Assembly: GCF_001659685.2 (NCBI RefSeq)
Contig: NZ_LXYE02000009.1
Coordinates: 1-64,000, forward strand
Length of the DNA: 64,000 nt
From: Labilibacter marinus
Lineage (GTDB): Bacteria; Bacteroidota; Bacteroidia; Bacteroidales; Marinilabiliaceae
Direction: 5' to 3'
In this document: positions 1 through 64,000 of the stretch, piece after piece
How the letters are laid out: every line of letters starts with the position of its first letter
Numbering within the stretch: the first letter of the stretch is position 1
The notes under the pieces: generated by a model
The model's database searches: none
Seen by the model: the letters and a program-made list of their open reading frames with translations, nothing else
What the model was told of the DNA's origin: nothing
Translations under genes and position numbers: made by a program

Positions 1-69
1 CATTGATTTGAAATCAATTACAAATTTACTTGAATTAATAAATAAACAACTTAAACAAAACAACTAACC

Positions 70-1107
70 ATGAAATTGAGAATTACATTATTAATGATGG
101 CTTTTTTTGTTTCGTTTTCTGCAATTTATGCAGGTAACGAAGAAGAAAGTGAATTGTTAAACTTACCAGGAGATAACTTAGATTTATATGCGGTATTGGA
201 TTTATTTCAAAAATCTAAAACCATTGAGGAGTTCGAAGCTGATTTAAACAAGGAAGAAACAGGGATTAACAACCTAGATTTAGACTTGGATGATGAAGTT
301 GACTTTATAAAAGTAGAAACGCAACAAGATAAAGACGATTTTGCGTTTGTTTTACAGGTAGATATTTCGGAAAAAGAAACGCAAGATGTAGCTGTAATTT
401 TGGTTTCAAAGGATAAGGAAGATAAGGTATCCATTCAAATGGTAGGAGATAAGGATTTGTATGGTAAAGATTACGTAATCGAGCCTAAAGCAGAAGCTCC
501 TTCCGTTACTGCTAATCCTGCTTATTCTGGAGCTGATACTATTGTGGTTAAAAGTGAGCCAGCTACAGTAGTTATAGTAGAGCAAGAGCCTATTGTTCAA
601 TACGTATATTCACCGGTTTATGTGCCTTATTATCCGCCGTATTATTATGGGTATTATCCACCTTACTATCACCCGTACCCCGTTATTTCTATTAATATTT
701 ATTTTGGACGCAATCGTTACCATCATAATCGCTACCACGGAGGTCATCGTGGAGGAAATAATACTATTGTAATAAATAACAATAACACGTATAATAATTA
801 TAACAGAACAAGAAATACATCCAATACTTTTAATAATAATAAAAGTCAAGGTAAGTATAAGCAAAGTAATAAGGCAACGCGACCTGCTAATAAAGATGTT
901 AAGCCTAGTGCCAAACCAGCTAGCAAACCAGCTAGCAAACCATCAACAAAACCGGCTAACAAACCAACTACCAGGCCTGCTACTAAACCATCAACACAGC
1001 CTGCCGCGAAACCAGCCACTAGGCCGGCAACTGCACCAGCAGCCAGACCAGCAACTATGCCAGCGGCTAAGCCTGCAGCTAAACCAGCAAAAAGGCGGAA
1101 TAGATAA
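70..1107 (+). CDS. Secreted low-complexity protein, His/Tyr-rich with Pro-Ala-Lys repeat tail
   Basis: I do not recognise a functional family. The 345-residue product starts with a signal peptide (residues 1-21, ending in IYAG). An acidic N-terminal half follows, to about residue 160. Next comes a Pro/Tyr-rich stretch around 178-205 (PVYVPYYPPYYYGYYPPYY), a His/Arg/Asn-rich stretch to about 265, and a tail of about 65 residues built from KPAS/KPAT/RPAT-type four-residue units ending in KRRNR. The tail DNA is a degenerate 12-bp minisatellite. The protein is probably exported and associated with the cell surface or periplasm, the basic tail perhaps binding anionic polymers; that is inference. 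A clear terminator follows. The gene stands alone. Confidence 0.8.
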   Translation: MKLRITLLMMAFFVSFSAIYAGNEEESELLNLPGDNLDLYAVLDLFQKSKTIEEFEADLNKEETGINNLDLDLDDEVDFIKVETQQDKDDFAFVLQVDISEKETQDVAVILVSKDKEDKVSIQMVGDKDLYGKDYVIEPKAEAPSVTANPAYSGADTIVVKSEPATVVIVEQEPIVQYVYSPVYVPYYPPYYYGYYPPYYHPYPVISINIYFGRNRYHHNRYHGGHRGGNNTIVINNNNTYNNYNRTRNTSNTFNNNKSQGKYKQSNKATRPANKDVKPSAKPASKPASKPSTKPANKPTTRPATKPSTQPAAKPATRPATAPAARPATMPAAKPAAKPAKRRNR

Positions 1108-1127
1108 TTCTGAATAAAACTGAATAT

Positions 1128-1175
1128 AAAGACCGTATGAGAGAAATGTAAGTTTCTTGGCATACGGTCTTTTTT
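1128..1175 (+). terminator. Rho-independent terminator after the low-complexity protein gene
   Basis: AAAGACCGTATG and CATACGGTCTTT form a perfect stem that runs straight into a T tract. It lies 20 bp after the stop codon. Confidence 0.85.
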
Positions 1176-1293
1176 GCGTTATACTGTTTTGTTGGCTAAT
1201 AAAAGTGTCGGTTTGTTTTATGATTAAGCTTATTTTCTTGAACAAAATCAGGGATATATGGTTTCATCATAAACACATTGAAAACATTATATC

Positions 1294-1836
1294 ATGAAGA
1301 AAATATTAGCATTTGGAGCCAGTAATAGTAAACAATCCATCAATAAAATATTAACAGAATATACGGCGAAGCAAGTATCTGAAGCGTCTTACGAGCTACT
1401 TGATTTAAACGATTTTGAAATGCCCATTTTTAGCGTGGATCGTGAAGAAAAATCAGGTATACATAGTTTAGCAGTTAAGTTTAAAGCAGCCATTAAAGAA
1501 GCAGATGGTATCATCATTTCCTTTGCAGAACATAATGGTGCCTATTCGGCTGCTTTTAAAAATATTTACGATTGGGTTTCTCGTTTAGGACGTGATGTGT
1601 GGGAAAGTAAACCATTGTTTCTACTAGCTACATCGCCCGGAGAAAGAGGAGCACAAGGCGTGCTAGAATTAGCACACTCTCGTTATAAACATTCACATAA
1701 GAATACTATTGCTACCTTCTCTTTACCATCGTTTAATCAGAATTTTTCTGCAGATAAGGGTATTACGGATGAAGCTTTAAAGAGTGCCTTTAATGAGCAG
1801 CTAAGTGTTTTTGTTGAAGCATTGAAAAATAATTAG
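1294..1836 (+). CDS. NAD(P)H-dependent FMN reductase family protein
   Basis: A 180-residue flavodoxin-like protein. The N-terminus MKKILAFGASNSKQSIN has the FMN phosphate-binding loop (GASNSKQS), and the mid-protein motif SFAEHNGAYSAAFKNIYDW matches the P-x-Y-N/G-x-x-P-x-x-L-K-N-x-x-D-W region that closes the flavin site in NADPH:FMN/quinone reductases. It has no signal peptide, so it is probably cytosolic, reducing flavin or quinones. The lipocalin gene begins 2 bp after its stop, so the two are probably co-transcribed. The electron acceptor cannot be told from sequence. Confidence 0.85.
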   Translation: MKKILAFGASNSKQSINKILTEYTAKQVSEASYELLDLNDFEMPIFSVDREEKSGIHSLAVKFKAAIKEADGIIISFAEHNGAYSAAFKNIYDWVSRLGRDVWESKPLFLLATSPGERGAQGVLELAHSRYKHSHKNTIATFSLPSFNQNFSADKGITDEALKSAFNEQLSVFVEALKNN

Positions 1837-1838
1837 GT

Positions 1839-2363
1839 ATGTATAGAATTGTAATAGCAATAAGCCTGATGTTTTTAGTTTTTAGTAGCTGTAAAGCCAA
1901 AGGTAAGCCCATCGATAATAGTGTTGTGGATACACTGGATTTAGATAGATACTTGGGCAAATGGTATGAAATTGCACGCTTTGATCATTCCTTTGAGAGA
2001 GGATTAGTTGGTGTAACGGCTACTTACTCCATGCGTGAGGATGGAAAAATAAAAGTAGTTAATGCAGGCTTTGAAGGTACCTTGCAAGGAAAAGAATCAG
2101 TTGCCATAGGCAAAGCCAAAATTCCGAACCCCGACTTTCCTTCTAAACTTAAGGTGAGTTTCTTTCTGTTTTTTTATGGAGATTATTTTGTGATGGAGCT
2201 AGATGATGATTACCAATGGGCAATTATTGGTAGTAGTTCCGATAAATATTTGTGGATATTATCTCGCACTCCACAAATTAAAGATGAAGTTTATAGCGAA
2301 TTACTGCTGCGTTTAAAAAAGAGAGGCTATGATACCCAAAAGCTTATAAAAGTGGAGCAGTAG
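1839..2363 (+). CDS. blc: Bacterial lipocalin lipoprotein (Blc type)
   Basis: This is a 174-residue lipoprotein. Signal peptide MYRIVIAISLMFLVFSSC has a lipobox with Cys18 as the lipidation site. The lipocalin signature DLDRYLGKWYEIARFDHSFERG follows around residues 36-57, and the C-terminal strand contains YLWILSRTPQ, both typical of Blc/apolipoprotein D-like proteins. Members bind lysophospholipids or other hydrophobic ligands in the envelope, often under stress. It directly follows the flavin reductase gene. Length is normal for the family. Confidence 0.9.
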   Translation: MYRIVIAISLMFLVFSSCKAKGKPIDNSVVDTLDLDRYLGKWYEIARFDHSFERGLVGVTATYSMREDGKIKVVNAGFEGTLQGKESVAIGKAKIPNPDFPSKLKVSFFLFFYGDYFVMELDDDYQWAIIGSSSDKYLWILSRTPQIKDEVYSELLLRLKKRGYDTQKLIKVEQ

Positions 2364-2790
2364 TGTGGAGGGCTGTGTTTTTTTTATGATGATAATCAAT
2401 AAGGTAAATATTCTATTAGCTTTAGTCGTAGTAAATTATTCATTGATTTGGCAAGTGTAGTTTATAGGATTCTATGTGCACCTATCTTTTTCAAATATCA
2501 AAGTCTTAATTACTAAAAGTTAGAAAGACTTTTCATGTTAATTATTCATCATTGACATAATTCTTGTAAATACCCCCTTTAAAATATTTTTTTCTACCCT
2601 TTCTTCAAATTTTGTATCCTACAGTGTAGATAACAGGCACTATATTGTATACTAAATATGTAGCTTGTATAGTTTTTTAGTAGAAGAAAAAAAAGTGTCG
2701 CTATTTCTTTTAATTAATTTTAGATGATGGCATGGGTTAAGTGCCTTGCTACAATTAAAAATCTAAAAAAAATCACTTAAAAGTAATACA
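2364..2790. other. 427-bp intergenic region before the PUL
   Basis: No convincing gene is present. It is very AT-rich and should hold the promoter of the GH2 gene. TAATTTTAG at 2715-2723 resembles a weak -7 element (consensus TAnnTTTG), and a similar TAATTTTAG lies upstream of susC at 14537-14545. I found no matching -33 box. Confidence 0.4.
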
Positions 2791-5304
2791 ATGAAGAGGA
2801 CACTGGTTTTAATAGCACTATCTGCTATCATGTTCAATACTTGGCATGCCAATGCGCAACAGCGTATAAAAGATTTTAATTTTAATTGGAAGTTTTCCTT
2901 GGTTGAAGGAACCGAAATCCCAAAGCAAATACCAGTTGATGATAAGGAATGGAGAGATGTTCGCTTGCCACATGATTGGAGTATAGAATTTTCTTTCGAC
3001 GAAAAGATGGAAGGTTGTACAGGATATTTAGCTGGTGGTGTCGGTATCTATCAAAAACACTTTAAAACGCCAGCCAGCCCATCTGCTAAAAACACCTTTG
3101 TGCTGTTTGACGGGGTATACAACAATGCTACATTCTGGTTAAATGGTGAAAAGTTAGGAGAGAATCCTTACGGTTATTCTCCTGCGTATTTCGACCTAAC
3201 ACCACATTTAAAAACCAATGGAGAGGATAATATCATCACGGTTCATGTTGATCACTCGCGTTATGCCGATAGTCGTTGGTACACAGGAAGTGGAATTTAT
3301 CGTCATGTAAAGTTGGTGACGGTAGATAAGTTGCATATTCCTATTTGGGGGACTTTTGTAACCACACCACAAGTTTCTGCCGAAGAAGCTGCGGTTAATG
3401 TGGAAACTAAAGTAGTAAATACCAATAAAAAGGGAGCCAAGTTTGTGCTTTCAACGCAAGTGATTGATGCTGCGGGTAGTGTTATCGCGACAGCTAAAGA
3501 AGAAATGAAGATTTCTGGAGGAAAAGAAATCGTTATTAATCAAGCCATACCAGTAGCAGATCCTCAATTATGGGATTGCGAAAATCCAAATATGTACAAG
3601 GCGGTTTCTACGGTTTTAGTTAACGGAAAAGCCATCGATACTTACACTACGCCATTTGGTATTCGAAGTCTTCGTTTCGATAAAGACCATGGTTTCTTTT
3701 TAAATGGAAAGTCAACTTACGTAAAAGGAGTGTGTTTGCACCATGATGGAGGTTTGGTTGGAGCCGCTGTTCCTAAAGGTGTTTGGCGTCGTCGTTTAGC
3801 TGAGTTAAAAGCAGCAGGTTGTAATGCCATTCGTACTTCGCACAATCCGTTTTCAGAGGAATTTCTGGATCTATGTGATGAGATGGGCTTATTGGTTCAA
3901 AACGAGATTTTTGATGAGATGGATAACCCAAAGGATAAGCAGTTTAATCTGAATGAACGTTCCGTAAAGTATATTACCCGCGGTTATACAGAGCATTTTC
4001 AGGAGTGGGGAGAGAGCGATTTAAAAAGAACCATACTTAGAGATAGAAATCACCCTTCGGTATTTCAGTGGAGTATTGGTAATGAGATAGAATGGACCTA
4101 CGAGCATTACAAACATGTAAGTGGATTGTGGGATCCGGAATCAAAAGGTGGTTATTGGAATAAGATTCCACACCTAACGGCAGAGGAAATGCAGGAACGT
4201 TACAATAACCTACCTGATAGAAAGTACAAATTGGCAGAAACGGCTGAGCGCCTTGCTAAATGGGTAAAAGAGATGGATACAACCCGTGTAGTTACATCTA
4301 ACTTGATTATTCCTGTGGCTAGCTGTGCATCTGGTTATGCAGGCGCCCTTGATGTGGTTGGCTTTAGTTACCAAATAGCGCAATACGATTGGTGTAAAAA
4401 GTATTATCCTGATATGTTGTTTACAGGTTCAGAAAACACTGGTTTGTTAGAAGAATGGTTATCAATCATTGAAAAGCCAATGGTGTTTAGTATGTATATG
4501 TGGACAGGTATAGATTATCTAGGTGAGTCGAACCAAAAATGGCCGCAGAAAGGTTGGGATGGTGATATGTTGGATTTTGCTGGGTTCAAAAAGCAAAAAT
4601 GGAATTACTTCAAAGGTATTTGGGTTAACAAACCGCACATCTCTATGGGGACATTTCCTGTGGAAGGTTCTAACTTTAAGATAGACGAACTGAGTGGAAA
4701 GCCTGTGGCTAAAAGTGATAAAGCATATAAGTGGAGAAATTCTAATTTCCATTGGAATTATACAGAGGGTGAATTGATTATGGTGGAGGTTACTTCAAAC
4801 CTACCTGTGGTAGAGCTTTTCTTAGACGGTGTTTCCTTGGGTTCAAGAAGTATATCGCAATGTCCCGATCGTATTTTTCGTTGGGCTGTGCCATACACTG
4901 CTGGTACACTAACGGCTAAAGCTGGTTTTGATGGAGCTAAGGTGAGTGCTGAAATAAAAACAGCTACAGCTCCGGCTAAACTATCATTTACTACCGATAA
5001 AACATCGCTTAATGCGGATGCTTACGATGTAGCGCATTTAGTGGTACAAATGGTAGATAAAGATGGAACACCGATCATCACTAAAGACAATGAAGTTGTT
5101 TTTGAGGTGGAAGGTGATGTTCGTTTACTAGGTGTGGATAACGGATCGAACAAGAGCACGCAAGATTATCAAAGTCACAAAGTAACTACAAGTCAAGGTA
5201 GATGTTTGGCTATCATACAAGCTAATCAATCTGCAGGAATGGTTAAAGTAACTGCAAAAGCAGAGGGACTTCAACCTCAATCGGTGATTTTATACCTTAA
5301 ATAA
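2791..5304 (+). CDS. Glycoside hydrolase family 2, probable exo-beta-galactosidase
   Basis: An 837-residue GH2 enzyme with signal peptide (residues 1-22, ending ANAQ). Order: jelly-roll sugar-binding domain (about 25-175, with LPHDW and GVYNNATFWLNG motifs), immunoglobulin-like domain (about 185-295), TIM barrel from about 300 (YVKGVCLHHDGG, IRTSHNPFSEEFLDLCDEMG). The acid/base Glu is E432 in SIGNE, and the likely nucleophile is E548 in TGSENTG. C-terminal Ig-like domains (about 620-837) are typical of PUL-encoded GH2. It probably acts on oligosaccharides in the periplasm. The exact sugar is unproven; beta-galactose fits the galactan context. It is the first gene of the PUL. Confidence 0.9.
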   Translation: MKRTLVLIALSAIMFNTWHANAQQRIKDFNFNWKFSLVEGTEIPKQIPVDDKEWRDVRLPHDWSIEFSFDEKMEGCTGYLAGGVGIYQKHFKTPASPSAKNTFVLFDGVYNNATFWLNGEKLGENPYGYSPAYFDLTPHLKTNGEDNIITVHVDHSRYADSRWYTGSGIYRHVKLVTVDKLHIPIWGTFVTTPQVSAEEAAVNVETKVVNTNKKGAKFVLSTQVIDAAGSVIATAKEEMKISGGKEIVINQAIPVADPQLWDCENPNMYKAVSTVLVNGKAIDTYTTPFGIRSLRFDKDHGFFLNGKSTYVKGVCLHHDGGLVGAAVPKGVWRRRLAELKAAGCNAIRTSHNPFSEEFLDLCDEMGLLVQNEIFDEMDNPKDKQFNLNERSVKYITRGYTEHFQEWGESDLKRTILRDRNHPSVFQWSIGNEIEWTYEHYKHVSGLWDPESKGGYWNKIPHLTAEEMQERYNNLPDRKYKLAETAERLAKWVKEMDTTRVVTSNLIIPVASCASGYAGALDVVGFSYQIAQYDWCKKYYPDMLFTGSENTGLLEEWLSIIEKPMVFSMYMWTGIDYLGESNQKWPQKGWDGDMLDFAGFKKQKWNYFKGIWVNKPHISMGTFPVEGSNFKIDELSGKPVAKSDKAYKWRNSNFHWNYTEGELIMVEVTSNLPVVELFLDGVSLGSRSISQCPDRIFRWAVPYTAGTLTAKAGFDGAKVSAEIKTATAPAKLSFTTDKTSLNADAYDVAHLVVQMVDKDGTPIITKDNEVVFEVEGDVRLLGVDNGSNKSTQDYQSHKVTTSQGRCLAIIQANQSAGMVKVTAKAEGLQPQSVILYLK

Positions 5305-5310
5305 CTACTT

Positions 5311-5340
5311 ATTTCTCCTCCTTTTTTAAGGGGGAGAAAT
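5311..5340 (+). terminator. Hairpin after the GH2 gene
   Basis: ATTTCTCC pairs with GGAGAAAT across a T-rich loop. No T run follows the stem, so it may be a weak terminator or an mRNA-stabilising hairpin rather than a full stop. Confidence 0.4.
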
Positions 5341-5446
5341 TCTATATTACCAAAGCTAAATCAGCATTTAATTCATATTCGTGAAATGAGCATGTAGTTT
5401 CTTTTGGAAAATTGCATGCGAGGACAGAAAGATAAAACATAAGCAT

Positions 5447-6862
5447 ATGAAAAACATATTTACAATAATTCTCCTGTTAACAGGAATACATATTTTTGCC
5501 CAGCCAGCATTGCCCGAACTAGGGTATCGATGGGTATTAGAAAATAACTTATCTGACGAGTTTGATGGCTCTTCTATAAACACTTCGTTGTGGATGAATA
5601 CCGATTCCAGATGGATTGGTCGTGAACCGGGTTTGTTTATGGCAGAGGCTGTTACCGTTGATGAAGGAAATCTTAGAATGACCACAGATATATTCGATGA
5701 GCCTAAAGTGGTCAATGGTAAAACATGGACACATCAAGGCTCTCATGTTCGATCAATTAACAAAGTAAAGCTAGGTAGTTTTATTGAGTGTAGAATGAAA
5801 GCCAACAAAACCTTTATGTCGTCTACATTTTGGCTAATTAATTATTCCAATGAAAGTGCCGATTGTCAACGACGAACTACCGAGTTAGATGTACAGGAAT
5901 GTATTGGGTATCCTTCAACGCATGCTAAAACAACGCAGATGGGTTCTAACACGCACAGTCGAGGGATTCCAGAAAGCTGCACACATATTCCTGCGGGGTC
6001 TGTAGGTAACCATGCAGAAACAAACGGCAAAGTCTACGATAATTATTTTAATTATGGCGTGTGGTGGAAGAGTCCTACAGAAATACTTTTTTATTTAGAT
6101 GGTGAGTATAAATATACCATTAAGCCAGCAGCCGATTTTGATATTGACATGTACATTAAATTGGTTTGCGAAACTTATAATTGGAGCCCGCCGCCAGCAG
6201 ATGGAGGTATGACTGGTACATGGGAAGAGCGAACTACTTTTTACGAGTGGGTACGAACTTATTCTTATGTTCCTGTTGAGCAAAGCGATGATAACACCAC
6301 TGATATTTTTACAGAAGAGATTTTATTTACAGAGAAGCCTGCTGAACTTGATTTAAGTGAGCTAAATTTTAAGTTTAACTACAAGGCTAATTCTGATAAA
6401 AAAATAGTGCTTGAATTAAAAGATGGTGCAGGAGCTGTAGTAGCCAGTGCTGAAAAGGATTCGTATGCGGGATATGCTCATACAGAGTTAGGTTTAACGG
6501 GCGTTACACAATGGGGCGATTATACCATAGAGGTTTCTATGTATAACAAAAACGATAACACCATAGTCGATAGCGAATCGTACAGTATTAAAGTAAAGGA
6601 CAAGGATAGTGCTGTTGTGAATCAGGAAGCATTAAATAAAATTAGGCTAAGCCCAAACCCTTCAAGCAATGTAGTTGTATTAGATGGTTTAATTTCTCCA
6701 TCTGATTATGAAATTTATACGATATCGGGTAGTCTGCTAAAATCAGGCAATGTGCTTGAGGCAGATTCTGTGATTGATATCTCTGACTTGTCCCCTGCAA
6801 CTTATCTAGTAAAGGTGATTACTAACTATGGTATTAAATCGCTTAAATTTATAAAAGTATAA
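5447..6862 (+). CDS. GH16 endo-galactanase (agarase/porphyranase-like) with T9SS sorting tail
   Basis: A 471-residue secreted endo-hydrolase. The signal peptide is residues 1-19 (ending IFAQ). The GH16 domain (about 25-275) starts NLSDEFDGSSINTSLW and has the catalytic ExDxxE motif TELDVQE, with nucleophile E146, D148 and acid/base E151. Residues 285-385 form a beta-rich accessory domain also present in the second GH16 of this locus. Residues about 395-471 are a type IX secretion C-terminal domain (LSPNPSSNVVVL... YLVKVITNYGIKSLKFIKV). It should be released or anchored outside the cell and make the first cuts in the polymer. The beta-bulge ExDxxE form fits agarases, porphyranases and carrageenases; red-algal galactan is inferred. 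Confidence 0.88.
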   Translation: MKNIFTIILLLTGIHIFAQPALPELGYRWVLENNLSDEFDGSSINTSLWMNTDSRWIGREPGLFMAEAVTVDEGNLRMTTDIFDEPKVVNGKTWTHQGSHVRSINKVKLGSFIECRMKANKTFMSSTFWLINYSNESADCQRRTTELDVQECIGYPSTHAKTTQMGSNTHSRGIPESCTHIPAGSVGNHAETNGKVYDNYFNYGVWWKSPTEILFYLDGEYKYTIKPAADFDIDMYIKLVCETYNWSPPPADGGMTGTWEERTTFYEWVRTYSYVPVEQSDDNTTDIFTEEILFTEKPAELDLSELNFKFNYKANSDKKIVLELKDGAGAVVASAEKDSYAGYAHTELGLTGVTQWGDYTIEVSMYNKNDNTIVDSESYSIKVKDKDSAVVNQEALNKIRLSPNPSSNVVVLDGLISPSDYEIYTISGSLLKSGNVLEADSVIDISDLSPATYLVKVITNYGIKSLKFIKV

Positions 6863-6882
6863 TAAAGTCTATTCCTTATATT

Positions 6883-6930
6883 TCTGTCTGGATTGAGTAT
6901 GAAATGAACTTTGTGCTCAGTCCGGATAGA
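6883..6930 (+). other. Strong intergenic RNA hairpin without T tract
   Basis: TCTGTCTGGATTGAG pairs along all 15 positions with CTCAGTCCGGATAGA (G-U pairs allowed in the + transcript). No T run follows, so it looks more like a processing or stability hairpin between the GH16 and SGNH genes than a terminator. Confidence 0.6.
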
Positions 6931-6960
6931 TACCTATCTCGTTAATTATTCCTGAATCTT

Positions 6961-8337
6961 ATGAAGTCTATGAAAATCCTTGTTGCCCTATTTTTGCTTG
7001 TTACAACAATATCTAGTAACGCACAAAAGCCGCCTTACTTTAAGGATGGACAAACGGTTTGTTTTGTGGGTAACAGCATTACGCAGGACGGAAGATATCA
7101 TATGTTATTACAATCTTATTACGCTACCCGTTTTCCAGGTAATAAGGTAAGGTTTATCAGTTGTGGTATTGGTGGTGATAATGCTTCTCATATGATTGGT
7201 CGTTTTGAAAAGGATGTTTTAATTCATCAGCCTGATTATGCTTTTTTAATGACAGGCATGAACGATATGTGGTCGCATTTATTTGCTCCAGGAATTAAGA
7301 TTGACTCCACATTAGAGCTTAAGCGAGATGAAGCTTTAGAAACCTATATAAAGCAAACCAATAAGTTGGCCGATATGATTGTTTCAAATGGTATCAAACC
7401 CATTTTTATGACACCTACTATTTACGATCAAACGGCAAAGATTAATCAAGCTAATCAGTTTGGTAAAAACGATGCACTAGTTAAATGTGCTGCACATATT
7501 CGAGGGCTCGCTCAAAAACATAATGCCCCAGTAGTTGATTTCACCCCATTTATGTTAGCCATCAATAAAAGGGAACAAGCTAAAGATTCTGCATTTACAA
7601 TTGTAGGGGCGGATAGAGTGCATCCTCAAGAAACAGGACATTACGCTATGGCCTACAAAATTATTAGTACGCTTTACCAAGCAAATGAGATTTATGAAGT
7701 TTCTATCAATGTAAAGAAAAAGAGTGTTTTAAAAGCAACGCAATGTAAGGTGAGCTTTTCTAATAATGATGAAAATATTCAGTTCAAAATCAAGGCTAAT
7801 GCTTTACCTTTTGTTGTAAATCAAGATTATAAAGAAGGGAAATTAATGGTTCCTTTGGATAAAGAGTATAACCAAGAATTATTACGTATTAAGGGAATAA
7901 AGAAAGGTGGGTACACTTTACAGATTGATGACCAAGTGGTGGATACCTTAAGCAGTAAAACGCTAAAAAAGGGAATCAATTTAGCATTGATTTCAGAAAC
8001 GCCACAGAATATACAAGCACTAAATATATTTGACTTGTGTTTGCAATATCACGATATTCAAGCTAAACTGAGAGCGATTGCTAATGTGGATCATAAAAAG
8101 CTAAAGGAATATAAAGGAGCAGATAATATGGTGGATAAGAAGATTTACTTAGATGCCTTAGTGGAGAAAAGTAAAGGAAAGCCATGGTATCAGAGTGGTG
8201 TTAATGTTTGTAATACTTACTATGAATTTAAACCACAAGAAAAAGAGTTGTGGAGCGATTTGGAAGACTTACGAACTAAAATTTATAGTGAGAATATTCC
8301 TATTCAACATACTTATCAGCTGAATAGAGTTAACTAA
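6961..8337 (+). CDS. SGNH/GDSL hydrolase, probable carbohydrate esterase
   Basis: A 458-residue secreted esterase. The signal peptide ends near residue 21 (SSNAQ). All four SGNH blocks are visible: block I VGNSITQ with nucleophile S39, block II GIGGDNA, block III GMNDMW, and block V GADRVHPQ with D218 and H221. The C-terminal part after about residue 240 is a beta-rich region followed by helices (LCLQYHDIQAKLRAIANVDHKKLKEY) seen in PUL-borne SGNH proteins. It probably removes acetyl or other ester groups from oligosaccharides; the substituent is unknown. It follows the GH16 gene and precedes a sulfatase gene. Confidence 0.85.
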   Translation: MKSMKILVALFLLVTTISSNAQKPPYFKDGQTVCFVGNSITQDGRYHMLLQSYYATRFPGNKVRFISCGIGGDNASHMIGRFEKDVLIHQPDYAFLMTGMNDMWSHLFAPGIKIDSTLELKRDEALETYIKQTNKLADMIVSNGIKPIFMTPTIYDQTAKINQANQFGKNDALVKCAAHIRGLAQKHNAPVVDFTPFMLAINKREQAKDSAFTIVGADRVHPQETGHYAMAYKIISTLYQANEIYEVSINVKKKSVLKATQCKVSFSNNDENIQFKIKANALPFVVNQDYKEGKLMVPLDKEYNQELLRIKGIKKGGYTLQIDDQVVDTLSSKTLKKGINLALISETPQNIQALNIFDLCLQYHDIQAKLRAIANVDHKKLKEYKGADNMVDKKIYLDALVEKSKGKPWYQSGVNVCNTYYEFKPQEKELWSDLEDLRTKIYSENIPIQHTYQLNRVN

Positions 8338-8353
8338 TTAAACTTTATCTAAG

Positions 8354-8413
8354 ATGAATAAAATAATATATTTTTTAATTGCTGTATTTCTATTGTCATT
8401 GAGTAAGGATTAA
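8354..8413 (+). pseudogene. Orphan signal-peptide ORF, possible remnant of a deleted gene
   Basis: A 19-codon ORF encodes MNKIIYFLIAVFLLSLSKD and a stop. It starts 16 bp after the SGNH stop codon, has the charge and hydrophobic profile of an export signal, and lacks any mature protein. It ends 27 bp before the sulfatase start. It may be the 5' scar of a deleted PUL gene or a translated leader. Chance cannot be excluded at this length. Confidence 0.35.
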
Positions 8414-8440
8414 AATCAAGAATGTAAGTATCTATCTATT

Positions 8441-9910
8441 ATGAAAAAAAACAAAATTGTTCTCTGTTTAGCGTTTGCCTTATGCTTAAGTGCCTTTTCG
8501 CAGCTAATGGCAAAAGGTAAGTCCAAGCAGCCCAATATTATCTTTGTCATGGTGGACGACTGTAGCGCTGTGGAATTTTCGAGTTATGCTACTAGTAAGC
8601 ATCCTGCAGGAAATCGAACGCCAGTTATTGATGGTTTGGCCAAGGAGGGATTGCGTTTTACCACCTGCTGGGCTACACCTTTATGCATGCCAACACGGGC
8701 TTTGTTAATGTCGGGTAAGTATGGATGTAAAACAGGAGTGTTTGGAAATAAATTAAATAAGCACGATGATAACTTTGCCAAACAACATATTCCCATTTCA
8801 AAGAAGTTGCAGGAGAATGGTTACGAAACAGCTATTTCCGGTAAATGGCATATTCCTGGTTATGCCGAAGAAGAGCATTCTGGATGGGATGAATATTCCT
8901 TACTTGGTGGATATATGAAACCTTATAAAAAGGATGTGGTTTGGGATGGACGTTGGTTTTCGTGGAAAAAAGCCGCCGATACATTTTTAGATACGGCTGT
9001 TATTGGTAAAAACAAACAATTATATCCTGCACTATATTGGCATGGAGCAGTTTATCAGAATGGTCAATTATTACCAAGCAATAAAGATACCTATGCACCT
9101 GATTTAAACCAGCAGTTCGCACTTGAATTTATTAAAAAGGATAGAGACAAACCTTTCTTTTTATATTATCCAATGGTATTGCCGCACGATCCATGGTTAC
9201 CTACTCCTGCTAATAATGATGCCAATAAAAAATCGAAACCAGGTTTCAATAGTTTGGTTGATCGTTTAGAGTTTTATATGGATGAATTAATCCATACTGT
9301 AAAGGAGCAAGGACTTTATGAAAATACCATTATCTTTTTTACCGCGGACAATGCTACGTTGGCGAACGGCAAAGGTAGTTGTTCTGAACTAGGTGTTCGC
9401 GTTCCTTTGGTAGTAGCAGGTGGTCCGCTTAAGAAACATGGTACATCAGATGTTCTGATAGATTTTTCTGATATGTATCCAACCATCTTAGATTTGGCAG
9501 GAATAAGTGAAGTAAAGGATAATGCATTGGATGGATTAAGTTTTGAACCACTTTTAAAAGGCAAGAAACACGTCGGAAAAGAATATATTTTCAGTTACCT
9601 GGATATGGAAAGAACAGTTCGTTCAAAAGAGTATATGATGGATGGTAGTGGTGGAATATGGAAATGTGCCAGTGATGGAAATATTCTGGATTATATAAAA
9701 ATGCCAGAGGATAAAAAAACAAAAGAAATACGCGCTAACTTTCTAAAGCAAATAGAAGCATATACTATTCCAACCACTGAACTTTTTAGCAAAGAAAGAA
9801 TAGAGAAAGCTTCTAGAAATTACCCATGGCCAAGTTATCATCCTTCCATGGTAAATGCCATTAAGCAACAAGATAATTGGATGAATAATAAACGAAGAAT
9901 GAAAGAATAA
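8441..9910 (+). CDS. S1-family sulfatase, Cys-type with CMPTR motif
   Basis: A 489-residue secreted type I sulfatase with signal peptide (ending LMAKG, about residue 25). The N-terminal metal-binding strand is NIIFVMVDDCS. The formylglycine motif is C82-M-P-T-R86; most family members have C-x-P-S-R, so Thr replaces the usual Ser. KWHIPGYAEEEH carries the conserved Lys-x-His region, and FFTADNATLANGKG is the second metal site, with DNA where many sulfatases have DNG. Cys82 must be matured by a formylglycine-generating enzyme that is not in this window. It probably desulfates galactan oligosaccharides in the periplasm; position specificity is unknown. Confidence 0.9.
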   Translation: MKKNKIVLCLAFALCLSAFSQLMAKGKSKQPNIIFVMVDDCSAVEFSSYATSKHPAGNRTPVIDGLAKEGLRFTTCWATPLCMPTRALLMSGKYGCKTGVFGNKLNKHDDNFAKQHIPISKKLQENGYETAISGKWHIPGYAEEEHSGWDEYSLLGGYMKPYKKDVVWDGRWFSWKKAADTFLDTAVIGKNKQLYPALYWHGAVYQNGQLLPSNKDTYAPDLNQQFALEFIKKDRDKPFFLYYPMVLPHDPWLPTPANNDANKKSKPGFNSLVDRLEFYMDELIHTVKEQGLYENTIIFFTADNATLANGKGSCSELGVRVPLVVAGGPLKKHGTSDVLIDFSDMYPTILDLAGISEVKDNALDGLSFEPLLKGKKHVGKEYIFSYLDMERTVRSKEYMMDGSGGIWKCASDGNILDYIKMPEDKKTKEIRANFLKQIEAYTIPTTELFSKERIEKASRNYPWPSYHPSMVNAIKQQDNWMNNKRRMKE

Positions 9911-10015
9911 TGCTACTGGAGGCTGAAAAAGTCAGTCTTCTATGGGGGACATTTATTCACGAAACAAGGGGGCGGAAATTCAAGACTAGTATAAAGTATA
10001 AACTGAAATTTTTAT

Positions 10016-10055
10016 AGGGTAATACAAATGATATATTTGTGTTACCCTTTTTTTA
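10016..10055 (+). terminator. Terminator between the sulfatase and regulator genes
   Basis: AGGGTAATACAAAT pairs with ATTTGTGTTACCCT, followed by seven T. It separates the first PUL block from the regulator gene. Confidence 0.88.
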
Positions 10056-10152
10056 TCATCAATAAAATATTAGCCTAAGCCAAGGTTATTCTGATTTTTG
10101 TAAGTGTTAACTGTGCAAAATTGGAATAAACCAGCAATGAAAAGTGAATCGA

Positions 10153-13100
10153 ATGAAAAAAATAACCCTCCTCATATTTCTGTTCTTTGTATTAAAAATA
10201 TCATTTTCTCAAGAATATATTTTTGAGAAAATAACATCCCAACAAGGACTCTCCCAAAATGATGTAAATTGTATTTATCAAGATAATAATGGCTTTTTAT
10301 GGATAGGTACTAATGATGGGCTCAACCGATATGATGGTTATGTTTTTCGTACTTTCAGAATTGATGAAGCGAATAAAAAAGGAGAGGGACTTTCAAGTAA
10401 CTTAATTTATAAAGTTAGTCAAGATACCAAAGGGCGAATTTGGGTAGCTACCTCTAATGAAGGAGTATGCGTTTTTAACCTCGAAACAGAACAATTTACT
10501 CAGATCAGGAACACCTCAGAAAATCCAATATTATTGGCTGATAATCGTGTGTTAGATTTAGAATGCATGAGCGATGGTAGTATTTGGGTGGCAACTGAAA
10601 AAGGAATTACCATTGTTAAAGAAGAAAATGGAGCTTTTGAAACCACCAATTTAATAAGTATTGCACGTACGCCTATAGTTTCTAAGGGATGTAATTTTGT
10701 AGGAGAAGATCAGCAAGGTAGAAAATGGTTAGGTTTTTACTCAGGCTTGGTTATTTGCGAATATGTAGGTAATAGAATCAAGAGCTCCATGATTAAAGGT
10801 TGCGAAAAGATGAATGTTCGTAGCGTTCAAGCTGTTCCTAATGGATTTATAATTGGATCTGGCGATGGATTATTTTTTTTGGGAGAGAAAGATATCTATG
10901 CAACAGAAAATAAGCTTGTTGAATTAAATGATTATCCCACCACCGATGTGTGTATAGATAGCCAGAATAACTTATATACTTCAGCTAAGCTTCAATTGAT
11001 GATATATGAATATAATAAGTCCACCCAAAGCTTTAATCTCAAAACAAAGGTTTCTCAAGGCTCCTCTAAAACAGATTTAAATAGCAATTTGGTGATGAGT
11101 ATATATGAGGATTCATCAGGTATTATATGGATAGGTACAAATGGTGGAGGCTTAAATAAATATAATCCTAACAGAAAAAAGATAAACCACTATAATAAAA
11201 CAGAACGTAGCGGAAGTATTGCTAGTAATAAGATTAGGGCAGTATTTGAAGATAGTAATAGTAATATTTGGATAGGTACAGAAGGTGGAGGTGTTGATTT
11301 TTTGGATGTTTCGGAGAATAGGAATTTTACCAGTGGCTTTAAGAATTATGCCAGTACTGATCCTAAAACAGAAAATAGATTTTATACCATTTTAGAAACT
11401 AAAAACTCGAAAGGAGAGAGTGAGGTTTGGACAGGTGCTGGTTTTCCTCAGGTACTAGAACGTTTCACTACGGATGGCCAATTGGCAAGCCAAGATTTAT
11501 CCGACTCTATAAAAAGTGTGCATGCCTCCATATTTAGCATGCTAAAGGATACTAAAGGAAATATATGGTTGGGTACCTACGGAACGCAAGGCTTGTTTAA
11601 GTTTGAATTAAATAAGAGTGAATACAGTATAGTTAACCACAAATATAAATTCGGAAAAGGACATTTATCTTCGAATATAATAAGGAGTTTATTAGAAGAT
11701 AGCTACGGTAATATTTGGATTGGAACCGATGCAGGTCTTAATTTACTTACTGCGGAAGAAGTGCAAAAGAAACATCCTGTTTTTAAGGTTTTTAAAAATG
11801 TTGCTGATGACAAAACCTCACTAAGTAATGATTATATTCTTCCTTTATTTGAGTCCTCCGAAGGAGATGTTTGGGTTGGAACCATGGGAGGTGGATTAAA
11901 TAAAGTGAATTATCACTCTAATCCTGACTCCATTACATTTACTCGATATACAACTCAGGAAGGTTTTCCTAACAATGTAATTAAAGGAATTTTAGAGGAT
12001 AACAATGGTAGTTTATGGGTTTCGTCAAATATGGGTATAACTCAATTTAATCCAAAGACACATCATATTATGAATTTTGATATGAGTGATGGTTTGCAGG
12101 ATAACGAATTTAGTGAGTTGGCATGTTGCAAGTTAAAAGATGGCATGATGATTTTTGGAGGTGTAAATGGTTTTAACTCTTTTTATCCTGAACAGATTAT
12201 AATCGACAAAACACCTCCGCAAGTTGCATTTACCGAACTGCAAGTGCTCAATAGTGCTATTAAGGCTGGGCAAGAGGTAAATAAAAGAGTGATACTGGAT
12301 AAAGTGATTAACGAAACGGAATCCATTGAATTAAAGTATTCTGAAAATAGCTTTGCCATTTACTTTTCTGCATTACATTTTTCTGCACCGCTTAAAAATA
12401 AGTATAAATATATGCTCGAAGGTTTTGATAAATCGTGGATTACAAAAGGTTCTAACGAACGCTTTGCCAAGTATACCAGTTTAAAACCAGGTAAGTATGT
12501 GTTTAAAATATTGGCATCTAATAATGATGGAGTTTGGTCTATACAACCACGAAAAATAGAAATAATTGTGGTTGCACCTTGGTGGCTTTCTAATATAACT
12601 TTGTTTTTATATTTAATTGTTATTGTGGCTTTATTATGGTTTTTTAGGCGCTTTTCTTTTATCCGTAGTGGTTATAAAAACCAACTATTGATGGAACATT
12701 TCGAAAAGGAAAAACTGGAGGAGCTTACACAAATGAAGTTCCGTTTTTTCACAAATATATCTCACGAGTTTAGAACCCCTTTAGCTTTAATAATAGGATC
12801 GGTTCAAAAATTAAATGTGAGTAAGTATAATTTACCAGAAGATGCCAAGGAAAAGTGTTTGAGTATCGAGCGAAATTCATCTATCATGCTGAGGTTGATC
12901 AATCAATTAATGGATTTTAGAAAAATGGAGCAGGATAAGATGGAACTGTTTGTTAGCAAGTGTAACATCGTTCCTTTTTTACAGGAGATATTTGCATCAT
13001 TTAAAGCGAGTGCCATTAACAAAAATATTACTTTTCAATTAAACATACCCAATGATTCAATAGAGTTATGGATTGATGAAGATAAAATAGAAAAGATTAT

Positions 13101-14307
13101 TTACAACCTTTTATCTAACGCCATTAAATTTACCAAAGAAAAAGGAAAGGTGGAGTTATTGGTAAAACTGAATGATGATGATATTGCCATTCAGGTAAAG
13201 GATAATGGTGTTGGAATTCCTAAAGCGATGCAGGCTAATATCTTTGAGCGTTTTTACCAAGGAGCTAAAGGAAGTCAATCTATATATGGAGGAACGGGTA
13301 TTGGTTTATCTTATTCAAAAGGTTTAGCTGAATTACATAAAGGTAGAATTCAGTTTGAAAGTATTGAAGGCGTCGGATCTTGTTTTGAGTTAATTCTTAA
13401 AAAGGGAAAACGTCATTATCAATCATCTCAATTGCAAAAGAATGTAGTTTCTGATGTGAATAAAACAATGAACCATAATTCAGTTGAAGAAGTCCCATTT
13501 ATAAAAGATGATGATGATGAAGTAAAAAAGGATAAGACCTCACGAGAATATTCGCTCTTGGTTGTAGAGGATAACCAGGAATTATTAAAGTTTTTATCTG
13601 ACTCATTTATCGATTATTACCATGTATATCGCGCCGAGAATGGTGTGGAGGCAATGACAGTGCTAATGAATAAAGATGTTGATTTAGTTATTAGTGATGT
13701 GGCTATGCCCTTAAAAGACGGTTTTGAATTATGTGCAGATATAAAATCAAATGAACGTATTAGTCACATTCCTGTAATTTTACTAACCGCAAAAACAACC
13801 TTAGAAGATTCTGTAAAAGGGTATGAGTTAGGTGCCGATGCATACGTAACTAAGCCTTTTGATTGGCCTATATTAGAGGCTCAGGTGGCGGCGGTATTAA
13901 AAAATAAGGTAGGGTTAAAAGAAAAAGCTTCTCAGGCCATTGAAATTATTCCATCAGAAGTAACTACAACTGAGGCTGACCAGCGTTTTTTAGAAAAATT
14001 ATTACAGATAATAGAAGAAAATATTTCAAATACTGCTTTTACGGTAGAAGAAATGGCAGAAGTATATGGTATGCCTCAAATCAATATCAATAAAAAATTA
14101 AAGTCATTAACAGGACAAACAGCCAACGGGTTTATCAGAAGTATTCGTTTAAAACGAGCCAGTCAATTACTTAAAACTGGAAGGTATACCGTGGCAGATG
14201 TAACGTATGAGGTTGGATTTTCTGATTTAAAATATTTTAGAAAATGCTTTAAAAATATGTTTCATGTAAATCCTTCTGAATATTCAAAATCATCACCTGT
14301 TCCTTAA
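10153..14307 (+). CDS. Hybrid two-component system regulator (HTCS) of the PUL
   Basis: One-protein sensor and transcription factor, about 1384 residues. Order: signal peptide (ending SFSQ), periplasmic sensor of repeated propeller blades (motifs FLWIGTNDGLNRYDG, IWIGTNGGGLNKY), Y_Y_Y domain before a membrane helix (WWLSNITLFLYLIVIVALLWFF, about 815-836), histidine kinase (H871 in NISHEFRTP, then N, G1 and G2 boxes), receiver domain (D1182 in VISDVAMP), and a C-terminal AraC-type helix-turn-helix (about 1285-1384, PSEYSKSS). The open frame extends 9 bp upstream to a GTG at 10144; ATG at 10153 gives the better signal peptide. HTCS proteins bind oligosaccharide breakdown products and activate the adjacent PUL. 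It lies mid-locus between two terminators, suggesting its own promoter. Confidence 0.93.
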   Translation: MKKITLLIFLFFVLKISFSQEYIFEKITSQQGLSQNDVNCIYQDNNGFLWIGTNDGLNRYDGYVFRTFRIDEANKKGEGLSSNLIYKVSQDTKGRIWVATSNEGVCVFNLETEQFTQIRNTSENPILLADNRVLDLECMSDGSIWVATEKGITIVKEENGAFETTNLISIARTPIVSKGCNFVGEDQQGRKWLGFYSGLVICEYVGNRIKSSMIKGCEKMNVRSVQAVPNGFIIGSGDGLFFLGEKDIYATENKLVELNDYPTTDVCIDSQNNLYTSAKLQLMIYEYNKSTQSFNLKTKVSQGSSKTDLNSNLVMSIYEDSSGIIWIGTNGGGLNKYNPNRKKINHYNKTERSGSIASNKIRAVFEDSNSNIWIGTEGGGVDFLDVSENRNFTSGFKNYASTDPKTENRFYTILETKNSKGESEVWTGAGFPQVLERFTTDGQLASQDLSDSIKSVHASIFSMLKDTKGNIWLGTYGTQGLFKFELNKSEYSIVNHKYKFGKGHLSSNIIRSLLEDSYGNIWIGTDAGLNLLTAEEVQKKHPVFKVFKNVADDKTSLSNDYILPLFESSEGDVWVGTMGGGLNKVNYHSNPDSITFTRYTTQEGFPNNVIKGILEDNNGSLWVSSNMGITQFNPKTHHIMNFDMSDGLQDNEFSELACCKLKDGMMIFGGVNGFNSFYPEQIIIDKTPPQVAFTELQVLNSAIKAGQEVNKRVILDKVINETESIELKYSENSFAIYFSALHFSAPLKNKYKYMLEGFDKSWITKGSNERFAKYTSLKPGKYVFKILASNNDGVWSIQPRKIEIIVVAPWWLSNITLFLYLIVIVALLWFFRRFSFIRSGYKNQLLMEHFEKEKLEELTQMKFRFFTNISHEFRTPLALIIGSVQKLNVSKYNLPEDAKEKCLSIERNSSIMLRLINQLMDFRKMEQDKMELFVSKCNIVPFLQEIFASFKASAINKNITFQLNIPNDSIELWIDEDKIEKIIYNLLSNAIKFTKEKGKVELLVKLNDDDIAIQVKDNGVGIPKAMQANIFERFYQGAKGSQSIYGGTGIGLSYSKGLAELHKGRIQFESIEGVGSCFELILKKGKRHYQSSQLQKNVVSDVNKTMNHNSVEEVPFIKDDDDEVKKDKTSREYSLLVVEDNQELLKFLSDSFIDYYHVYRAENGVEAMTVLMNKDVDLVISDVAMPLKDGFELCADIKSNERISHIPVILLTAKTTLEDSVKGYELGADAYVTKPFDWPILEAQVAAVLKNKVGLKEKASQAIEIIPSEVTTTEADQRFLEKLLQIIEENISNTAFTVEEMAEVYGMPQININKKLKSLTGQTANGFIRSIRLKRASQLLKTGRYTVADVTYEVGFSDLKYFRKCFKNMFHVNPSEYSKSSPVP

Positions 14308-14336
14308 TGTAGGTAAGAATTATTAATAGAATTTAA

Positions 14337-14369
14337 GGGAGTTGTGTCATGGTGCATAACTCCTTTTTT
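14337..14369 (+). terminator. Terminator after the HTCS gene
   Basis: GGAGTTGTG pairs with CATAACTCC (one G-U pair), followed by six T. It isolates the regulator from susC. Confidence 0.85.
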
Positions 14370-14571
14370 AATTTAAATGACCCTGTAGTTACTAAAGTTT
14401 TAGCACCCATCAATAGCGCGCTTTTTACTGCTTAAGCTATGGGGGGTAAATTTTAACCTGCTAGTTATTACAAGTATATTTCTCAATTTCCGAACTTTCT
14501 TAAAAAATGCAACCCTTCATGAATTCATCGGGCCATTAATTTTAGCCTGACTTAATTAAAATTTAAATTTC

Positions 14572-17500
14572 ATGAAAAGAAAAAGAGAAAATTTCTACAA
14601 AAAGTTACTCATTACAATGATGGCTTTTTTATCGTTTACGCTTGTTGCTACGGCACAAAATGTAACGATTAAAGGTACGGTTGTAGACAATTATGGAGAG
14701 CCTATACCAGGTGCCAATATTGTGGAAAAAGGAACCAGCAATGGCACTATAACTCAGATTAGCGGAGAGTATCAGATTGCTGTTCCTTCTGATGCAACAC
14801 TTATTTTTACTTTTATTGGCTACGAATCGCAGGAAATTGCTTTAACTGGTCAAACTACATTAGATGTTAAATTAATGCCTAGTACCATTGGTCTCGACGA
14901 GGTGGTAGCTGTTGGTTATGGTTACAAAAAACGTAGTGTAGTTACCGGTTCTATTAGTAGCTTGAATTCCAAAGAGCTATTACAATCCAGACCTGCGGAT
15001 ATTAATCAGGCTTTTCAAGGTCGCGCTGCTGGGGTCGTGGTTTCACAAGCTTCAGGTCAACCGGGTTCAAGCCCTAAGGTTACCATTAGGGGAGTTGGAA
15101 CCAACGGAAATTCAAATCCACTTTATGTGATTGATGGATTACCAATGAATGATATGAATTCTGTAAACCCAAATGATATTGAATCATTAGAGGTGCTTAA
15201 GGATGCAACATCTGCTGCTATTTATGGAGCAAGAGCCGCCAATGGAGTAATTTTAATTACTACCAAAAAAGGTAAAAAAGGAGAAACTACTTTAAGTTAT
15301 GATGGATTCTATGGTGTTCAGTCTGCTTTTAATCAGCCAGATTTATTAAACACAGATGAATATCTTACTTTAATGAAAGAGTTTTACGCCAATGACGGAG
15401 CTGAATATCCAGGTTCAATGCCAACTGCCAATAATGGTATTGATACAAATTGGTTAGATGCTATTACCTCAAATGCACCCGTTCAGGAACATAATGTAAC
15501 GGCTACAATGGGTAGCGAAAAAGGTAGTGTGCTTTTGTCCTTAGGTTATCGCGATCAAGAAGGTATTATCGGAAGCGAACAGGGTAAATCATTTTTTACG
15601 CGTTATAATGCCAGGATGAATGCATCAATGGATGTAAATGAGTTTATTACGGTAGGAGCCAACATGAACTTTACGCATATTGATAAAAGTGGTATCTCTA
15701 CAGGTACTAATGGATACAATGCGGTGTATTACGGTTTATTGATGGATCCTACAACACCAGTATATGGTGATGGTTTAGCACCTGCCGATGAAATGGGATT
15801 TGGTGTTACTACAGTTCCTTTTGGTAGAATGTGGAACCCAATGTCGTTTATGGAAGTGAGTTCCAATGGTTTTAATCGTACCGAAAGATTTTATGGTAAT
15901 ACCTACGCTAAAATCAATTTCCTGAAGGATTTTGTTTTTAGAACTGATTTTGCTGTTAATTTTAATAACGGACGTAGCAGAAGTTTTACGCCAATATACT
16001 TCCATAATGCATCTAATTTCTCCGATGAAAATAGAGTTAATCAAAACTCCGATCGTGCTGCCATGTGGCAATGGGAGAATACTTTAACTTACACTAAAGA
16101 TTTTGGAGATCATCATGTAACAGGTTTATTAGGTACTTCGGCTTCTCAAAATACTTACGAAAGGTTAGGTGGTTCCAGAGTAGGATATCCTGTTGAAGCG
16201 AATGGTAACGATAATTTTTGGTGGTTAAATTCGGGTAGTGTTGAAGGTGCTACAAATTATGGTGATGCCAATGCGGTACACACAATTGCTTCTGTTTTTG
16301 GTAGATTAAGTTATAACTATCAGGAAAAGTATATGGCAGAGGTAGTAGTACGTAGAGATGGAAGTTCAAATTTTGGTCCGTCTAACAAATATGGGGTTTT
16401 CCCAGGTATGAGTTTGGGTTGGAATATTTCTAATGAGGAATTCTGGAATGTAAACAACTTTGATTTATTAAAAATGCGTTTCAGTTGGGGACAAAATGGT
16501 AACGAAGCCATTGACCCATTTTCGTATACCTCAACCATTGCCAATGATAGGTTTTATACTTTAGGTAATGGATCTGTTATTGCAGGATCTTCTCCTACTA
16601 ACCTGGTTAATCCTGATGTAAGATGGGAAACTAGTGAGCAGTTAAATATTGGTACGGATATGTCTTTTTACGGAGGTAAACTAAGAGTAAACATGGACTA
16701 TTATACCAAAACAACCAAGGACCTGTTGTTTAAGCGAACGGTAGAAGCTGTTAGAGGTAATGAAGCTCCTTTTTATAATGCAGGAGAAATTAAAAACTCA
16801 GGTTTTGAATTCCAGCTTGGTTATAACTTTAACGTTGGCGAAGTTGATTTTGCCGTTAATGCCAATGCTTCATATCTTAAAAATGAAGTGGTTGAGGTAG
16901 GTAACGATAATGGTTATGAAGAAGGTGGAAGATGGAAAACTTCGACCAATGTAACTAGAATGGAAGAAGGTAAGCCAATTGGTTATTTCTATGGCTATAA
17001 AATTGATGGTATTTTCCAAACACAAACAGAAATCAACTCTTATACCAATACTGCAGGAGAGTTAACTTACCCGAATGCAAAGCCAGGTGATTTTATGTGG
17101 CATGACTCCAACTTAGATGGAAATATTACGCCTGAAGATAGAACCGATATCGGTAATCCTTGGCCTAAGTGGACTTATGGTATGAATATAAGTGCCAACT
17201 ACAAAGGTGTTGATTTTAGTATGATGATGCATGGAAAAGCCGATGTTGATGTTTGGATGGCACAATATAGAGATGAAGCATATGGCCGTTCTAACTTGCC
17301 TACTTTTTGGTTGGATAGATGGCAAAAGCAAGGTGACAACAATGGTGTGCCGCGTTTAAGTTTAGCAGACTCTAATGATAATATTAGAAAAGCATCTGAA
17401 TTTCATGTAGAGGACGCTTCATTCTTTAAAATAGGAACCATCGAGTTAGGATATACACTACCTAAAAAATGGGTAAATGCAGCTAAATTATCAAGGGTTA

Positions 17501-17661
17501 GAATTTATACTGCTGCCGACAATGTGGCTGTATTTACCAAGTACCCAATGTTCGATCCTGAAGTAGGAGCCATGGAAGGAAACATCCTAAACACAGGTTT
17601 AGATTATTCGATGTACCCACAGGCCAGAACAATCCGATTTGGTGTTAATGTAGGATTCTAA
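14572..17661 (+). CDS. susC: SusC/RagA-family TonB-dependent outer-membrane transporter
   Basis: A 1029-residue outer-membrane importer. Signal peptide (to about residue 29, ATAQ), then a carboxypeptidase-D-like regulatory domain (about 30-110: VTIKGTVVDNYGEPIPGANIVEKG), the SusC TonB-box region (LDEVVAVGYGYKKRS), a plug domain (SQASGQPGSSPKVTIRG, YVIDGLPMND, SAAIYGARAANGVILITTKKG) and a 22-strand barrel ending MYPQARTIRFGVNVGF. Length is normal. With SusD it imports large oligosaccharides produced by the surface GH16. The susD gene starts 126 bp downstream with no terminator between them. Confidence 0.95.
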   Translation: MKRKRENFYKKLLITMMAFLSFTLVATAQNVTIKGTVVDNYGEPIPGANIVEKGTSNGTITQISGEYQIAVPSDATLIFTFIGYESQEIALTGQTTLDVKLMPSTIGLDEVVAVGYGYKKRSVVTGSISSLNSKELLQSRPADINQAFQGRAAGVVVSQASGQPGSSPKVTIRGVGTNGNSNPLYVIDGLPMNDMNSVNPNDIESLEVLKDATSAAIYGARAANGVILITTKKGKKGETTLSYDGFYGVQSAFNQPDLLNTDEYLTLMKEFYANDGAEYPGSMPTANNGIDTNWLDAITSNAPVQEHNVTATMGSEKGSVLLSLGYRDQEGIIGSEQGKSFFTRYNARMNASMDVNEFITVGANMNFTHIDKSGISTGTNGYNAVYYGLLMDPTTPVYGDGLAPADEMGFGVTTVPFGRMWNPMSFMEVSSNGFNRTERFYGNTYAKINFLKDFVFRTDFAVNFNNGRSRSFTPIYFHNASNFSDENRVNQNSDRAAMWQWENTLTYTKDFGDHHVTGLLGTSASQNTYERLGGSRVGYPVEANGNDNFWWLNSGSVEGATNYGDANAVHTIASVFGRLSYNYQEKYMAEVVVRRDGSSNFGPSNKYGVFPGMSLGWNISNEEFWNVNNFDLLKMRFSWGQNGNEAIDPFSYTSTIANDRFYTLGNGSVIAGSSPTNLVNPDVRWETSEQLNIGTDMSFYGGKLRVNMDYYTKTTKDLLFKRTVEAVRGNEAPFYNAGEIKNSGFEFQLGYNFNVGEVDFAVNANASYLKNEVVEVGNDNGYEEGGRWKTSTNVTRMEEGKPIGYFYGYKIDGIFQTQTEINSYTNTAGELTYPNAKPGDFMWHDSNLDGNITPEDRTDIGNPWPKWTYGMNISANYKGVDFSMMMHGKADVDVWMAQYRDEAYGRSNLPTFWLDRWQKQGDNNGVPRLSLADSNDNIRKASEFHVEDASFFKIGTIELGYTLPKKWVNAAKLSRVRIYTAADNVAVFTKYPMFDPEVGAMEGNILNTGLDYSMYPQARTIRFGVNVGF

Positions 17662-17787
17662 GAAACAAATCAGATAAGAATAATTTTTTATAGAAAATGA
17701 AACGAGTCATTTGTTAAGCTTTACTATTTAAAGGAAATGACAGAATGACTAAGTGGATTTTTACAAATAAAAGTAACATATAATCGA

Positions 17788-19383
17788 ATGAAACAAATAC
17801 AATATATATTCATTTTTGTGGTCTTGATTCTAGCGGCATCGTGTTCCGATTCTTTTCTAGAAACTGATCCTGTAAATCGTTCTACCGAAGATAAGTTTTA
17901 TCAAACGGATGCGCAGATGTTTGCCGCTTTAATAGCTGCATATGATCCCTTACAATGGGGAGGTATGCCAGCTTCCTTTGTGCCATTTGGAGAAATACGA
18001 TCAGATAATATGAAAACCGGTGGCGGTGGAGAAGGTGATCAGCCGGATATGCAAGCTATCGAGTCGTTCACCAATAACTCAGTAAACGAAGCTTCTGATA
18101 AAATTTGGTCTAAAAACTATACCGGTATTTACCGAACTAATTTGGTCATTAATTCGCCATACGAAAGCGAAGTTACTGCGGTTTATAAAGCTGAAGCGCA
18201 GTTTTTAAGAGCTTGGTATCATTTTGATTTATTAAGAACTTATGGTCCTTGTCCAGTTGTTACAGAAACCATTTTTGCTGAAGATCATAAATTTGTTCGT
18301 GAAGATAGAGCTACTGTAAATGCTTTAATCATTAGCGATTTAAAAGAGGCTATTGAAAAGTTAGAAGACAAACATGGTGATGCTAATGTGGGGCGTGCAA
18401 CCATTGCTTCTGCGCAAGCTTTATTGGGTAAAGTATTAATTTATAAGGCAGACTGGGACAATGATAATGCACAAACCTTTGACGAGGCGGCTACTTATTT
18501 GCGAAAAGTAGTAGATAACGACAACTATAGCCTTGTAACGGATTATAGTGAATTATTTGCGCCTAAAGCAGAAAACAACTCAGAGTCTATTTTTGAGATT
18601 CAGCGTACAACTAAAGGTGGAAAAAGTAACTGGAGTAATGTTGATCAAACCACTGAAGGTAACTTTTGGGCTCAGTTTTCTGGTCCGCGTGGATATCCAG
18701 GCAACGAGTTTATTGATGGTGGATGGGGATTCTTACTTCCACAAAATGAGTTAATGGATGCTTTTTTACCTGATGATGTTGATCGTAAAGCAGCTGTTTC
18801 ATGGACTTATGATGATTTGGTAACGGATTATAACGAAGGTAGACCGGAAGAAGAGCATGTAATATGGCAAATTGATCAGTATAATCAGGTTGATTTTGTT
18901 GGATATGCGCAAAGAAAATACTCTTTATGGAAGGAATATGATTATGTAGGAGGATTAGCCCTTAACCGTCCGGGTAGCGAGCGTGTTATTCGTTTGGCCG
19001 ATGTTTACTTGATGCTAGCTGAGTGTAAACTAAGAGGAACGGCGGATGTTGGAACAGCGAAGGACTTGATTAATGAGGTTCGTAAGAATCATGTTTATAA
19101 AGGCGCTGATGTTTATGATGGAGTAGACGAGTTATTGACAAAATATCCTGAAAGATTTAACTCGGTTTTGGATGTGCTTTGGTACGAACGAAGAGTAGAG
19201 CTTGCAGGAGAAGGCGATAGATGGTACGATTTGGTGCGAAGTGGAAGAGCGCCAAGTGTAATGGGTGCCATCTATCCTGGAGTTGATTGGAGTAAGCATA
19301 TTTATATTCCTATTGGTCTTACAGAGCAAGGTAATTCGGGTAATTCTTTAACCGAATACCCAAGCGAACCATTACCACATTAA
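17788..19383 (+). CDS. susD: SusD/RagB-family surface glycan-binding lipoprotein
   Basis: A 531-residue lipoprotein with lipobox VLILAASC (Cys19). The N-terminus SDSFLETDPVNRSTEDKFYQTDAQMFAALIAAYDPL and the TPR-like core (AEAQFLRAWYHFDLLRTYGPCPVV) are diagnostic for SusD. The C-terminal region has VLDVLWYERRVELAGEGDRWYDLVRSG, typical of the family. It forms the lid over SusC and captures the glycan at the surface. It ends with a very strong terminator, so susCD may form their own unit. Confidence 0.95.
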   Translation: MKQIQYIFIFVVLILAASCSDSFLETDPVNRSTEDKFYQTDAQMFAALIAAYDPLQWGGMPASFVPFGEIRSDNMKTGGGGEGDQPDMQAIESFTNNSVNEASDKIWSKNYTGIYRTNLVINSPYESEVTAVYKAEAQFLRAWYHFDLLRTYGPCPVVTETIFAEDHKFVREDRATVNALIISDLKEAIEKLEDKHGDANVGRATIASAQALLGKVLIYKADWDNDNAQTFDEAATYLRKVVDNDNYSLVTDYSELFAPKAENNSESIFEIQRTTKGGKSNWSNVDQTTEGNFWAQFSGPRGYPGNEFIDGGWGFLLPQNELMDAFLPDDVDRKAAVSWTYDDLVTDYNEGRPEEEHVIWQIDQYNQVDFVGYAQRKYSLWKEYDYVGGLALNRPGSERVIRLADVYLMLAECKLRGTADVGTAKDLINEVRKNHVYKGADVYDGVDELLTKYPERFNSVLDVLWYERRVELAGEGDRWYDLVRSGRAPSVMGAIYPGVDWSKHIYIPIGLTEQGNSGNSLTEYPSEPLPH

Positions 19384-19431
19384 TATTTTGCATTAGTAAT
19401 TTCGTTTTCTAAAACAATTATTAATTAAGTT

Positions 19432-19466
19432 GAAGCCAAACCAAAATATTGGTTTGGCTTCTTTTT
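19432..19466 (+). terminator. Terminator after susD
   Basis: GAAGCCAAACCAA pairs perfectly with TTGGTTTGGCTTC, followed by five T. Confidence 0.92.
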
Positions 19467-19651
19467 AAGCATTGACTAGTGAATTATTAAACACTTCTAC
19501 ATATTGAGAAATTTAATTACTTAAATCCTCTTGAGTAAATATGTAAACCTATGAAACCTACATGTAATATAGGCGCTCAAATATGTGCCAAGTAGAATGA
19601 GTAGATTTTACCTGAGTGTTCCATCTGACCAAAAAAGTTAAATTTAATTAG

Positions 19652-21166
19652 ATGAATAAAACAATATTATACTTTGCCTTATCGCTCTTGCTATTTGTGA
19701 GTTGCACACAAATAAAAAAAGAGGAAGCTAAAAAGAAATATGATGCCAATTGGGAATCGTTAAAGCAATACGAAATTCCAACATGGTTTCAAGATGCTAA
19801 ATTTGGAATTTTTATTCATTGGGGGCCATATGCTGTACCGGCATTTGATAACGAATGGTATCCGCGTCATATGTACCAAGATTCTATATTATGGCACCAA
19901 ACGGATTCTACATTATCAAAAGTGGGTAAGCACCCAGTCTTTACACATCACGAAAGTACTTACGGTCACCCATCCATATTCGGATATAAAGATTTTATCC
20001 CCATGTTTAAAGCCGAAAAGTTTGATGCTGATGCATGGTTAAATCTGTTTAAAAAGGCTGGAGCAAAATATGTTGTTCCTGTGGCCGAGCATCATGATGG
20101 TTTTGCCATGTATGCTTCTAAATATACACGTTGGAATGCAAAAGATATGGGGCCTAAAACAGATATTATTAAAGAAATTAAAGAAGCTTCTGAACGTGCT
20201 GGTTTAAGGTTTGGGGTTTCTTCTCACTTTGCTTTTAATTGGGATTATTATAATCATGAAGACCGCTTTGATACAGGGAATCCAGAGTTTTCTGATCTTT
20301 ATGGGCCAGCACATTCAAGGTATGCAAAGGTCAATAATGAATTCTTACAACTATGGTGGAATCGTACCACAGACATTATTGATCAATACAATCCTGAAAT
20401 CTTATGGTTCGATTTTTACTGGGATAGACCAGAGTTTAATGAATATCATAAAAAACTGGCAGCCTATTATTATAACATGGGCGAGGAAACAGGTAATGAG
20501 GTAGTATTACAGAGTAAGAATATGGGTATGGAATCTTTTCCTGAAGGAACCAATGTGTTGGATATAGAAAGGGGGAAATTATCTGATATTAGAAAAGATA
20601 CTTGGCAAACCGATACTTCAGTAGGTAAAAATTCCTGGTGTCATATTAATAATTGGGACAGTAAAACAGCCAATGAGCTCATTGACGATTTAATTGATAT
20701 TGTGAGTAAAAACGGAACCATGTTACTAAATGTGGGACCTAAAGCGGATGGTATCATTCCACAAGATCAAGCAGATGTTCTGCTTAATATGGGTAAATGG
20801 CTAAATATAAATGGTGAAGCCATATACAATACGCGTCCGTGGAAAATATATGGAGAAGGCCCAACAAAAAGTGAAGAAGGTCATCATTCCGAAGCCAATA
20901 ATGAATCCTCTACATCTAAAGATATCAGGTATACTACAAAAGATGATATTCTTTATGCATCCGTGCTTGATTATCCTGAAAATGGGGTCTTTATCCTTAA
21001 ATCTTTAGCTCAGGATAATGTTTATGAATCTAGAGTACCTCAGTCAATCGATTTTATAAGTGGTAATAATAAAATAGAATGGGAGCAAAATAGGGAAGGA
21101 CTTAAAATAGAGGTGCTTGGAGATAAGCCGGGTGAAGCTGCTTTTGTTTTTAAAATTTATTTTTAA
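19652..21166 (+). CDS. GH29 alpha-L-fucosidase / alpha-L-galactosidase lipoprotein
   Basis: A 504-residue exo-glycosidase with lipobox LLLFVSC (Cys18). GH29 features: WFQDAKFGIFIHWGPYAVPAF near residue 50, VVPVAEHHDGFAMY, the nucleophile D254 in ILWFDFYW, and KNGTMLLNVGPKADGIIPQ. The family removes terminal alpha-L-fucose, and some members remove alpha-L-galactose, which is the L-sugar of agar and porphyran; that second activity would suit this locus but is inference. It has a C-terminal beta-sandwich. Anchored in the envelope. The GH43-like gene starts 19 bp downstream, so the two are probably co-transcribed. Confidence 0.88.
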   Translation: MNKTILYFALSLLLFVSCTQIKKEEAKKKYDANWESLKQYEIPTWFQDAKFGIFIHWGPYAVPAFDNEWYPRHMYQDSILWHQTDSTLSKVGKHPVFTHHESTYGHPSIFGYKDFIPMFKAEKFDADAWLNLFKKAGAKYVVPVAEHHDGFAMYASKYTRWNAKDMGPKTDIIKEIKEASERAGLRFGVSSHFAFNWDYYNHEDRFDTGNPEFSDLYGPAHSRYAKVNNEFLQLWWNRTTDIIDQYNPEILWFDFYWDRPEFNEYHKKLAAYYYNMGEETGNEVVLQSKNMGMESFPEGTNVLDIERGKLSDIRKDTWQTDTSVGKNSWCHINNWDSKTANELIDDLIDIVSKNGTMLLNVGPKADGIIPQDQADVLLNMGKWLNINGEAIYNTRPWKIYGEGPTKSEEGHHSEANNESSTSKDIRYTTKDDILYASVLDYPENGVFILKSLAQDNVYESRVPQSIDFISGNNKIEWEQNREGLKIEVLGDKPGEAAFVFKIYF

Positions 21167-21185
21167 TCAACCTTAAATATTTCTG

Positions 21186-22205
21186 ATGAAAATCAATCAA
21201 TTAATACTATTTGTGTTGTGTTTTATGTTGGTGCAATGCAAAACAAAACCAGAGAGTACAGTGCTAATTCCCAAACAGGCAAACGAATTTGTTTGGATAT
21301 ATAAACCTGCTGGAGACAGTTTTTTTGGTCCCGATACTAAATACCTAAAGGAAGGGGTGTGGTATGAGGAATGGGTGGCCAATGATCATACATTTATCCA
21401 GGATGAAGAAGGTAAATGGCATATGTTTGGTATCACTCATCCATTGGTGAAGTCAGAGCCTTTAAGCGCAGGAATTCATGATGGAGAATATGCTTCCTTT
21501 CACGCAGTATCATCGGTGAGTAATTTTAAAGAGTCCTTATCGAAACATCATTATAAAGACTTGGCCAAAGTGTTACCTCCTCACGAGAGACCTGGCGAAG
21601 TGCTGGCTAACCATGCACCTTATATTATTAAAAAAGATGGTTTGTACCAAATGGTTTATGGCCATAGTCCCATCCGTTTAGCGGTATCAAAAGACTTAAT
21701 GCAATGGGAGGTCAAAGGAAATTTATTTTCAGAAGGCGATGGTGTTGGAGATGAAGAAAAACTGTTTGGCGATGCTCGCGATCCTAACTTATTATATCAC
21801 AATGGTACTTATTACATTGTATATTGCTCTACCAGATGCGTAAATATGAGAGAATCTAAAGATATGATTCACTGGAGTGAGGAGAAAACCATTTTTAAAA
21901 CCAAAACCTTCGACCCAGAATCTCCCACCTTATTATTTCATAACAATACTTTTTACCTTTTTGTGTGTTCGTGGGATGGCGTTTGGGATGAGAAGGACAT
22001 AGTAGGTGCGTATCAGCACAAAACATACGTTTTGCAGTCAGATGATTTGTTAAACTTTGGAACCGATTTTGAAAAGCATATCTCTACCTTAAATGGCCAT
22101 GCACCAGAAATATTTCAAGATGAAAACGGACAATGGTATATATCCAGTGTAGAATGGCCCAATAGAGGGGTGAGTGTGGATCAATTAAACTGGGTAAAGA
22201 AGTAA
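21186..22205 (+). CDS. GH43/GH32-clan five-bladed beta-propeller lipoprotein
   Basis: A 339-residue lipoprotein (lipobox LVQC, Cys18) with the repeated blade pattern of GH43/GH32-clan proteins. Visible elements: VANDHTFIQDEEGKWHMFGI (candidate base Asp), HAPYIIKKDGLYQMVY, GDARDPNLLYHNGTYYIVYCS (candidate pKa-modulating Asp), PESPTLLFHNNTFYLFVCS and GHAPEIFQDENGQWYIS (candidate acid Glu). I cannot place it in a known GH43 subfamily; it lacks the GH32 WMNDPNG motif. It probably removes a terminal sugar from galactan side chains. It follows the GH29 gene by 19 bp. Confidence 0.72.
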   Translation: MKINQLILFVLCFMLVQCKTKPESTVLIPKQANEFVWIYKPAGDSFFGPDTKYLKEGVWYEEWVANDHTFIQDEEGKWHMFGITHPLVKSEPLSAGIHDGEYASFHAVSSVSNFKESLSKHHYKDLAKVLPPHERPGEVLANHAPYIIKKDGLYQMVYGHSPIRLAVSKDLMQWEVKGNLFSEGDGVGDEEKLFGDARDPNLLYHNGTYYIVYCSTRCVNMRESKDMIHWSEEKTIFKTKTFDPESPTLLFHNNTFYLFVCSWDGVWDEKDIVGAYQHKTYVLQSDDLLNFGTDFEKHISTLNGHAPEIFQDENGQWYISSVEWPNRGVSVDQLNWVKK

Positions 22206-22453
22206 GTATCTATCACTTTACTTTTTTTAGATTAAATTATTGAACATTAGGCAATAAAGAATTTGAGATGAATCTAAGGAATATGTTCTGAGTCCACCTT
22301 GTGTATTTGCTAGTGTTGTTTTGATTTACAAGGATTTGATGTAAATTTATTAATACTATACAAGAACTGTACAAATCTTAAATGATTATTTACGCACTGT
22401 ATGGTTTAATAGTTATAATATAAATTGGCATTTAAATTAAATCAAAAACTATC

Positions 22454-24253
22454 ATGAAAATTCTACTCAAGCTATTTTTTATTGCCTTTTGCTTATTGTC
22501 GAGCTCGGTAATTGCTCAGCAAAAAGATGTACTGGCATTGCCTAAAAAACAGGATGTAAAAGATCGTATTTGTTTTGCCTTATATACGGTTCATGAAAAC
22601 ACCCTGAAACTAACGGCTCAGTTTTATCCAATTAAAAATTACGATCCCTTTACTGCAGAACTTCAAATTAAAAAAAGTGGGAAATGGGAGTCGGTTCAAG
22701 AATCGAGAATAAAATATCCTGGTTATACTGCACATTTTAGAATTGAAGATTGGGATGATTCCAAGAAATATGAATATCGTGTGGCTTATCACAATAAGGC
22801 TTTTTACGACGGAGTTATTCAGCAAAACCCTAAAAATAAAGATGTAGTTAGCATGGCTGCATTTTCGTGCTGGTCTATTTACGATCGTCACGGAGGGCAG
22901 GAGCCTGTAAAAGATATCATCGATAATCTAACTCAGCTAAAACCAGATGTGTTGTTTTTTGCTGGCGATCAGGTATATGATCATAGCGAGCATTATAAAT
23001 ACTGGATTAAGTTTGGAGAGGCTTTTGGCGAAATTATTAGAAATACGCCTACCATCTGTATTCCTGATGATCATGATATAGGACAAGGAAACCTGTGGGG
23101 AGATGGTGGACGAAAATCGGATACTCGTGACGGAAATAAAGGCGGTTATTATATGCCTGTTGAGTATATTCAAGAAGTGGAAAGAGCACAAACAAGTCAT
23201 TTGCCCGATCCTTATGATCCAACACCTATAGAACAAGGTATTGGTGTTTATTATACAGGCTATACTTGGGGCGGAATCAGTTTTGCCATTATTGAAGATC
23301 GCAAGTTTAAGTCAGGTCCTAAACGTGTTTTGCCGAAAAAACGATTTAATAATACTTTAGAGATGGATGTTCCTGAAGCTACTCTGTTAGGGGAGCGACA
23401 ATTGGATTTTTTGGAAGATTGGACTACTGATTGGAAGGATGCCGAGATGAAAGCTGTACTATCGCAAACCATCTTTGCTAACGTAGCTACACATTCACCA
23501 ACTATTGATAAAAAACAACGTTATAGCGTAGATTCTAATGGATGGCCTCAAACAGGTAGAAATAGAGCCTTAAGTGTTATTCGAAAGAGTTATGCTTGTA
23601 TGATTGCTGGTGATCAGCACCTAGGTTCTGTGGTACATCATGGAATTGAAGACTGGAATAATGCAGGTTATTCATTTGCAGTTCCTGCTGCAGCTAATTA
23701 TTGGATGCGTTGGTGGAAACCCGATCACCCGGGTAAAAACCACGTAAAAGGTATGCCTGACTATACAGGCGAATATGAAGATGCTTTCCACAATAAAATG
23801 ACAGTTCATGCTGTCATGAATCCTTCGCATGAAGATAATTCTCCAAAAGAAAACTTATTGCATGGAAGAGCGGCTGGATATGGAATTATTAAATTTAATA
23901 AATCCAAACGCGAAATTACTTACGAATGCTGGGAGCGTAATGTGGATATGTTTAACGGAGGGCAACCTTTTGAAGGCTGGCCTGTGACTTTTAAGCAGAG
24001 TGATAATTTTGCAATTAAAGATGGCTACCAACTGCCTACGCTTAAATTGACTAAAAAAGAGCAAGTGGTAACGGTGTACAATACATATACAAGTGAGGTG
24101 ATTTCTTCCATACGTACTAATATGAACACTTATCAACCTAAAGTACAGTTGCCAGGCAAATACAAAATAGCGGTTGGCGAAGGAGAAAGTATCAAATACT
24201 ATTATGCTAAAGAGGCTAAAAAGAAAAATAAAGAAATAATTACCGTTCAATAA
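22454..24253 (+). CDS. PhoD-like metallophosphatase, secreted
   Basis: A 599-residue protein with signal peptide (ending SSVIAQ, residue 22). A beta-sandwich N-terminal domain (about 30-135) precedes a calcineurin-like metallophosphoesterase domain of the PhoD/alkaline phosphatase D type: FFAGDQVYDHSEHY (D172), IPDDHDIGQGN (D205-D208) and the late metal motif IAGDQHLGSVVHHG. A C-terminal region contains KLTKKEQVVTVYNTYTSEV. The family hydrolyses phosphomono- or diesters. Such a gene inside a sulfated galactan PUL is not standard; it may act on a phosphate- or sulfate-bearing glycan or supply phosphate, which is inference. The second GH16 follows by 34 bp. Confidence 0.82.
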   Translation: MKILLKLFFIAFCLLSSSVIAQQKDVLALPKKQDVKDRICFALYTVHENTLKLTAQFYPIKNYDPFTAELQIKKSGKWESVQESRIKYPGYTAHFRIEDWDDSKKYEYRVAYHNKAFYDGVIQQNPKNKDVVSMAAFSCWSIYDRHGGQEPVKDIIDNLTQLKPDVLFFAGDQVYDHSEHYKYWIKFGEAFGEIIRNTPTICIPDDHDIGQGNLWGDGGRKSDTRDGNKGGYYMPVEYIQEVERAQTSHLPDPYDPTPIEQGIGVYYTGYTWGGISFAIIEDRKFKSGPKRVLPKKRFNNTLEMDVPEATLLGERQLDFLEDWTTDWKDAEMKAVLSQTIFANVATHSPTIDKKQRYSVDSNGWPQTGRNRALSVIRKSYACMIAGDQHLGSVVHHGIEDWNNAGYSFAVPAAANYWMRWWKPDHPGKNHVKGMPDYTGEYEDAFHNKMTVHAVMNPSHEDNSPKENLLHGRAAGYGIIKFNKSKREITYECWERNVDMFNGGQPFEGWPVTFKQSDNFAIKDGYQLPTLKLTKKEQVVTVYNTYTSEVISSIRTNMNTYQPKVQLPGKYKIAVGEGESIKYYYAKEAKKKNKEIITVQ

Positions 24254-24287
24254 ATTAGCGAATACATATTACGTTTAATATAATATA

Positions 24288-25529
24288 ATGATGAAAAAAT
24301 ATATTCTTGCAGCACTCTTAATCAGTTTTGTGAATGCTTTACAAGCAGACCCTCCCAAACCACCCATGGGTAAAAGATGGGTGATGAATACCGATTTTTC
24401 CGATGAATTTAATGGTACGTCTTTAGATACCGAAAAATGGCTTGATCATCATCCTAGTTGGAAGGGTAGAGTTCCTGGTTTGTTTTTGCCTTCCCAGGTT
24501 TCTGTAGCCGATGGTTATTTGCAGATTAGAGGCGAAAAGATGGATAAGGATACCGTGATTCATGCTTATGGTAAGGATTTAACATACAATATAAAAGGTG
24601 GAGCTGTAGTTTCTAAGAAGTCCGTATTTCTAGGTTATTACGAGTGCAGAGCAAAAGCTGCAGCAACTACTATGTCTACTACATTTTGGTTTTCTTCAGG
24701 AAAAGGATTCGATGGGCCAAATGATTGTGATAAGTATGGTTTAGAGTGGGATATACAGGAGTGTATTGGTAGAAATGGTGATTTCGACGGAAGTTATTTT
24801 GCCAACGGCATGCATTCAAACTCGCACTATTGGTATACCGATTGTGATAAAAAGAGGCATGACCATAGAGCTTCGCAAGTAAAGTTTAACGATAAAGAAC
24901 TCGCTTCCGCAGATTTTCATGTGTATGGCGGTTGGTGGCACGATGAAACCAGGGCTAGTTATTACTACGATAATGGTGAGCCAAAATATCAGAAGTTCTA
25001 CAATAAAGTCAGTGATAAGCCTTTTGATCAGCCTATGTTTATGCGTTTGGTTTGCGAAACATATCCATTTCCATGGATTTCGTTACCTACGGATGAGGAG
25101 TTGGCAGATACTACAAAAAATGTGGTTCGATACGATTGGGTAAGAGGATATGAGTTAGTGAATGCGGATAAAGAAATAAATCAACCAACAGCTCCAGAAG
25201 CTGATATTCACCTTTATTACGAAGATGTGATGTTCGAATCTACCGAGCTTCAGCTTACACAAGGAAAAACTATTTCTATTCCTATGAGCTATAAAGCCAA
25301 CGATAAGCGAACAATTCAATTTACTTTAAAAGATGCGGAAGGTAAAAAAGTTATGAGTACTACATTTAATGCCTTTGCAGGATATGCCAATAAATCGTTT
25401 CAGCTACAATTAGATAAGAAACTTAATATTGGCTCAGAATATAAATTAACTGCAGCTATCAAACCTATTGGTGGAGATAATAAGAGTGTGATCAATGAAA
25501 GCACATTAATTGTTACTTTTAAAAAGTAA
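24288..25529 (+). CDS. GH16 endo-galactanase (agarase/porphyranase-like), no T9SS tail
   Basis: A 413-residue secreted GH16 with signal peptide (ending ALQAD). The catalytic motif LEWDIQE gives nucleophile E153, D155 and acid/base E158. The end of the catalytic domain, LPTDEELADTTKNVVRYDWVRGYE, strongly resembles the end of agarases and porphyranases. Residues about 310-413 (FESTELQLTQGKTISIPMSY...) are the same accessory beta domain as in the first GH16. It lacks a sorting tail, so it probably stays in the periplasm, or reaches the surface by another route. It follows the PhoD-like gene closely. Confidence 0.88.
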   Translation: MMKKYILAALLISFVNALQADPPKPPMGKRWVMNTDFSDEFNGTSLDTEKWLDHHPSWKGRVPGLFLPSQVSVADGYLQIRGEKMDKDTVIHAYGKDLTYNIKGGAVVSKKSVFLGYYECRAKAAATTMSTTFWFSSGKGFDGPNDCDKYGLEWDIQECIGRNGDFDGSYFANGMHSNSHYWYTDCDKKRHDHRASQVKFNDKELASADFHVYGGWWHDETRASYYYDNGEPKYQKFYNKVSDKPFDQPMFMRLVCETYPFPWISLPTDEELADTTKNVVRYDWVRGYELVNADKEINQPTAPEADIHLYYEDVMFESTELQLTQGKTISIPMSYKANDKRTIQFTLKDAEGKKVMSTTFNAFAGYANKSFQLQLDKKLNIGSEYKLTAAIKPIGGDNKSVINESTLIVTFKK

Positions 25530-25573
25530 TCTACAAACTATTTAATTTAACCCCATTATTTACTATTAGAATT

Positions 25574-25595
25574 TCCCCTTGCGATGGCTAGGGGA
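25574..25595 (+). terminator. Weak hairpin after the second GH16 gene
   Basis: TCCCCT and AGGGGA form a short stem with a 10-nt loop, followed by TTGTATATT. A poor T tract makes this only a possible terminator. Confidence 0.3.
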
Positions 25596-25666
25596 TTGTA
25601 TATTGCAAATGATAATCAAGTAACCATACCGAGTTGTTATTACGTATTTATATAATATCTATTCTC

Positions 25667-27175
25667 GTGAAAAATAAGTTTCTTTTTATACTGCTTTTTA
25701 TTTCCTTAGCCGTTTTTGCTAAGGATAAACCTAATGTTATTGTTGTATTAGCAGATGATGTTGGTCTGGGAGATGTTTCTCATTATAGGCGATTACATTC
25801 GGATAATATTATTGTAGAAACACCCAATATTGATAAGTTAGCTAATGCTGGGGTGGTATTTACACAGGCGCATGCGCCAGCGGCTTTATGTGCTCCTTCC
25901 AGATATGGAATGATGACTGGAAATTCATGTTATCGTTCTCCTTCGCCACATGGTGTTTGGGGTTCGTATGAGCTTTCTCCAATAAAAGATAAGGACTTAA
26001 CGCTAGGCAGACTAATGCAGTCGGTAGGTTATCAAACGGCATTTTTTGGCAAGTGGCACTTGGGTGGCGATTACAAGAGATTAAGTGATCCATCGAAAAT
26101 TTATCGCGCTCCACGTACTAATCATGAAAGGGATGTGGATATCACCAAGATTATTGATGGACCGCAACAAAAAGGTTTTGATTATAGTTTTACCATGCCT
26201 GCTGGAATTCAGGATATGCCTTATGCGGTTTACGAAAATGGTGAGATGGTTCCTATAAAAGATGATTCTGAAGTTACCTTTATCACTCAGTTAATGATGG
26301 ATAAGCTGGATGTGAAATTGGATAAGGAAGAAGGATTAGGCGATAGTAATTGGGATCCGCATATCATGGGACCAATGTTGGTTCATAAAGCAGTGGATTA
26401 TATCAAAGCTCAATCCAATAAGAAAAAACCTTTCTTTATGTATTACTGCTCTCAAGCAGTGCATCTTCCGCATACACCATCCGATTCATTAGATGGGATA
26501 AAAATAAAAGGAACAACGCCTTCTGCTCATTTAGATATGGTAAAAGAGTTGGATGTGCAGATGGGTATGATGATTAAAGAGCTTAAAGCACAAGGTGTTT
26601 ACGACAATACTATTTTTGTTTTCACCTCGGATAATGGAGGTTTGCAAAGACGTGAAACTATAAAAAGTGGACATAAATCAAGTTCTATATATAGAGGTGG
26701 TAAAAATACTCGTTTCGAAGGGGGACATCGTGTTCCTTTTATCGTGAGTTGGCCTAAAGAAATCAAACATCATCAGACTAATGCTCCTATATTGGCGCTT
26801 GATGTAATGGCTACTTTAGCTGCTGTAACTAAAGGTGAAATTAATGCAGGACAAGCAATGGATTCATATAATCTATTACCTATCCTTAAGGAAAAAAAGA
26901 ATGCCAAGAGTCATGCTTTTTTAATGGTGCAAAGTGGTACAGGTAAAGAGTTAATCATTATTGAAGAAGGGTGGAAGTTAATCCTAAAATCCAATAAAGA
27001 AGGAACGTTAAGAGAGCCTATGGCATTGTATGATTTAAACACCAATCCAGAAGAGAAGGAAGATTTGAATTACATCGATAGCCCTGAGCATAAAAGCAAA
27101 ATTGATGCCTTATTAAAAAAGTATAATCAAACTCGAGATAGCAAAATAAAAACAAGCAATATGGCTTCTAAGTAG
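25667..27175 (+). CDS. S1-family sulfatase (CAPSR)
   Basis: A 502-residue secreted type I sulfatase. I start it at GTG 25667, which gives the signal peptide KNKFLFILLFISLAVFA; the open frame runs 33 bp further up to a TTG but adds an implausible leader. Motifs: VIVVLADDVGLGDVS (metal site), C75-A-P-S-R (formylglycine site), GKWHLGGDY, and FTSDNGGLQRRE (second metal site). It needs a sulfatase-maturing enzyme not seen here. It probably removes sulfate from galactan oligosaccharides. A terminator follows. Confidence 0.9.
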   Translation: MKNKFLFILLFISLAVFAKDKPNVIVVLADDVGLGDVSHYRRLHSDNIIVETPNIDKLANAGVVFTQAHAPAALCAPSRYGMMTGNSCYRSPSPHGVWGSYELSPIKDKDLTLGRLMQSVGYQTAFFGKWHLGGDYKRLSDPSKIYRAPRTNHERDVDITKIIDGPQQKGFDYSFTMPAGIQDMPYAVYENGEMVPIKDDSEVTFITQLMMDKLDVKLDKEEGLGDSNWDPHIMGPMLVHKAVDYIKAQSNKKKPFFMYYCSQAVHLPHTPSDSLDGIKIKGTTPSAHLDMVKELDVQMGMMIKELKAQGVYDNTIFVFTSDNGGLQRRETIKSGHKSSSIYRGGKNTRFEGGHRVPFIVSWPKEIKHHQTNAPILALDVMATLAAVTKGEINAGQAMDSYNLLPILKEKKNAKSHAFLMVQSGTGKELIIIEEGWKLILKSNKEGTLREPMALYDLNTNPEEKEDLNYIDSPEHKSKIDALLKKYNQTRDSKIKTSNMASK

Positions 27176-27196
27176 GTATCGCTAGAAAATAGTCTG

Positions 27197-27236
27197 AAAG
27201 GGGATATTTTTACTGTAGTTTTCATATTCCCCTTTT
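27197..27236 (+). terminator. Terminator after the second sulfatase gene
   Basis: AAAGGGGATAT and ATATTCCCCTTTT form an imperfect stem ending in a T-rich run. Confidence 0.7.
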
Positions 27237-27436
27237 ATTGTAACATTTTCACCCCTATGTAAATCTGAATAAATCCATATCTACCAATGTTTATAGAATA
27301 AGTGATGTGGTTTTAAAGGTGTGAATAGTGTTTGAATAGTGAATGGGTAATGATGCTTAGTAGGCTTATTGTACTTTTATTTCGCAGTATTCTATAAGGA
27401 AAAAAATATTATTAAATACTAAATATAAATACCAAG

Positions 27437-28957
27437 ATGAGATTAAGAAGTGTCTTTATGCTCCTATTAGTAGGGAGTTTTATGATGATTAACTTAAATG
27501 CAGCAAAGCCTGTAAAACCAAATATTATTGTGGTTTATTTGGATGATTTAGGTTATGGAGATTTAAGTGCTTACGGAGCAACAGAGTTAAAAACGCCAAA
27601 CATGGATGTGTTGGCAAATGATGGTATTAAGTTTACCCAAGGTTATGCTACATCTGCAACTTGTACACCTAGTAGATATGGTATGTTAACAGGAGTTTAT
27701 CCATGGAGAAACGAAAAAGCTAGAATTCTTCCAGGTTCTGCACCCTTAATTATTTCTACTGAGCAAGAGACATTGCCGAAAATGTTAAAACGAGCAGGGT
27801 ATCAAACAGCCGTTATTGGTAAATGGCATTTAGGTTTAGGTGATGGAAACTTAGATTGGAACAAACATGTGGCTCCAGGTCCTAACGAAGTAGGTTTTGA
27901 TGAAGCTTATATTTTGGCTGCTACACAAGATCGTGTACCAACGGTATATATCGATAATGGAAAAATTGATGGTTTAGATCCGAAGGACCCTATTTTTGTG
28001 GATTATAAAAAGAACTTTGAAGGACAACCAACAGGAAAGGATAACCCTGAACTAACTACTATGAAGTGGCATCACGGACACAATTGTAGTATCGTAAATG
28101 GAATTCCTCGTATGGGTTATATGAAAGGTGGAGAGGCCGCTATTTGGACAGATATTGATATGGCTGACCACTTTTTAGCTAAAGTAAAAGACTACGTTGG
28201 TTCGCACAAAGAGAAGCCTTTCTTTTTGTATTATGCACTTCAACAACCTCACGTACCGCGTACTCCACACCCTCGATTTGTAGGAAAGTCTGGAATGGGA
28301 CCACGTGGAGATGTAATTTTAGAGGCCGATTGGTGTATTGGTGAATTTATGAAAACGCTAGAGAAAGAAGGTATTTTAGAGAATACTTTAATTGTTTTTT
28401 CAAGTGATAACGGACCTGTATTAAATGATGGCTATTATGATGATGCAATAGAAAAATTAGGAGATCATACTCCTGCAGGAGCTTTAAGAGGTGGAAAGTA
28501 CAGTATGTTTGAAGCTGGTCCACGTGTGCCATTTATGACTTATTGGAAAGGAACTATTAAACCAGGTGTTTCTGATGCTATGGTTTGTCAGGTAGATCTT
28601 TTAGCTTCTTTAGCAAAAATGGTTGGTGCTGAAGCTGAAAATAATGACAGTGAGGATGTTTTATCCGCTCTTTTAGGAAAGAGTAAAAAAGGTAGAACAA
28701 ACCTAATTATTGAAGCGAACGGTAAAACGGCTTATCGAAAAGGAGATTGGGCAATGATTCCTCCATATAAAGGAAGTCCAATGAGTTGGAAATCGGGTAA
28801 CGAAACGGCTATTGCTCCTGAATTTCAACTGTATAATTTAAAAGAAGATATTGGACAGAAGGATAATTTAGCGGAAAGCAACCCTAAGAAATTGAAAGAA
28901 ATGACTGAGGAGTTTGAAGCGATTCGTGGTAAAGGATATTCAACTTTAGTGAAGTAA
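27437..28957 (+). CDS. S1-family sulfatase, arylsulfatase-like (CTPSR)
   Basis: A 506-residue secreted sulfatase with signal peptide (ending NLNAA). Motifs: IIVVYLDDLGYGDLSAYG (metal site), C76-T-P-S-R with RYGMLTGVYPWR, GKWHLGLGDG, FFLYYALQQPHVPRTPH and FSSDNGPVLNDGYYDD (second metal site). It resembles classical arylsulfatases and family members used on sulfated hexoses. It has terminators on both sides, so it may be transcribed alone from the 261-bp upstream gap. Confidence 0.9.
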   Translation: MRLRSVFMLLLVGSFMMINLNAAKPVKPNIIVVYLDDLGYGDLSAYGATELKTPNMDVLANDGIKFTQGYATSATCTPSRYGMLTGVYPWRNEKARILPGSAPLIISTEQETLPKMLKRAGYQTAVIGKWHLGLGDGNLDWNKHVAPGPNEVGFDEAYILAATQDRVPTVYIDNGKIDGLDPKDPIFVDYKKNFEGQPTGKDNPELTTMKWHHGHNCSIVNGIPRMGYMKGGEAAIWTDIDMADHFLAKVKDYVGSHKEKPFFLYYALQQPHVPRTPHPRFVGKSGMGPRGDVILEADWCIGEFMKTLEKEGILENTLIVFSSDNGPVLNDGYYDDAIEKLGDHTPAGALRGGKYSMFEAGPRVPFMTYWKGTIKPGVSDAMVCQVDLLASLAKMVGAEAENNDSEDVLSALLGKSKKGRTNLIIEANGKTAYRKGDWAMIPPYKGSPMSWKSGNETAIAPEFQLYNLKEDIGQKDNLAESNPKKLKEMTEEFEAIRGKGYSTLVK

Positions 28958-29005
28958 GACTAATTTTTAAGAAGTCTAGTTGAAATAAAATTAGATAGTA
29001 TAAAA

Positions 29006-29043
29006 GCAGCCCCAGTAGTTTATTGCTGGGGTTGCTTGTTTTA
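29006..29043 (+). terminator. Terminator after the third sulfatase gene
   Basis: GCAGCCCCAG pairs with CTGGGGTTGC (one G-U), followed by TTGTTTT. It lies about 20 bp before the GH3 start codon, so it could also attenuate GH3. Confidence 0.75.
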
Positions 29044-29061
29044 TAATCAATTGTTTAAATA

Positions 29062-31416
29062 ATGAAAAATCATTTACTAATATTAATGGTGGTTTTTGCG
29101 TGTAACTTAGTGATACATGCGCAAAAAACTGTGAATAAACCCTATTCGAGTCCAGAGATAGACGCAAAGGTAGAAGCCTTAATGGCTGATATGACTTTGG
29201 ATGAAAAGCTTGCTCAGATAATGGGCACGCGTATCCGCGATATTATGGAGGATGGCAAAATATCCATCGAAAAATGTCGTGAGCATATCCCTCATGGAAT
29301 CGGTCATTTTTGTCAGTTTTCATCAGGACAAGAACTAGAGCCAGAAGATTTAAGAGATTTGGTGAGAGAGATTCAGCATTATTTAATGACGGATACAAGG
29401 TTAAAGATACCCGCTATTTTTCATGAAGAAGCGATTACTGGATTTGCGACCTTAGGCGCCACTACTTTTCCGCAACAAATTGGTGTAGGTTGTACCTGGA
29501 ATCCTGAATTAGTAGAGAAAAACACCAACTCGTCGGCTCAAAATATGAGAGCTGCAGGAGCTACATTTGCACTTTCACCTATGTTAGATTTAAGCCGTAC
29601 CGCCCACTTTAACCGTCATCAAGAAAGTTATGGAGAAGATGCTTATTTAACTTCTCGTATGGGAGTGGCTTTTGTTAAAGGATTACAAGGTGATGATTTT
29701 AGAACAGGTGTGGCTGCTACCGTAAAACACTTTGCGGGTTATGGTACCAAAAACAACAATTCAAAAATGTTGTACGAGGAATACTTGATGCCTCACGAGG
29801 CTTGTTTTAAAATAGCAGGTGCTAAAAGTGTTATGCCGTCCTATGGTGTTTACAAAGCATTACCTGTGGCAGCTAGTCCAACTATGCTCGACCAAGTGTT
29901 GCGCAGAGATGCAGGTTTCGATGGCTTAGTAGTGAGCGATTATGGTGCCATTAGTATGATTTATAAAAAATACAAAGTTGCTAAAGATAGTACCATGGCA
30001 GCAGCATTGGCTTTAAATGCAGGAATGGATGTTGAGCTATCTTCGCCAACTATGTTTCCTAAATTAAAAGAGGCTTTAAAACAAGGTGTGGTAACTGAAG
30101 AGCTTATAGATGGAGCTGTCAAACGTTCGTTAATAATGAAAGCTAAATTAGGTTTGCTAGATGAAACTCCAGTTATTGGAAAAGATGGAGATTTAGATTT
30201 TGACCCTCCTGCTTTTAGAAAACTAGCTTATGAAACCGCCTGTCAGTCTATTGTTTTGTTAGAAAACGATGGAATCCTTCCGCTTAAGGATGATGTGAAG
30301 AGAATTGCCATAGTCGGACCTAATGCCGCAACTGTTCATGGTTTACTGGGAGATTACACTTACCAAGGGATGCGTGCCTTTTGGAAACAAACGGAATTTG
30401 ATAAAAATAACCCTAAGTTGGTTACAGTATTAGAAGGCTTAAAAAACAGGGTGAGCAAAGATGTAGAGATATTACACGAAAGAGGATGTGACTGGAGTGC
30501 TCCATTGGAAGCGCAAATAGATAAAAGCGGATTTGGTGATAGTCGTATAGAAAAGCTTAAGCTGATGACTATTCAAGGTCTTCCTCAGCCAAATTTAGAA
30601 ACCGCCTTGAAAATATCTAAAGAAAGTGATGTGATTATTGCGGTAATGGGAGAAAACCTATCGCTAAACGGAGAAGGAAGGTGGCGAAAAGGAATACGTT
30701 TGCCAGGAGAACAAGAGGCTTTTGTTGAAAAATTAATTGAAACGGGCAAACCTGTTGTTTTGATAATGTTAAGTGGCCGCCAGCAAGTAATTAGTGATTT
30801 TTCGGATAAGTGTGCAGCTGTTGTTCAGGCATGGTTTCCAGGTGAGGAAGGAGGAAATGCAGTGGCTGATGTGCTATTAGGAAATGTAAATCCATCAGGT
30901 AAGCTTTGTGTTTCTTATCCGCGTACAGAAGAAAAAGTGGAGATTAACTATCAGGATGGTTCAAATGAGGAGCTGGTTCAATATCCTTTTGGTTATGGAA
31001 TGTCGTATACCAATTATATTTATAGTGATATAAAAATGCCTGCTAAAGTTAAGATTGGTGCGGATAGGTTTACGATTTCTTGCAAAATAAGCAATTCGGG
31101 TACAATGGATGGTACTGAGGTAGTTCAATTATATGTATCTCCCAAAAATGCTAACACAAGCATGAAACCGATTTTATTAAAAGGTTTTCAACGTGTTCAG
31201 TTAAAGGCAGGAGAATCAAAAAATATCAAATTTAACGTTTCGCCTCAGCAATTAGTTGAATATAAAAATGGACAATGGCTGATTGAAGCAGGAGATTATG
31301 CTTTTAAAATTGGAGCATCGTGTACCGATATCAGATTAACTGGTGATGTTATTTTGAAAGGAGATAATTTAATATTAGAAAATGGGCGAGAGGTATTCTT
31401 CTCCCAAAATGAATAA
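29062..31416 (+). CDS. Glycoside hydrolase family 3 exo-enzyme
   Basis: A 784-residue GH3 with signal peptide (ending VIHAQ). The N-terminal TIM barrel contains FHEEAITGF, LDLSRTAHFNRHQESYGED, VAATVKHFAGYG and the nucleophile D293 in GLVVSDYGAI. The alpha/beta sandwich domain follows from about 385 (QSIVLLENDGILPLKDD), and a fibronectin-III-like domain ends the protein (SNSGTMDGTEVVQLYVSP). The layout is that of beta-glucosidase/xylosidase-type GH3. In this PUL it may release a terminal beta-linked sugar; the sugar is not determined. It is the last PUL gene. Confidence 0.9.
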   Translation: MKNHLLILMVVFACNLVIHAQKTVNKPYSSPEIDAKVEALMADMTLDEKLAQIMGTRIRDIMEDGKISIEKCREHIPHGIGHFCQFSSGQELEPEDLRDLVREIQHYLMTDTRLKIPAIFHEEAITGFATLGATTFPQQIGVGCTWNPELVEKNTNSSAQNMRAAGATFALSPMLDLSRTAHFNRHQESYGEDAYLTSRMGVAFVKGLQGDDFRTGVAATVKHFAGYGTKNNNSKMLYEEYLMPHEACFKIAGAKSVMPSYGVYKALPVAASPTMLDQVLRRDAGFDGLVVSDYGAISMIYKKYKVAKDSTMAAALALNAGMDVELSSPTMFPKLKEALKQGVVTEELIDGAVKRSLIMKAKLGLLDETPVIGKDGDLDFDPPAFRKLAYETACQSIVLLENDGILPLKDDVKRIAIVGPNAATVHGLLGDYTYQGMRAFWKQTEFDKNNPKLVTVLEGLKNRVSKDVEILHERGCDWSAPLEAQIDKSGFGDSRIEKLKLMTIQGLPQPNLETALKISKESDVIIAVMGENLSLNGEGRWRKGIRLPGEQEAFVEKLIETGKPVVLIMLSGRQQVISDFSDKCAAVVQAWFPGEEGGNAVADVLLGNVNPSGKLCVSYPRTEEKVEINYQDGSNEELVQYPFGYGMSYTNYIYSDIKMPAKVKIGADRFTISCKISNSGTMDGTEVVQLYVSPKNANTSMKPILLKGFQRVQLKAGESKNIKFNVSPQQLVEYKNGQWLIEAGDYAFKIGASCTDIRLTGDVILKGDNLILENGREVFFSQNE

Positions 31417-31439
31417 GCGATAGCTTAATATACTAGAAT

Positions 31440-31480
31440 GATGCCCGATGTTACTTGATGTGATATCGGGCATTTTGTTT
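31440..31480 (+). terminator. Terminator closing the PUL
   Basis: ATGCCCGAT pairs with ATCGGGCAT, followed by TTTTGTTT. It lies 24 bp after the GH3 stop. Confidence 0.82.
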
Positions 31481-31670
31481 ATTATGCGATTTAAAAGGTT
31501 GATTGAAGATATATATCAAATGGAACCTCATTATGGTCATGAGTTTCTTTTCGTTGTTTCTTTTTTCAAGAATAGAAAGTCAGGATTTTAGGGATGAAAT
31601 CCCTGATGATTAGAAATGTGTAAAATGATACTTTTATCCCTCGATTGGAATTTATAACAAGTAGCCTCCC

Positions 31671-33314
31671 TTAAAATGGAATAGTAAAATAAAACTTAGC
31701 ACCTTGATTAATTTCTGATTCAACCCATATTTCTCCGCCCATAAGTTCTACGTGAGCTTTAGATATGGCTAAACCTAAACCAGTACCTCCTTCGTTGGCT
31801 CCGCTTTTAACTTTCCAAAAACGATTGAATATATTTTTATGATTCTCAGGTTTTATACCCAATCCGCTATCTTCTACTGTAAACTTTAGTTTTTTATCCG
31901 CTAGCTCACAAACTCCAAATCTCACATACCCATTTTCGGTGTTCTTAATAGCATTACTTATTAAGTTAGTTAATACCTGTTTTAGCTTTACTTCATCTAA
32001 AAATATTTCCTTGTTGGCATCTAAACCGTTAGCGTATGAAAGCTCAATGTTAGTACCTTTTACCCTTAAGTTAAACACCGATTGTAAACCCTCAAACATC
32101 TTAGATATATCTATTTTAGACTTAACTACCTCCACAAGCTTTGCTTCGAGTTTTGATATGTTGACTAAATCATTAATGATAGAAAGTAGCTGCTTCGAAT
32201 TATTTAAAACCAGTTCATGATATTTGTTTTGCTCTTCAAGGGTAAAACTACCCACCAGTAGTAATTCCGAAAAGCCTACAATACCATTCATGGGTGTTCT
32301 AATTTCGTGACTAATATTGGCTAGAAAAGCTGATTTTAAACGATCGCTTTCCTCGGCTTTCTCTTTGGCTTCAATAAGTAGTTTTTCGGTTTCTTTGCGT
32401 CTTTGTAATTCTTTTTTAAGTTCATTGGTACGTTTGTTTACCATTGTTTTTAATGCCCAAGTCCATAAACTAATTAGTAATACAAAGGATATTAGAATTG
32501 CAATGGCCAAGTAAAATACTTTATAGTCGCGCTCGGGTGTGAAACTAAGCCATTTATTTTGAATGAGTATACGCTCTTCTGAAGTGATACTCTCAATGGC
32601 TTTGTTTAAAATGGACAGTAAAATTGGAGCATTATTTCTAATAGCAATGCGCGCACCATTCTCACTCGGTTCAATAAAGGCAATTTTAAGATGACTGTAG
32701 CCCTCTGAAGAAAGAATATGATACAGTGGTGCTAAATCATCATAAATACCATCAATCTGTTTGGAAGATAATAGTTGAATACCTTCGTTGAGTGTTTTAA
32801 TGGGGATAGTAAGGTGCTTAGGTATCTTGCTTTCAAGAACTTTAAGGTGTTGACTTCCTTGTTTGGCAGCTATCCTTTGAAATTGTACATTTTCAAAATC
32901 TTGAATGTCATTATCCTTGTACGTTACAAGTGCCAGGGGATCTTTAAAAAAAGAATTACTGAAGTTGAGCTTGGCTTTTCTTTCGGCAAGAGGAGAAGCA
33001 TTTATTAAACCATCTACTTCATGGTTCATAGCTTTTTGTAGAGCCTCATTCCAATTTGAACCTTCTAAACGTATTTTTACGCCAATACGTTTTTCAATTA
33101 AGCGGACTAATTCAATATTTAAGCCTGTAAGTTTTCCTTCTTTATCCAGATAGTTTAAGGGAGCATATGAATTATCTACAGCCAATACTATTTGTTGGTG
33201 TTCATTAATCCATAATTGCTCTTCTTCTGTAAATGAAATTTGTTTGTCAGATAAGCCGCAGGAATAAGTGAATCCTACAAGAATAAAGCACCATAAAACA
33301 TACTTGTATTTCAT
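31671..33314 (-). CDS. Sensor histidine kinase with periplasmic SBP_bac_3 domain
   Basis: A 547-residue kinase, taking the ATG at 33314, because it gives a clean lipoprotein-like signal (MKYKYVLWCFILVGFTYSC). Residues about 25-250 form a solute-binding-protein family 3 domain (WINEHQQIVLAVDNSYAPLNYLDKEG, IDGIYDDLAPL). A membrane helix follows (VFYLAIAILISFVLLISLW), then HisKA with H336 in NISHEIRTPMNG, and HATPase_c (LISNAIKNTENG, GLGIKPENH, GGTGLGLAIS). No receiver domain is present. It probably senses an amino acid or similar small ligand. Its partner regulator is not adjacent. It is transcribed towards the PUL end. Confidence 0.88.
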   Translation of the reverse strand: MKYKYVLWCFILVGFTYSCGLSDKQISFTEEEQLWINEHQQIVLAVDNSYAPLNYLDKEGKLTGLNIELVRLIEKRIGVKIRLEGSNWNEALQKAMNHEVDGLINASPLAERKAKLNFSNSFFKDPLALVTYKDNDIQDFENVQFQRIAAKQGSQHLKVLESKIPKHLTIPIKTLNEGIQLLSSKQIDGIYDDLAPLYHILSSEGYSHLKIAFIEPSENGARIAIRNNAPILLSILNKAIESITSEERILIQNKWLSFTPERDYKVFYLAIAILISFVLLISLWTWALKTMVNKRTNELKKELQRRKETEKLLIEAKEKAEESDRLKSAFLANISHEIRTPMNGIVGFSELLLVGSFTLEEQNKYHELVLNNSKQLLSIINDLVNISKLEAKLVEVVKSKIDISKMFEGLQSVFNLRVKGTNIELSYANGLDANKEIFLDEVKLKQVLTNLISNAIKNTENGYVRFGVCELADKKLKFTVEDSGLGIKPENHKNIFNRFWKVKSGANEGGTGLGLAISKAHVELMGGEIWVESEINQGAKFYFTIPF

Positions 33315-33415
33315 TAACCCATCTCTCATAAAGTTGCATTCCTATTATTTAAGTATACAACATACCAATAAAAAAGCAATTATAAAAGGCTAATGAGTAA
33401 TGCTTTACTTTTATT

Positions 33416-33805
33416 TTATGAATGAACCTTTATTAATTGTATATCAAAAATAAGGACAGAACCTCCCGGTATAGAACCGTAATCGGTATCTCCATAGGCC
33501 AAATGAGCAGGAACAAATAGTATGCCTTCGCTTCCTTCATTAAAATGTTGAATGCCTTCTGTCCATCCAGGAATTACATCTTGCAAATTAATTTCAAGCT
33601 TTGTGTTTTGGTCAAAAATATCACCATTACACAGGTAGCCAATATAAGCTATCGATATATTTGATTTTTCGTTGGGTTGTTTTCCTTCTCCAATTGCACT
33701 GAGGTGGTAATATAAACCAGTATCAGTACATTCGGCGGATAAGTTGTGTTGGGCTAAATATGCTTTTATTTCCTCTTCGTTTTGATGTTTAAATTTTGGT
33801 TTCAT
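33416..33805 (-). CDS. FKBP-type peptidyl-prolyl isomerase
   Basis: A 129-residue single-domain FKBP. Motifs: ISIAYIGYLCNGDIFDQN, INLQDVIPGWTEGIQHFNEGSEGILFVPAHLAYG and GSIPGGSVLIFDIQLI, all matching the FKBP active-site pattern. It has no signal peptide, so it is probably cytosolic, unlike the larger secreted FKBPs common in this phylum. It accelerates proline isomerisation during folding. Confidence 0.9.
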   Translation of the reverse strand: MKPKFKHQNEEEIKAYLAQHNLSAECTDTGLYYHLSAIGEGKQPNEKSNISIAYIGYLCNGDIFDQNTKLEINLQDVIPGWTEGIQHFNEGSEGILFVPAHLAYGDTDYGSIPGGSVLIFDIQLIKVHS

Positions 33806-33901
33806 TGATTACGCTGGTTTTTAGTCTTGAGTCAATAGCTTTATTGCTAGGTTTTTAAATTGAATTTTTTGAAAGATGTATTTTGTTGGATGTCTGCAAA
33901 G

Positions 33902-34705
33902 TTAAAACGCTACTGGAATCTTTTTATCCAACCAACGCATGGCTTTGTATAATTTGTCACCTAAAATTTCCTGTTGAATTTCCTTTGATTTCTCTTCGCA
34001 TAAAGGATATGGGGTTCCGTTTTTATAATATGAAAAATCAAAACCTCGCTTATTAAATTGTGATATACTGATGCTAATGGCAAACACAAAAATTAGTATG
34101 CTGCTTATACGAGCAATATTTCTATGTTTAGATTTAAGAAAAAGAAGAGCTATGTTGATACAAACTGTTGAGAAAATAATTAAAAATACATCATAATTAT
34201 TCCACCACCAGGTACTTCCAGTTCCTCCAGAATAATTGGCCGAAGGCCACCAAAAAGCCACACCTCCCCAACTACCTCCTGGAGTGGGCATATCTTGAAA
34301 TATATGAATAAGAAAACCTCCCATAAAAACGAGCATATACGGTAGTGTATAATATATCTTTTCTCTAGTAGTTGTTGCAGTTATTTTTAAATAATTTTTA
34401 AAATAGATGCCAAGACCTATGAGCGTAGAAAATAATAGAGCTGCCAATAGAGAATGAAAGAAAGCATGATGCGAATACCATAACTGGGCACTGAATATTT
34501 CTCGGCCAGGTATAACTAAGTTAAACCATTTACCAAACGTACCATCGAAACCCGACCACATAGAAATGGCATCAACATCAGGGAATGCTCCAGCTATACC
34601 TCCCAATGCTATTAGACCGGCTTTTTTGGAAAAGGAACCATTAACTTGATTTGCTATAAGTGCACCTACTGCTACTCCTGATAGCGTATGAGAGAGAATA
34701 TCCAT
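33902..34705 (-). CDS. YdjM-like (DUF457) inner-membrane protein
   Basis: A 267-residue membrane protein with several helices. The start MDILSHTLSGVAVGALIA and the downstream GGIAGAFPDVDAIS and WYSHHAFFHSLLAALLFS match the YdjM/DUF457 family, annotated as membrane-bound metal-dependent hydrolases on the basis of conserved His and Asp residues (H6, the PDVD Asp, SHH). The substrate is unknown for the family. It stands alone in its orientation. Confidence 0.8.
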   Translation of the reverse strand: MDILSHTLSGVAVGALIANQVNGSFSKKAGLIALGGIAGAFPDVDAISMWSGFDGTFGKWFNLVIPGREIFSAQLWYSHHAFFHSLLAALLFSTLIGLGIYFKNYLKITATTTREKIYYTLPYMLVFMGGFLIHIFQDMPTPGGSWGGVAFWWPSANYSGGTGSTWWWNNYDVFLIIFSTVCINIALLFLKSKHRNIARISSILIFVFAISISISQFNKRGFDFSYYKNGTPYPLCEEKSKEIQQEILGDKLYKAMRWLDKKIPVAF

Positions 34706-34976
34706 GTTAAAACCTGATCTTATTATCGTAAATTAAATTGTAAAAATAAGCTGCTATGATTAAAAACAACAATTTGCTAAAAAGAGTTTAGGTTTTAACG
34801 GCATATAGTTGGAATGAATTATTGTATTCAAGTGTTTGTAAAAGCGAGAGTTAGGTCCATTGTAAATAAAGACCAATTTTTTTGTTGGTAAGTAAATGGC
34901 AAAACAGGACTATTTAATGCTCGAATTCTACTAAAAAATGCTTTTTTTGTGCTTCAGAATATTTAATAATATAATT

Positions 34977-35492
34977 ATGATTGGAAAATATATACGATTG
35001 ATTATTGCCGTTGTTATATGTGCAGGATCCGTATTTCTTTTTATGGAAGGCTTTATTGGATGGGGCGTGACTGCTTCTATTATTTCAGCCTTATTTGTTT
35101 TATTTCATTTTAAAAATGAAGCCAACCTTATGGCCTTCTTTTTTGTACGAAAAAATAAGTTTGCAAAAGCAGAGGCTATTTTGGCAACAGTAAAAAAGCC
35201 TGAGAATTTGATTAAAAGTCAGGAAGCATACTATTATTTCTTAACTGGATTGATAGAAGGGCAAAAGCACCAAAATTCTAAAGCAGAAAAAAGTTTAAAG
35301 AAAGCCTTAAAAACTGGTTTAAGAACAAATAGTGATCAAGCAATGGCTAAACTAAATTTGTCGGGTATATATTTATCTCAGCGAAATAAAAAGTTAGCCA
35401 CGTATTATCTAAAAGAAACCAAGAAGTTAGATAAACGAAAAATGATGACTGCTCAAATCAAGGAAATAGAAGGTATGATGAAACGTATATAA
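34977..35492 (+). CDS. Small membrane protein with TPR-like repeats
   Basis: A 171-residue protein, starting at ATG 34977. The open frame extends 39 bp upstream, but this start gives a compact N-terminus (MIGKYIRLIIAVVICAGSVFLF). Two membrane helices (about 7-25 and 29-45) precede a soluble helical region with TPR-like pairs (YYYFLTGLIEGQKHQNSKAEKSLKKALKTG, AMAKLNLSGIYLSQRNKKLATYYLKE). The helices probably anchor a cytoplasmic protein-interaction domain. I do not recognise a specific function. A terminator follows. Confidence 0.75.
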   Translation: MIGKYIRLIIAVVICAGSVFLFMEGFIGWGVTASIISALFVLFHFKNEANLMAFFFVRKNKFAKAEAILATVKKPENLIKSQEAYYYFLTGLIEGQKHQNSKAEKSLKKALKTGLRTNSDQAMAKLNLSGIYLSQRNKKLATYYLKETKKLDKRKMMTAQIKEIEGMMKRI

Positions 35493-35520
35493 GCACGTTT
35501 CAAATATTATAAAACATAAC

Positions 35521-35552
35521 AAGCCTCTTTGATTTAATCATGGAGGCTTTTT
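35521..35552 (+). terminator. Terminator after the TPR-like membrane protein gene
   Basis: AAGCCTC pairs with GAGGCTT, with a second inner pairing GATT/AATC, followed by six T. Confidence 0.82.
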
Positions 35553-35638
35553 TGTTTCAGGTTGTTGCATGTTTTGAAAAGTTTAATTTCATATTAAACA
35601 AATAATGGCATCAAGCTGTATCATTAATAAAAGACAAA

Positions 35639-36232
35639 ATGATGTTTACGAAACAATACGAACAAGCTATAGCGTTAATAGATAAGGCATATCAAGAAAA
35701 TACTGAGTTAGTCTCGGTTGATGGAGTAGAATATCCTAAGGAGTTTCTATATGCTAAACGAATGATTGCAGCACTCGAAGCATTTCAAAAAGATGCATCC
35801 GAAGAGGTTTATTTAGCAGCAAGGTGTCAGCATTTATTCAGGTGGGAAATTCCTAGAAACACTTACCCAATGGATAGAAAAGGATACCATCAATGGCGAA
35901 CTTACCTATATACTTATCAAGCCAATAAAACGGAAGATATTTTAAACGAAGTAGCTTACAACGCAGATTCAATAGGTATCATTAAGGATATGATTGAAAA
36001 GAAGAATCTTAAAAGTAGTACAGATAGTCAATTGTTGGAAGATGTGGTATGCGTGGTGTTTTTAGAGTTTTATTTAGATGATTTTATAGCGAAGCATAAA
36101 GAGGATAAGGAGAAGTTAAAAAGAATTATTAAAAATACTTGGCTTAAAATGTCGGATCAGGGGCACCAAGCTGCATTGAAAATAAGCTTTAAGGAAGATG
36201 TTAAAAGCTTGGTTTTAGAAGCGGTTAGTTAG
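35639..36232 (+). CDS. DUF4202 family protein
   Basis: A 197-residue cytosolic protein. The pattern YAKRMIAALEAFQKDASEEVYLAARCQHLFRWEIPR and YHQWRTYLYTYQA, with a late VVCVVFLEFYLDDFIAKH, matches DUF4202. It is all helical, with His/Arg motifs that recall HD-domain hydrolases. No biochemical role is known to me. A second in-frame ATG lies 3 bp downstream and could be the true start. Confidence 0.78.
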   Translation: MMFTKQYEQAIALIDKAYQENTELVSVDGVEYPKEFLYAKRMIAALEAFQKDASEEVYLAARCQHLFRWEIPRNTYPMDRKGYHQWRTYLYTYQANKTEDILNEVAYNADSIGIIKDMIEKKNLKSSTDSQLLEDVVCVVFLEFYLDDFIAKHKEDKEKLKRIIKNTWLKMSDQGHQAALKISFKEDVKSLVLEAVS

Positions 36233-36236
36233 TTGA

Positions 36237-36376
36237 TATCTTAGTAGCTATAAGAACCATCTAGAAATTAATTGGCAAGGTAATTTAGAGCTAGCTAATG
36301 AAGCTAACCCTATTGGAGCATTGTCATGGATAATGGGGCATTGGGGTTTTGTAGCAATGTTACTTTGTATTATCTA
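36237..36376 (+). pseudogene. Possible remnant of a membrane-protein gene
   Basis: An open frame of 46 codons without a usable start translates to protein-like sequence with three Trp and a hydrophobic end (NWQGNLELANEANP, then GALSWIMGHWGFVAMLL), stopping at TAA 36374-36376. It begins right after a stop, 5 bp past the DUF4202 gene. Its composition looks coding, but length and lack of start leave chance open. Confidence 0.28.
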
Positions 36377-36457
36377 ATGCCACTTTATATTTTGTGTTTG
36401 AGCAGTGCATTTTAACACCAATAACTAAAACCTAATTACAAATAATCAATTTTATAT

Positions 36458-37024
36458 ATGTCCAATAATTATCAAGTCAGTCAATCATTTCAAGATATCA
36501 CTATAGAAGATCTGCCTAAAGGCGAATATGAAGATTGCAGCTTTAAAAACTGCAATTTTTCAGAAGGAAATTTATCTTCCTATACATTTGTAGAGTGCGA
36601 ATTTATAGATTGCGACCTGAGTAATGTAAAACTGAATGATTGCGCTTTTAGAGAAGTCGCCTTTAAAAACTGCAAGATGATGGGCTTACAATTTGATGAA
36701 TGTAATTCCTTTTCTTTAGATTTTAACTTTCAGGATTGTGTGTTGGATTATGCTACATTTTATAAGCTCAATATCAAAAAAACAAGATTTATTAATTGCC
36801 GTATGATTGAGGTTGATTTTACAGAAACACAATTGACCGAGTCCGTATTTTCCGACTGTGATTTAAGCGGTTCGGTATTCGATAGAACCCATCTTGAAAA
36901 AGCCGATTTTAGAACAGCCTTCAACTTCAATATTAATCCTGAAAGTAATTCAATCCGAAAAGCTAAGTTTTCCACCAACGGATTAGCTGGTTTATTACAT
37001 AAATACAATATCATTATTGATTAA
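36458..37024 (+). CDS. Pentapeptide-repeat protein
   Basis: A 188-residue protein made of consecutive five-residue units of the A(D/N)LXX type, here often C-x-F: CSFKNCNFSEGNLSSYTF, CEFIDCDLSNVKLNDCAF, CDLSGSVFDRTHLEKADF. These fold into a right-handed quadrilateral beta-helix. The C-terminal end with GLLHKYNIIID is typical of the stand-alone Qnr/YjbI-like group. Some relatives protect DNA gyrase, but most have no known role, so I do not assign resistance. It has no signal peptide. Confidence 0.85.
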   Translation: MSNNYQVSQSFQDITIEDLPKGEYEDCSFKNCNFSEGNLSSYTFVECEFIDCDLSNVKLNDCAFREVAFKNCKMMGLQFDECNSFSLDFNFQDCVLDYATFYKLNIKKTRFINCRMIEVDFTETQLTESVFSDCDLSGSVFDRTHLEKADFRTAFNFNINPESNSIRKAKFSTNGLAGLLHKYNIIID

Positions 37025-37168
37025 ATATTATTCTTTCCAGAACAATACAAAAGCATGAAGAACTATGGCAGGTTTTGATTCTAGTTAACTAACATGCTTA
37101 TCGTATTGTGTTTAAATCTTAATGCTTTTGTCTTTTTACTTTATACTCAATAGTAACGATTAAAGTAA

Positions 37169-37176
37169 TATATTTG
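37169..37176 (+). promoter_or_regulatory. Candidate -7 box upstream of the GT39-like gene
   Basis: TATATTTG matches the Bacteroidota -7 consensus TAnnTTTG, 36 bp before the start codon. I see no clear -33 TTG at the expected distance, so it is tentative. Confidence 0.35.
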
Positions 37177-37211
37177 CGCTTAGTTATAACGCAAAAAAGT
37201 TAACATCACGT

Positions 37212-38855
37212 ATGGACAATAAAAAGCTAGGGTTGGGCTTAATAATAGCTGCCCTTATTGTTTATGTAATAGGTTTATTTCCAGAGGTTGGAATTGATTC
37301 AGCCAAGTATGCAGCAGTTAGTCGTGCCATGTTCGAAAGTGGCGATTGGATGACTCCTACCATTCATGGCGATCCATATCTACACAAACCACATCTTATA
37401 TTTTGGTTGAGCAGTATTTCTTTCCATATTTTTGGGATGTCGCTTTTTGCCTTTAAGCTGCCCACCTTGTTATTTAGCATTGCCAGTGTTTATGCACTGT
37501 TTAAAACAACCAAGTTGTTCTATGGCTGTCAGGTAGGCAAATTGGCAGCTCTCATGTATGCTACTTCCGAAATGATGTTTTTGTATCACGATGATTTACA
37601 TACTGATGCCTTGCTAACGGCCAATGTGGTTATTGGAGTTTCGTTTATAGTTCACTTCTTGCAAAATAAAAAAGTCATCAATTTTATTTTAGGTTTTGTA
37701 TTTATTGGTTTAGCCATGATTACTAAAGGACCTATTGGATTGGCAGTAGCTGTATTTGCAGTGGGGGGGCATTTAGTGCTGAAAAAAGATTGGAAAAATG
37801 TATTTAACCCTGTTTGGTTATTGGCCTTTCCAATACTTGGCTTGGTGTTATTTCCAACTTTGTTAAGCAACTATAATAATTTTGGATGGCAAGGAATAGA
37901 GTTTTTCTTTTGGTCGAATAATGTAGGGCGTATTAATGGAGCCTACAATGGTGGAGGCGGTGTAGATGGTGATATGAGTTTTTATCTGCACACCTTAATC
38001 TATATTTATCTGCCTTGGTCTTTGTTTGCTTTCATCACATTCGGAAATCATATCAAAGGTTTCTTTACAAAAAAAGGTGCTGATCGCTTTATTCGTCCAG
38101 AGTATTTTACCTATTCAGTTACGATAGTATATACTTTAATACTTTCTATAGCTGGCCAAAAAGCACCACATTATCTATATCCTGTTATACCATTTTTATC
38201 TATTATAGTGGCTCAGTTTGTGTATAAGGGCGTGGTAGAAAATAACCATGCCAAACTAGGAAAATGGTTGATGGGAGCGCGAAACCTGATGTTATTTATT
38301 GCTTGGTTTGTACTGGCTTTTATATTAGGATTTGTTTTTAAAACAGCTAATCTACTGGTTTGGATTCCTGTAATAATTGGTTTAGGGTTTACTATTTACT
38401 TTGCATTGCCCAAGGGGAGTTTACTGAATAAGTTAATTATTCCCTTAGTGGTTTCATCTATAAGTCTTAATTTTGTGCTTAATGCGCATTTTATTCCTGA
38501 GGCCTTTAAGTATCATGGTGGAATAGCTGCCAGTAGAGCATATTCAGCATTGGCAGCGGATAATGAAGATTTATATACCTATAAATATAAGGACTTTGAG
38601 ACTTACTATTATCCATCTAAAATTTCGTTGTGGAGTAAAGATAAAGAAGAATTAACCGCAGCGATGGATAATAAGAACTTTTGGTTGATAACCGACCAAA
38701 AAGGAATTGAAGATGTGCGTAGTTTGGCTGGCGATAGAATAGCTGTGGAGAAAGTTTTTTTGCATAAAAAAATATCTCAAATGTCAGGTGAGTTTTTAAA
38801 TCCTGCAACGCGCGAAAAAAGCCTTAAGAAGGTGTATTTAATCAAGGTTAAGTAA
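37212..38855 (+). CDS. GT39/ArnT-like membrane glycosyltransferase
   Basis: A 547-residue integral membrane protein of the GT-C fold with about 12 predicted helices. The N-terminus has the expected loop after helix 1: FPEVGIDSAKYAAVSRAMFESGDWMTPTIHGDPYLHKPHLIFWLSS, carrying the acidic residues and the DPYLHKP motif of ArnT/PMT-type enzymes. The C-terminal part (about 430-547) is soluble. Such enzymes move a sugar from a polyprenyl phosphate onto a lipid or protein in the periplasm. The GT2 gene 22 bp downstream probably makes the lipid-linked donor. Confidence 0.88.
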   Translation: MDNKKLGLGLIIAALIVYVIGLFPEVGIDSAKYAAVSRAMFESGDWMTPTIHGDPYLHKPHLIFWLSSISFHIFGMSLFAFKLPTLLFSIASVYALFKTTKLFYGCQVGKLAALMYATSEMMFLYHDDLHTDALLTANVVIGVSFIVHFLQNKKVINFILGFVFIGLAMITKGPIGLAVAVFAVGGHLVLKKDWKNVFNPVWLLAFPILGLVLFPTLLSNYNNFGWQGIEFFFWSNNVGRINGAYNGGGGVDGDMSFYLHTLIYIYLPWSLFAFITFGNHIKGFFTKKGADRFIRPEYFTYSVTIVYTLILSIAGQKAPHYLYPVIPFLSIIVAQFVYKGVVENNHAKLGKWLMGARNLMLFIAWFVLAFILGFVFKTANLLVWIPVIIGLGFTIYFALPKGSLLNKLIIPLVVSSISLNFVLNAHFIPEAFKYHGGIAASRAYSALAADNEDLYTYKYKDFETYYYPSKISLWSKDKEELTAAMDNKNFWLITDQKGIEDVRSLAGDRIAVEKVFLHKKISQMSGEFLNPATREKSLKKVYLIKVK

Positions 38856-38876
38856 GAAATTAAAAGACATAATATA

Positions 38877-39812
38877 ATGAAGATATCTGTAGTTATTCCT
38901 GTGTATAACGAGCAGGGTAACATTGGCCCCTTAGTAGACCAGGTTTATGATGCCCTAAATCCATCGGAATACGATTTTGAAACCATATTGATTAATGATG
39001 GTTCGCGAGATAAAACGGTAGAGGAGATTAAGGAGCAGAAGAATAAAAATGTAGTGTTAATCGACCTAAGAAAGAACTACGGTCAGTGTCCTGCTTTAAA
39101 GGCGGGTATTGATTATGCTACAGGTGATGTAATTGCTACTTTAGATGGTGATTTGCAAAATGATCCTGCCGATTTAGTTGAGATGATGCGTGTGATGAAA
39201 GAGAAGGATTGTGATGTGGTAACAGGTATCAGAGCACAACGTAAGGACGGCATGTTATTGCGTAAGATTCCTTCAAAAATTGCCAACTCTCTGGTTCGTA
39301 AAGTATCCGATACTGAGATTATAGATAACGGTTGTGCCATCAAAGTTTTTAAAAGCGAGATAGCTAAAGATATTCCGCTTTATGGCGAGATGCACCGTTT
39401 TATTGCTATTTTGGCCATTAACGAAGGTGCAAAAGTAGAGCAAATTCCTGTAAACCATAGAGCACGTGTAGTAGGAGAATCTAAATATGGTTTATCCAGA
39501 ACATTTAAGGTAATCAGCGATTTAATATTAATGCGCTTTACCAACAAGTATGCGCAAAAACCAATGCACTTTCTAGGCCCTATTGGTGCTGGAAGTTTTG
39601 CCATAGGTAGTTTATTAATGGTGTACCTACTCATCCTAAAAATATTGGGAGAAGACATTTGGGGACGACCATTAATTTTTGCTGCAATCATTTTCCTTTT
39701 AGGAGGTTTCCAACTCATCATGACAGGTATTACACTTGACCTATTAATGCGTACCAACCACGAATCGCAGCAAAAGAAAATATATCAGGTAAGGAAGAGT
39801 GAAAGTATTTAA
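38877..39812 (+). CDS. GT2 family polyprenyl-phosphate glycosyltransferase (DPM1/GtrB-like)
   Basis: A 311-residue enzyme with an N-terminal GT-A domain (MKISVVIPVYNEQGNIGPLV, ILINDGSRDKTVEEI, ATLDGDLQNDPADL with the DxD-like metal site) and two C-terminal membrane helices (about 230-255 and 265-290). This is the layout of dolichol- or undecaprenyl-phosphate sugar synthases. It probably charges the lipid carrier for the GT39-like enzyme encoded just upstream, in one operon. The sugar is unknown. Confidence 0.9.
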   Translation: MKISVVIPVYNEQGNIGPLVDQVYDALNPSEYDFETILINDGSRDKTVEEIKEQKNKNVVLIDLRKNYGQCPALKAGIDYATGDVIATLDGDLQNDPADLVEMMRVMKEKDCDVVTGIRAQRKDGMLLRKIPSKIANSLVRKVSDTEIIDNGCAIKVFKSEIAKDIPLYGEMHRFIAILAINEGAKVEQIPVNHRARVVGESKYGLSRTFKVISDLILMRFTNKYAQKPMHFLGPIGAGSFAIGSLLMVYLLILKILGEDIWGRPLIFAAIIFLLGGFQLIMTGITLDLLMRTNHESQQKKIYQVRKSESI

Positions 39813-39840
39813 GTCGAAAGAAGTTATATTATAATTGTCC

Positions 39841-39875
39841 TCCGGCTGGTTTTCTTAACCTGCCGGATTTTTTTT
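39841..39875 (+). terminator. Terminator after the GT2 gene
   Basis: TCCGGC-T-GGTT pairs with AACC-T-GCCGGA around a 5-nt loop, followed by eight T. Confidence 0.9.
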
Positions 39876-39878
39876 GCC

Positions 39879-40036
39879 TCCTCCGTCTATTTTAGTTGAT
39901 CCTCCCTATTCTTGAGCTGTCCTCCGCGTATTTTAGCTCGTCCTCCCTAGCTTATCTCCCGTCCTCCCTAGGAGGACAGTGAACTATAAGCGGAGGATAA
40001 GGCCCTATCTTGGGAGGACAATGTAAATATAGGGAG
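39879..40036. repeat. Phased TCCTCC/GGAGGA array arranged as an inverted repeat
   Basis: TCCTCC starts at 39879, 39900, 39920, 39941 and 39962. Its complement GGAGGA starts at 39971, 39992 and 40013, with a degenerate GGGAG at 40032. Steps are 20-21 bp. The centre is GTCCTCC-CTA-GGAGGAC (39961-39977), and further pairs such as GCTTAT/ATAAGC and TGTCCTCC/GGAGGACA make most of it an imperfect inverted repeat. It lies between a terminator and the arsR operators. I do not recognise it as a named element. Confidence 0.75.
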
Positions 40037-40101
40037 TTTCACTATTCTTAAAGGGAGCACACCATAAAGTCGTATTTTTTTATTTTTAACATTAACTTAA
40101 T

Positions 40102-40117
40102 GACGTATTTATACGTC
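40102..40117 (+). promoter_or_regulatory. ArsR operator 1
   Basis: GACGTA-TTTA-TACGTC is a perfect inverted repeat, 57 bp before arsR. A second, near-identical copy lies 28 bp downstream. Confidence 0.7.
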
Positions 40118-40129
40118 GCATTAAATTAT

Positions 40130-40145
40130 GACGTATATTTGCGTC
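40130..40145 (+). promoter_or_regulatory. ArsR operator 2 overlapping a -7 promoter box
   Basis: GACGTATATTTGCGTC repeats operator 1 with small changes and contains TATATTTG (40134-40141), a full match to the TAnnTTTG -7 consensus. A repressor bound here would block the promoter of arsR, which starts 14 bp downstream. Confidence 0.7.
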
Positions 40146-40158
40146 GTAATAATAAGAT

Positions 40159-40491
40159 ATGGTACAATCAAAGTCAGAATTATTTGAAAAGAGTTTAAGT
40201 GAGCAAGCTAATTTATTTAAGGCGCTTTCTCATCCTGCCCGTTTACAAATACTCAAATTTATAGCAGAAGCAAAGTCTTGCATAACAGGAGATATTTCAG
40301 ATGAATTGCCCTTAAGCAGAACAACAGTAAATCAGCATATCAAAGAACTAAAAGCAGTAGGTTTAATTCAAGGCGAAATTGAGGGAGTTAAAACAAAGTA
40401 CTGTTTAAATGTATCGAAAATAGAAGAGCTTAAACGTAGCTCTCTCGATTTTTTTGATGCTTTAAATACAGAAACATACACATGTAAATAA
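40159..40491 (+). CDS. arsR: ArsR-family winged-helix repressor
   Basis: A 110-residue regulator. LFKALSHPARLQILKFIAEAKSCITGDISDELPLSRTTVNQHIKELKAVGLIQGEIEG is a typical ArsR/SmtB winged-helix domain. Residues ending in CITGD hold a Cys in the position of the usual helix metal site, and the C-terminus YTCK adds another Cys, so the inducer site differs from the ELCVCDL motif of classic ArsR. Tandem operators in its own promoter suggest autorepression. arsC and acr3 follow, so it probably controls arsenic resistance. Confidence 0.87.
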   Translation: MVQSKSELFEKSLSEQANLFKALSHPARLQILKFIAEAKSCITGDISDELPLSRTTVNQHIKELKAVGLIQGEIEGVKTKYCLNVSKIEELKRSSLDFFDALNTETYTCK

Positions 40492-40575
40492 TGGGGTTCG
40501 GTAGACTTTTTAGGTATGATGTAAGGATGCAGTATTAAATGTGTTTCTCTCGAAGGAGGGTTGTTTTTCCACCTT

Positions 40576-40687
40576 TGATAAAATGCGTTAAGAAAATCAA
40601 AGAGTGTAACGTAAAAAATCAAAGCTGTTTGAGCGAAGCGAGTTCTTTTATTTTAGTGAAACGATTTGATTTTTAGCAATTTTATCA
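40576..40687. repeat. Large imperfect hairpin with conserved apical loop, copy 1
   Basis: Between arsR and arsC. Nested pairs: TGATAAAAT/ATTTTATCA (outer), AAAATCAAA/TTTGATTTT (middle), AAAATCAAAG/CTTTTATTTT (inner, one mismatch). They surround a 20-nt loop at 40625-40644 reading CTGTTTGAGCG, AA, then GCGAGTT. Copy 2 has a near-identical loop but unrelated arms. Confidence 0.75.
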
Positions 40688-40766
40688 GTAGTGGCGGCAT
40701 TTTTTGTTTCCGTTTTTGCTGCTGTAGGTAAAAATGAAAAGCCCGTCGGCTTGAGACAAAAGGAAA
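40688..40766. repeat. Shared module following hairpin copy 1
   Basis: GTGGCGGC...TTTCCGTTTTT...AAAAATGAAAAGCCCGTCGGCTTGAGACAAAAG can be aligned with the module after copy 2. The internal stem is weaker here. The gap between arsR and arsC (340 bp) is largely made of copy 1 and this module. Confidence 0.6.
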
Positions 40767-40831
40767 TATTTCAAATGAAAATAGTTTTACTGGACAATAG
40801 TGAAATGTAAATAACAATAAATTATAAAAAT

Positions 40832-41257
40832 ATGAAGGTATTAATTTTATGTACAGGTAATAGTTGCCGTAGCCAAATGGCGCACGGTTTTTTACAATCT
40901 TTCGACAAAAACATCACTGTTGAATCAGCAGGGACAGAAGCCTCTGGTAAATTAAACCCAGGAGCTGTAAAAGCAATGGCCGAAATAGGTTTAGATATCA
41001 GCGGACATTCATCAGATTCCGTTAGCAAATTTTTAAATGACGAGTGGGATTATGTAATTACCGTTTGCGGAGGAGCCAACGAAGCATGTCCTGCATTTAC
41101 AGGGAAAGTAAAAAAACGTTTACACATTGGTTTCGATGATCCTTCACATGCCGAGGGAACAGAAGAATTTATCCGGAGCGAATTTATTAGAGTAAGAGAT
41201 GAAATTAAAGAAGGATTCTACAAGTTATACACCGAGGATATTAAACCTCAGTTATAA
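40832..41257 (+). CDS. arsC: Arsenate reductase, LMW-PTP/thioredoxin-coupled type
   Basis: A 141-residue ArsC. The low-molecular-weight phosphatase loop CTGNSCRSQMAHG gives nucleophile C7 and R13. The second redox pair is C79 and C86 (TVCGGANEACPAF), as in thioredoxin-dependent ArsC of the Staphylococcus pI258 type. DDPSHAEGTEEF contains the DP that supplies the general acid. It reduces arsenate to arsenite in the cytosol for export by Acr3. It is flanked on both sides by the hairpin elements. Confidence 0.92.
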   Translation: MKVLILCTGNSCRSQMAHGFLQSFDKNITVESAGTEASGKLNPGAVKAMAEIGLDISGHSSDSVSKFLNDEWDYVITVCGGANEACPAFTGKVKKRLHIGFDDPSHAEGTEEFIRSEFIRVRDEIKEGFYKLYTEDIKPQL

Positions 41258-41327
41258 TTCAGGGAATTTGCCTTTAAACAAAATAAAGTTCTAGGTCGAG
41301 CTTTCGACATCAGCAACGCAGCTTGGG

Positions 41328-41413
41328 ACCCACATTTCTTGATGTTGAGAAGACAGAAAGCTGTTTGAGCGTTAGCGAGTTCTTTCTGTCTCAAAAGCAA
41401 GAAAATAGTGGGT
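41328..41413. repeat. Large imperfect hairpin with conserved apical loop, copy 2
   Basis: Between arsC and acr3. Pairs: ACCCAC/GTGGGT (outer), TTTCTTG/CAAGAAA (middle), AGACAGAAAG/CTTTCTGTCT (inner, perfect). They surround a 21-nt loop at 41361-41381 reading CTGTTTGAGCG, TTA, then GCGAGTT. Arms are unlike those of copy 1. Confidence 0.78.
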
Positions 41414-41424
41414 AAGCGAGTGTT

Positions 41425-41500
41425 GCAGTCGGCGGACTTTTTGTCCACTTTTTTGACTGAAGAAAAAAGTGGAAGCCTTGCGGCTTGAGCAAAAGAAAAG
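41425..41500. repeat. Shared module following hairpin copy 2
   Basis: GTCGGCGGACTTTTTG...GGAAGCC..GCGGCTTGAGCAAAAG aligns with the module after copy 1. It holds a perfect 11-bp stem, TCCACTTTTTT (41444-41454) with AAAAAAGTGGA (41463-41473). Confidence 0.65.
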
Positions 41501-41668
41501 TATTGTTTTATAGATATGATGTTTTTATTGTTTTTGAAAGCAATTTTCCTGAGTTGAAGGAAGAAAGTAAAAGCCCGCCGGCTAAAGGTAAATAGCTTGT
41601 TGAAAATGAGATATTTGTTTTAATCTAACTGGGGTTCGATCGGATAATCGTCATTTATTATAACAGCG

Positions 41669-41701
41669 TAGTTGCAAAAGGTATATTAACTACTGCAACT
41701 A
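41669..41701. promoter_or_regulatory. Inverted repeat upstream of acr3
   Basis: TAGTTGCA and TGCAACTA are perfect 8-bp arms with a 17-bp spacer, ending 25 bp before the acr3 start. The sequence differs from the arsR operators, so it may bind another regulator or form a leader hairpin. Confidence 0.45.
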
Positions 41702-41726
41702 TGTTTCATTAATTATTTAAAATATC

Positions 41727-42758
41727 ATGGCAGAAAGTAAAGCAGAGATAGGTTTCTTTGAAAAGTATTTATCGCTTTGGGTAGCTCTATGTATTGGAGT
41801 AGGTATATTAATTGGAAATTTTGCAGGCGAAAGTGTGCAGGTTTTAAGTTCCTTGGAAGTATTTAAAGTAAATATTCCAGTGGCCATTTTAGTTTGGCTG
41901 ATGATATACCCAATGATGCTTCAAATTGATTTTTCGAGCATTAAAAATGTAGGTAAGAACCCGAAAGGACTCATGCTAACATTGGTAGTTAACTGGTTAA
42001 TTAAGCCCTTTACAATGGCATTTTTTGCGTGGATTTTCTTCACTAAAATATATGCCGCTTATATTTCTCCTGAATTAGCAGGAGAGTACATTGCCGGAGC
42101 TATTTTGCTGGGCGCAGCACCTTGTACAGCTATGGTTTTTGTATGGAGTTACTTAACCAAAGGCGATCCTAATTATACCTTGGTTCAGGTAGCTGTTAAC
42201 GATTTAATTATTTTGGTGGCATTTGTTCCTATTGTAGGCCTTTTGTTAGGCGTAACTGATGTGCAAGTGCCATACGATACCTTAGTAGCCAGTGTATTTA
42301 TCTTTGTGGTAATACCTTTATTGGCAGGATATATAACCAATAAAGCACTCGTTAAAAACAAAGGGAAGGAATGGTTCACGAATAGTTTTTTACCCAAGTT
42401 TAAACCCGTTTCTATTATAGCACTTCTTTTAACTTTAGTGCTGTTATTTGCTTTTCAGGGTAACATCATTACCGAAAATCCACTCATTATAGTATTGGTT
42501 GCAGTGCCTTTAATTATTCAAACCTATTTTATCTTTTTTATCGCTTGGTTTGGTGGTAAAAAGTTGAAGTTACCACATGCGGTATGTTCTCCTGCAGCCA
42601 TGATTGGAGCTAGTAACTTTTTCGAGTTAGCTGTTGCTGTAGCAATTGCTTTATTTGGCTTACAATCGCCCGCTGCATTAGTAACCGTAGTAGGTGTTTT
42701 GGTAGAAGTTCCAGTCATGCTTTCTTTAGTGGCTATTGCCAATAAAAATAAGTTTTAG
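41727..42758 (+). CDS. acr3: Acr3-family arsenite efflux permease
   Basis: A 343-residue membrane protein with about 10 helices. [19 protein letters not shown] and [33 protein letters not shown] are Acr3 signatures; the Cys in AAPCTAMVF is essential for arsenite transport in studied members. [18 protein letters not shown] is the second conserved membrane motif. It exports arsenite made by ArsC. It lies 469 bp after arsC, a gap filled with repeats, so it may have its own promoter. A terminator follows. Confidence 0.93.
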
Positions 42759-42781
42759 GCAAGCACAAAATATGATATTAC

Positions 42782-42815
42782 GCCTGCAGAAATACGATTT
42801 TTGCAGGCTTTTTTT
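42782..42815 (+). terminator. Terminator after acr3
   Basis: GCCTGCA pairs with TGCAGGC, followed by seven T. Confidence 0.85.
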
Positions 42816-42872
42816 ATGCCTAATTTTTAAGAATTGGCTGGCTCAATCATATATTCGTCTGTGGTATTTTAA

Positions 42873-42880
42873 TATCTTTG
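42873..42880 (+). promoter_or_regulatory. Candidate -7 box of uvrA
   Basis: TATCTTTG fits TAnnTTTG and lies 21 bp before the uvrA start. No good -33 TTG is seen at the expected distance. Confidence 0.35.
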
Positions 42881-42901
42881 TCGTCCTAATAAAATTACTT
42901 C

Positions 42902-45700
42902 ATGGCAAATTCTGTTTCAAAAAGTATTCAAATAAAAGGAGCAAGGGTTCACAACTTAAAAGGTGTCGACCTGGATATTCCTCGCAATAAATTTATTGTC
43001 ATTACTGGCGTTTCTGGTTCGGGTAAGTCATCCTTGGCATTTGATACTTTATATGCAGAAGGGCAGAGGCGGTATGTGGAGAGTTTAAGTTCTTATGCGC
43101 GCCAGTTTTTAGGCAGAATAGATAAGCCAGAAGTGGATTTTATTAAAGGAATTCCACCTGCCATTGCCATTGAGCAAAAGGTAAATACCCGAAATCCGCG
43201 CTCAACAGTCGGTACTTCAACAGAGGTTTACGATTACATGAAACTGCTTTTTGCAAGAATTGGTAAAACTATTTCACCTGAGTCGGGGAAGGAAGTAAAA
43301 CGTCATTATGTATCTGATGTGGTCAATCATATAGTTAACCATGATGATAAAACCCGTTTGGTAATTTTATCAAATATTCATATTCCAGAAGGAAGAACTT
43401 GTGGCGAGCACCTAGAGGTGTTGATGAAACAAGGTTTTGTTCGTGTGGAAGTGGAGAACGATTTTTATAAAATTGAAGATATACTGAACGATGATAAGTT
43501 CCTAGAAGGTTGTAATAAGCTTAATCTGGTTATTGATAGGGCAACAGCGTCTAAAGATGAGGATAATTTATCGCGTTTAGCGGATTCTATACAGACGGCT
43601 TTTTTCGAAGGAAAAGGAGAATGCCTCGTTAAAGTCTTTGAAAAGGATAATATCCAAACATATACTTTCTCCAATCGGTTTGAGTTAGATGGAATTGAAT
43701 TTGAGGAACCCAGCGAGCATATGTTTACCTTCAACAACCCTGTTGGAGCCTGTAAAAAGTGCGAAGGCTTTGGTAGCGTTATTGGTATCGATGCTGATTT
43801 GGTGATTCCTAATAAATCACTTTCTATTTTTGAAGATGCAGTAGCTTGTTGGAAGGGTGATAAAATGGGCGAGTACAAAAAGATGCTCATCTCAGCAGCT
43901 CACCATGTTGATTTTCCAGTGCACAAACCGTACTATGAATTATCAGATGCAGAGCGCAAGATGTTATGGAAAGGGAATAAGTATTTTCATGGCATTGATA
44001 CATTCTTTAAACACGTCGAGGAACAACAATATAAGATTCAGTATCGTGTTATGCTTTCGCGATATAGAGGAAAAACGAAATGTCCGGAGTGTAATGGAAC
44101 GAGATTAAAGAAAGAAGCCTCGTATGTAAAAGTAGGCGGCAAGAGTATTTCTGAATTAGTATTGATGCCATTGACGGAGTTAATGGATTTCTTTCAGAAT
44201 TTAGAGCTGAACGAGCACGAGCAAAAAGTAGGTTTACGCTTGTTTAGAGAGATAAACACCAGGCTTAAGTTTTTATATGAGGTTGGTTTGGGCTACTTGA
44301 CGTTAAATCGCTTGTCATCTACGCTATCTGGAGGTGAAAGCCAGCGTATTAATTTAGCAACCTCTTTAGGAAGCACTCTAGTAGGCTCCTTATATATATT
44401 AGATGAACCAAGTATTGGACTACATTCTAGAGATACTGCTTTACTGATTAAAGTATTAAAAGAGCTACAGCGAATGGGTAACACCGTTATTGTGGTGGAG
44501 CACGATGAAGATATTATGCGTGCTGCAGATGAAATTGTGGATATAGGTCCAGGTGCAGGTCGTTTAGGTGGTGAGGTGGTGTTTAAAGGTAAACTTGAAG
44601 AAAATGCCGATGCACAGTTGAGTTTAACGCACCAATATTTGTTTGGAGCTAAAAAGATAGAGCTACCAAGTTCCAGAAGAAGTTGGAATAACTATATAGA
44701 GATACTTGGAGCCAGAGAAAATAACTTAAAGGGTATTGATGTAAAAATACCTTTGAATGTATTAAATGTAATTACTGGTGTTTCAGGGTCTGGAAAATCG
44801 TCATTAATTAGCACCATATTATATCCTTCAATTAAAAAACGTTTAGGTGGATATGCGGATAAAACAGGAGCCTTTGATTTATTACAAGGAAGCATAGATC
44901 AGATAACGGAGGTGGAGTATGTGGATCAAAATCCTATCGGTAAATCTTCCCGTTCTAACCCAGCTACCTACCTAAAGGCTTATGACGAAATTCGTAAGTT
45001 AATGGCCGACCAACAAGCTTCAAAGATTAATGGATATAAAGCTTCTCATTTCTCCTTTAATATTGATGGTGGTAGATGTGAAGAGTGCCAGGGAGAAGGT
45101 ACCATAAAGGTAGAAATGCAGTTTATGGCCGATATTATATTGACTTGTGAAAACTGCCATGGTAAAAGATTTAAGAGTGATGTTTTAGAGGTGAAATATC
45201 GAGGCAATGGGATTCATGATATATTAGAGATGACCATTGAGCAAGCCATTGAATTTTTTGCAGAAGGAGAGGGGAATACAGAAAAACGCATTGTCAATAA
45301 ATTAAAACCATTAGCTGATGTAGGACTGGGCTATGTAAAGATGGGACAGTCATCGAGTACTTTGTCAGGAGGAGAAAGTCAACGTGTTAAGCTGGCTTCG
45401 TTTTTGGCTAAGGAAAAAAATGAACCAACCTTGTTTATATTTGATGAGCCCACAACAGGACTGCATTTTAACGATATTCAGAAACTATTAAAGGCTTTTG
45501 ATGCATTGATAGCTAAAGGCCATTCTTTGGTCATCATCGAGCATAATATGGAAATTATAAAATCGGCTGACTGGATTATTGATTTAGGTCCAGAAGGGGG
45601 TGATAAAGGAGGACACTTGGTTTACGAAGGAACCCCAGAAAAACTGATTGAAGTAGAAGAATCTTATACAGGTAGATTCTTAAAACCTTATTTAGAATAA
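42902..45700 (+). CDS. uvrA: Excinuclease ABC subunit A
   Basis: A 932-residue UvrA, the damage-sensing ATPase of nucleotide excision repair. First Walker A GVSGSGKSS at residues 36-44, second GVSGSGKSS in the C-terminal half. CxxC zinc modules are visible (CKKCEGFG, CPECNGTRLKKEA, CEECQGEGTIKVEMQF with CENCHGKRF), and two ABC signatures LSGGESQR appear. DNA is handed to UvrB, which is not in this window. Length is normal. It is transcribed alone, with a terminator before and after. Confidence 0.97.
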   Translation: MANSVSKSIQIKGARVHNLKGVDLDIPRNKFIVITGVSGSGKSSLAFDTLYAEGQRRYVESLSSYARQFLGRIDKPEVDFIKGIPPAIAIEQKVNTRNPRSTVGTSTEVYDYMKLLFARIGKTISPESGKEVKRHYVSDVVNHIVNHDDKTRLVILSNIHIPEGRTCGEHLEVLMKQGFVRVEVENDFYKIEDILNDDKFLEGCNKLNLVIDRATASKDEDNLSRLADSIQTAFFEGKGECLVKVFEKDNIQTYTFSNRFELDGIEFEEPSEHMFTFNNPVGACKKCEGFGSVIGIDADLVIPNKSLSIFEDAVACWKGDKMGEYKKMLISAAHHVDFPVHKPYYELSDAERKMLWKGNKYFHGIDTFFKHVEEQQYKIQYRVMLSRYRGKTKCPECNGTRLKKEASYVKVGGKSISELVLMPLTELMDFFQNLELNEHEQKVGLRLFREINTRLKFLYEVGLGYLTLNRLSSTLSGGESQRINLATSLGSTLVGSLYILDEPSIGLHSRDTALLIKVLKELQRMGNTVIVVEHDEDIMRAADEIVDIGPGAGRLGGEVVFKGKLEENADAQLSLTHQYLFGAKKIELPSSRRSWNNYIEILGARENNLKGIDVKIPLNVLNVITGVSGSGKSSLISTILYPSIKKRLGGYADKTGAFDLLQGSIDQITEVEYVDQNPIGKSSRSNPATYLKAYDEIRKLMADQQASKINGYKASHFSFNIDGGRCEECQGEGTIKVEMQFMADIILTCENCHGKRFKSDVLEVKYRGNGIHDILEMTIEQAIEFFAEGEGNTEKRIVNKLKPLADVGLGYVKMGQSSSTLSGGESQRVKLASFLAKEKNEPTLFIFDEPTTGLHFNDIQKLLKAFDALIAKGHSLVIIEHNMEIIKSADWIIDLGPEGGDKGGHLVYEGTPEKLIEVEESYTGRFLKPYLE

Positions 45701-45726
45701 GCATTTAGAAGGAAAATATTGGAAAC

Positions 45727-45757
45727 AAAAAAAGCTGCACATGGCAGCTTTTTTTGT
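45727..45757. terminator. Bidirectional terminator between uvrA and the convergent gene
   Basis: AAAGCTGC and GGCAGCTTT pair, with A tracts on the left and T tracts on the right, so it can stop transcription from both sides. Confidence 0.88.
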
Positions 45758-45773
45758 TTCTATAAAATTAGTT

Positions 45774-46244
45774 TTACTTTTTCTTCTTTTTCTTCTTTTC
45801 CTTTTCAATTCCAAAAAGAACGGCCACACAACCTTGTGTTATTTCCGTTTCCATATCGTAATCATCAAGCACTTTTAACTTAAGAATTAGCATTTGGGTA
45901 GACTCAACCGTAAAATCCCATACATCTGTAAAGTCATGTTCTTGATTATCGAAAAGGATGTTATTCTCTTTATCAACTAACCTAAAGTGAATATTTGGTA
46001 GGTTCTCAATTTTACTGATGGCTACTCTATACTTTTGGTTGGCAAAAAAGGTTTTATAAAGTTCGGCAGTGTCACCTGCACCAAGAACCGTGGCATTGTA
46101 GTTTCCGTCATGTACAAATTCTCCAAGCTTAATTTTGCCAACGTTTTTTGCAAAACTTGCACATTGAGCAAAGCCAGTGTGAGCAATGAAGCACATGAGT
46201 AGTGTTAGTAAGCCAACAGTAAGGGCTTTTTTGTTGTTTTTCAT
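45774..46244 (-). CDS. Secreted protein of unknown function with poly-Lys tail
   Basis: A 156-residue protein, taking ATG 46244, which starts a good signal peptide (MKNNKKALTVGLLTLLMCFIAHTGFAQ); the open frame goes 30 bp further up into the neighbouring gene. The mature part is beta-rich (LGEFVHDGNYNATVLGAGDTAELYKTFFANQKYRVAISKIENLPNIHFRLVD), perhaps a small sandwich domain. It ends in KEKKKKKKK. I do not recognise a family. It follows a lipoprotein gene by 19 bp on the same strand and may be co-transcribed. Confidence 0.75.
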   Translation of the reverse strand: MKNNKKALTVGLLTLLMCFIAHTGFAQCASFAKNVGKIKLGEFVHDGNYNATVLGAGDTAELYKTFFANQKYRVAISKIENLPNIHFRLVDKENNILFDNQEHDFTDVWDFTVESTQMLILKLKVLDDYDMETEITQGCVAVLFGIEKEKKKKKKK

Positions 46245-46263
46245 TCTAAAATATACTGTTGGT

Positions 46264-47196
46264 TTATGATACAAATTCAGTTCTAATCTCGGTAACTTTA
46301 TTAATTAAAGCTTCAAATACTTCTTTCGATATTTGTGTTTCAGAGTCAGCTTTAATAGTAGTTACTCTATTTTCTTTATCTGTTTCCGACTGTACTTTAG
46401 AAGTATTAACGATTTTTACTTGCTCAAAAATCGCTTTTAATTCGTTCATCTTTCCATGTAAGTACTGAATGTCTTCATTCTCAGGATGAGAGTCTAATAA
46501 ATTCATTACAGTAATTAAAGATAACTTCTGGTAAACAATTCTGTCTAATAACCTTTTGTTATTATCCATAGAGCCGTTGGTTAGAGCAGAAGCTAAGTAT
46601 AATCCTTCAACCCATCCACCTACAAGAACCATCACTGAAATAGCAGCTCTATCGTTTTCTTTTAGATAGGCATTTGAGGTCATAAACGTTTCGGAGATTA
46701 TTTCCAGAACAGCATCTCTGTTATTCATGTTATCTTCCAATTGTTTCATGGTGTTTTCGTCAATGGCATCTATAATACTTAGTCCTTCAGCTAATTTTTT
46801 AGCACATCCCATATATTGAATAGCGCTTTGTGTTTGATCGAAAAGACTGGTGTAACTTAAGTCAGCACTATAAACACCTAGGTTTAAGGCCATTTTAAGA
46901 TTTGTGTTGTAGTTGGTTACGTTACCAATCGGATTTAATATTTCCTCGTCGTAGCGAGCACCCGATCTTTTAATTAACATAGCCGTTTCAAGTGGAGAGG
47001 GTAATGAATAAAAAATCAGTTTTGACTTATTGAAATCCTCCATCATTTTTGGATCAACATCTTTTTTTGTTGATTCAATTAGTTCAGTTTGCTCATTGTT
47101 TTTTTTCTTATCGCTAGACTGACAAGAAGATAATATACTTATGGCAATAATGAATGTGAAAATGAATTTAGAAACTAAAAGAAAAGTTTTTCTCAT
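46264..47196 (-). CDS. Lipoprotein of unknown function
   Basis: A 310-residue lipoprotein with lipobox SILSSC (Cys25). The mature part is helical and soluble: FYSLPSPLETAMLIKRSGARYDEEILNPIGN, LKMALNLGVYSADLSYTSLFDQTQSAIQYMGCAKKLAEGL. Such proteins occur widely in Bacteroidota next to small secreted proteins, but I know no function. The downstream secreted protein gene starts 19 bp after its stop. Confidence 0.78.
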   Translation of the reverse strand: MRKTFLLVSKFIFTFIIAISILSSCQSSDKKKNNEQTELIESTKKDVDPKMMEDFNKSKLIFYSLPSPLETAMLIKRSGARYDEEILNPIGNVTNYNTNLKMALNLGVYSADLSYTSLFDQTQSAIQYMGCAKKLAEGLSIIDAIDENTMKQLEDNMNNRDAVLEIISETFMTSNAYLKENDRAAISVMVLVGGWVEGLYLASALTNGSMDNNKRLLDRIVYQKLSLITVMNLLDSHPENEDIQYLHGKMNELKAIFEQVKIVNTSKVQSETDKENRVTTIKADSETQISKEVFEALINKVTEIRTEFVS

Positions 47197-47392
47197 TTTG
47201 TTAAATTTTTGTGTCGATATTCAAATTTTATAACCAAGAATAAAGACCGTAATTGCTAGGATTTTATTACTATGGCAGGTTTACAAGCCCATGATTTTTG
47301 CGTGCAAACCAATAGTGTCAATATTTATAAGCTAAAATATCAAATAAAATTTAAATGTAATGTCTTTTATCTGCTTTTGTTGATGAAATGAT

Positions 47393-47432
47393 AAAAAAAA
47401 GCTTCTGACATGTATTATTCAGAAGCTTTTTT
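47393..47432 (-). terminator. Terminator after the dihydroorotate-dehydrogenase-like gene
   Basis: On the minus strand AAGCTTCTGA and TCAGAAGCTT pair, followed by eight T. Confidence 0.88.
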
Positions 47433-47441
47433 AAATTTTAT

Positions 47442-48428
47442 TTATTCCATATTCGAAAAGTATCTCATAAATTGAGCTCTTTCGTACATGGCTGGATCTT
47501 TAATTTTTCGATAGCTCATCATTCCTCTAAAGGCATTAATATCACTAAAATTCTTTTCATCCATCCAATAAGATAACTCGTTTAAGATATCAGAAATTAC
47601 CTTTGGACCTTTTTGATACACAGCAGAACAAACCTGAACAGTAGTTGCTCCAGCTAGTAATTGTTTAATAACCGCTTCGCCATCGTGATTACCCGTGGAA
47701 GCAGAAATGTTAACTTGTTCTACTTTATCAGCAACAATAGCTACCCATCTTAACGACTTGCGAATATCAGCAGGAGTACTAAATACAGATGCCGAAACTA
47801 AACTTAATTGATTAATATCGATATCTGGTTGGTAAAAGCGGTTGAATAATACTACTCCTTTTGCTCCGATAGCATATAGCTTATTTACTACAGCAACAAT
47901 ATTGGCAAAGTTATCACCAAGTTTCATAGCAAATGGAATATTTAAGGCACTATTCACATTTTCGGCGATTGAATAGTATAACCCCTCGATAACAGATGCC
48001 TCAACATTTTTATCTGTATTTACTACATGCACATTTAATTCAATAGCATCTGCTCCAGCTTCTTCAATTTGCTTAGCAAAAGAAATCCATTCGTTAGAAG
48101 AAAAACAGTTGATGCTTGCTATAATTGGAATATCGAACTTGGCTTTTGCTTCTGAAATTAATTTTAAATATTCGCCAACAGAATTATCTTTAGTATACCC
48201 TGCAATGTAATCCATTGCTTCGGGGTAATCATATCCTTCTCCACCTTGTATTTGCTTGTTGATATCGTGGTTTATTTGCTCTTCGAAAAGAGATTTTAAA
48301 ACAACAGCACCAGCACCAGCATCTACCAGTTTCTGAATTTTATCAACGCTATTGGTTAATCCTGAACTACTAACAACTATAGGATTTTTAAGTTTTAGCC
48401 CCAGGTAGGTAGTATTTAAATTTGACAT
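47442..48428 (-). CDS. Dihydroorotate-dehydrogenase-like FMN protein
   Basis: A 328-residue TIM-barrel protein similar to dihydroorotate dehydrogenases: NTTYLGLKLKNPIVVSSSGLTNSVDKIQKLVDAGAGAVVLKSLFEEQI, IASINCFSSNEWISFAKQIEEAGADAIELNVH (Cys in the active-site loop), PFAMKLGDNFANIVAVV, GVVLFNRFYQPDID. It diverges from PyrD at the substrate loops, and this group is usually annotated as a PreA-like or DHODH-like protein of unknown substrate. The YggS gene lies 75 bp upstream on the same strand. Confidence 0.82.
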   Translation of the reverse strand: MSNLNTTYLGLKLKNPIVVSSSGLTNSVDKIQKLVDAGAGAVVLKSLFEEQINHDINKQIQGGEGYDYPEAMDYIAGYTKDNSVGEYLKLISEAKAKFDIPIIASINCFSSNEWISFAKQIEEAGADAIELNVHVVNTDKNVEASVIEGLYYSIAENVNSALNIPFAMKLGDNFANIVAVVNKLYAIGAKGVVLFNRFYQPDIDINQLSLVSASVFSTPADIRKSLRWVAIVADKVEQVNISASTGNHDGEAVIKQLLAGATTVQVCSAVYQKGPKVISDILNELSYWMDEKNFSDINAFRGMMSYRKIKDPAMYERAQFMRYFSNME

Positions 48429-48503
48429 AGAATTGTTTTTTTTATCTCGAACAAATATAATTTTTTTTGGAGATTATCAGCGTAAAATCTATACTTAATC
48501 CTT

Positions 48504-49175
48504 TTAATGATAGTTTCGAGCACCAAAAATGGAGCTTCCTACTCTTACCATGGTGCTGCCATTATTTATAGCAATGGGATAATCGCCTGACATGCCCATT
48601 GATATCTCTTTAAAAGAAGACTGACCATTAAAGTGGGATTTTTTTAACTGTTTAAAGATGGTTTTAAGACTGCTAAACTCTTTGGCTACCTGATCTTCAT
48701 CATCTGTGTAGGTGGCCATTCCCATAACTCCACAAACTTCAATGTTTTCAAATCCATGGATAGGGTAACTTTGAAGGAGTTCTTCAATTTCTTGTAAGTT
48801 GAAACCAAACTTTGTGCTCTCTTCAGCTATATGAAATTGTAACAAACATTTAATAACTCGATTGTTTTTTTTGCCTTCTTTATCGATAGTCTTTAATAGT
48901 TTTAATGAATCAACACCGTGTAATAAACTAACAAATGGAGCAATGTACTTTACCTTATTAGATTGCAAATGACCAATAAAGTGCCATTCAATATCTTTGG
49001 GGAGTTCTTCATATTTCTTACCCAAATCCTGTACCTTATTCTCACCAAATACCCTTTGTCCAGCATTGTAGGCTTCCAGAATATCTGAATTAGGTTTTGT
49101 TTTAGATACCGCTACTAGAGTAACCTGCTCTGGAAGAATTGTTTTTATTTTATTTAAATTATCTGCAATTGACAT
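48504..49175 (-). CDS. yggS: YggS-family PLP homeostasis protein
   Basis: A 223-residue single-domain PLP protein with fold-type III barrel. K25 in VAVSKTKP is the PLP lysine. EWHFIGHLQSNKVKY and MGMSGDYPIAINNGSTMVRVGSSIFGARNY are family signatures. It binds PLP without known catalysis and keeps B6 vitamers balanced, also affecting amino-acid pools. Length is normal. Confidence 0.95.
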   Translation of the reverse strand: MSIADNLNKIKTILPEQVTLVAVSKTKPNSDILEAYNAGQRVFGENKVQDLGKKYEELPKDIEWHFIGHLQSNKVKYIAPFVSLLHGVDSLKLLKTIDKEGKKNNRVIKCLLQFHIAEESTKFGFNLQEIEELLQSYPIHGFENIEVCGVMGMATYTDDEDQVAKEFSSLKTIFKQLKKSHFNGQSSFKEISMGMSGDYPIAINNGSTMVRVGSSIFGARNYH

Positions 49176-49237
49176 TGTACTATGTTTTTCTGATGCAAAA
49201 ATACCATAATTAGTGGTTGAACCATCTTTATTAAAGC

Positions 49238-49271
49238 AAAAAGAGACTGCCGAATAATGACAATCTCTTTT
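49238..49271 (-). terminator. Terminator after the DUF1015 gene
   Basis: On the minus strand AAAAGAGATTG pairs with CAGTCTCTTTT and runs into T. Confidence 0.78.
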
Positions 49272-49292
49272 AGATTATGGTGGGACAAAGAA

Positions 49293-50543
49293 CTAATCCA
49301 ATTTATGAATAACCAAGCCTGACCTTAATTTTGGTTCAAACCAAGTTGTTTTTGGAGGCATTATATTACCTGTATCAGCAATGTCAATAAGTTGTTGCAT
49401 AGATACTGGATACATGGCAAAGGCCACTTTCATTTCGCCACTATCTACTCTTTTAGATAATTCACCTAAACCTCTGATTCCTCCTACAAAGTCTATTCTT
49501 TTATCTGTTCTTAAATCTTTAATGCCTAAAATGTCATCTAAAACCAAGTCAGACAAAATTGTTACATCAAGCACACCAATAGGATCATTATCGTTAAATG
49601 TACCTGCTTTTGCTTTTAAGCGATACCATTTATTATCAATATACATAGAAAATTCGTGAAGTTCATTAGGCTTTATAATTTCCTCTGATATTTCACTTAT
49701 TTCGAAACTTACTTTAAGTCTGGATAAAAAATCGCCTTTAGTAAGTCCGTTTAAGTCCTTTACTACTCTATTGTAATCAATAATTTTTAATTGAGTATCT
49801 GGAAAATGCACGGCCAAAAAGAAATTGTATTCTTCATTGCCTGTATGATTTGGATTTTTTTCACGCTTTTCTTTTCCTACCAAAGCCGCAGCCGCTGTGC
49901 GATGATGTCCGTCGGCCACGTAAGTAGCAGGTACCTTAGTGGCAAAAAGTTCTTCAATTTGCTGATTGATATTTTCCCCTCTAACAACCCAAAAGTGGTG
50001 ACCAAAACCATCTTCCGCAGTAAAATCGTACTCGGGATCATTATTTTTTACATAGTCCTCAACTATATCATCAATTTCTTTTACGTTGGGATAAGTGAAA
50101 AACACAGGCTCAATATTTGCATTGTTCATGCTAACATGAATCATACGATCTTTTTCTTTTTCACTTCGCGTAAGCTCATGCTTTTTAATAACACCATTTA
50201 AATAATCATCTACCGAAGCTGCAGCCACAATACCATATTGCGTTCTACCTTCCATTGTTTGAGCATATATATAAAATCGTGCTTCCCTTTCTTGAAACAG
50301 CCATCCCTTTTCCTGAAACATTTGAAAATTGTGGATGGATTTATCGTAAACTTCCTGTGAATGTATATCGGTATCAGCTGTACAATCAATTTCGCTTCGC
50401 GTGATATGTAATAAAGATTCAGGTTTGCCTTCAGCCATCTTGGCTGCTTCTTCGCGGTTCATTACATCGTAAGGCAAACAAGCCAGTGTGTTGGCAATAT
50501 CTTGCGGTGGGCGTAGGCCTTTAAAAGGTTTTACTATAGCCAT
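49293..50543 (-). CDS. DUF1015 family protein, linked to serine metabolism
   Basis: A 416-residue cytosolic protein of DUF1015. FKGLRPPQDIANTLACLPYDVMNREEA at the start and VADGHHRTAAAALVGKEKRE (D211-R215) are diagnostic. The GHHR motif recalls the ParB/sulfiredoxin superfamily, some of whose members phosphorylate free serine. It lies downstream of serA and serC on the same strand, which suggests a role in serine metabolism; that is inference. A terminator between it and serA means separate or partly separate transcription. Confidence 0.87.
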   Translation of the reverse strand: MAIVKPFKGLRPPQDIANTLACLPYDVMNREEAAKMAEGKPESLLHITRSEIDCTADTDIHSQEVYDKSIHNFQMFQEKGWLFQEREARFYIYAQTMEGRTQYGIVAAASVDDYLNGVIKKHELTRSEKEKDRMIHVSMNNANIEPVFFTYPNVKEIDDIVEDYVKNNDPEYDFTAEDGFGHHFWVVRGENINQQIEELFATKVPATYVADGHHRTAAAALVGKEKREKNPNHTGNEEYNFFLAVHFPDTQLKIIDYNRVVKDLNGLTKGDFLSRLKVSFEISEISEEIIKPNELHEFSMYIDNKWYRLKAKAGTFNDNDPIGVLDVTILSDLVLDDILGIKDLRTDKRIDFVGGIRGLGELSKRVDSGEMKVAFAMYPVSMQQLIDIADTGNIMPPKTTWFEPKLRSGLVIHKLD

Positions 50544-50655
50544 ATCAATTAAATTTTAGTCACTGTTTTTACTGAATACAATATAATTACTAAAATTTAT
50601 AAAGAATAGTGATATTTATCAAGGAGAGAGGACTATAAACCCTGATTTTTGGCAT

Positions 50656-50685
50656 AAAAAAAGGGTGCCTTTACAGACACCCTTT
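50656..50685 (-). terminator. Terminator after serA
   Basis: On the minus strand AAAGGGTG pairs with CACCCTTT, followed by T. Confidence 0.87.
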
Positions 50686-50704
50686 GGTATTTTGATAAAA
50701 TGGA

Positions 50705-51625
50705 TTACTTATTTACTTTAAAAGTCTCGTTTCCATTTTTAATAAAATCAGCAATTTGATTTGCAGCAGCAACACCAGCGTTGATGTTAGCTTCAGCTGT
50801 TTGAGCACCCATTTTTTTAGGTGTGAAGAAAAATCTTCCGCCAAATGGAGCAAAATCTTCTTTGTTATCGGGAGCAATGTCCGAGATATAACAGAAATCT
50901 TCTCTTTCCATCATTAATTTAATCATCTCAGCTTCGTGAATCACCTCTTTACGAGCAGTATTAACTAATACACCACCTTTAGGCATTTTAGATAATAAAT
51001 CGAAGTTGATAGATTCTTTAGTAGTTGGAGTAGCTGGAATATGTAAAGATACATACTGACAAGTTGAATATAATTCCTCAACAGAAGCAACTGGTGTTAC
51101 ACCGTCAGCTTTAATTTTAGCATCATCAACAAATGGGTCAAATGCATAAACATCCATACCAATTCCTTGTGCAATTTTAGCTACGTATAAACCTACGTTT
51201 CCGTATGCGTGAATACCAATCTTTTTTCCTTTTAACTCAGTTCCTGCAGTACCGTTATAAGCGTTACGAGCCATGGCAATCATCATACCAAAAGCTAACT
51301 CAGCTACTGCGTTAGAGTTTTGTCCTGGGGTGTTCATTGCTACTACATTATTAGCAGTACAAGCCTCTAGGTCTAAATTATCGTATCCAGCACCTGCTCT
51401 AACAACAATTTTTAATTCTTTAGCTGCTTCAATTACTTCAGATGTAACTTTATCAGAACGAACGATTAATGCAGATGCATCTTTAACAGCTTCTAAAAGC
51501 TCTGCTTTATCAGCATATTTTTCAAGTAAAGCAAAGTCGAAACCAGCTTCTTTAACAACAGCTTCAATTTGATCTACAGCTGCTTTAGCAAAAGGCTTTT
51601 CTGTAGCTACAAGTACTTTTGTCAT
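50705..51625 (-). CDS. serA: D-3-phosphoglycerate dehydrogenase, short form
   Basis: A 306-residue SerA, first step of serine synthesis. Motifs: VVRAGAGYDNLDLEACTANNVVAMNTPGQNSNAVAELAFG (substrate loop), GKKIGIHAYGNVGLYVAKIAQGIGMDVYAFDP (NAD site), LVNTARKEVIHE, and a C-terminal FGGRFFFTPKKMGAQTAEA carrying the catalytic-His position in altered form (Lys-Met-Gly instead of His-x-Gly). It lacks the ACT regulatory domain, so serine feedback through it is unlikely. It follows serC by 90 bp. Confidence 0.93.
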   Translation of the reverse strand: MTKVLVATEKPFAKAAVDQIEAVVKEAGFDFALLEKYADKAELLEAVKDASALIVRSDKVTSEVIEAAKELKIVVRAGAGYDNLDLEACTANNVVAMNTPGQNSNAVAELAFGMMIAMARNAYNGTAGTELKGKKIGIHAYGNVGLYVAKIAQGIGMDVYAFDPFVDDAKIKADGVTPVASVEELYSTCQYVSLHIPATPTTKESINFDLLSKMPKGGVLVNTARKEVIHEAEMIKLMMEREDFCYISDIAPDNKEDFAPFGGRFFFTPKKMGAQTAEANINAGVAAANQIADFIKNGNETFKVNK

Positions 51626-51665
51626 AATATAATGATTTGTGTTTATCAGTTTATAAAAATGGAAA

Positions 51666-51691
51666 AACCGAAACCTAAATAAGATTTCGGA
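51666..51691 (-). terminator. Weak hairpin between serC and serA
   Basis: On the minus strand CCGAAAT pairs with ATTTCGG-like bases (CCGAAA 51668-51673 with TTTCGG 51685-51690), followed by a short T run. It may only partly stop transcription between the two genes. Confidence 0.45.
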
Positions 51692-51715
51692 ATCCCTATT
51701 TAGTTGTATTTTATT

Positions 51716-52786
51716 CTAGTGCTTAGAAGCGAATTCTTTCATGGCAGCTACAAGTACTTCAACGCTTTCTTTTGGTAATGCGTTATAAGTAGAAGCTCTA
51801 AATCCACCTACTGAACGGTGACCTTTGATACCAACACATCCTTTAGATGTAGCTAATTCCATAAAGTCTTTTTCTAACTCAGTATACTCATCGTTCATTA
51901 CAAAACAAATGTTCATTAACGATTTGTCCTCGTCAGCTTCAACAGTTGCTTTAAAGAATTTATTGCTTTCAATTTCATCGTAAAGAAGACCTGCTTTTTC
52001 GATGTTCCTTTTCTCCATTGAAGCAATACCACCGTTGTCTTTTAACCAAGTTAAGGTTTGTAAAGCAGCGTATACAGGTAGTACAGGAGGAGTGTTAAAC
52101 ATAGACTCTTTATCAATGTGAGTTCTATAGTCTAACATGGTAGGAATCTGACGATCTACTTTTCCTAGTGCACCTTCTTTTACAATGGCAAAAGCAACTC
52201 CTGAAGGAGCAAGGTTCTTTTGAGCACCACCATAAATAATATCGTATTTAGAAACGTCAATAGGACGAGAGAATATATCAGAAGACATATCAGCTACAAT
52301 TGGTACACCAAGGTCTAAATCAGTTTTGATTTCAGTACCGTAGATGGTGTTGTTTGTTGTAATATGTAAATAATCTAAATCCGAAGGAACGTCAAATCCT
52401 TTAGGAATATAATTATAGTTGGCATCTTTAGAAGAAGCTACTTCAATAACATCACCAAATAATTTAGCCTCTTTTTGTGCTTTAGCAGCCCAAGCTCCAG
52501 TGTTTAAGTAACCAGCTTTCGATTTCATTAGGTTAAAAGGAACCATACAAAATTGTGTGCTCGCTCCACCACCAATGAAAACAACTTGGTAACCTGCAGG
52601 TACGTTTAATAATTCTTTTACAAGAGCAATAGCTTGATCCATTACCGCTACAAATTCTTTTGAACGGTGCGATACTTCCATTACTGATAAACCTGTTCCA
52701 GCAAAATTTAAAACAGCTTCAGCTGTATTTTTAATGGTGAATTCCGGTAAAATAGATGGTCCGGCGTAAAAATTGTGCTTTTTCAT
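51716..52786 (-). CDS. serC: Phosphoserine aminotransferase
   Basis: A 356-residue SerC, second step of serine synthesis, PLP-dependent. [45 protein letters not shown] opens the protein as expected; [15 protein letters not shown] binds the cofactor phosphate; [16 protein letters not shown] carries the PLP lysine; [17 protein letters not shown] is the substrate-binding C-terminal motif. Length is normal for the family. It is the first gene of the ser group. Confidence 0.96.
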
Positions 52787-53257
52787 GCGATAATTAATTT
52801 TTTCTTACACTTGATAGCCAAAAGTCAGGCTATAGTATCGATAATGGTTAATACTTATTTTTATAATTCTGTTTGTTAATCTCTACAAACTTCAAGAATC
52901 TTTACGTAAAAAGATGAATTTTTATGTGATATGATTCTTATTTCTTTGTTTACTTGCGCAAAATTAGAAAAATCTGTCACTAAAACCCATTTTTTACCAT
53001 AAAACATAGTTATATAATATAACTAATTGTTATGGTATTTAAGGTCTAAAGCATGTGTGGTGGTCTTTAACTTGTTGTTATATAAGGTTGTGTGTGCTTA
53101 AGAAATGAACTTGTAAAAACTGACTTTAATCACGAAAAATTTCTTTAATTAATAATGTTTGTCATTTATTGCTACTCATTTCATATCCAATATATGAAAT
53201 ATTTTTGCATAAAAATACAGAAATATATACCCCTATTCACTAAACTTTAATTTTATC
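52787..53257. other. 471-bp intergenic region between serC and gcvT
   Basis: No gene seen. On the minus strand TAATTTTG (52959-52966) fits the -7 consensus and would give serC a leader of about 165 nt; no -33 box is clear. ATTTCATAT-CCAAT-ATATGAAAT (53178-53200) is a perfect 9-bp inverted repeat that may act as an end signal for gcvT transcripts or as a protein site. Confidence 0.45.
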
Positions 53258-54340
53258 TTAAATAAATGGTGCTTTAACAATTTCAGCCTTTAGCTTTCTG
53301 TTTCTTACTTTAATAAAAATCTCAGTACCAAACTTAGCCTGATCGGTTTTTACATAACCCATACCTATACCGCTTTTTAAAACTGGCGATTGTGTTCCTG
53401 AGGTAACATGACCAATAACATTATCCTCATTATCTACTATTTCGTAGTCCTTACGTGGTATACCTCTATTTATCATTTTAAAAGCTCTTAATCTACGCGT
53501 AACACCATTCTCTTTTTGAGATAGAAGAGCTTCTCTATCTATGAAATCATTGCTGTCGGTAAATTTTGTAATCCAGCCTAAACCAGCTTCAATAGGAGAG
53601 GTGGTATCATTAATGTCGTTGCCATACAAGCAAAATCCCATTTCTAATCTTAGGGTGTCTCTGGCTGCTAAGCCAATGGGTTTAATGTCATATTCGGCAC
53701 CTGCTTTAAAAATACTTTCCCATAATGTTGTAGCATCTTTATTATATATGTAAAGCTCAAAGCCTCCAGCGCCAGTGTATCCTGTATTAGATATTATTAC
53801 ATCATTTACACCTCCAATTTTTCCGGTTACAAAACTATAATATGGAATTTCAGATAAGTTAATATCGGTAAGCTTTTGTAAAGTTTCAATGGCCTTAGGT
53901 CCTTGAATAGCCAATTGCGAAATTTCATCTGAGGCGTTTTCTAATTCCGCATGCATGGTGTTGTTTTCAATACACCAGTTCCAATCTTTTTCAATATTAG
54001 AAGCATTGACCACTAAAAGGTATTTTTCTTCCTCGTATTTATATACCAATAAGTCATCTACAATTCCGCCTTGTCCATTAGGGAAACATGAGTATTGTGC
54101 TTTACCAATACTTAATTTACCCACATCGTTTGAAGTCACTCTTTGAATAAACTCAAAGGCGTTAGGGCCTTTTACCCAAAACTCACCCATATGCGAAACA
54201 TCAAAAACGCCAACATTATTTCTAACTTGCATGTGTTCGTCGTTTATTCCTGTATATTCGATGGGCATTTCGTAGCCAGCAAAAGGTACCATTTTAGCAT
54301 TTAAGCTATGGTGAATAGAGTTGAATGCTGTTTTCTTCAT
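53258..54340 (-). CDS. gcvT: Glycine cleavage system T protein (aminomethyltransferase)
   Basis: A 360-residue GcvT, the folate-dependent step of glycine cleavage. [58 protein letters not shown] is the classic N-terminus; [21 protein letters not shown] and [23 protein letters not shown] follow, with the catalytic Asp in AARDTLRLE. No other gcv genes lie here, as is common in this phylum. A well-spaced promoter precedes it. Confidence 0.96.
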
Positions 54341-54654
54341 ATGATAAATTTCTATTACAAATTTCTAGTTGTTGCTTACAAATGTATATAATTGCATTTT
54401 GCTCAAATATGATAATTACTTTGCTTTTAAGCTTACTTTTATCATTACTTGGTGTAAAAATATGCTTTTAGTATGATATAGCTTGGCTAAAACATAGGTA
54501 GGAGTGGTTTTGCTTGTGTTTTAATATGTGTTGTTATACCCTATTTAAAGTATAAAAACAATACAATTTTACATGATGCTAAGAATTTAACAAGCTAAAA
54601 TCATGCTTGTTTCATAAAAAAAACTAGTTTTGTAATAAATAACAAACAAAATTA
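54341..54654. other. 314-bp divergent intergenic region (gcvT / Hpt)
   Basis: It contains the gcvT promoter on the minus strand and a candidate -7 box TAGTTTTG (54625-54632) for the Hpt gene, with a TTG 15 bp further up. No gene and no recognisable riboswitch, including a glycine riboswitch, is seen. Confidence 0.45.
54380..54408 (-). promoter_or_regulatory. Promoter of gcvT
   Basis: Read on the minus strand: -33 TTTG at 54405-54408, a 17-bp spacer, and -7 TACATTTG at 54380-54387, a full consensus match. Transcription would start about 32 nt before the gcvT start codon. Confidence 0.5.
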
Positions 54655-55146
54655 ATGCTAGACCGTATGGCCGAGGATTATACACAAATTGACTTATCGT
54701 ACCTAGAAGGTATTGCCGAAGGGGATAAGGATATAATAAAAGAATTAGTAGAGATCTTTTTGGATCAGATGCCAGAGTTTACAGATGGTTTTGCAGAAAG
54801 TATGAGGGATAAAGATTGGGTTAAAGTAGCCGCAATTGCTCATAAAGCAAAGTCATCAGTAATGTCGATGGGAATGGAAGAATTAGGTAATGTTGACCTT
54901 AAAAATATGGAATTGTTAGCTAAACAATTACGTATCAATGAATTGTCAGATAAGGAAAGTATTACGGATGCACAAAAAGATGAAGTAAATACTTTGCAGC
55001 GTAGCCTGGATAGTTATCCTGAAAATAGGATAACTTGGGTGGTAGATAATGCGAGCAAGGATAAATTAGAAGAATTGATTAACAAATTTACAGCAGTTTG
55101 TAATGTTGCTGTAGAAGAATTAAATAAAGAGATTAGCACATATTAA
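54655..55146 (+). CDS. Hpt-domain phosphotransfer protein
   Basis: A 163-residue protein with an Hpt four-helix domain: VEIFLDQMPEFTDGFAESMRDKDWVKVAAIAHKAKSSVMSMGMEEL, where H63 is the phospho-acceptor. An insertion of about 55 residues (KNMELLAKQLRINELSDKES... NRITWVV) extends the C-terminal helices beyond the usual length. An in-frame ATG 12 bp later (MAEDYTQIDLSYL) could be the real start. A STAS protein follows by 15 bp. It probably relays phosphate between a hybrid kinase and a response regulator encoded elsewhere. Confidence 0.83.
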   Translation: MLDRMAEDYTQIDLSYLEGIAEGDKDIIKELVEIFLDQMPEFTDGFAESMRDKDWVKVAAIAHKAKSSVMSMGMEELGNVDLKNMELLAKQLRINELSDKESITDAQKDEVNTLQRSLDSYPENRITWVVDNASKDKLEELINKFTAVCNVAVEELNKEISTY

Positions 55147-55161
55147 ACCTTTCATACTCTC

Positions 55162-55485
55162 ATGATTGAAACTAAAATAAACGAAGGATATATAGTTGCC
55201 GGTATTAAAGAATCGGACAGACTAACTGCCGCAGTGGCGGATGAAGTGAAAAGTGAATTAAGCTCTATTGTTGGTGGAGACAATGGGAAAGTAGTACTTA
55301 ATTTATCTAATATACAATTTATAGATAGTACTGGTATTGGGGTATTAATTTCCGCCTTAAAAACAGCCAGACAGAATGAGACTTTGTTTCTCTTGTGTTC
55401 TATCCAGAAGGATGTAATGAGTTTACTTTCTTTAATGAAATTAGATAAAGTATTCGAAATTCGTGAAGATGAAAGTTCATTATAA
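55162..55485 (+). CDS. STAS-domain anti-sigma-factor-antagonist-like protein
   Basis: A 107-residue STAS protein. NLSNIQFIDSTGIGVLISALKTARQ is the signature, with S56 the likely regulatory phosphorylation site. Relatives are switched by serine phosphorylation and bind anti-sigma factors or other partners. No kinase or phosphatase partner is next to it; the adjacent gene encodes an Hpt protein. The terminator downstream ends this two-gene unit. Confidence 0.88.
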   Translation: MIETKINEGYIVAGIKESDRLTAAVADEVKSELSSIVGGDNGKVVLNLSNIQFIDSTGIGVLISALKTARQNETLFLLCSIQKDVMSLLSLMKLDKVFEIREDESSL

Positions 55486-55513
55486 ACTTATTCTATCATA
55501 ATATTATAAAATG

Positions 55514-55546
55514 AAACCTGTGAAGTTAGCTTCTCAGGTTTTTTTT
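55514..55546 (+). terminator. Terminator after the STAS gene
   Basis: AACCTG-T-GAAG pairs with CTTC-T-CAGGTT around a 4-nt loop, followed by T. Confidence 0.9.
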
Positions 55547-55682
55547 GTTCGAATAAATCGGGATTAATGGTGCAAAAGATTTACCATTTTGCAAGGGTGT
55601 TTAATATTAATTCGCATGGGCTCAATAAATGAGTAGGAAATATAGATGCCATCCGGTGAGTTGTACATTGTTTACCCACAAA

Positions 55683-55708
55683 AAAGGCCACTTTAAAAGC
55701 GGCCTTTG
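55683..55708 (-). terminator. Terminator closing the Bat operon
   Basis: On the minus strand AAAGGCC pairs with GGCCTTT, followed by T. Confidence 0.85.
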
Positions 55709-55711
55709 ATA

Positions 55712-56461
55712 TTATATTGTTTCGATAGTTGAGCTTGGGAGCCAGCCATCGTTACCATCGCTTATCTCTATTCTGTTCCAGCCTTGTACTTCTTCCAGTA
55801 TTTCAACTTTGGTTCCTTCGTGAAGGATAAATAAATCTGTACCACCTGCAGAAGGAGAACTTTTAATACTCACTGAAGGTTCAAAAATAATAGCCGTATT
55901 TCTGTTGGTTAATCTGTCTTTTTGTGCTCCTGCAAAATTGAATGCAGCTACGGACACAATTACTAATAAAATAGACATGCCAAATGAAAATTGCTTAATG
56001 GCACGACTTCTAGATAAAAAGAAGAATCCAATCATTAGTGCGGCTAATACAAATGCAATGATGGAGATAATTGCCCAAGAATCGGATTTGTTTGTATTTT
56101 TAAAATCTTCGAACCAAGAAATTAAAATGAATTCACCAACCGTTTCTAACTTATCAGTTACCTGCATATTGGCCATCTCCAAGTTATATTTTACATCCTT
56201 ATCGTTAGGAGATAGGAGTAAAGCTCTTTCGTAACTTAAAATAGCCTCAGGTAGTTTGCCCGTTTTGTAATAAGCATTACCTAAATTAAAATATACCTCC
56301 GTGCTCTCAACACCAGAATCTAATATTTCACTATAAGCTTCAATGGCTTCTTCGTATTTCTCTTCCGAGAAAAAAGTGTTTCCGTTTTCAAACCTGTTGT
56401 CTTGCGCATGGATATTAATAAAAGCCACAAAACAAATAATATATGTGATTAATTTTTTCAT
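55712..56461 (-). CDS. batE: BatE: TPR and SH3-like protein
   Basis: A 249-residue protein with signal peptide (to INIHAQ). TPR repeats cover about residues 20-95 (AIEAYSEILDSGVESTEVYFNLGNAYYKTGKLPEAILSYERALLL), two membrane helices lie around 130-180, and a C-terminal SH3-like domain (VSIKSSPSAGGTDLFILHEGTKVEILEEVQGWNRIEISDGNDGWLPSS) ends the protein. This is the BatE layout of the aerotolerance cluster. It is the last gene, 6 bp after batD. Confidence 0.88.
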   Translation of the reverse strand: MKKLITYIICFVAFINIHAQDNRFENGNTFFSEEKYEEAIEAYSEILDSGVESTEVYFNLGNAYYKTGKLPEAILSYERALLLSPNDKDVKYNLEMANMQVTDKLETVGEFILISWFEDFKNTNKSDSWAIISIIAFVLAALMIGFFFLSRSRAIKQFSFGMSILLVIVSVAAFNFAGAQKDRLTNRNTAIIFEPSVSIKSSPSAGGTDLFILHEGTKVEILEEVQGWNRIEISDGNDGWLPSSTIETI

Positions 56462-56467
56462 TTTGCT

Positions 56468-58306
56468 CTACTTTTTAATTTGACTATCTAATTTGCCAAT
56501 GTTATCTAAGGCACGTTTATACAATTTATCCATTTCTTCAGTAGCTCCTGATTCTTGAGAATAACGAGCAAATTCGCAGGTATCCAATATCGAGATTAGC
56601 TCATCTTTAACACTGCTTTCTACGCCTCTTTCTTCAATTAAATTACTTACTTTTTCTTTGTTTAATTCGCTTACAGGTAAGTATAGCTTATCACTTAAGT
56701 AAGTATAAAGAGCTTTTAATACTTCATCATAAAATGCCTCATGATCTCTTTCTTTTAATAATGTAGAGGACTTCTTCAAGCGTTTTTGAGCCATTTTACT
56801 GGCTTTTTTATTCTTCACTAAATGCATATTAGCATTTTCGTGCATACGCTTGCGGTAAAGTATAAATACCAACAATAAAACTAATAATGGTATGATATAT
56901 CCAAAGTAGAAACCGATTGAACCAAAGAAGAAAGTTCCAATAGGTTTAAGGTGAGCTTTACCTGTTTTAATAAAGCGAATATCCTTACCTACAAATTTAA
57001 CTTGCTCTCTATTTACACTTGATGGACTATAAGTTCCTCCTGTGTATTCTTCGCCACCTTCTCCTTTCTCTACCTCAATATTTATAGGTCTTGACTTAAT
57101 AGATTTGAACCTCTTTGCTTTATAATCAAAGTAAGAAAACACTAAAGGATCGATAGTGTATTTTCCAGGAAAACGAGGAATAATAAGATACTCATAAGTC
57201 TTCGTACCTTGCATCCCTGAAACAGTATTCTTAAAGTTGTTTTTAGCTGTAGGTTCAAATAAATCAAAATCAGTAGGAAAATCGAATTTTGGTGTTGACA
57301 TTAATTTATGATTTCCTGTTCCAGAAACAGTCACTTTAATGGTGATACCATCATTCACTTTTACCTTGTTGGTTGAAGTGTTTACCTTCATGTTTAACTG
57401 CCCAACAGCACCTGAAAAACCACTTGGTTTGCCACTTGGGTACGGTTTAACTGTAATTTTTATAGGTTTTGACTTAACGCGTTTTTTAACAATGCGATAG
57501 TTGTTGTCGAAGAAGTCGTCAAAAATACTTTGAGACCGTCTTCGCACCCTTTGTTTGATAAGAAATTCAATTTCTGTAGCTGCAATATTTTCGGTTCCTG
57601 TTTTTTGTGCGTAAAGTACCTTTTGCTCAAAAGTACCAACTCTATATTGTTTGTTATTGACTACCTCGTACGACCAATTAATGTTACTGGCATCTGATAA
57701 ATCCTGAACAATAAAATTTCTAAAATCAGGATGTTTAATATCCGATACATTATCTAAATCAATAAGCGTATAAATTTTAGTGGTCAGTACAAGCGGTTCG
57801 CCTTGATAAATGCTTCTCTTATTCGGCGTTACTTTAATAAAAAGATCATCATTAGAAAATGAACCACTTTCTGATGAAGATTGATTTTGCTGTGCTTGAG
57901 ATGATCCTGCACCAGCATTTTTAATGATTTCAACATTCAGCGAATTACTGGAATATTTTTTGCCATCAATTGTAATTTGAGCAGGGGCTATATTATACTT
58001 ACCTTCTTTATCACATTTTAAAATGTAGGTATAAGTATATTGTCTGCTACGAGTCACTTTTCCATTAATAATTTGAGTGCTTGAACTCGTCATAACGCTC
58101 GGTCCCATTAATACAGAAAAGTCGGCTAAAGGAGGTAACCTGAAATCTTCACCTTCTTCGTTGACTGAATATACCAACTGGAATTTTTCTCCAGTTAAAA
58201 CGGCCGATTTGGCTTTAGCCGTAAACTGAATATCTTGCGCTTTAATATTGCTGATAAAAGCAAATAATAAGCAGGCAAATAGTATGTATTTAATTTTGTA
58301 CATCAT
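56468..58306 (-). CDS. batD: BatD: secreted/membrane oxygen-tolerance protein
   Basis: About 612 residues from ATG 58306, which begins the signal peptide (MMYKIKYILFACLLFAFISNIKAQ); the open frame extends 24 bp further up without benefit. Repeated Ig-like beta domains (VTPNKRSIYQGEPLVLTTKIY, MKVNTSTNKVKVNDGITIKVTVSGTGN) fill the periplasmic part, a membrane helix lies around 470-490 (SIGFYFGYIIPLLVLLLVFILY), and a helical cytoplasmic tail follows. Family name: oxygen tolerance BatD. It probably assembles with BatA/BatB. Confidence 0.9.
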   Translation of the reverse strand: MMYKIKYILFACLLFAFISNIKAQDIQFTAKAKSAVLTGEKFQLVYSVNEEGEDFRLPPLADFSVLMGPSVMTSSSTQIINGKVTRSRQYTYTYILKCDKEGKYNIAPAQITIDGKKYSSNSLNVEIIKNAGAGSSQAQQNQSSSESGSFSNDDLFIKVTPNKRSIYQGEPLVLTTKIYTLIDLDNVSDIKHPDFRNFIVQDLSDASNINWSYEVVNNKQYRVGTFEQKVLYAQKTGTENIAATEIEFLIKQRVRRRSQSIFDDFFDNNYRIVKKRVKSKPIKITVKPYPSGKPSGFSGAVGQLNMKVNTSTNKVKVNDGITIKVTVSGTGNHKLMSTPKFDFPTDFDLFEPTAKNNFKNTVSGMQGTKTYEYLIIPRFPGKYTIDPLVFSYFDYKAKRFKSIKSRPINIEVEKGEGGEEYTGGTYSPSSVNREQVKFVGKDIRFIKTGKAHLKPIGTFFFGSIGFYFGYIIPLLVLLLVFILYRKRMHENANMHLVKNKKASKMAQKRLKKSSTLLKERDHEAFYDEVLKALYTYLSDKLYLPVSELNKEKVSNLIEERGVESSVKDELISILDTCEFARYSQESGATEEMDKLYKRALDNIGKLDSQIKK

Positions 58307-58367
58307 CTCAATGTTGAAATTCTTAGGCAAAAATAGAATTTTTATCTAGTTGTGTGCGAATAAAGCT

Positions 58368-59294
58368 TTACCAGTTTTTTTCAATGCTTTTAACTGCTTT
58401 ACCTTTTTTCTTTTGCATGTTTTCTTGCAATTCCTTTTCATCTTCGTTTAGCGCATTTAAAATACGTTGCGCATCTTCCTTCGAAATTTGGTTTGGATCT
58501 GGCTTTTGTTCCTGGCTATCTGGTGTTCCATCGTTGTTGGAATCTGTATCACGATAGTCTGGCGTTCCGTCTCCATCTGTATCTTTGGGCTCATTAGGAT
58601 TATCTCCAGCTTCTTGCTTATCAGGTATCCCGTCATTATCCGAATCTTCATCTTGATAATCAGGTTTTCCATCCTTATCAGTATCCTGCTGTTCGTTTTG
58701 CTTTCCGTTTTGGTCTTCTTTTTCCTTTTCGTCTGGAATACCATCACCATCAGAATCTTGTTTTTGCTGATCCTGTTGATCTTGATTCTGGTCCTTATTT
58801 TGATCTTGGTCCTTATTCTGATCCTTATTTTGATCTTGGTTTTGTTCCTGGTCTTCTTGTTGCTGTTTCATCTTCATGGCAGCAATCAGGTTGTACCTAG
58901 TTTCATCATCCGAAGGATTGTTTCTTAAAGCATCCTTATACGACTTAATGGCATTATCAATATCCTTTTTAGCCATGTAGGTATTACCAATATTATGCTG
59001 CAAAATAGCTTTCTGCTCCTTGCTTAAATCTTCCTGATTAATACTTTTAAACTGGTTAAAAGCCTCTTCGTATTTTTCTTGTTTATAGTAAGCATCGCCC
59101 AGATTAAACTCCGCCTCAAAAGATTTTTCTCCTTCTTTTAAATTATCCAAGGCTTTTTTATACTCAATTTCCGATTCTATAAAGTTACCATCCTGAAACT
59201 CACCGTTTCCATTGCGAATAAACTTACGTTCCTTTTGTGCAAAGGAACTTACTGACAAGCTAAAAAGTGCTATATATATAAGTGCTAGTCTCAT
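58368..59294 (-). CDS. batC: BatC: TPR protein with thrombospondin type 3-like repeats
   Basis: A 308-residue protein with signal peptide (to SSFAQ). TPR repeats span about 25-140 (AEFNLGDAYYKQEKYEEAFNQF, LQHNIGNTYMAKKDIDNAIKSY). A Gln/Asp/Asn/Lys-rich linker (141-180) leads to calcium-binding-like DxDxDG repeats at 180-266 (DSDGDGIPDEKEK, DTDKDGKPDYQDEDSDNDG), then a short C-terminal segment (EDAQRILNALNEDEKELQEN) as in other BatC proteins. The repeats are extra compared with the minimal BatC. It overlaps batB by 4 bp. Confidence 0.88.
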   Translation of the reverse strand: MRLALIYIALFSLSVSSFAQKERKFIRNGNGEFQDGNFIESEIEYKKALDNLKEGEKSFEAEFNLGDAYYKQEKYEEAFNQFKSINQEDLSKEQKAILQHNIGNTYMAKKDIDNAIKSYKDALRNNPSDDETRYNLIAAMKMKQQQEDQEQNQDQNKDQNKDQDQNKDQNQDQQDQQKQDSDGDGIPDEKEKEDQNGKQNEQQDTDKDGKPDYQDEDSDNDGIPDKQEAGDNPNEPKDTDGDGTPDYRDTDSNNDGTPDSQEQKPDPNQISKEDAQRILNALNEDEKELQENMQKKKGKAVKSIEKNW

Positions 59295-60331
59295 TTTTTA
59301 TCCTCCTCTTCAAATAAGTTAATTTTACTGAGGTATTTGTTTTTACGCTCCAATACAATAAACTCAATTAATAGAAACAGCAAAGCTAAAATGGCAATAA
59401 ACTGAAACTGACTTTTGTAGTCGGTATATATTTTAGCTTCCATTTCGGTTTTTTCAAGTTTAGATAGATGGTCTACCAAATCGTTCATTCCTTTACGGAT
59501 GTTATTGGCAGCAATAAATTCGCCTTCACCCGCATTGGCAATGTCTACCATCATAGCCTCATTCAACTTCGAAATAACCACATTTCCTTCACGGTCTTTC
59601 ATAAAGTTGTTTTTTCCACCACCGGGAATCGGTATAGGAGCTCCTTTGGGTAATCCCATACCTACAGTGTATACTTTAATGCCTTTTTCAGCAGCCGCTT
59701 TGGCAGCTCCAATGGCGTCGTCCTCGTGATTTTCTCCATCCGTAATAACAATGATAGCTCTATTTACATCTTCTTGTGCACTGAAAGAGCCTGCACACTT
59801 ATTAATAGCAGTTCCAATGGCTGTACCCTGTGTTGTAACTATCCCTGTATTGATAGTTGAAATAAACATACGTGCTGAAGGATAATCTGTAGTAATTGGA
59901 AGCTGTGTGTAGGCTTGACCTGCAAATACCACTAATCCAATTTTATCATTCTGTAGCTTTTCTACCAGCTGATATATCGCTCTTTTGGCTCTGTCCAATC
60001 TGCTAGGCTCAATATCCTGCGCATTCATACTGTTAGAAACATCGAGTGCAATGATAATTTCAATTCCCTTGCGTTTTACCGTTTCTAGCTTTGTGCCAAA
60101 TTGTGGTCCAGCCAAAGTAAAAATGATGGCGATTAAAGCCAATAGCATTAAATAAAACTTAATCACTGGTCGGGTAGAGGAGGCGCTTGGCATCAATGGG
60201 TTTAATAACTCAGGATTACCGAATCGCTCCAATGCCTTTTTTCTTCTTTTACCAATAATTAAACTGGTAAATGCAAGCACAGGTATAAGTATGAGTAAGT
60301 ATAGAAATTCTGGATGTTCAAATCTAAACAT
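59291..60331 (-). CDS. batB: BatB: von Willebrand factor A membrane protein
   Basis: A 346-residue protein with two N-terminal membrane helices (FLYLLILIPVLAFTSLIIG, about 10-28; FYLMLLALIAIIFTLAG, about 59-75), a VWA domain with an intact MIDAS (IIALDVSNSMNAQD, TTQGTAIGTA, VITDGENHEDD), and a C-terminal helix (FQFIAILALLFLLIEFIVL). Such proteins form the BatA-BatB complex. It is 18 bp after batA and overlaps batC. Confidence 0.93.
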   Translation of the reverse strand: MFRFEHPEFLYLLILIPVLAFTSLIIGKRRKKALERFGNPELLNPLMPSASSTRPVIKFYLMLLALIAIIFTLAGPQFGTKLETVKRKGIEIIIALDVSNSMNAQDIEPSRLDRAKRAIYQLVEKLQNDKIGLVVFAGQAYTQLPITTDYPSARMFISTINTGIVTTQGTAIGTAINKCAGSFSAQEDVNRAIIVITDGENHEDDAIGAAKAAAEKGIKVYTVGMGLPKGAPIPIPGGGKNNFMKDREGNVVISKLNEAMMVDIANAGEGEFIAANNIRKGMNDLVDHLSKLEKTEMEAKIYTDYKSQFQFIAILALLFLLIEFIVLERKNKYLSKINLFEEEDKK

Positions 60332-60349
60332 GATAATATAGTTTTAAGA

Positions 60350-61342
60350 TTAAGGAAGGTTACGTAAAACCGTACTTCTTAAGAATACTTCTGCCAACAT
60401 AAATACGGCTGCTAAAATGGCCCATATCATATATTCTTCCGACCTCTTTGTGTATTCTTTTACCTCAATCTTCGTTTTTTCCAATTTGTCAATGTCCTCG
60501 TAAATCTGTTTAAGACCTTTTTTGTCAGTAGCTCTAAAATATTGACCTCCCGTAATGTCAGATATTTCCTGCATCATTTCTTCGTCAATTTTAACTTCTT
60601 CTTCTACCAATCGAGTGCCGTATGGTGTTTGTACAGGGCGTTTAGCAATTCCTTTAGAACCAACCCCAATGGTATAAACTCTAATGCCAAATGTTTTAGC
60701 AATTTCGGCAGCTGTTAACGGAGCTACTTCACCTCGGTTATTTACTCCATCGGTTAAGAGGATAATTACCTTCGATTTTGCTTCACTATCCTTAATACGG
60801 TTAACCGCAGTAGCTAATCCTAAACCAATGGCAGTACCATCCTGCACCATATGAGTTTTAATTTCCGACATCAGATTAACCAAAACACCTTTGTCTGTGG
60901 TTAGCGGACATTGCGTAAAGCTCTCACCCGCAAAAATTACCATCCCAATTTTATCGTTTTCACGAGCTAAAATAAATTCTTTAGCCACATCTTTTGCAGC
61001 TTCCAGTCTGTTGGGTTTAAAATCTAAGGCTTCCATACTCGACGAAATATCCATCGTCATAACAATGTCGATACCTTCGGTAATGACATCGTGAGAGCTA
61101 TTGGACGACTGTGGGCGAGCTAGCACAAACACCAACATGGTAATGGCCAGCGACCTTAAAACGATAGGTACATGCCTTAAATATACTTTCCAGGAAACAG
61201 GTGCATTCTGAAATCCTTTTAAAGTAGATATTTGAAGCGATGCTTGTGAACTCTTATGTTTCCAGATGTACCAACCAATTATGAGTATCAAAACCAATAA
61301 AAGGTAAAAGTAATATGGATGTAAAAAATTAATGTTGCTCAT
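60350..61342 (-). CDS. batA: BatA: von Willebrand factor A membrane protein
   Basis: A 330-residue protein: helix 1 (FYLLLVLILIIGWYIW), helix 2 (VLRSLAITMLVFVLARP), VWA domain with MIDAS VMTMDISSSMEALD, QDGTAIGLGLATAVNR and ILLTDGVNNRGEV, then a C-terminal helix (YMIWAILAAVFMLAEVFL). Paralogous to BatB, which is encoded next to it; the pair arises from duplication across this phylum. It is 29 bp after the BatD-like protein gene. Confidence 0.93.
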   Translation of the reverse strand: MSNINFLHPYYFYLLLVLILIIGWYIWKHKSSQASLQISTLKGFQNAPVSWKVYLRHVPIVLRSLAITMLVFVLARPQSSNSSHDVITEGIDIVMTMDISSSMEALDFKPNRLEAAKDVAKEFILARENDKIGMVIFAGESFTQCPLTTDKGVLVNLMSEIKTHMVQDGTAIGLGLATAVNRIKDSEAKSKVIILLTDGVNNRGEVAPLTAAEIAKTFGIRVYTIGVGSKGIAKRPVQTPYGTRLVEEEVKIDEEMMQEISDITGGQYFRATDKKGLKQIYEDIDKLEKTKIEVKEYTKRSEEYMIWAILAAVFMLAEVFLRSTVLRNLP

Positions 61343-61371
61343 TGTATATTATTGTTTCGCAATAACCTAAA

Positions 61372-62424
61372 TTACTTCTCGTCGGAATCACCTTCTTCTG
61401 CTTCAGACTCTTTAGCTAAGAACTCTTCTTTTTCTTCCTCCAAGGTTTTTATCTCTTCTACCTTAGTTTGATTCACAAAAAAGTATGAATTCATTAAGGT
61501 TAAACCATTCTCATCTGGCAATGGCTGAAACTTGGCAAACTTAACCAAATCGGCTAATTCAAGTATCTGCGTTAGCTGCTCCATTGATGTTTTATCCATA
61601 TCTACACTTTTCAGCGAATCGAATATTTCAATGGATGTTTGCTCTAATGCAGGTTGCTCATATCTATGCTCAATGTAATTTCTGATGGTGTTAGAAACCT
61701 CAGTATAAAACTCTTTCACCTTATCGTGTTCCCAAAGTTTTGATTCTTTGATTTTATCCAACTCTCGCAGTGCGATGATATGAGGTGGTTCTGTTGGTTT
61801 TGGCTTGCTAAATGAAAGACCGCCTTCTGTGCGATTTTTACGTAAGTATAATATCAACCAAACAATTAAACCTAGCCCTAGTAGTATTCCCCCGTATAAA
61901 TATATATAACGTAATATCTCTACAATTTTAAAAGGAGCATCCTGCGGTCCTTTAATGTCAGTAACTCCATCTTCGGGGTTGACTACCTGAAATGGGTTGA
62001 CTACCATTAAACTCAAAGCATTGGAAGCTGCAATATTCCTGACTTCATTTTGAATAATTTCAAACTCGATAGGAGGGATGTAATGTAATCCGCTATCGAA
62101 AGAAGTAATGCGATACAATTGAGACAGCACCAATCGGTTATTGTCCATTCGTAAACTATCTACGCCACCTTTTTCAATTATCTCTATGTTTTTAGTAATT
62201 GTATCGGTAAAGTGCGGAAAGTTGACTTGTAAATCGCCTGGTTGACTCAGCTCAAGTTTTAAGTCTATCTGACCACCAATAAAGATTAAAGTAGAATCTA
62301 ATGTTGCCGTAGCACTAACCTCTTGCGCTTTTGCTGAAACGCCAATAGCCAGTGTAAACAGGGCAACAAAACCTAATTGTTTACTCCATTGCTTTATATT
62401 TTTGACAAGTGTAATACGATTCAT
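61372..62424 (-). CDS. BatD-like single-helix membrane protein of the Bat operon
   Basis: A 350-residue protein with signal peptide (to AKAQ), a BatD-like beta domain (about 35-165: TLDSTLIFIGGQIDLKLELSQPGDLQVNFPHF), one membrane helix (YLYGGILLGLGLIVWLILYL, about 176-195), and a cytoplasmic helical region (IIALRELDKIKESKLWEHDKVKEFYTEVSNTIRNYIEHRY) similar to DUF4381. It has no standard bat letter that I can assign with confidence. Its start overlaps the DUF58 stop by one base, so the two are translationally coupled. Confidence 0.83.
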   Translation of the reverse strand: MNRITLVKNIKQWSKQLGFVALFTLAIGVSAKAQEVSATATLDSTLIFIGGQIDLKLELSQPGDLQVNFPHFTDTITKNIEIIEKGGVDSLRMDNNRLVLSQLYRITSFDSGLHYIPPIEFEIIQNEVRNIAASNALSLMVVNPFQVVNPEDGVTDIKGPQDAPFKIVEILRYIYLYGGILLGLGLIVWLILYLRKNRTEGGLSFSKPKPTEPPHIIALRELDKIKESKLWEHDKVKEFYTEVSNTIRNYIEHRYEQPALEQTSIEIFDSLKSVDMDKTSMEQLTQILELADLVKFAKFQPLPDENGLTLMNSYFFVNQTKVEEIKTLEEEKEEFLAKESEAEEGDSDEK

Positions 62425-63290
62425 TACATTCGTTTTTTAAATAAGTACATTAAAGACTTTACATAGTCTTCATCGGTTCTGATGGAGGTATTGTCGATGC
62501 CACATTTTCTGAAAATTGAATTTGTGTTTTCCTCGCTATCTTTCCACCATTTATTATACGCTTCTCTAACCTGACTATTCGAGGTGTCTATCCATGAATA
62601 CTGCCCTGTTTCGGCATCTTTCATTTTAATCAGTCCCACCGAAGGCATTTCAGTTTCGCGTTTATCGTAAACCTTTAAGGCCACCACATCATGTTTCTGA
62701 TTGGCAATCTTAAGCGGGTTTTCAAAATCATCATCCATAAAGTCGGAGATAACAAAAGCCGTACATCTCTTTTTAATAGCATTGGTCAGATAACGCAAAG
62801 CCTCGCCAATGTTGGTGGTTTTATTATCAGGCGTAAACGAAATAAGTTCACGTATAATATGTAAGATGTGCTTTCTTCCTTTTTGTGGAGAAATAAACTT
62901 CTCAATTTTATCAGAGAAGAATAAAACGCCTATCTTATCATTGTTCTGAATAGCAGAAAAAGACAATACTGCGGCAATTTCTGTGATGATGTTCTTTTTA
63001 TACTTATAAGATGTACCAAATTCTCTTGAGCCAGAAACATCAATCAAAAGCATCACCGTGAGTTCTCTTTCCTCTTCAAAAACCTTGATGTAAGGGTGAT
63101 TAAAACGAGCCGTTACGTTCCAGTCTATATTTCGAATGTCGTCGCCATATTGATATTCACGAACTTCACTAAAGGTCATACCTCTACCTTTAAAGGCTGA
63201 ATGATATTCTCCAGCGAATATATTGCTGGAAAGCCCTCTCGATTTAATCTCTATCTGTCGAACTCGTTTAAGAAGCTCTGCTGTTTCCAT
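62424..63290 (-). CDS. DUF58 protein of the MoxR/Bat cluster
   Basis: A 288-residue cytosolic protein. AGEYHSAFKGRGMTFSEVREYQYGDDIRNIDWNVTARFNHPYIKVFEEERELTVMLLIDVSGSREFG is the DUF58 signature, running into a degenerate VWA-like fold (LLIDVSGS keeps a MIDAS-like core). DUF58 proteins always pair with MoxR ATPases and VWA membrane proteins and probably act as adaptors. It is separated from moxR by 173 bp. Confidence 0.93.
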   Translation of the reverse strand: METAELLKRVRQIEIKSRGLSSNIFAGEYHSAFKGRGMTFSEVREYQYGDDIRNIDWNVTARFNHPYIKVFEEERELTVMLLIDVSGSREFGTSYKYKKNIITEIAAVLSFSAIQNNDKIGVLFFSDKIEKFISPQKGRKHILHIIRELISFTPDNKTTNIGEALRYLTNAIKKRCTAFVISDFMDDDFENPLKIANQKHDVVALKVYDKRETEMPSVGLIKMKDAETGQYSWIDTSNSQVREAYNKWWKDSEENTNSIFRKCGIDNTSIRTDEDYVKSLMYLFKKRM

Positions 63291-63315
63291 AGTGTTTTAT
63301 TTTTTGCAACTATTT

Positions 63316-63421
63316 AGTATAAAGTATTAAGATTTAAGTATTAAGACTTGTTTTTAAAAGTTATTTAAATGATTGCTATAATTATGACAGTCATTAAACT
63401 TAAGTCTTTTGTCTTTATACT
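63316..63421. repeat. Imperfect inverted repeat between moxR and the DUF58 gene
   Basis: AGTATAAAG (63316-63324) matches CTTTATACT (63413-63421), and AAGACTT (63343-63349) matches AAGTCTT (63402-63408). Internal repeats AGTATTAAGA (left) and CTTTTGTCTTT (right) are also present. A similar CTTTTGTCTTT-T-ACTTTATACT stretch lies at about 37125-37146. Confidence 0.5.
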
Positions 63422-63463
63422 TTTGTCTTTCTACTGAATATTAACCTTGATTATAAAAAAAAA

Positions 63464-64000
63464 CTATGGTACTTCAACTGTATTTAAAATATCATTAATC
63501 ACATCAATAGAAGTAATGTTATTGGCCTCTGCTTCGTACGACAAACCAATTCTATGACGCAATACATCGTGGCAAACAGCACGTACATCTTCAGGAATAA
63601 CATACCCTCTTCGTTTAATAAAAGCATACGCCTTAGCTGCCATAGACAGACTGATACTGGCACGAGGAGAACATCCGTAAGAAATCATTTCTTCATATTT
63701 CTCTAAACTATATTTTGCTGGAAAACGTGTAGCAAAAACAATATCTACAATGTACTTCTCAATTTTCTCATCCATATATACATCCTTTACTACTTTACGA
63801 GCACGGATAATATCGTCTGGCTTTAGGATAGAAGAAGCTTTAGGGAATGACTGTGCCAAATTATGACGGATAATCATTTGCTCTTCTTCTTTTTGTGGAT
63901 AACTGATCACTATTTTCAGCATAAAACGGTCAACCTGTGCTTCAGGGAGCGGATATGTACCTTCTTGCTCAATGGGGTTTTGCGTGGCCATTACCAAAAA
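63464..64000 (-). CDS. moxR: MoxR-family AAA ATPase, C-terminal part (5' end outside window)
   Basis: The visible 178 residues are the C-terminal half of a MoxR ATPase, which continues beyond the window edge (the frame stays open to base 64000). FLVMATQNPIEQEGTYPLPEAQVDRFMLKI holds the sensor 1 Asn and the conserved QNP motif; the arginine finger region follows (EAQVDRF), and the C-terminal lid contains GCSPRASISLSMAAKAYAFIKRRGYVIPEDV with sensor 2 Arg. The start codon and Walker motifs are not seen. It is the first gene of the Bat cluster. Confidence 0.93.
   Translation of the reverse strand, partial: FLVMATQNPIEQEGTYPLPEAQVDRFMLKIVISYPQKEEEQMIIRHNLAQSFPKASSILKPDDIIRARKVVKDVYMDEKIEKYIVDIVFATRFPAKYSLEKYEEMISYGCSPRASISLSMAAKAYAFIKRRGYVIPEDVRAVCHDVLRHRIGLSYEAEANNITSIDVINDILNTVEVP

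Follow-up and report, generated by a model that had tools for sequence, protein, structure and literature searches.

Two hairpins with one apical loop flank arsC

The arsC gene of Labilibacter marinus lies between two large hairpins with different stems and the same apical loop, and this arrangement raises the question of what the hairpins are and why the same tip should be kept on both. The window analysed is the whole stretch of 64,000 nucleotides (positions 1 to 64,000 of contig NZ_LXYE02000009.1); the features of the locus, with the two copies termed A and B, are listed in Table 1. The reading that we favour, with moderate confidence, is that each hairpin forms the core of a MITE, that the two MITEs inserted separately, and that they share a structured apex, which would be read as folded single-stranded DNA.

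The loop pattern CTGTTTGAGCG-N-AGCGAGTT was found twice in the window, both times on the + strand, and in none of 100 dinucleotide shuffles, which confirms the identical loops on either side of arsC reported in the preliminary description. Against shuffled sequence, RNA folding gave z values of -2.5 (+ strand) and -2.7 (- strand) for the region of A, and of -3.8 and -4.7, respectively, for that of B. Both hairpins were real, although larger than first delimited (Table 1). Their stems, described as unrelated, do differ between A and B, but each copy belongs to a subfamily within which the stem is conserved. The mirror repeat GAGCG..GCGAG that had been pointed out is present in the window loop, whereas homologues read GACCG..GGGAG, GAACG..GTGAG or GAGTG..ACGAG; as these keep the pairing but not the mirror, the latter is a by-product.

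Table 1. Features of the ars locus and of elements A and B in the window.
Feature	Position	Strand	Remarks
arsR-type regulator, upstream neighbour	40159..40491	+	NF033788, 59 bits (cutoff 55)
Left copy of 10-bp direct repeat ATGTAAATAA, probable target duplication	40482..40491	.	overlaps arsR stop codon
Element A, assigned to the MITEs of the CATTGGTGTCCGGT-end family, with first hairpin	40489..40804	+	boundaries +/- 2 bp
Left terminal inverted repeat of A, degenerate	40489..40505	+	11/17 match
H1 of A, long hairpin (~126 nt)	40569..40694	+	approximate extent; proximal stem pairing preserved in homologues
Apex of copy A, CTGTTTGAGCGAAGCGAGTT (GA..GA around GC-GAA-GC)	40625..40644	+
H2 of A	40707..40739	+	sequence; similar position in other copies
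H3 of A, AGCCCGTCGGCT	40740..40751	+	sequence
Right terminal inverted repeat of A	40786..40802	-	16/17 match
Right copy of direct repeat ATGTAAATAA	40805..40814	.
arsC-like reductase (LMWPc), between A and B	40832..41257	+	PF01451, 67 bits (cutoff 23)
Element B, MITE-like, ends CAGGGAATTTGCC...GCAATTTTCCTG	41260..41551	+	3/19 mismatches each end
H1 of B, long hairpin (~135 nt), different stem	41301..41435	+	approximate extent
Apex of copy B, CTGTTTGAGCGTTAGCGAGTT (GC-GTTA-GC tetraloop variant)	41361..41381	+
H2 of B, CCACTTTTTTGACTGAAGAAAAAAGTGG	41445..41472	+	sequence
H3 of B, AAGCCTTGCGGCTT	41473..41486	+	sequence
ACR3 arsenite efflux transporter	41727..42758	+	TIGR00832, 403 bits (cutoff 283)

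The arsC-like reductase also reached 130 bits with TIGR02691, below the cutoff of 174 for that model. Upstream of arsR, at 40100-40150, the words GACGTAT, ATACGTC and GCGTCGT are repeated and are perhaps a candidate ArsR operator.

Element A and its IS4-family relatives

Elements A and B are each about 0.3 kb long, hold no ORF of 80 aa entirely within them, and are dispersed repeats, with 24 BLAST matches in their own genome, counting the query and fragments. A-type copies terminate in CATTGGTGTCCGGT and ACCGGACAATAGTG, which form inverted repeats next to 9-bp target duplications. Among 14 of them that were compared, the duplication was exact in L334, L335 and L336, matched at 8 of 9 positions in L316a and L317, and was not clear in the other nine; the best-kept ends had 0/0 (L335) and 1/2 (L316a) mismatches. 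In the window copy, the left inverted repeat is weak when taken alone, the best match in shuffled sequence having 6 mismatches at the 5% level, and the direct repeat lies 2-3 bp away from where the canonical ends would place it.

A blind scan for inverted repeats accompanied by a 9-bp duplication was positive at 13 of 248 copies, with a single case in the control, and 9 of these 13 have CATTGG-type ends. The remaining 235 copies lacked this combination in the scan, so that the MITE reading applies mainly to the A family of Bacteroidota.

The end pattern of this family was present in 14 of 41 genomes, L. marinus included, and relatives from the same family or order yielded three full-length IS (1389-1404 bp) with A-type ends. 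Their proteins match the IS4-family model NF033592 (199-222 bits, cutoff 115) and PF01609/PF14294, and exact 9-bp duplications surround two of the three. An IS4 transposase was detected at E<=1e-40 in 10 of the 41 genomes, in some of them broken. The L. marinus genome had no match at this threshold, so that mobilisation of A would have been past or in trans, and its copies orphans as far as the assembly goes. In a 1-mismatch search of this genome by the ends, no two inverted ends were seen at the spacing that a full-length IS would require, in a noisy assay in which the reversed control gave more matches (58) than the pattern (32).

The proposal that A is a non-autonomous mobile palindrome was supported by its inverted repeats, the duplications of its family, the full-length IS4-family relatives and the empty sites described below. 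At the level of sequence, a MITE origin of family A and a target duplication of about 9-10 bp in it are demonstrated; the duplication of the window copy and the movement of the family by an IS4-type enzyme are well-supported predictions. In the available part of its description, the IS4Sa subgroup has CA ends and 8-10 bp repeats (PMC2266710). Element A resembles IS4-family MITEs in its CA ends, 9-bp duplications and full-length 1.4-kb IS4-family IS sharing its terminal repeats, and differs in its interior, where a compound hairpin module carries an apex that is found across phyla; the comparison with IS4Sa is one of descriptions.

Element B and the empty sites of relatives

The mismatches at the ends of B (Table 1) compare with a median of 9 and a minimum of 6 for the best matches in shuffled sequence. 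Duplications were seen at the B copies L341 (10/10) and L325 (9/10), whereas most of the others among the 17 B copies compared had none. For B, the idea of a non-autonomous mobile palindrome draws on the inverted repeats and the empty sites; a clear target duplication was not seen in the window copy, whose flanks share only AGTT. Element B is immediately followed, at 41556-41583, by one half of a further H2/H3-like module, which may mean that B inserted into or beside an older copy.

At the position of A, relative G007 reads TATAAATGTAAATAG followed by arsC, the sequence at the site being TATAAATGTAAATAGAAATGAAG, without the element. No A-like match was found in the arsR-arsC interval of seven of eight same-genus genomes (all except G006). 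The gap between arsC and ACR3 is <=80 bp in six of the eight; in G004 it is occupied by about 1 kb of other sequence, and in G006 the locus ended too early for the gap to be seen. The ars operon offers a natural case of occupied and empty sites within one genus. Upstream of arsC, the operons of G008 (L217) and G004 (L222) carry other repeat-like sequence, so this site may collect repeats.

Structure of the apex

Covariation was followed in 22 related copies from loci fetched by element similarity and not by the loop. TG..TGA and GAGTT were imposed at collection, so that the invariance of these letters in the set is by construction; a chance match at window position 9245 was dropped, and copies with a tetraloop or a 1-bp stem lie outside the set. 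The inner 2 bp of the apex were paired in 22 of 22 copies, with GC in 10, CG in 8, AT in 3 and GT in 1 at the outer pair, and CG in 20 and TA in 2 at the inner one. The triloop was GNA in 20 copies and AAA in the other two. In the tip and proximal stem together, 54 double-change cells were counted versus 17.4 in shuffles, a signal that was gone in slid controls. A loss of pairing among homologues, which had been raised as evidence to look for against the hairpins, was not what was found, as stem pairing was kept in 97.5% of 242 cells.

In a second assay, the hairpins were located only by a flanking stem and a downstream marker, with no letter of the apex imposed. Under this rule, 14 of 41 sources yielded no apex; the 38 rows obtained included 8 opposite-strand readings of hairpins already listed, leaving 30 distinct ones. 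TGT..GAGTT was present in 28 of the 30 and TGTTTGA in 25. In further variants of the apex, the loop is GTTA, GATA or TTTA, or the stem is reduced to one pair; at 10 of the 40 loci retrieved, no loop was recognised within 4 changes.

Together, the covariation and this second assay define the apex as tandem GA opposite GA, followed by 2 bp of stem and, in most copies, a GNA triloop, all on the + strand; the complementary strand would bear TC and TNC instead. Covariation demonstrates the pairing, and the facing GA steps would adopt sheared G.A geometry. With DNA folding parameters, which may not model GNA or G.A contacts, the apex of copy A was not favoured, and folding of the isolated tip as DNA was uninformative.

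Variation of the stems under the apex

Across 171 distinct copies, the 5' arms share a median ungapped identity of 28%, and each arm pairs with its own partner at a median of -48 kcal/mol, versus -21 kcal/mol when arms are swapped between copies. Own arms were below -18 kcal/mol in 168 of the 171 copies versus 119 with swapped arms, which indicates that long arms pair somewhat through composition alone. At least 8 contiguous pairs adjoin the loop in 54 of 122 copies from the genome_contigs collection, versus 0.8% of swapped arms. Fewer than 6 do so in 45 of the 122, because the stem is interrupted or begins further out. The arms of L060 and L092 hardly pair, and 19 of 37 distinct copies from virus contigs have no strong stem (weaker than -15 kcal/mol). 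Read as sequence comparisons, these data show a covarying, conserved apex on free stems.

A module of about 55 bp, ATTGnAGCGAAGCGGAAATCATGAAC...GTGAACTA, was also noticed within the arms of H1 (L325, about 505-560; L351; L157) or H2 (L338, L339, L346, L328), inserted mostly at AGA|AAG, and is thus a small element that occupies a constant position within the arms of hairpins.

Distribution of the apex

The loop is not confined to the two places flanking arsC, a restriction that had been named as fatal to the idea of a recognised loop: eight exact copies are present in the L. marinus genome, and many other taxa carry it, usually at the end of a long hairpin with a taxon-specific stem. It was found in 21 of 61 genomes searched, L. 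marinus included, with none matching the reversed pattern. A scan of genome_contigs with TGTTTGAGCGNAGCGAGTT returned at least 116 stretches, and the titles of the 80 listed name Bacteroidota, Pseudomonadota, Bacillota, Desulfobacterota-type, Nitrospirota, Nitrospinota, Patescibacteria, Gastranaerophilales and Aminicenantes, a count of nine phyla that is our grouping of record titles and includes many MAGs, in which contamination is possible.

The motif is still rare, being present in 9 of 249 Pseudomonadota genomes, one of which (the centre genome G064) was picked for having it. Among 247 Bacteroidota genomes, a relaxed pattern was positive in 24 and its reversed control in 15, so only the six genomes with a GC-GNA-GC core, L. 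marinus included, were used.

The presence of this tip on otherwise unrelated hairpins of many distant bacteria suggests that something reads it. Tip covariation and cross-phylum occurrence likewise support the selection on structure plus a recognised loop that had been proposed. Bacterial palindromic repeats are usually classed by stem or foot sequence; here, the sole constant is a structured tip common to several phyla and element types. No earlier description of the apex was found in full-text searches of the literature, including through GAGCGAAGCGAG, LFERSEF and GCGNAGC, and among the matches listed for GTTTGAGCG none was on repeats, by title. An all-versus-all comparison of 1117 mechanical ORFs (loci L015 onward) gave no recurrent mobilising family travelling with the hairpins, the widest cluster (13 loci) consisting of ABC-type ATPases by eye. 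No factor that reads the tip was found in the analysis.

Copies in head-to-head pairs and in attC sites

In Variovorax G064, 10 of 13 copies form five head-to-head pairs 254-267 bp apart, and similar pairs in Haemophilus and in genome G108 are 196-225 bp apart. In G340, an attC array includes copy L196 as one of its sites; an integron integrase (476 bits, cutoff 265) lies 34 kb away. Among the attC-like sites of this array, picked by a simple end-and-pairing filter, at least three more have GCGAAGC tips, with other tips at most sites. Genome G337 has a copy in attC-like sequence, 1.5 Mb from an integrase. In the accessible part of PMC2727003, a GAA triplet is described at the attC tip; it mattered for one attC in vitro, and a change of the VCR tip had minor effects in vivo.

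The tip hairpins resemble attC sites, as described in that part of PMC2727003, in being long imperfect hairpins with free stems, some with a GAA tip on the recombining strand. They differ in that the L. marinus genome has no integron integrase over the cutoff (best TIGR02249 match 122 bits, cutoff 265), and no attC R or L boxes were seen by eye in the window hairpins.

Proposed mechanism and alternatives

In the favoured reading of A and B as MITE cores, A, with its IS4-family-type ends, would have inserted at the end of arsR, duplicating about 9-10 bp of target, and B, with other ends, would have inserted separately after arsC. Both carry one type of module, a long H1 with a freely varying stem followed by the small H2 and H3. 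H1 is capped on the + strand by the conserved apex, made up of an asymmetric internal loop TGTTT/GTT, GA/GA, the 2-bp stem that covaries and, in most copies, a GNA triloop. DDE transposases, as deduced from the full-length relatives, would act on the ends of the elements, and the apex would be retained for some other step. Our inference is that reading of the apex takes place on folded single-stranded DNA, since the apex sits on stems of unrelated origin, among them those of attC sites, where the motif is on the strand known to recombine in folded form. The tip provides a concrete ligand, a 19-nt hairpin cap usable as bait.

More tentatively, TGTTTGA-NN-GNA-NN-GAGTT could be a single-stranded DNA apex read by a conserved factor on MITEs, paired repeats and attC sites alike, with tips shared or exchanged among them, an extension that we consider improbable as it stands. 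If true, it would mean that attC sites and dispersed palindromes share or exchange tips, and the link would bear on the origin of attC sites.

The hairpins might instead act as RNA, as transcript ends, stability elements or mRNA hairpins whose apex is bound by a conserved RNA-binding protein. The apex could fold as RNA, and the 111 copies placed between ORFs (not all independent) comprise 49 sense and 23 antisense copies among the 72 between same-direction genes, 29 at convergent and 10 at divergent sites; sense is favoured at about p 0.003, by a normal approximation on non-independent copies. Against an RNA role, about a third of the 72 are antisense, any transcript of a head-to-head pair contains one antisense copy, and the apex is also found on attC stems; the pairs and the attC occurrence favour a role as DNA. 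Eighteen copies lie inside mechanical ORFs >250 aa, which, like the sense bias, counts against the favoured reading. Neither the window nor eight motif loci matched an Rfam family at gathering score. The protein-bound RNA hairpin or regulatory element that had been offered as a possibility was accordingly not demonstrated, and we regard an RNA role as unlikely.

A quite unlikely alternative is that no protein reads the apex, and that a stable, nuclease-resistant mini-hairpin shields long palindromes from hairpin-cleaving nucleases or nucleates their extrusion. The GCGNAGC core, which corresponds to a DNA mini-hairpin of unusual stability, would account for stems of any origin, but the conservation of TGT and GTT outside it (28 of 30 hairpins) is left unexplained.

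Very doubtful is a REP/BIME-type repeat whose mobilising enzyme would be a Y1 (RAYT) transposase that recognises the apex hairpin. The head-to-head pairs of Haemophilus and Variovorax, 196-267 bp apart, do resemble BIMEs, and Y1 genes occur in 28 of 37 motif-positive genomes, with one each in the Variovorax, Ralstonia, Extensimonas and Xenophilus genomes. 'Atypical secondary structures' are reported for RAYT subclass 2.6 genes of Bacteroidetes in the part of PMC6006769 available. However, Y1_Tnp is similarly common in general (176 of 247 Bacteroidota versus 5 of the 6 motif-positive ones), G583 has 14 copies and no Y1 gene, and a GA..GNA..GA hairpin lies near only 2 of 36 Y1 loci (about 1.5 kb on each side). 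One is L187 (Clostridium sp. KNHs205; about 1050 and 1501-1623), where an exact motif hairpin is found ~0.4 kb from a Y1_Tnp fragment that is weak, below cutoff and has two stops. In the other, L176 (Variovorax), a weaker hairpin with 4 motif changes is ~1.3 kb from the Y1 gene. The filters used detected no tip hairpin near the remaining 34 loci, and in none of the 36 was the gene flanked on both sides. RAYT transposases were rejected as the explanation of the tip on the basis of the Y1 background frequency, G583 and the 36 loci.

Apart from any transposase, the hairpins resemble the GTAG and CGTC families of REP/BIME, as the accessible part of PMC3733652 describes them, in being extragenic palindromes that form head-to-head pairs and are commoner between same-direction and convergent genes. 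REP hairpins are 20-40 bp long versus >100 nt here, and carry a foot tag, whereas the conservation here is at the apex; nor was a RAYT association found for the tip hairpins. By inspection, GTAG is absent from the + strand foot of the window H1 hairpins. The Haemophilus tip copies may be likened, by description only, to the Haemophilus intergenic dyad sequences, which the available part of PMC4144887 presents as intergenic dyad repeats thought relevant to gene-locus mobility.

Other contexts of the tip hairpins

The 14 similar tip hairpins of G583 (L383-L386; C2 299-333 kb and 373-387 kb; C3 707-724 kb) include 10 in the same orientation, and this genome has no Y1 gene and no integron integrase that reaches the cutoff. 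The hairpins of L384 lie interspersed among ORFs that by eye are toxin-antitoxin-like and ATPase-like. In Variovorax (L191, L204, L207) and in G583 (L384), an extra small hairpin with a GAGCGAAGCAAA or GAGCGAAGCGAT tip and GGCC or CCAC stems was observed upstream of H1.

Two phage-like contexts were noticed by eye. In L297 (6973-6991) and similar filamentous-phage-like contigs, the motif has little stem and lies downstream of a zot-like ORF. In L260 (2215-2233), it is antisense inside a phage-replication-protein-like ORF, seemingly as an eroded hairpin. Finally, the Haemophilus and Rodentibacter copies (L088, 2830-3160; L053; L061) have nearby sequence like AAGTGCGGT, the DNA-uptake core.
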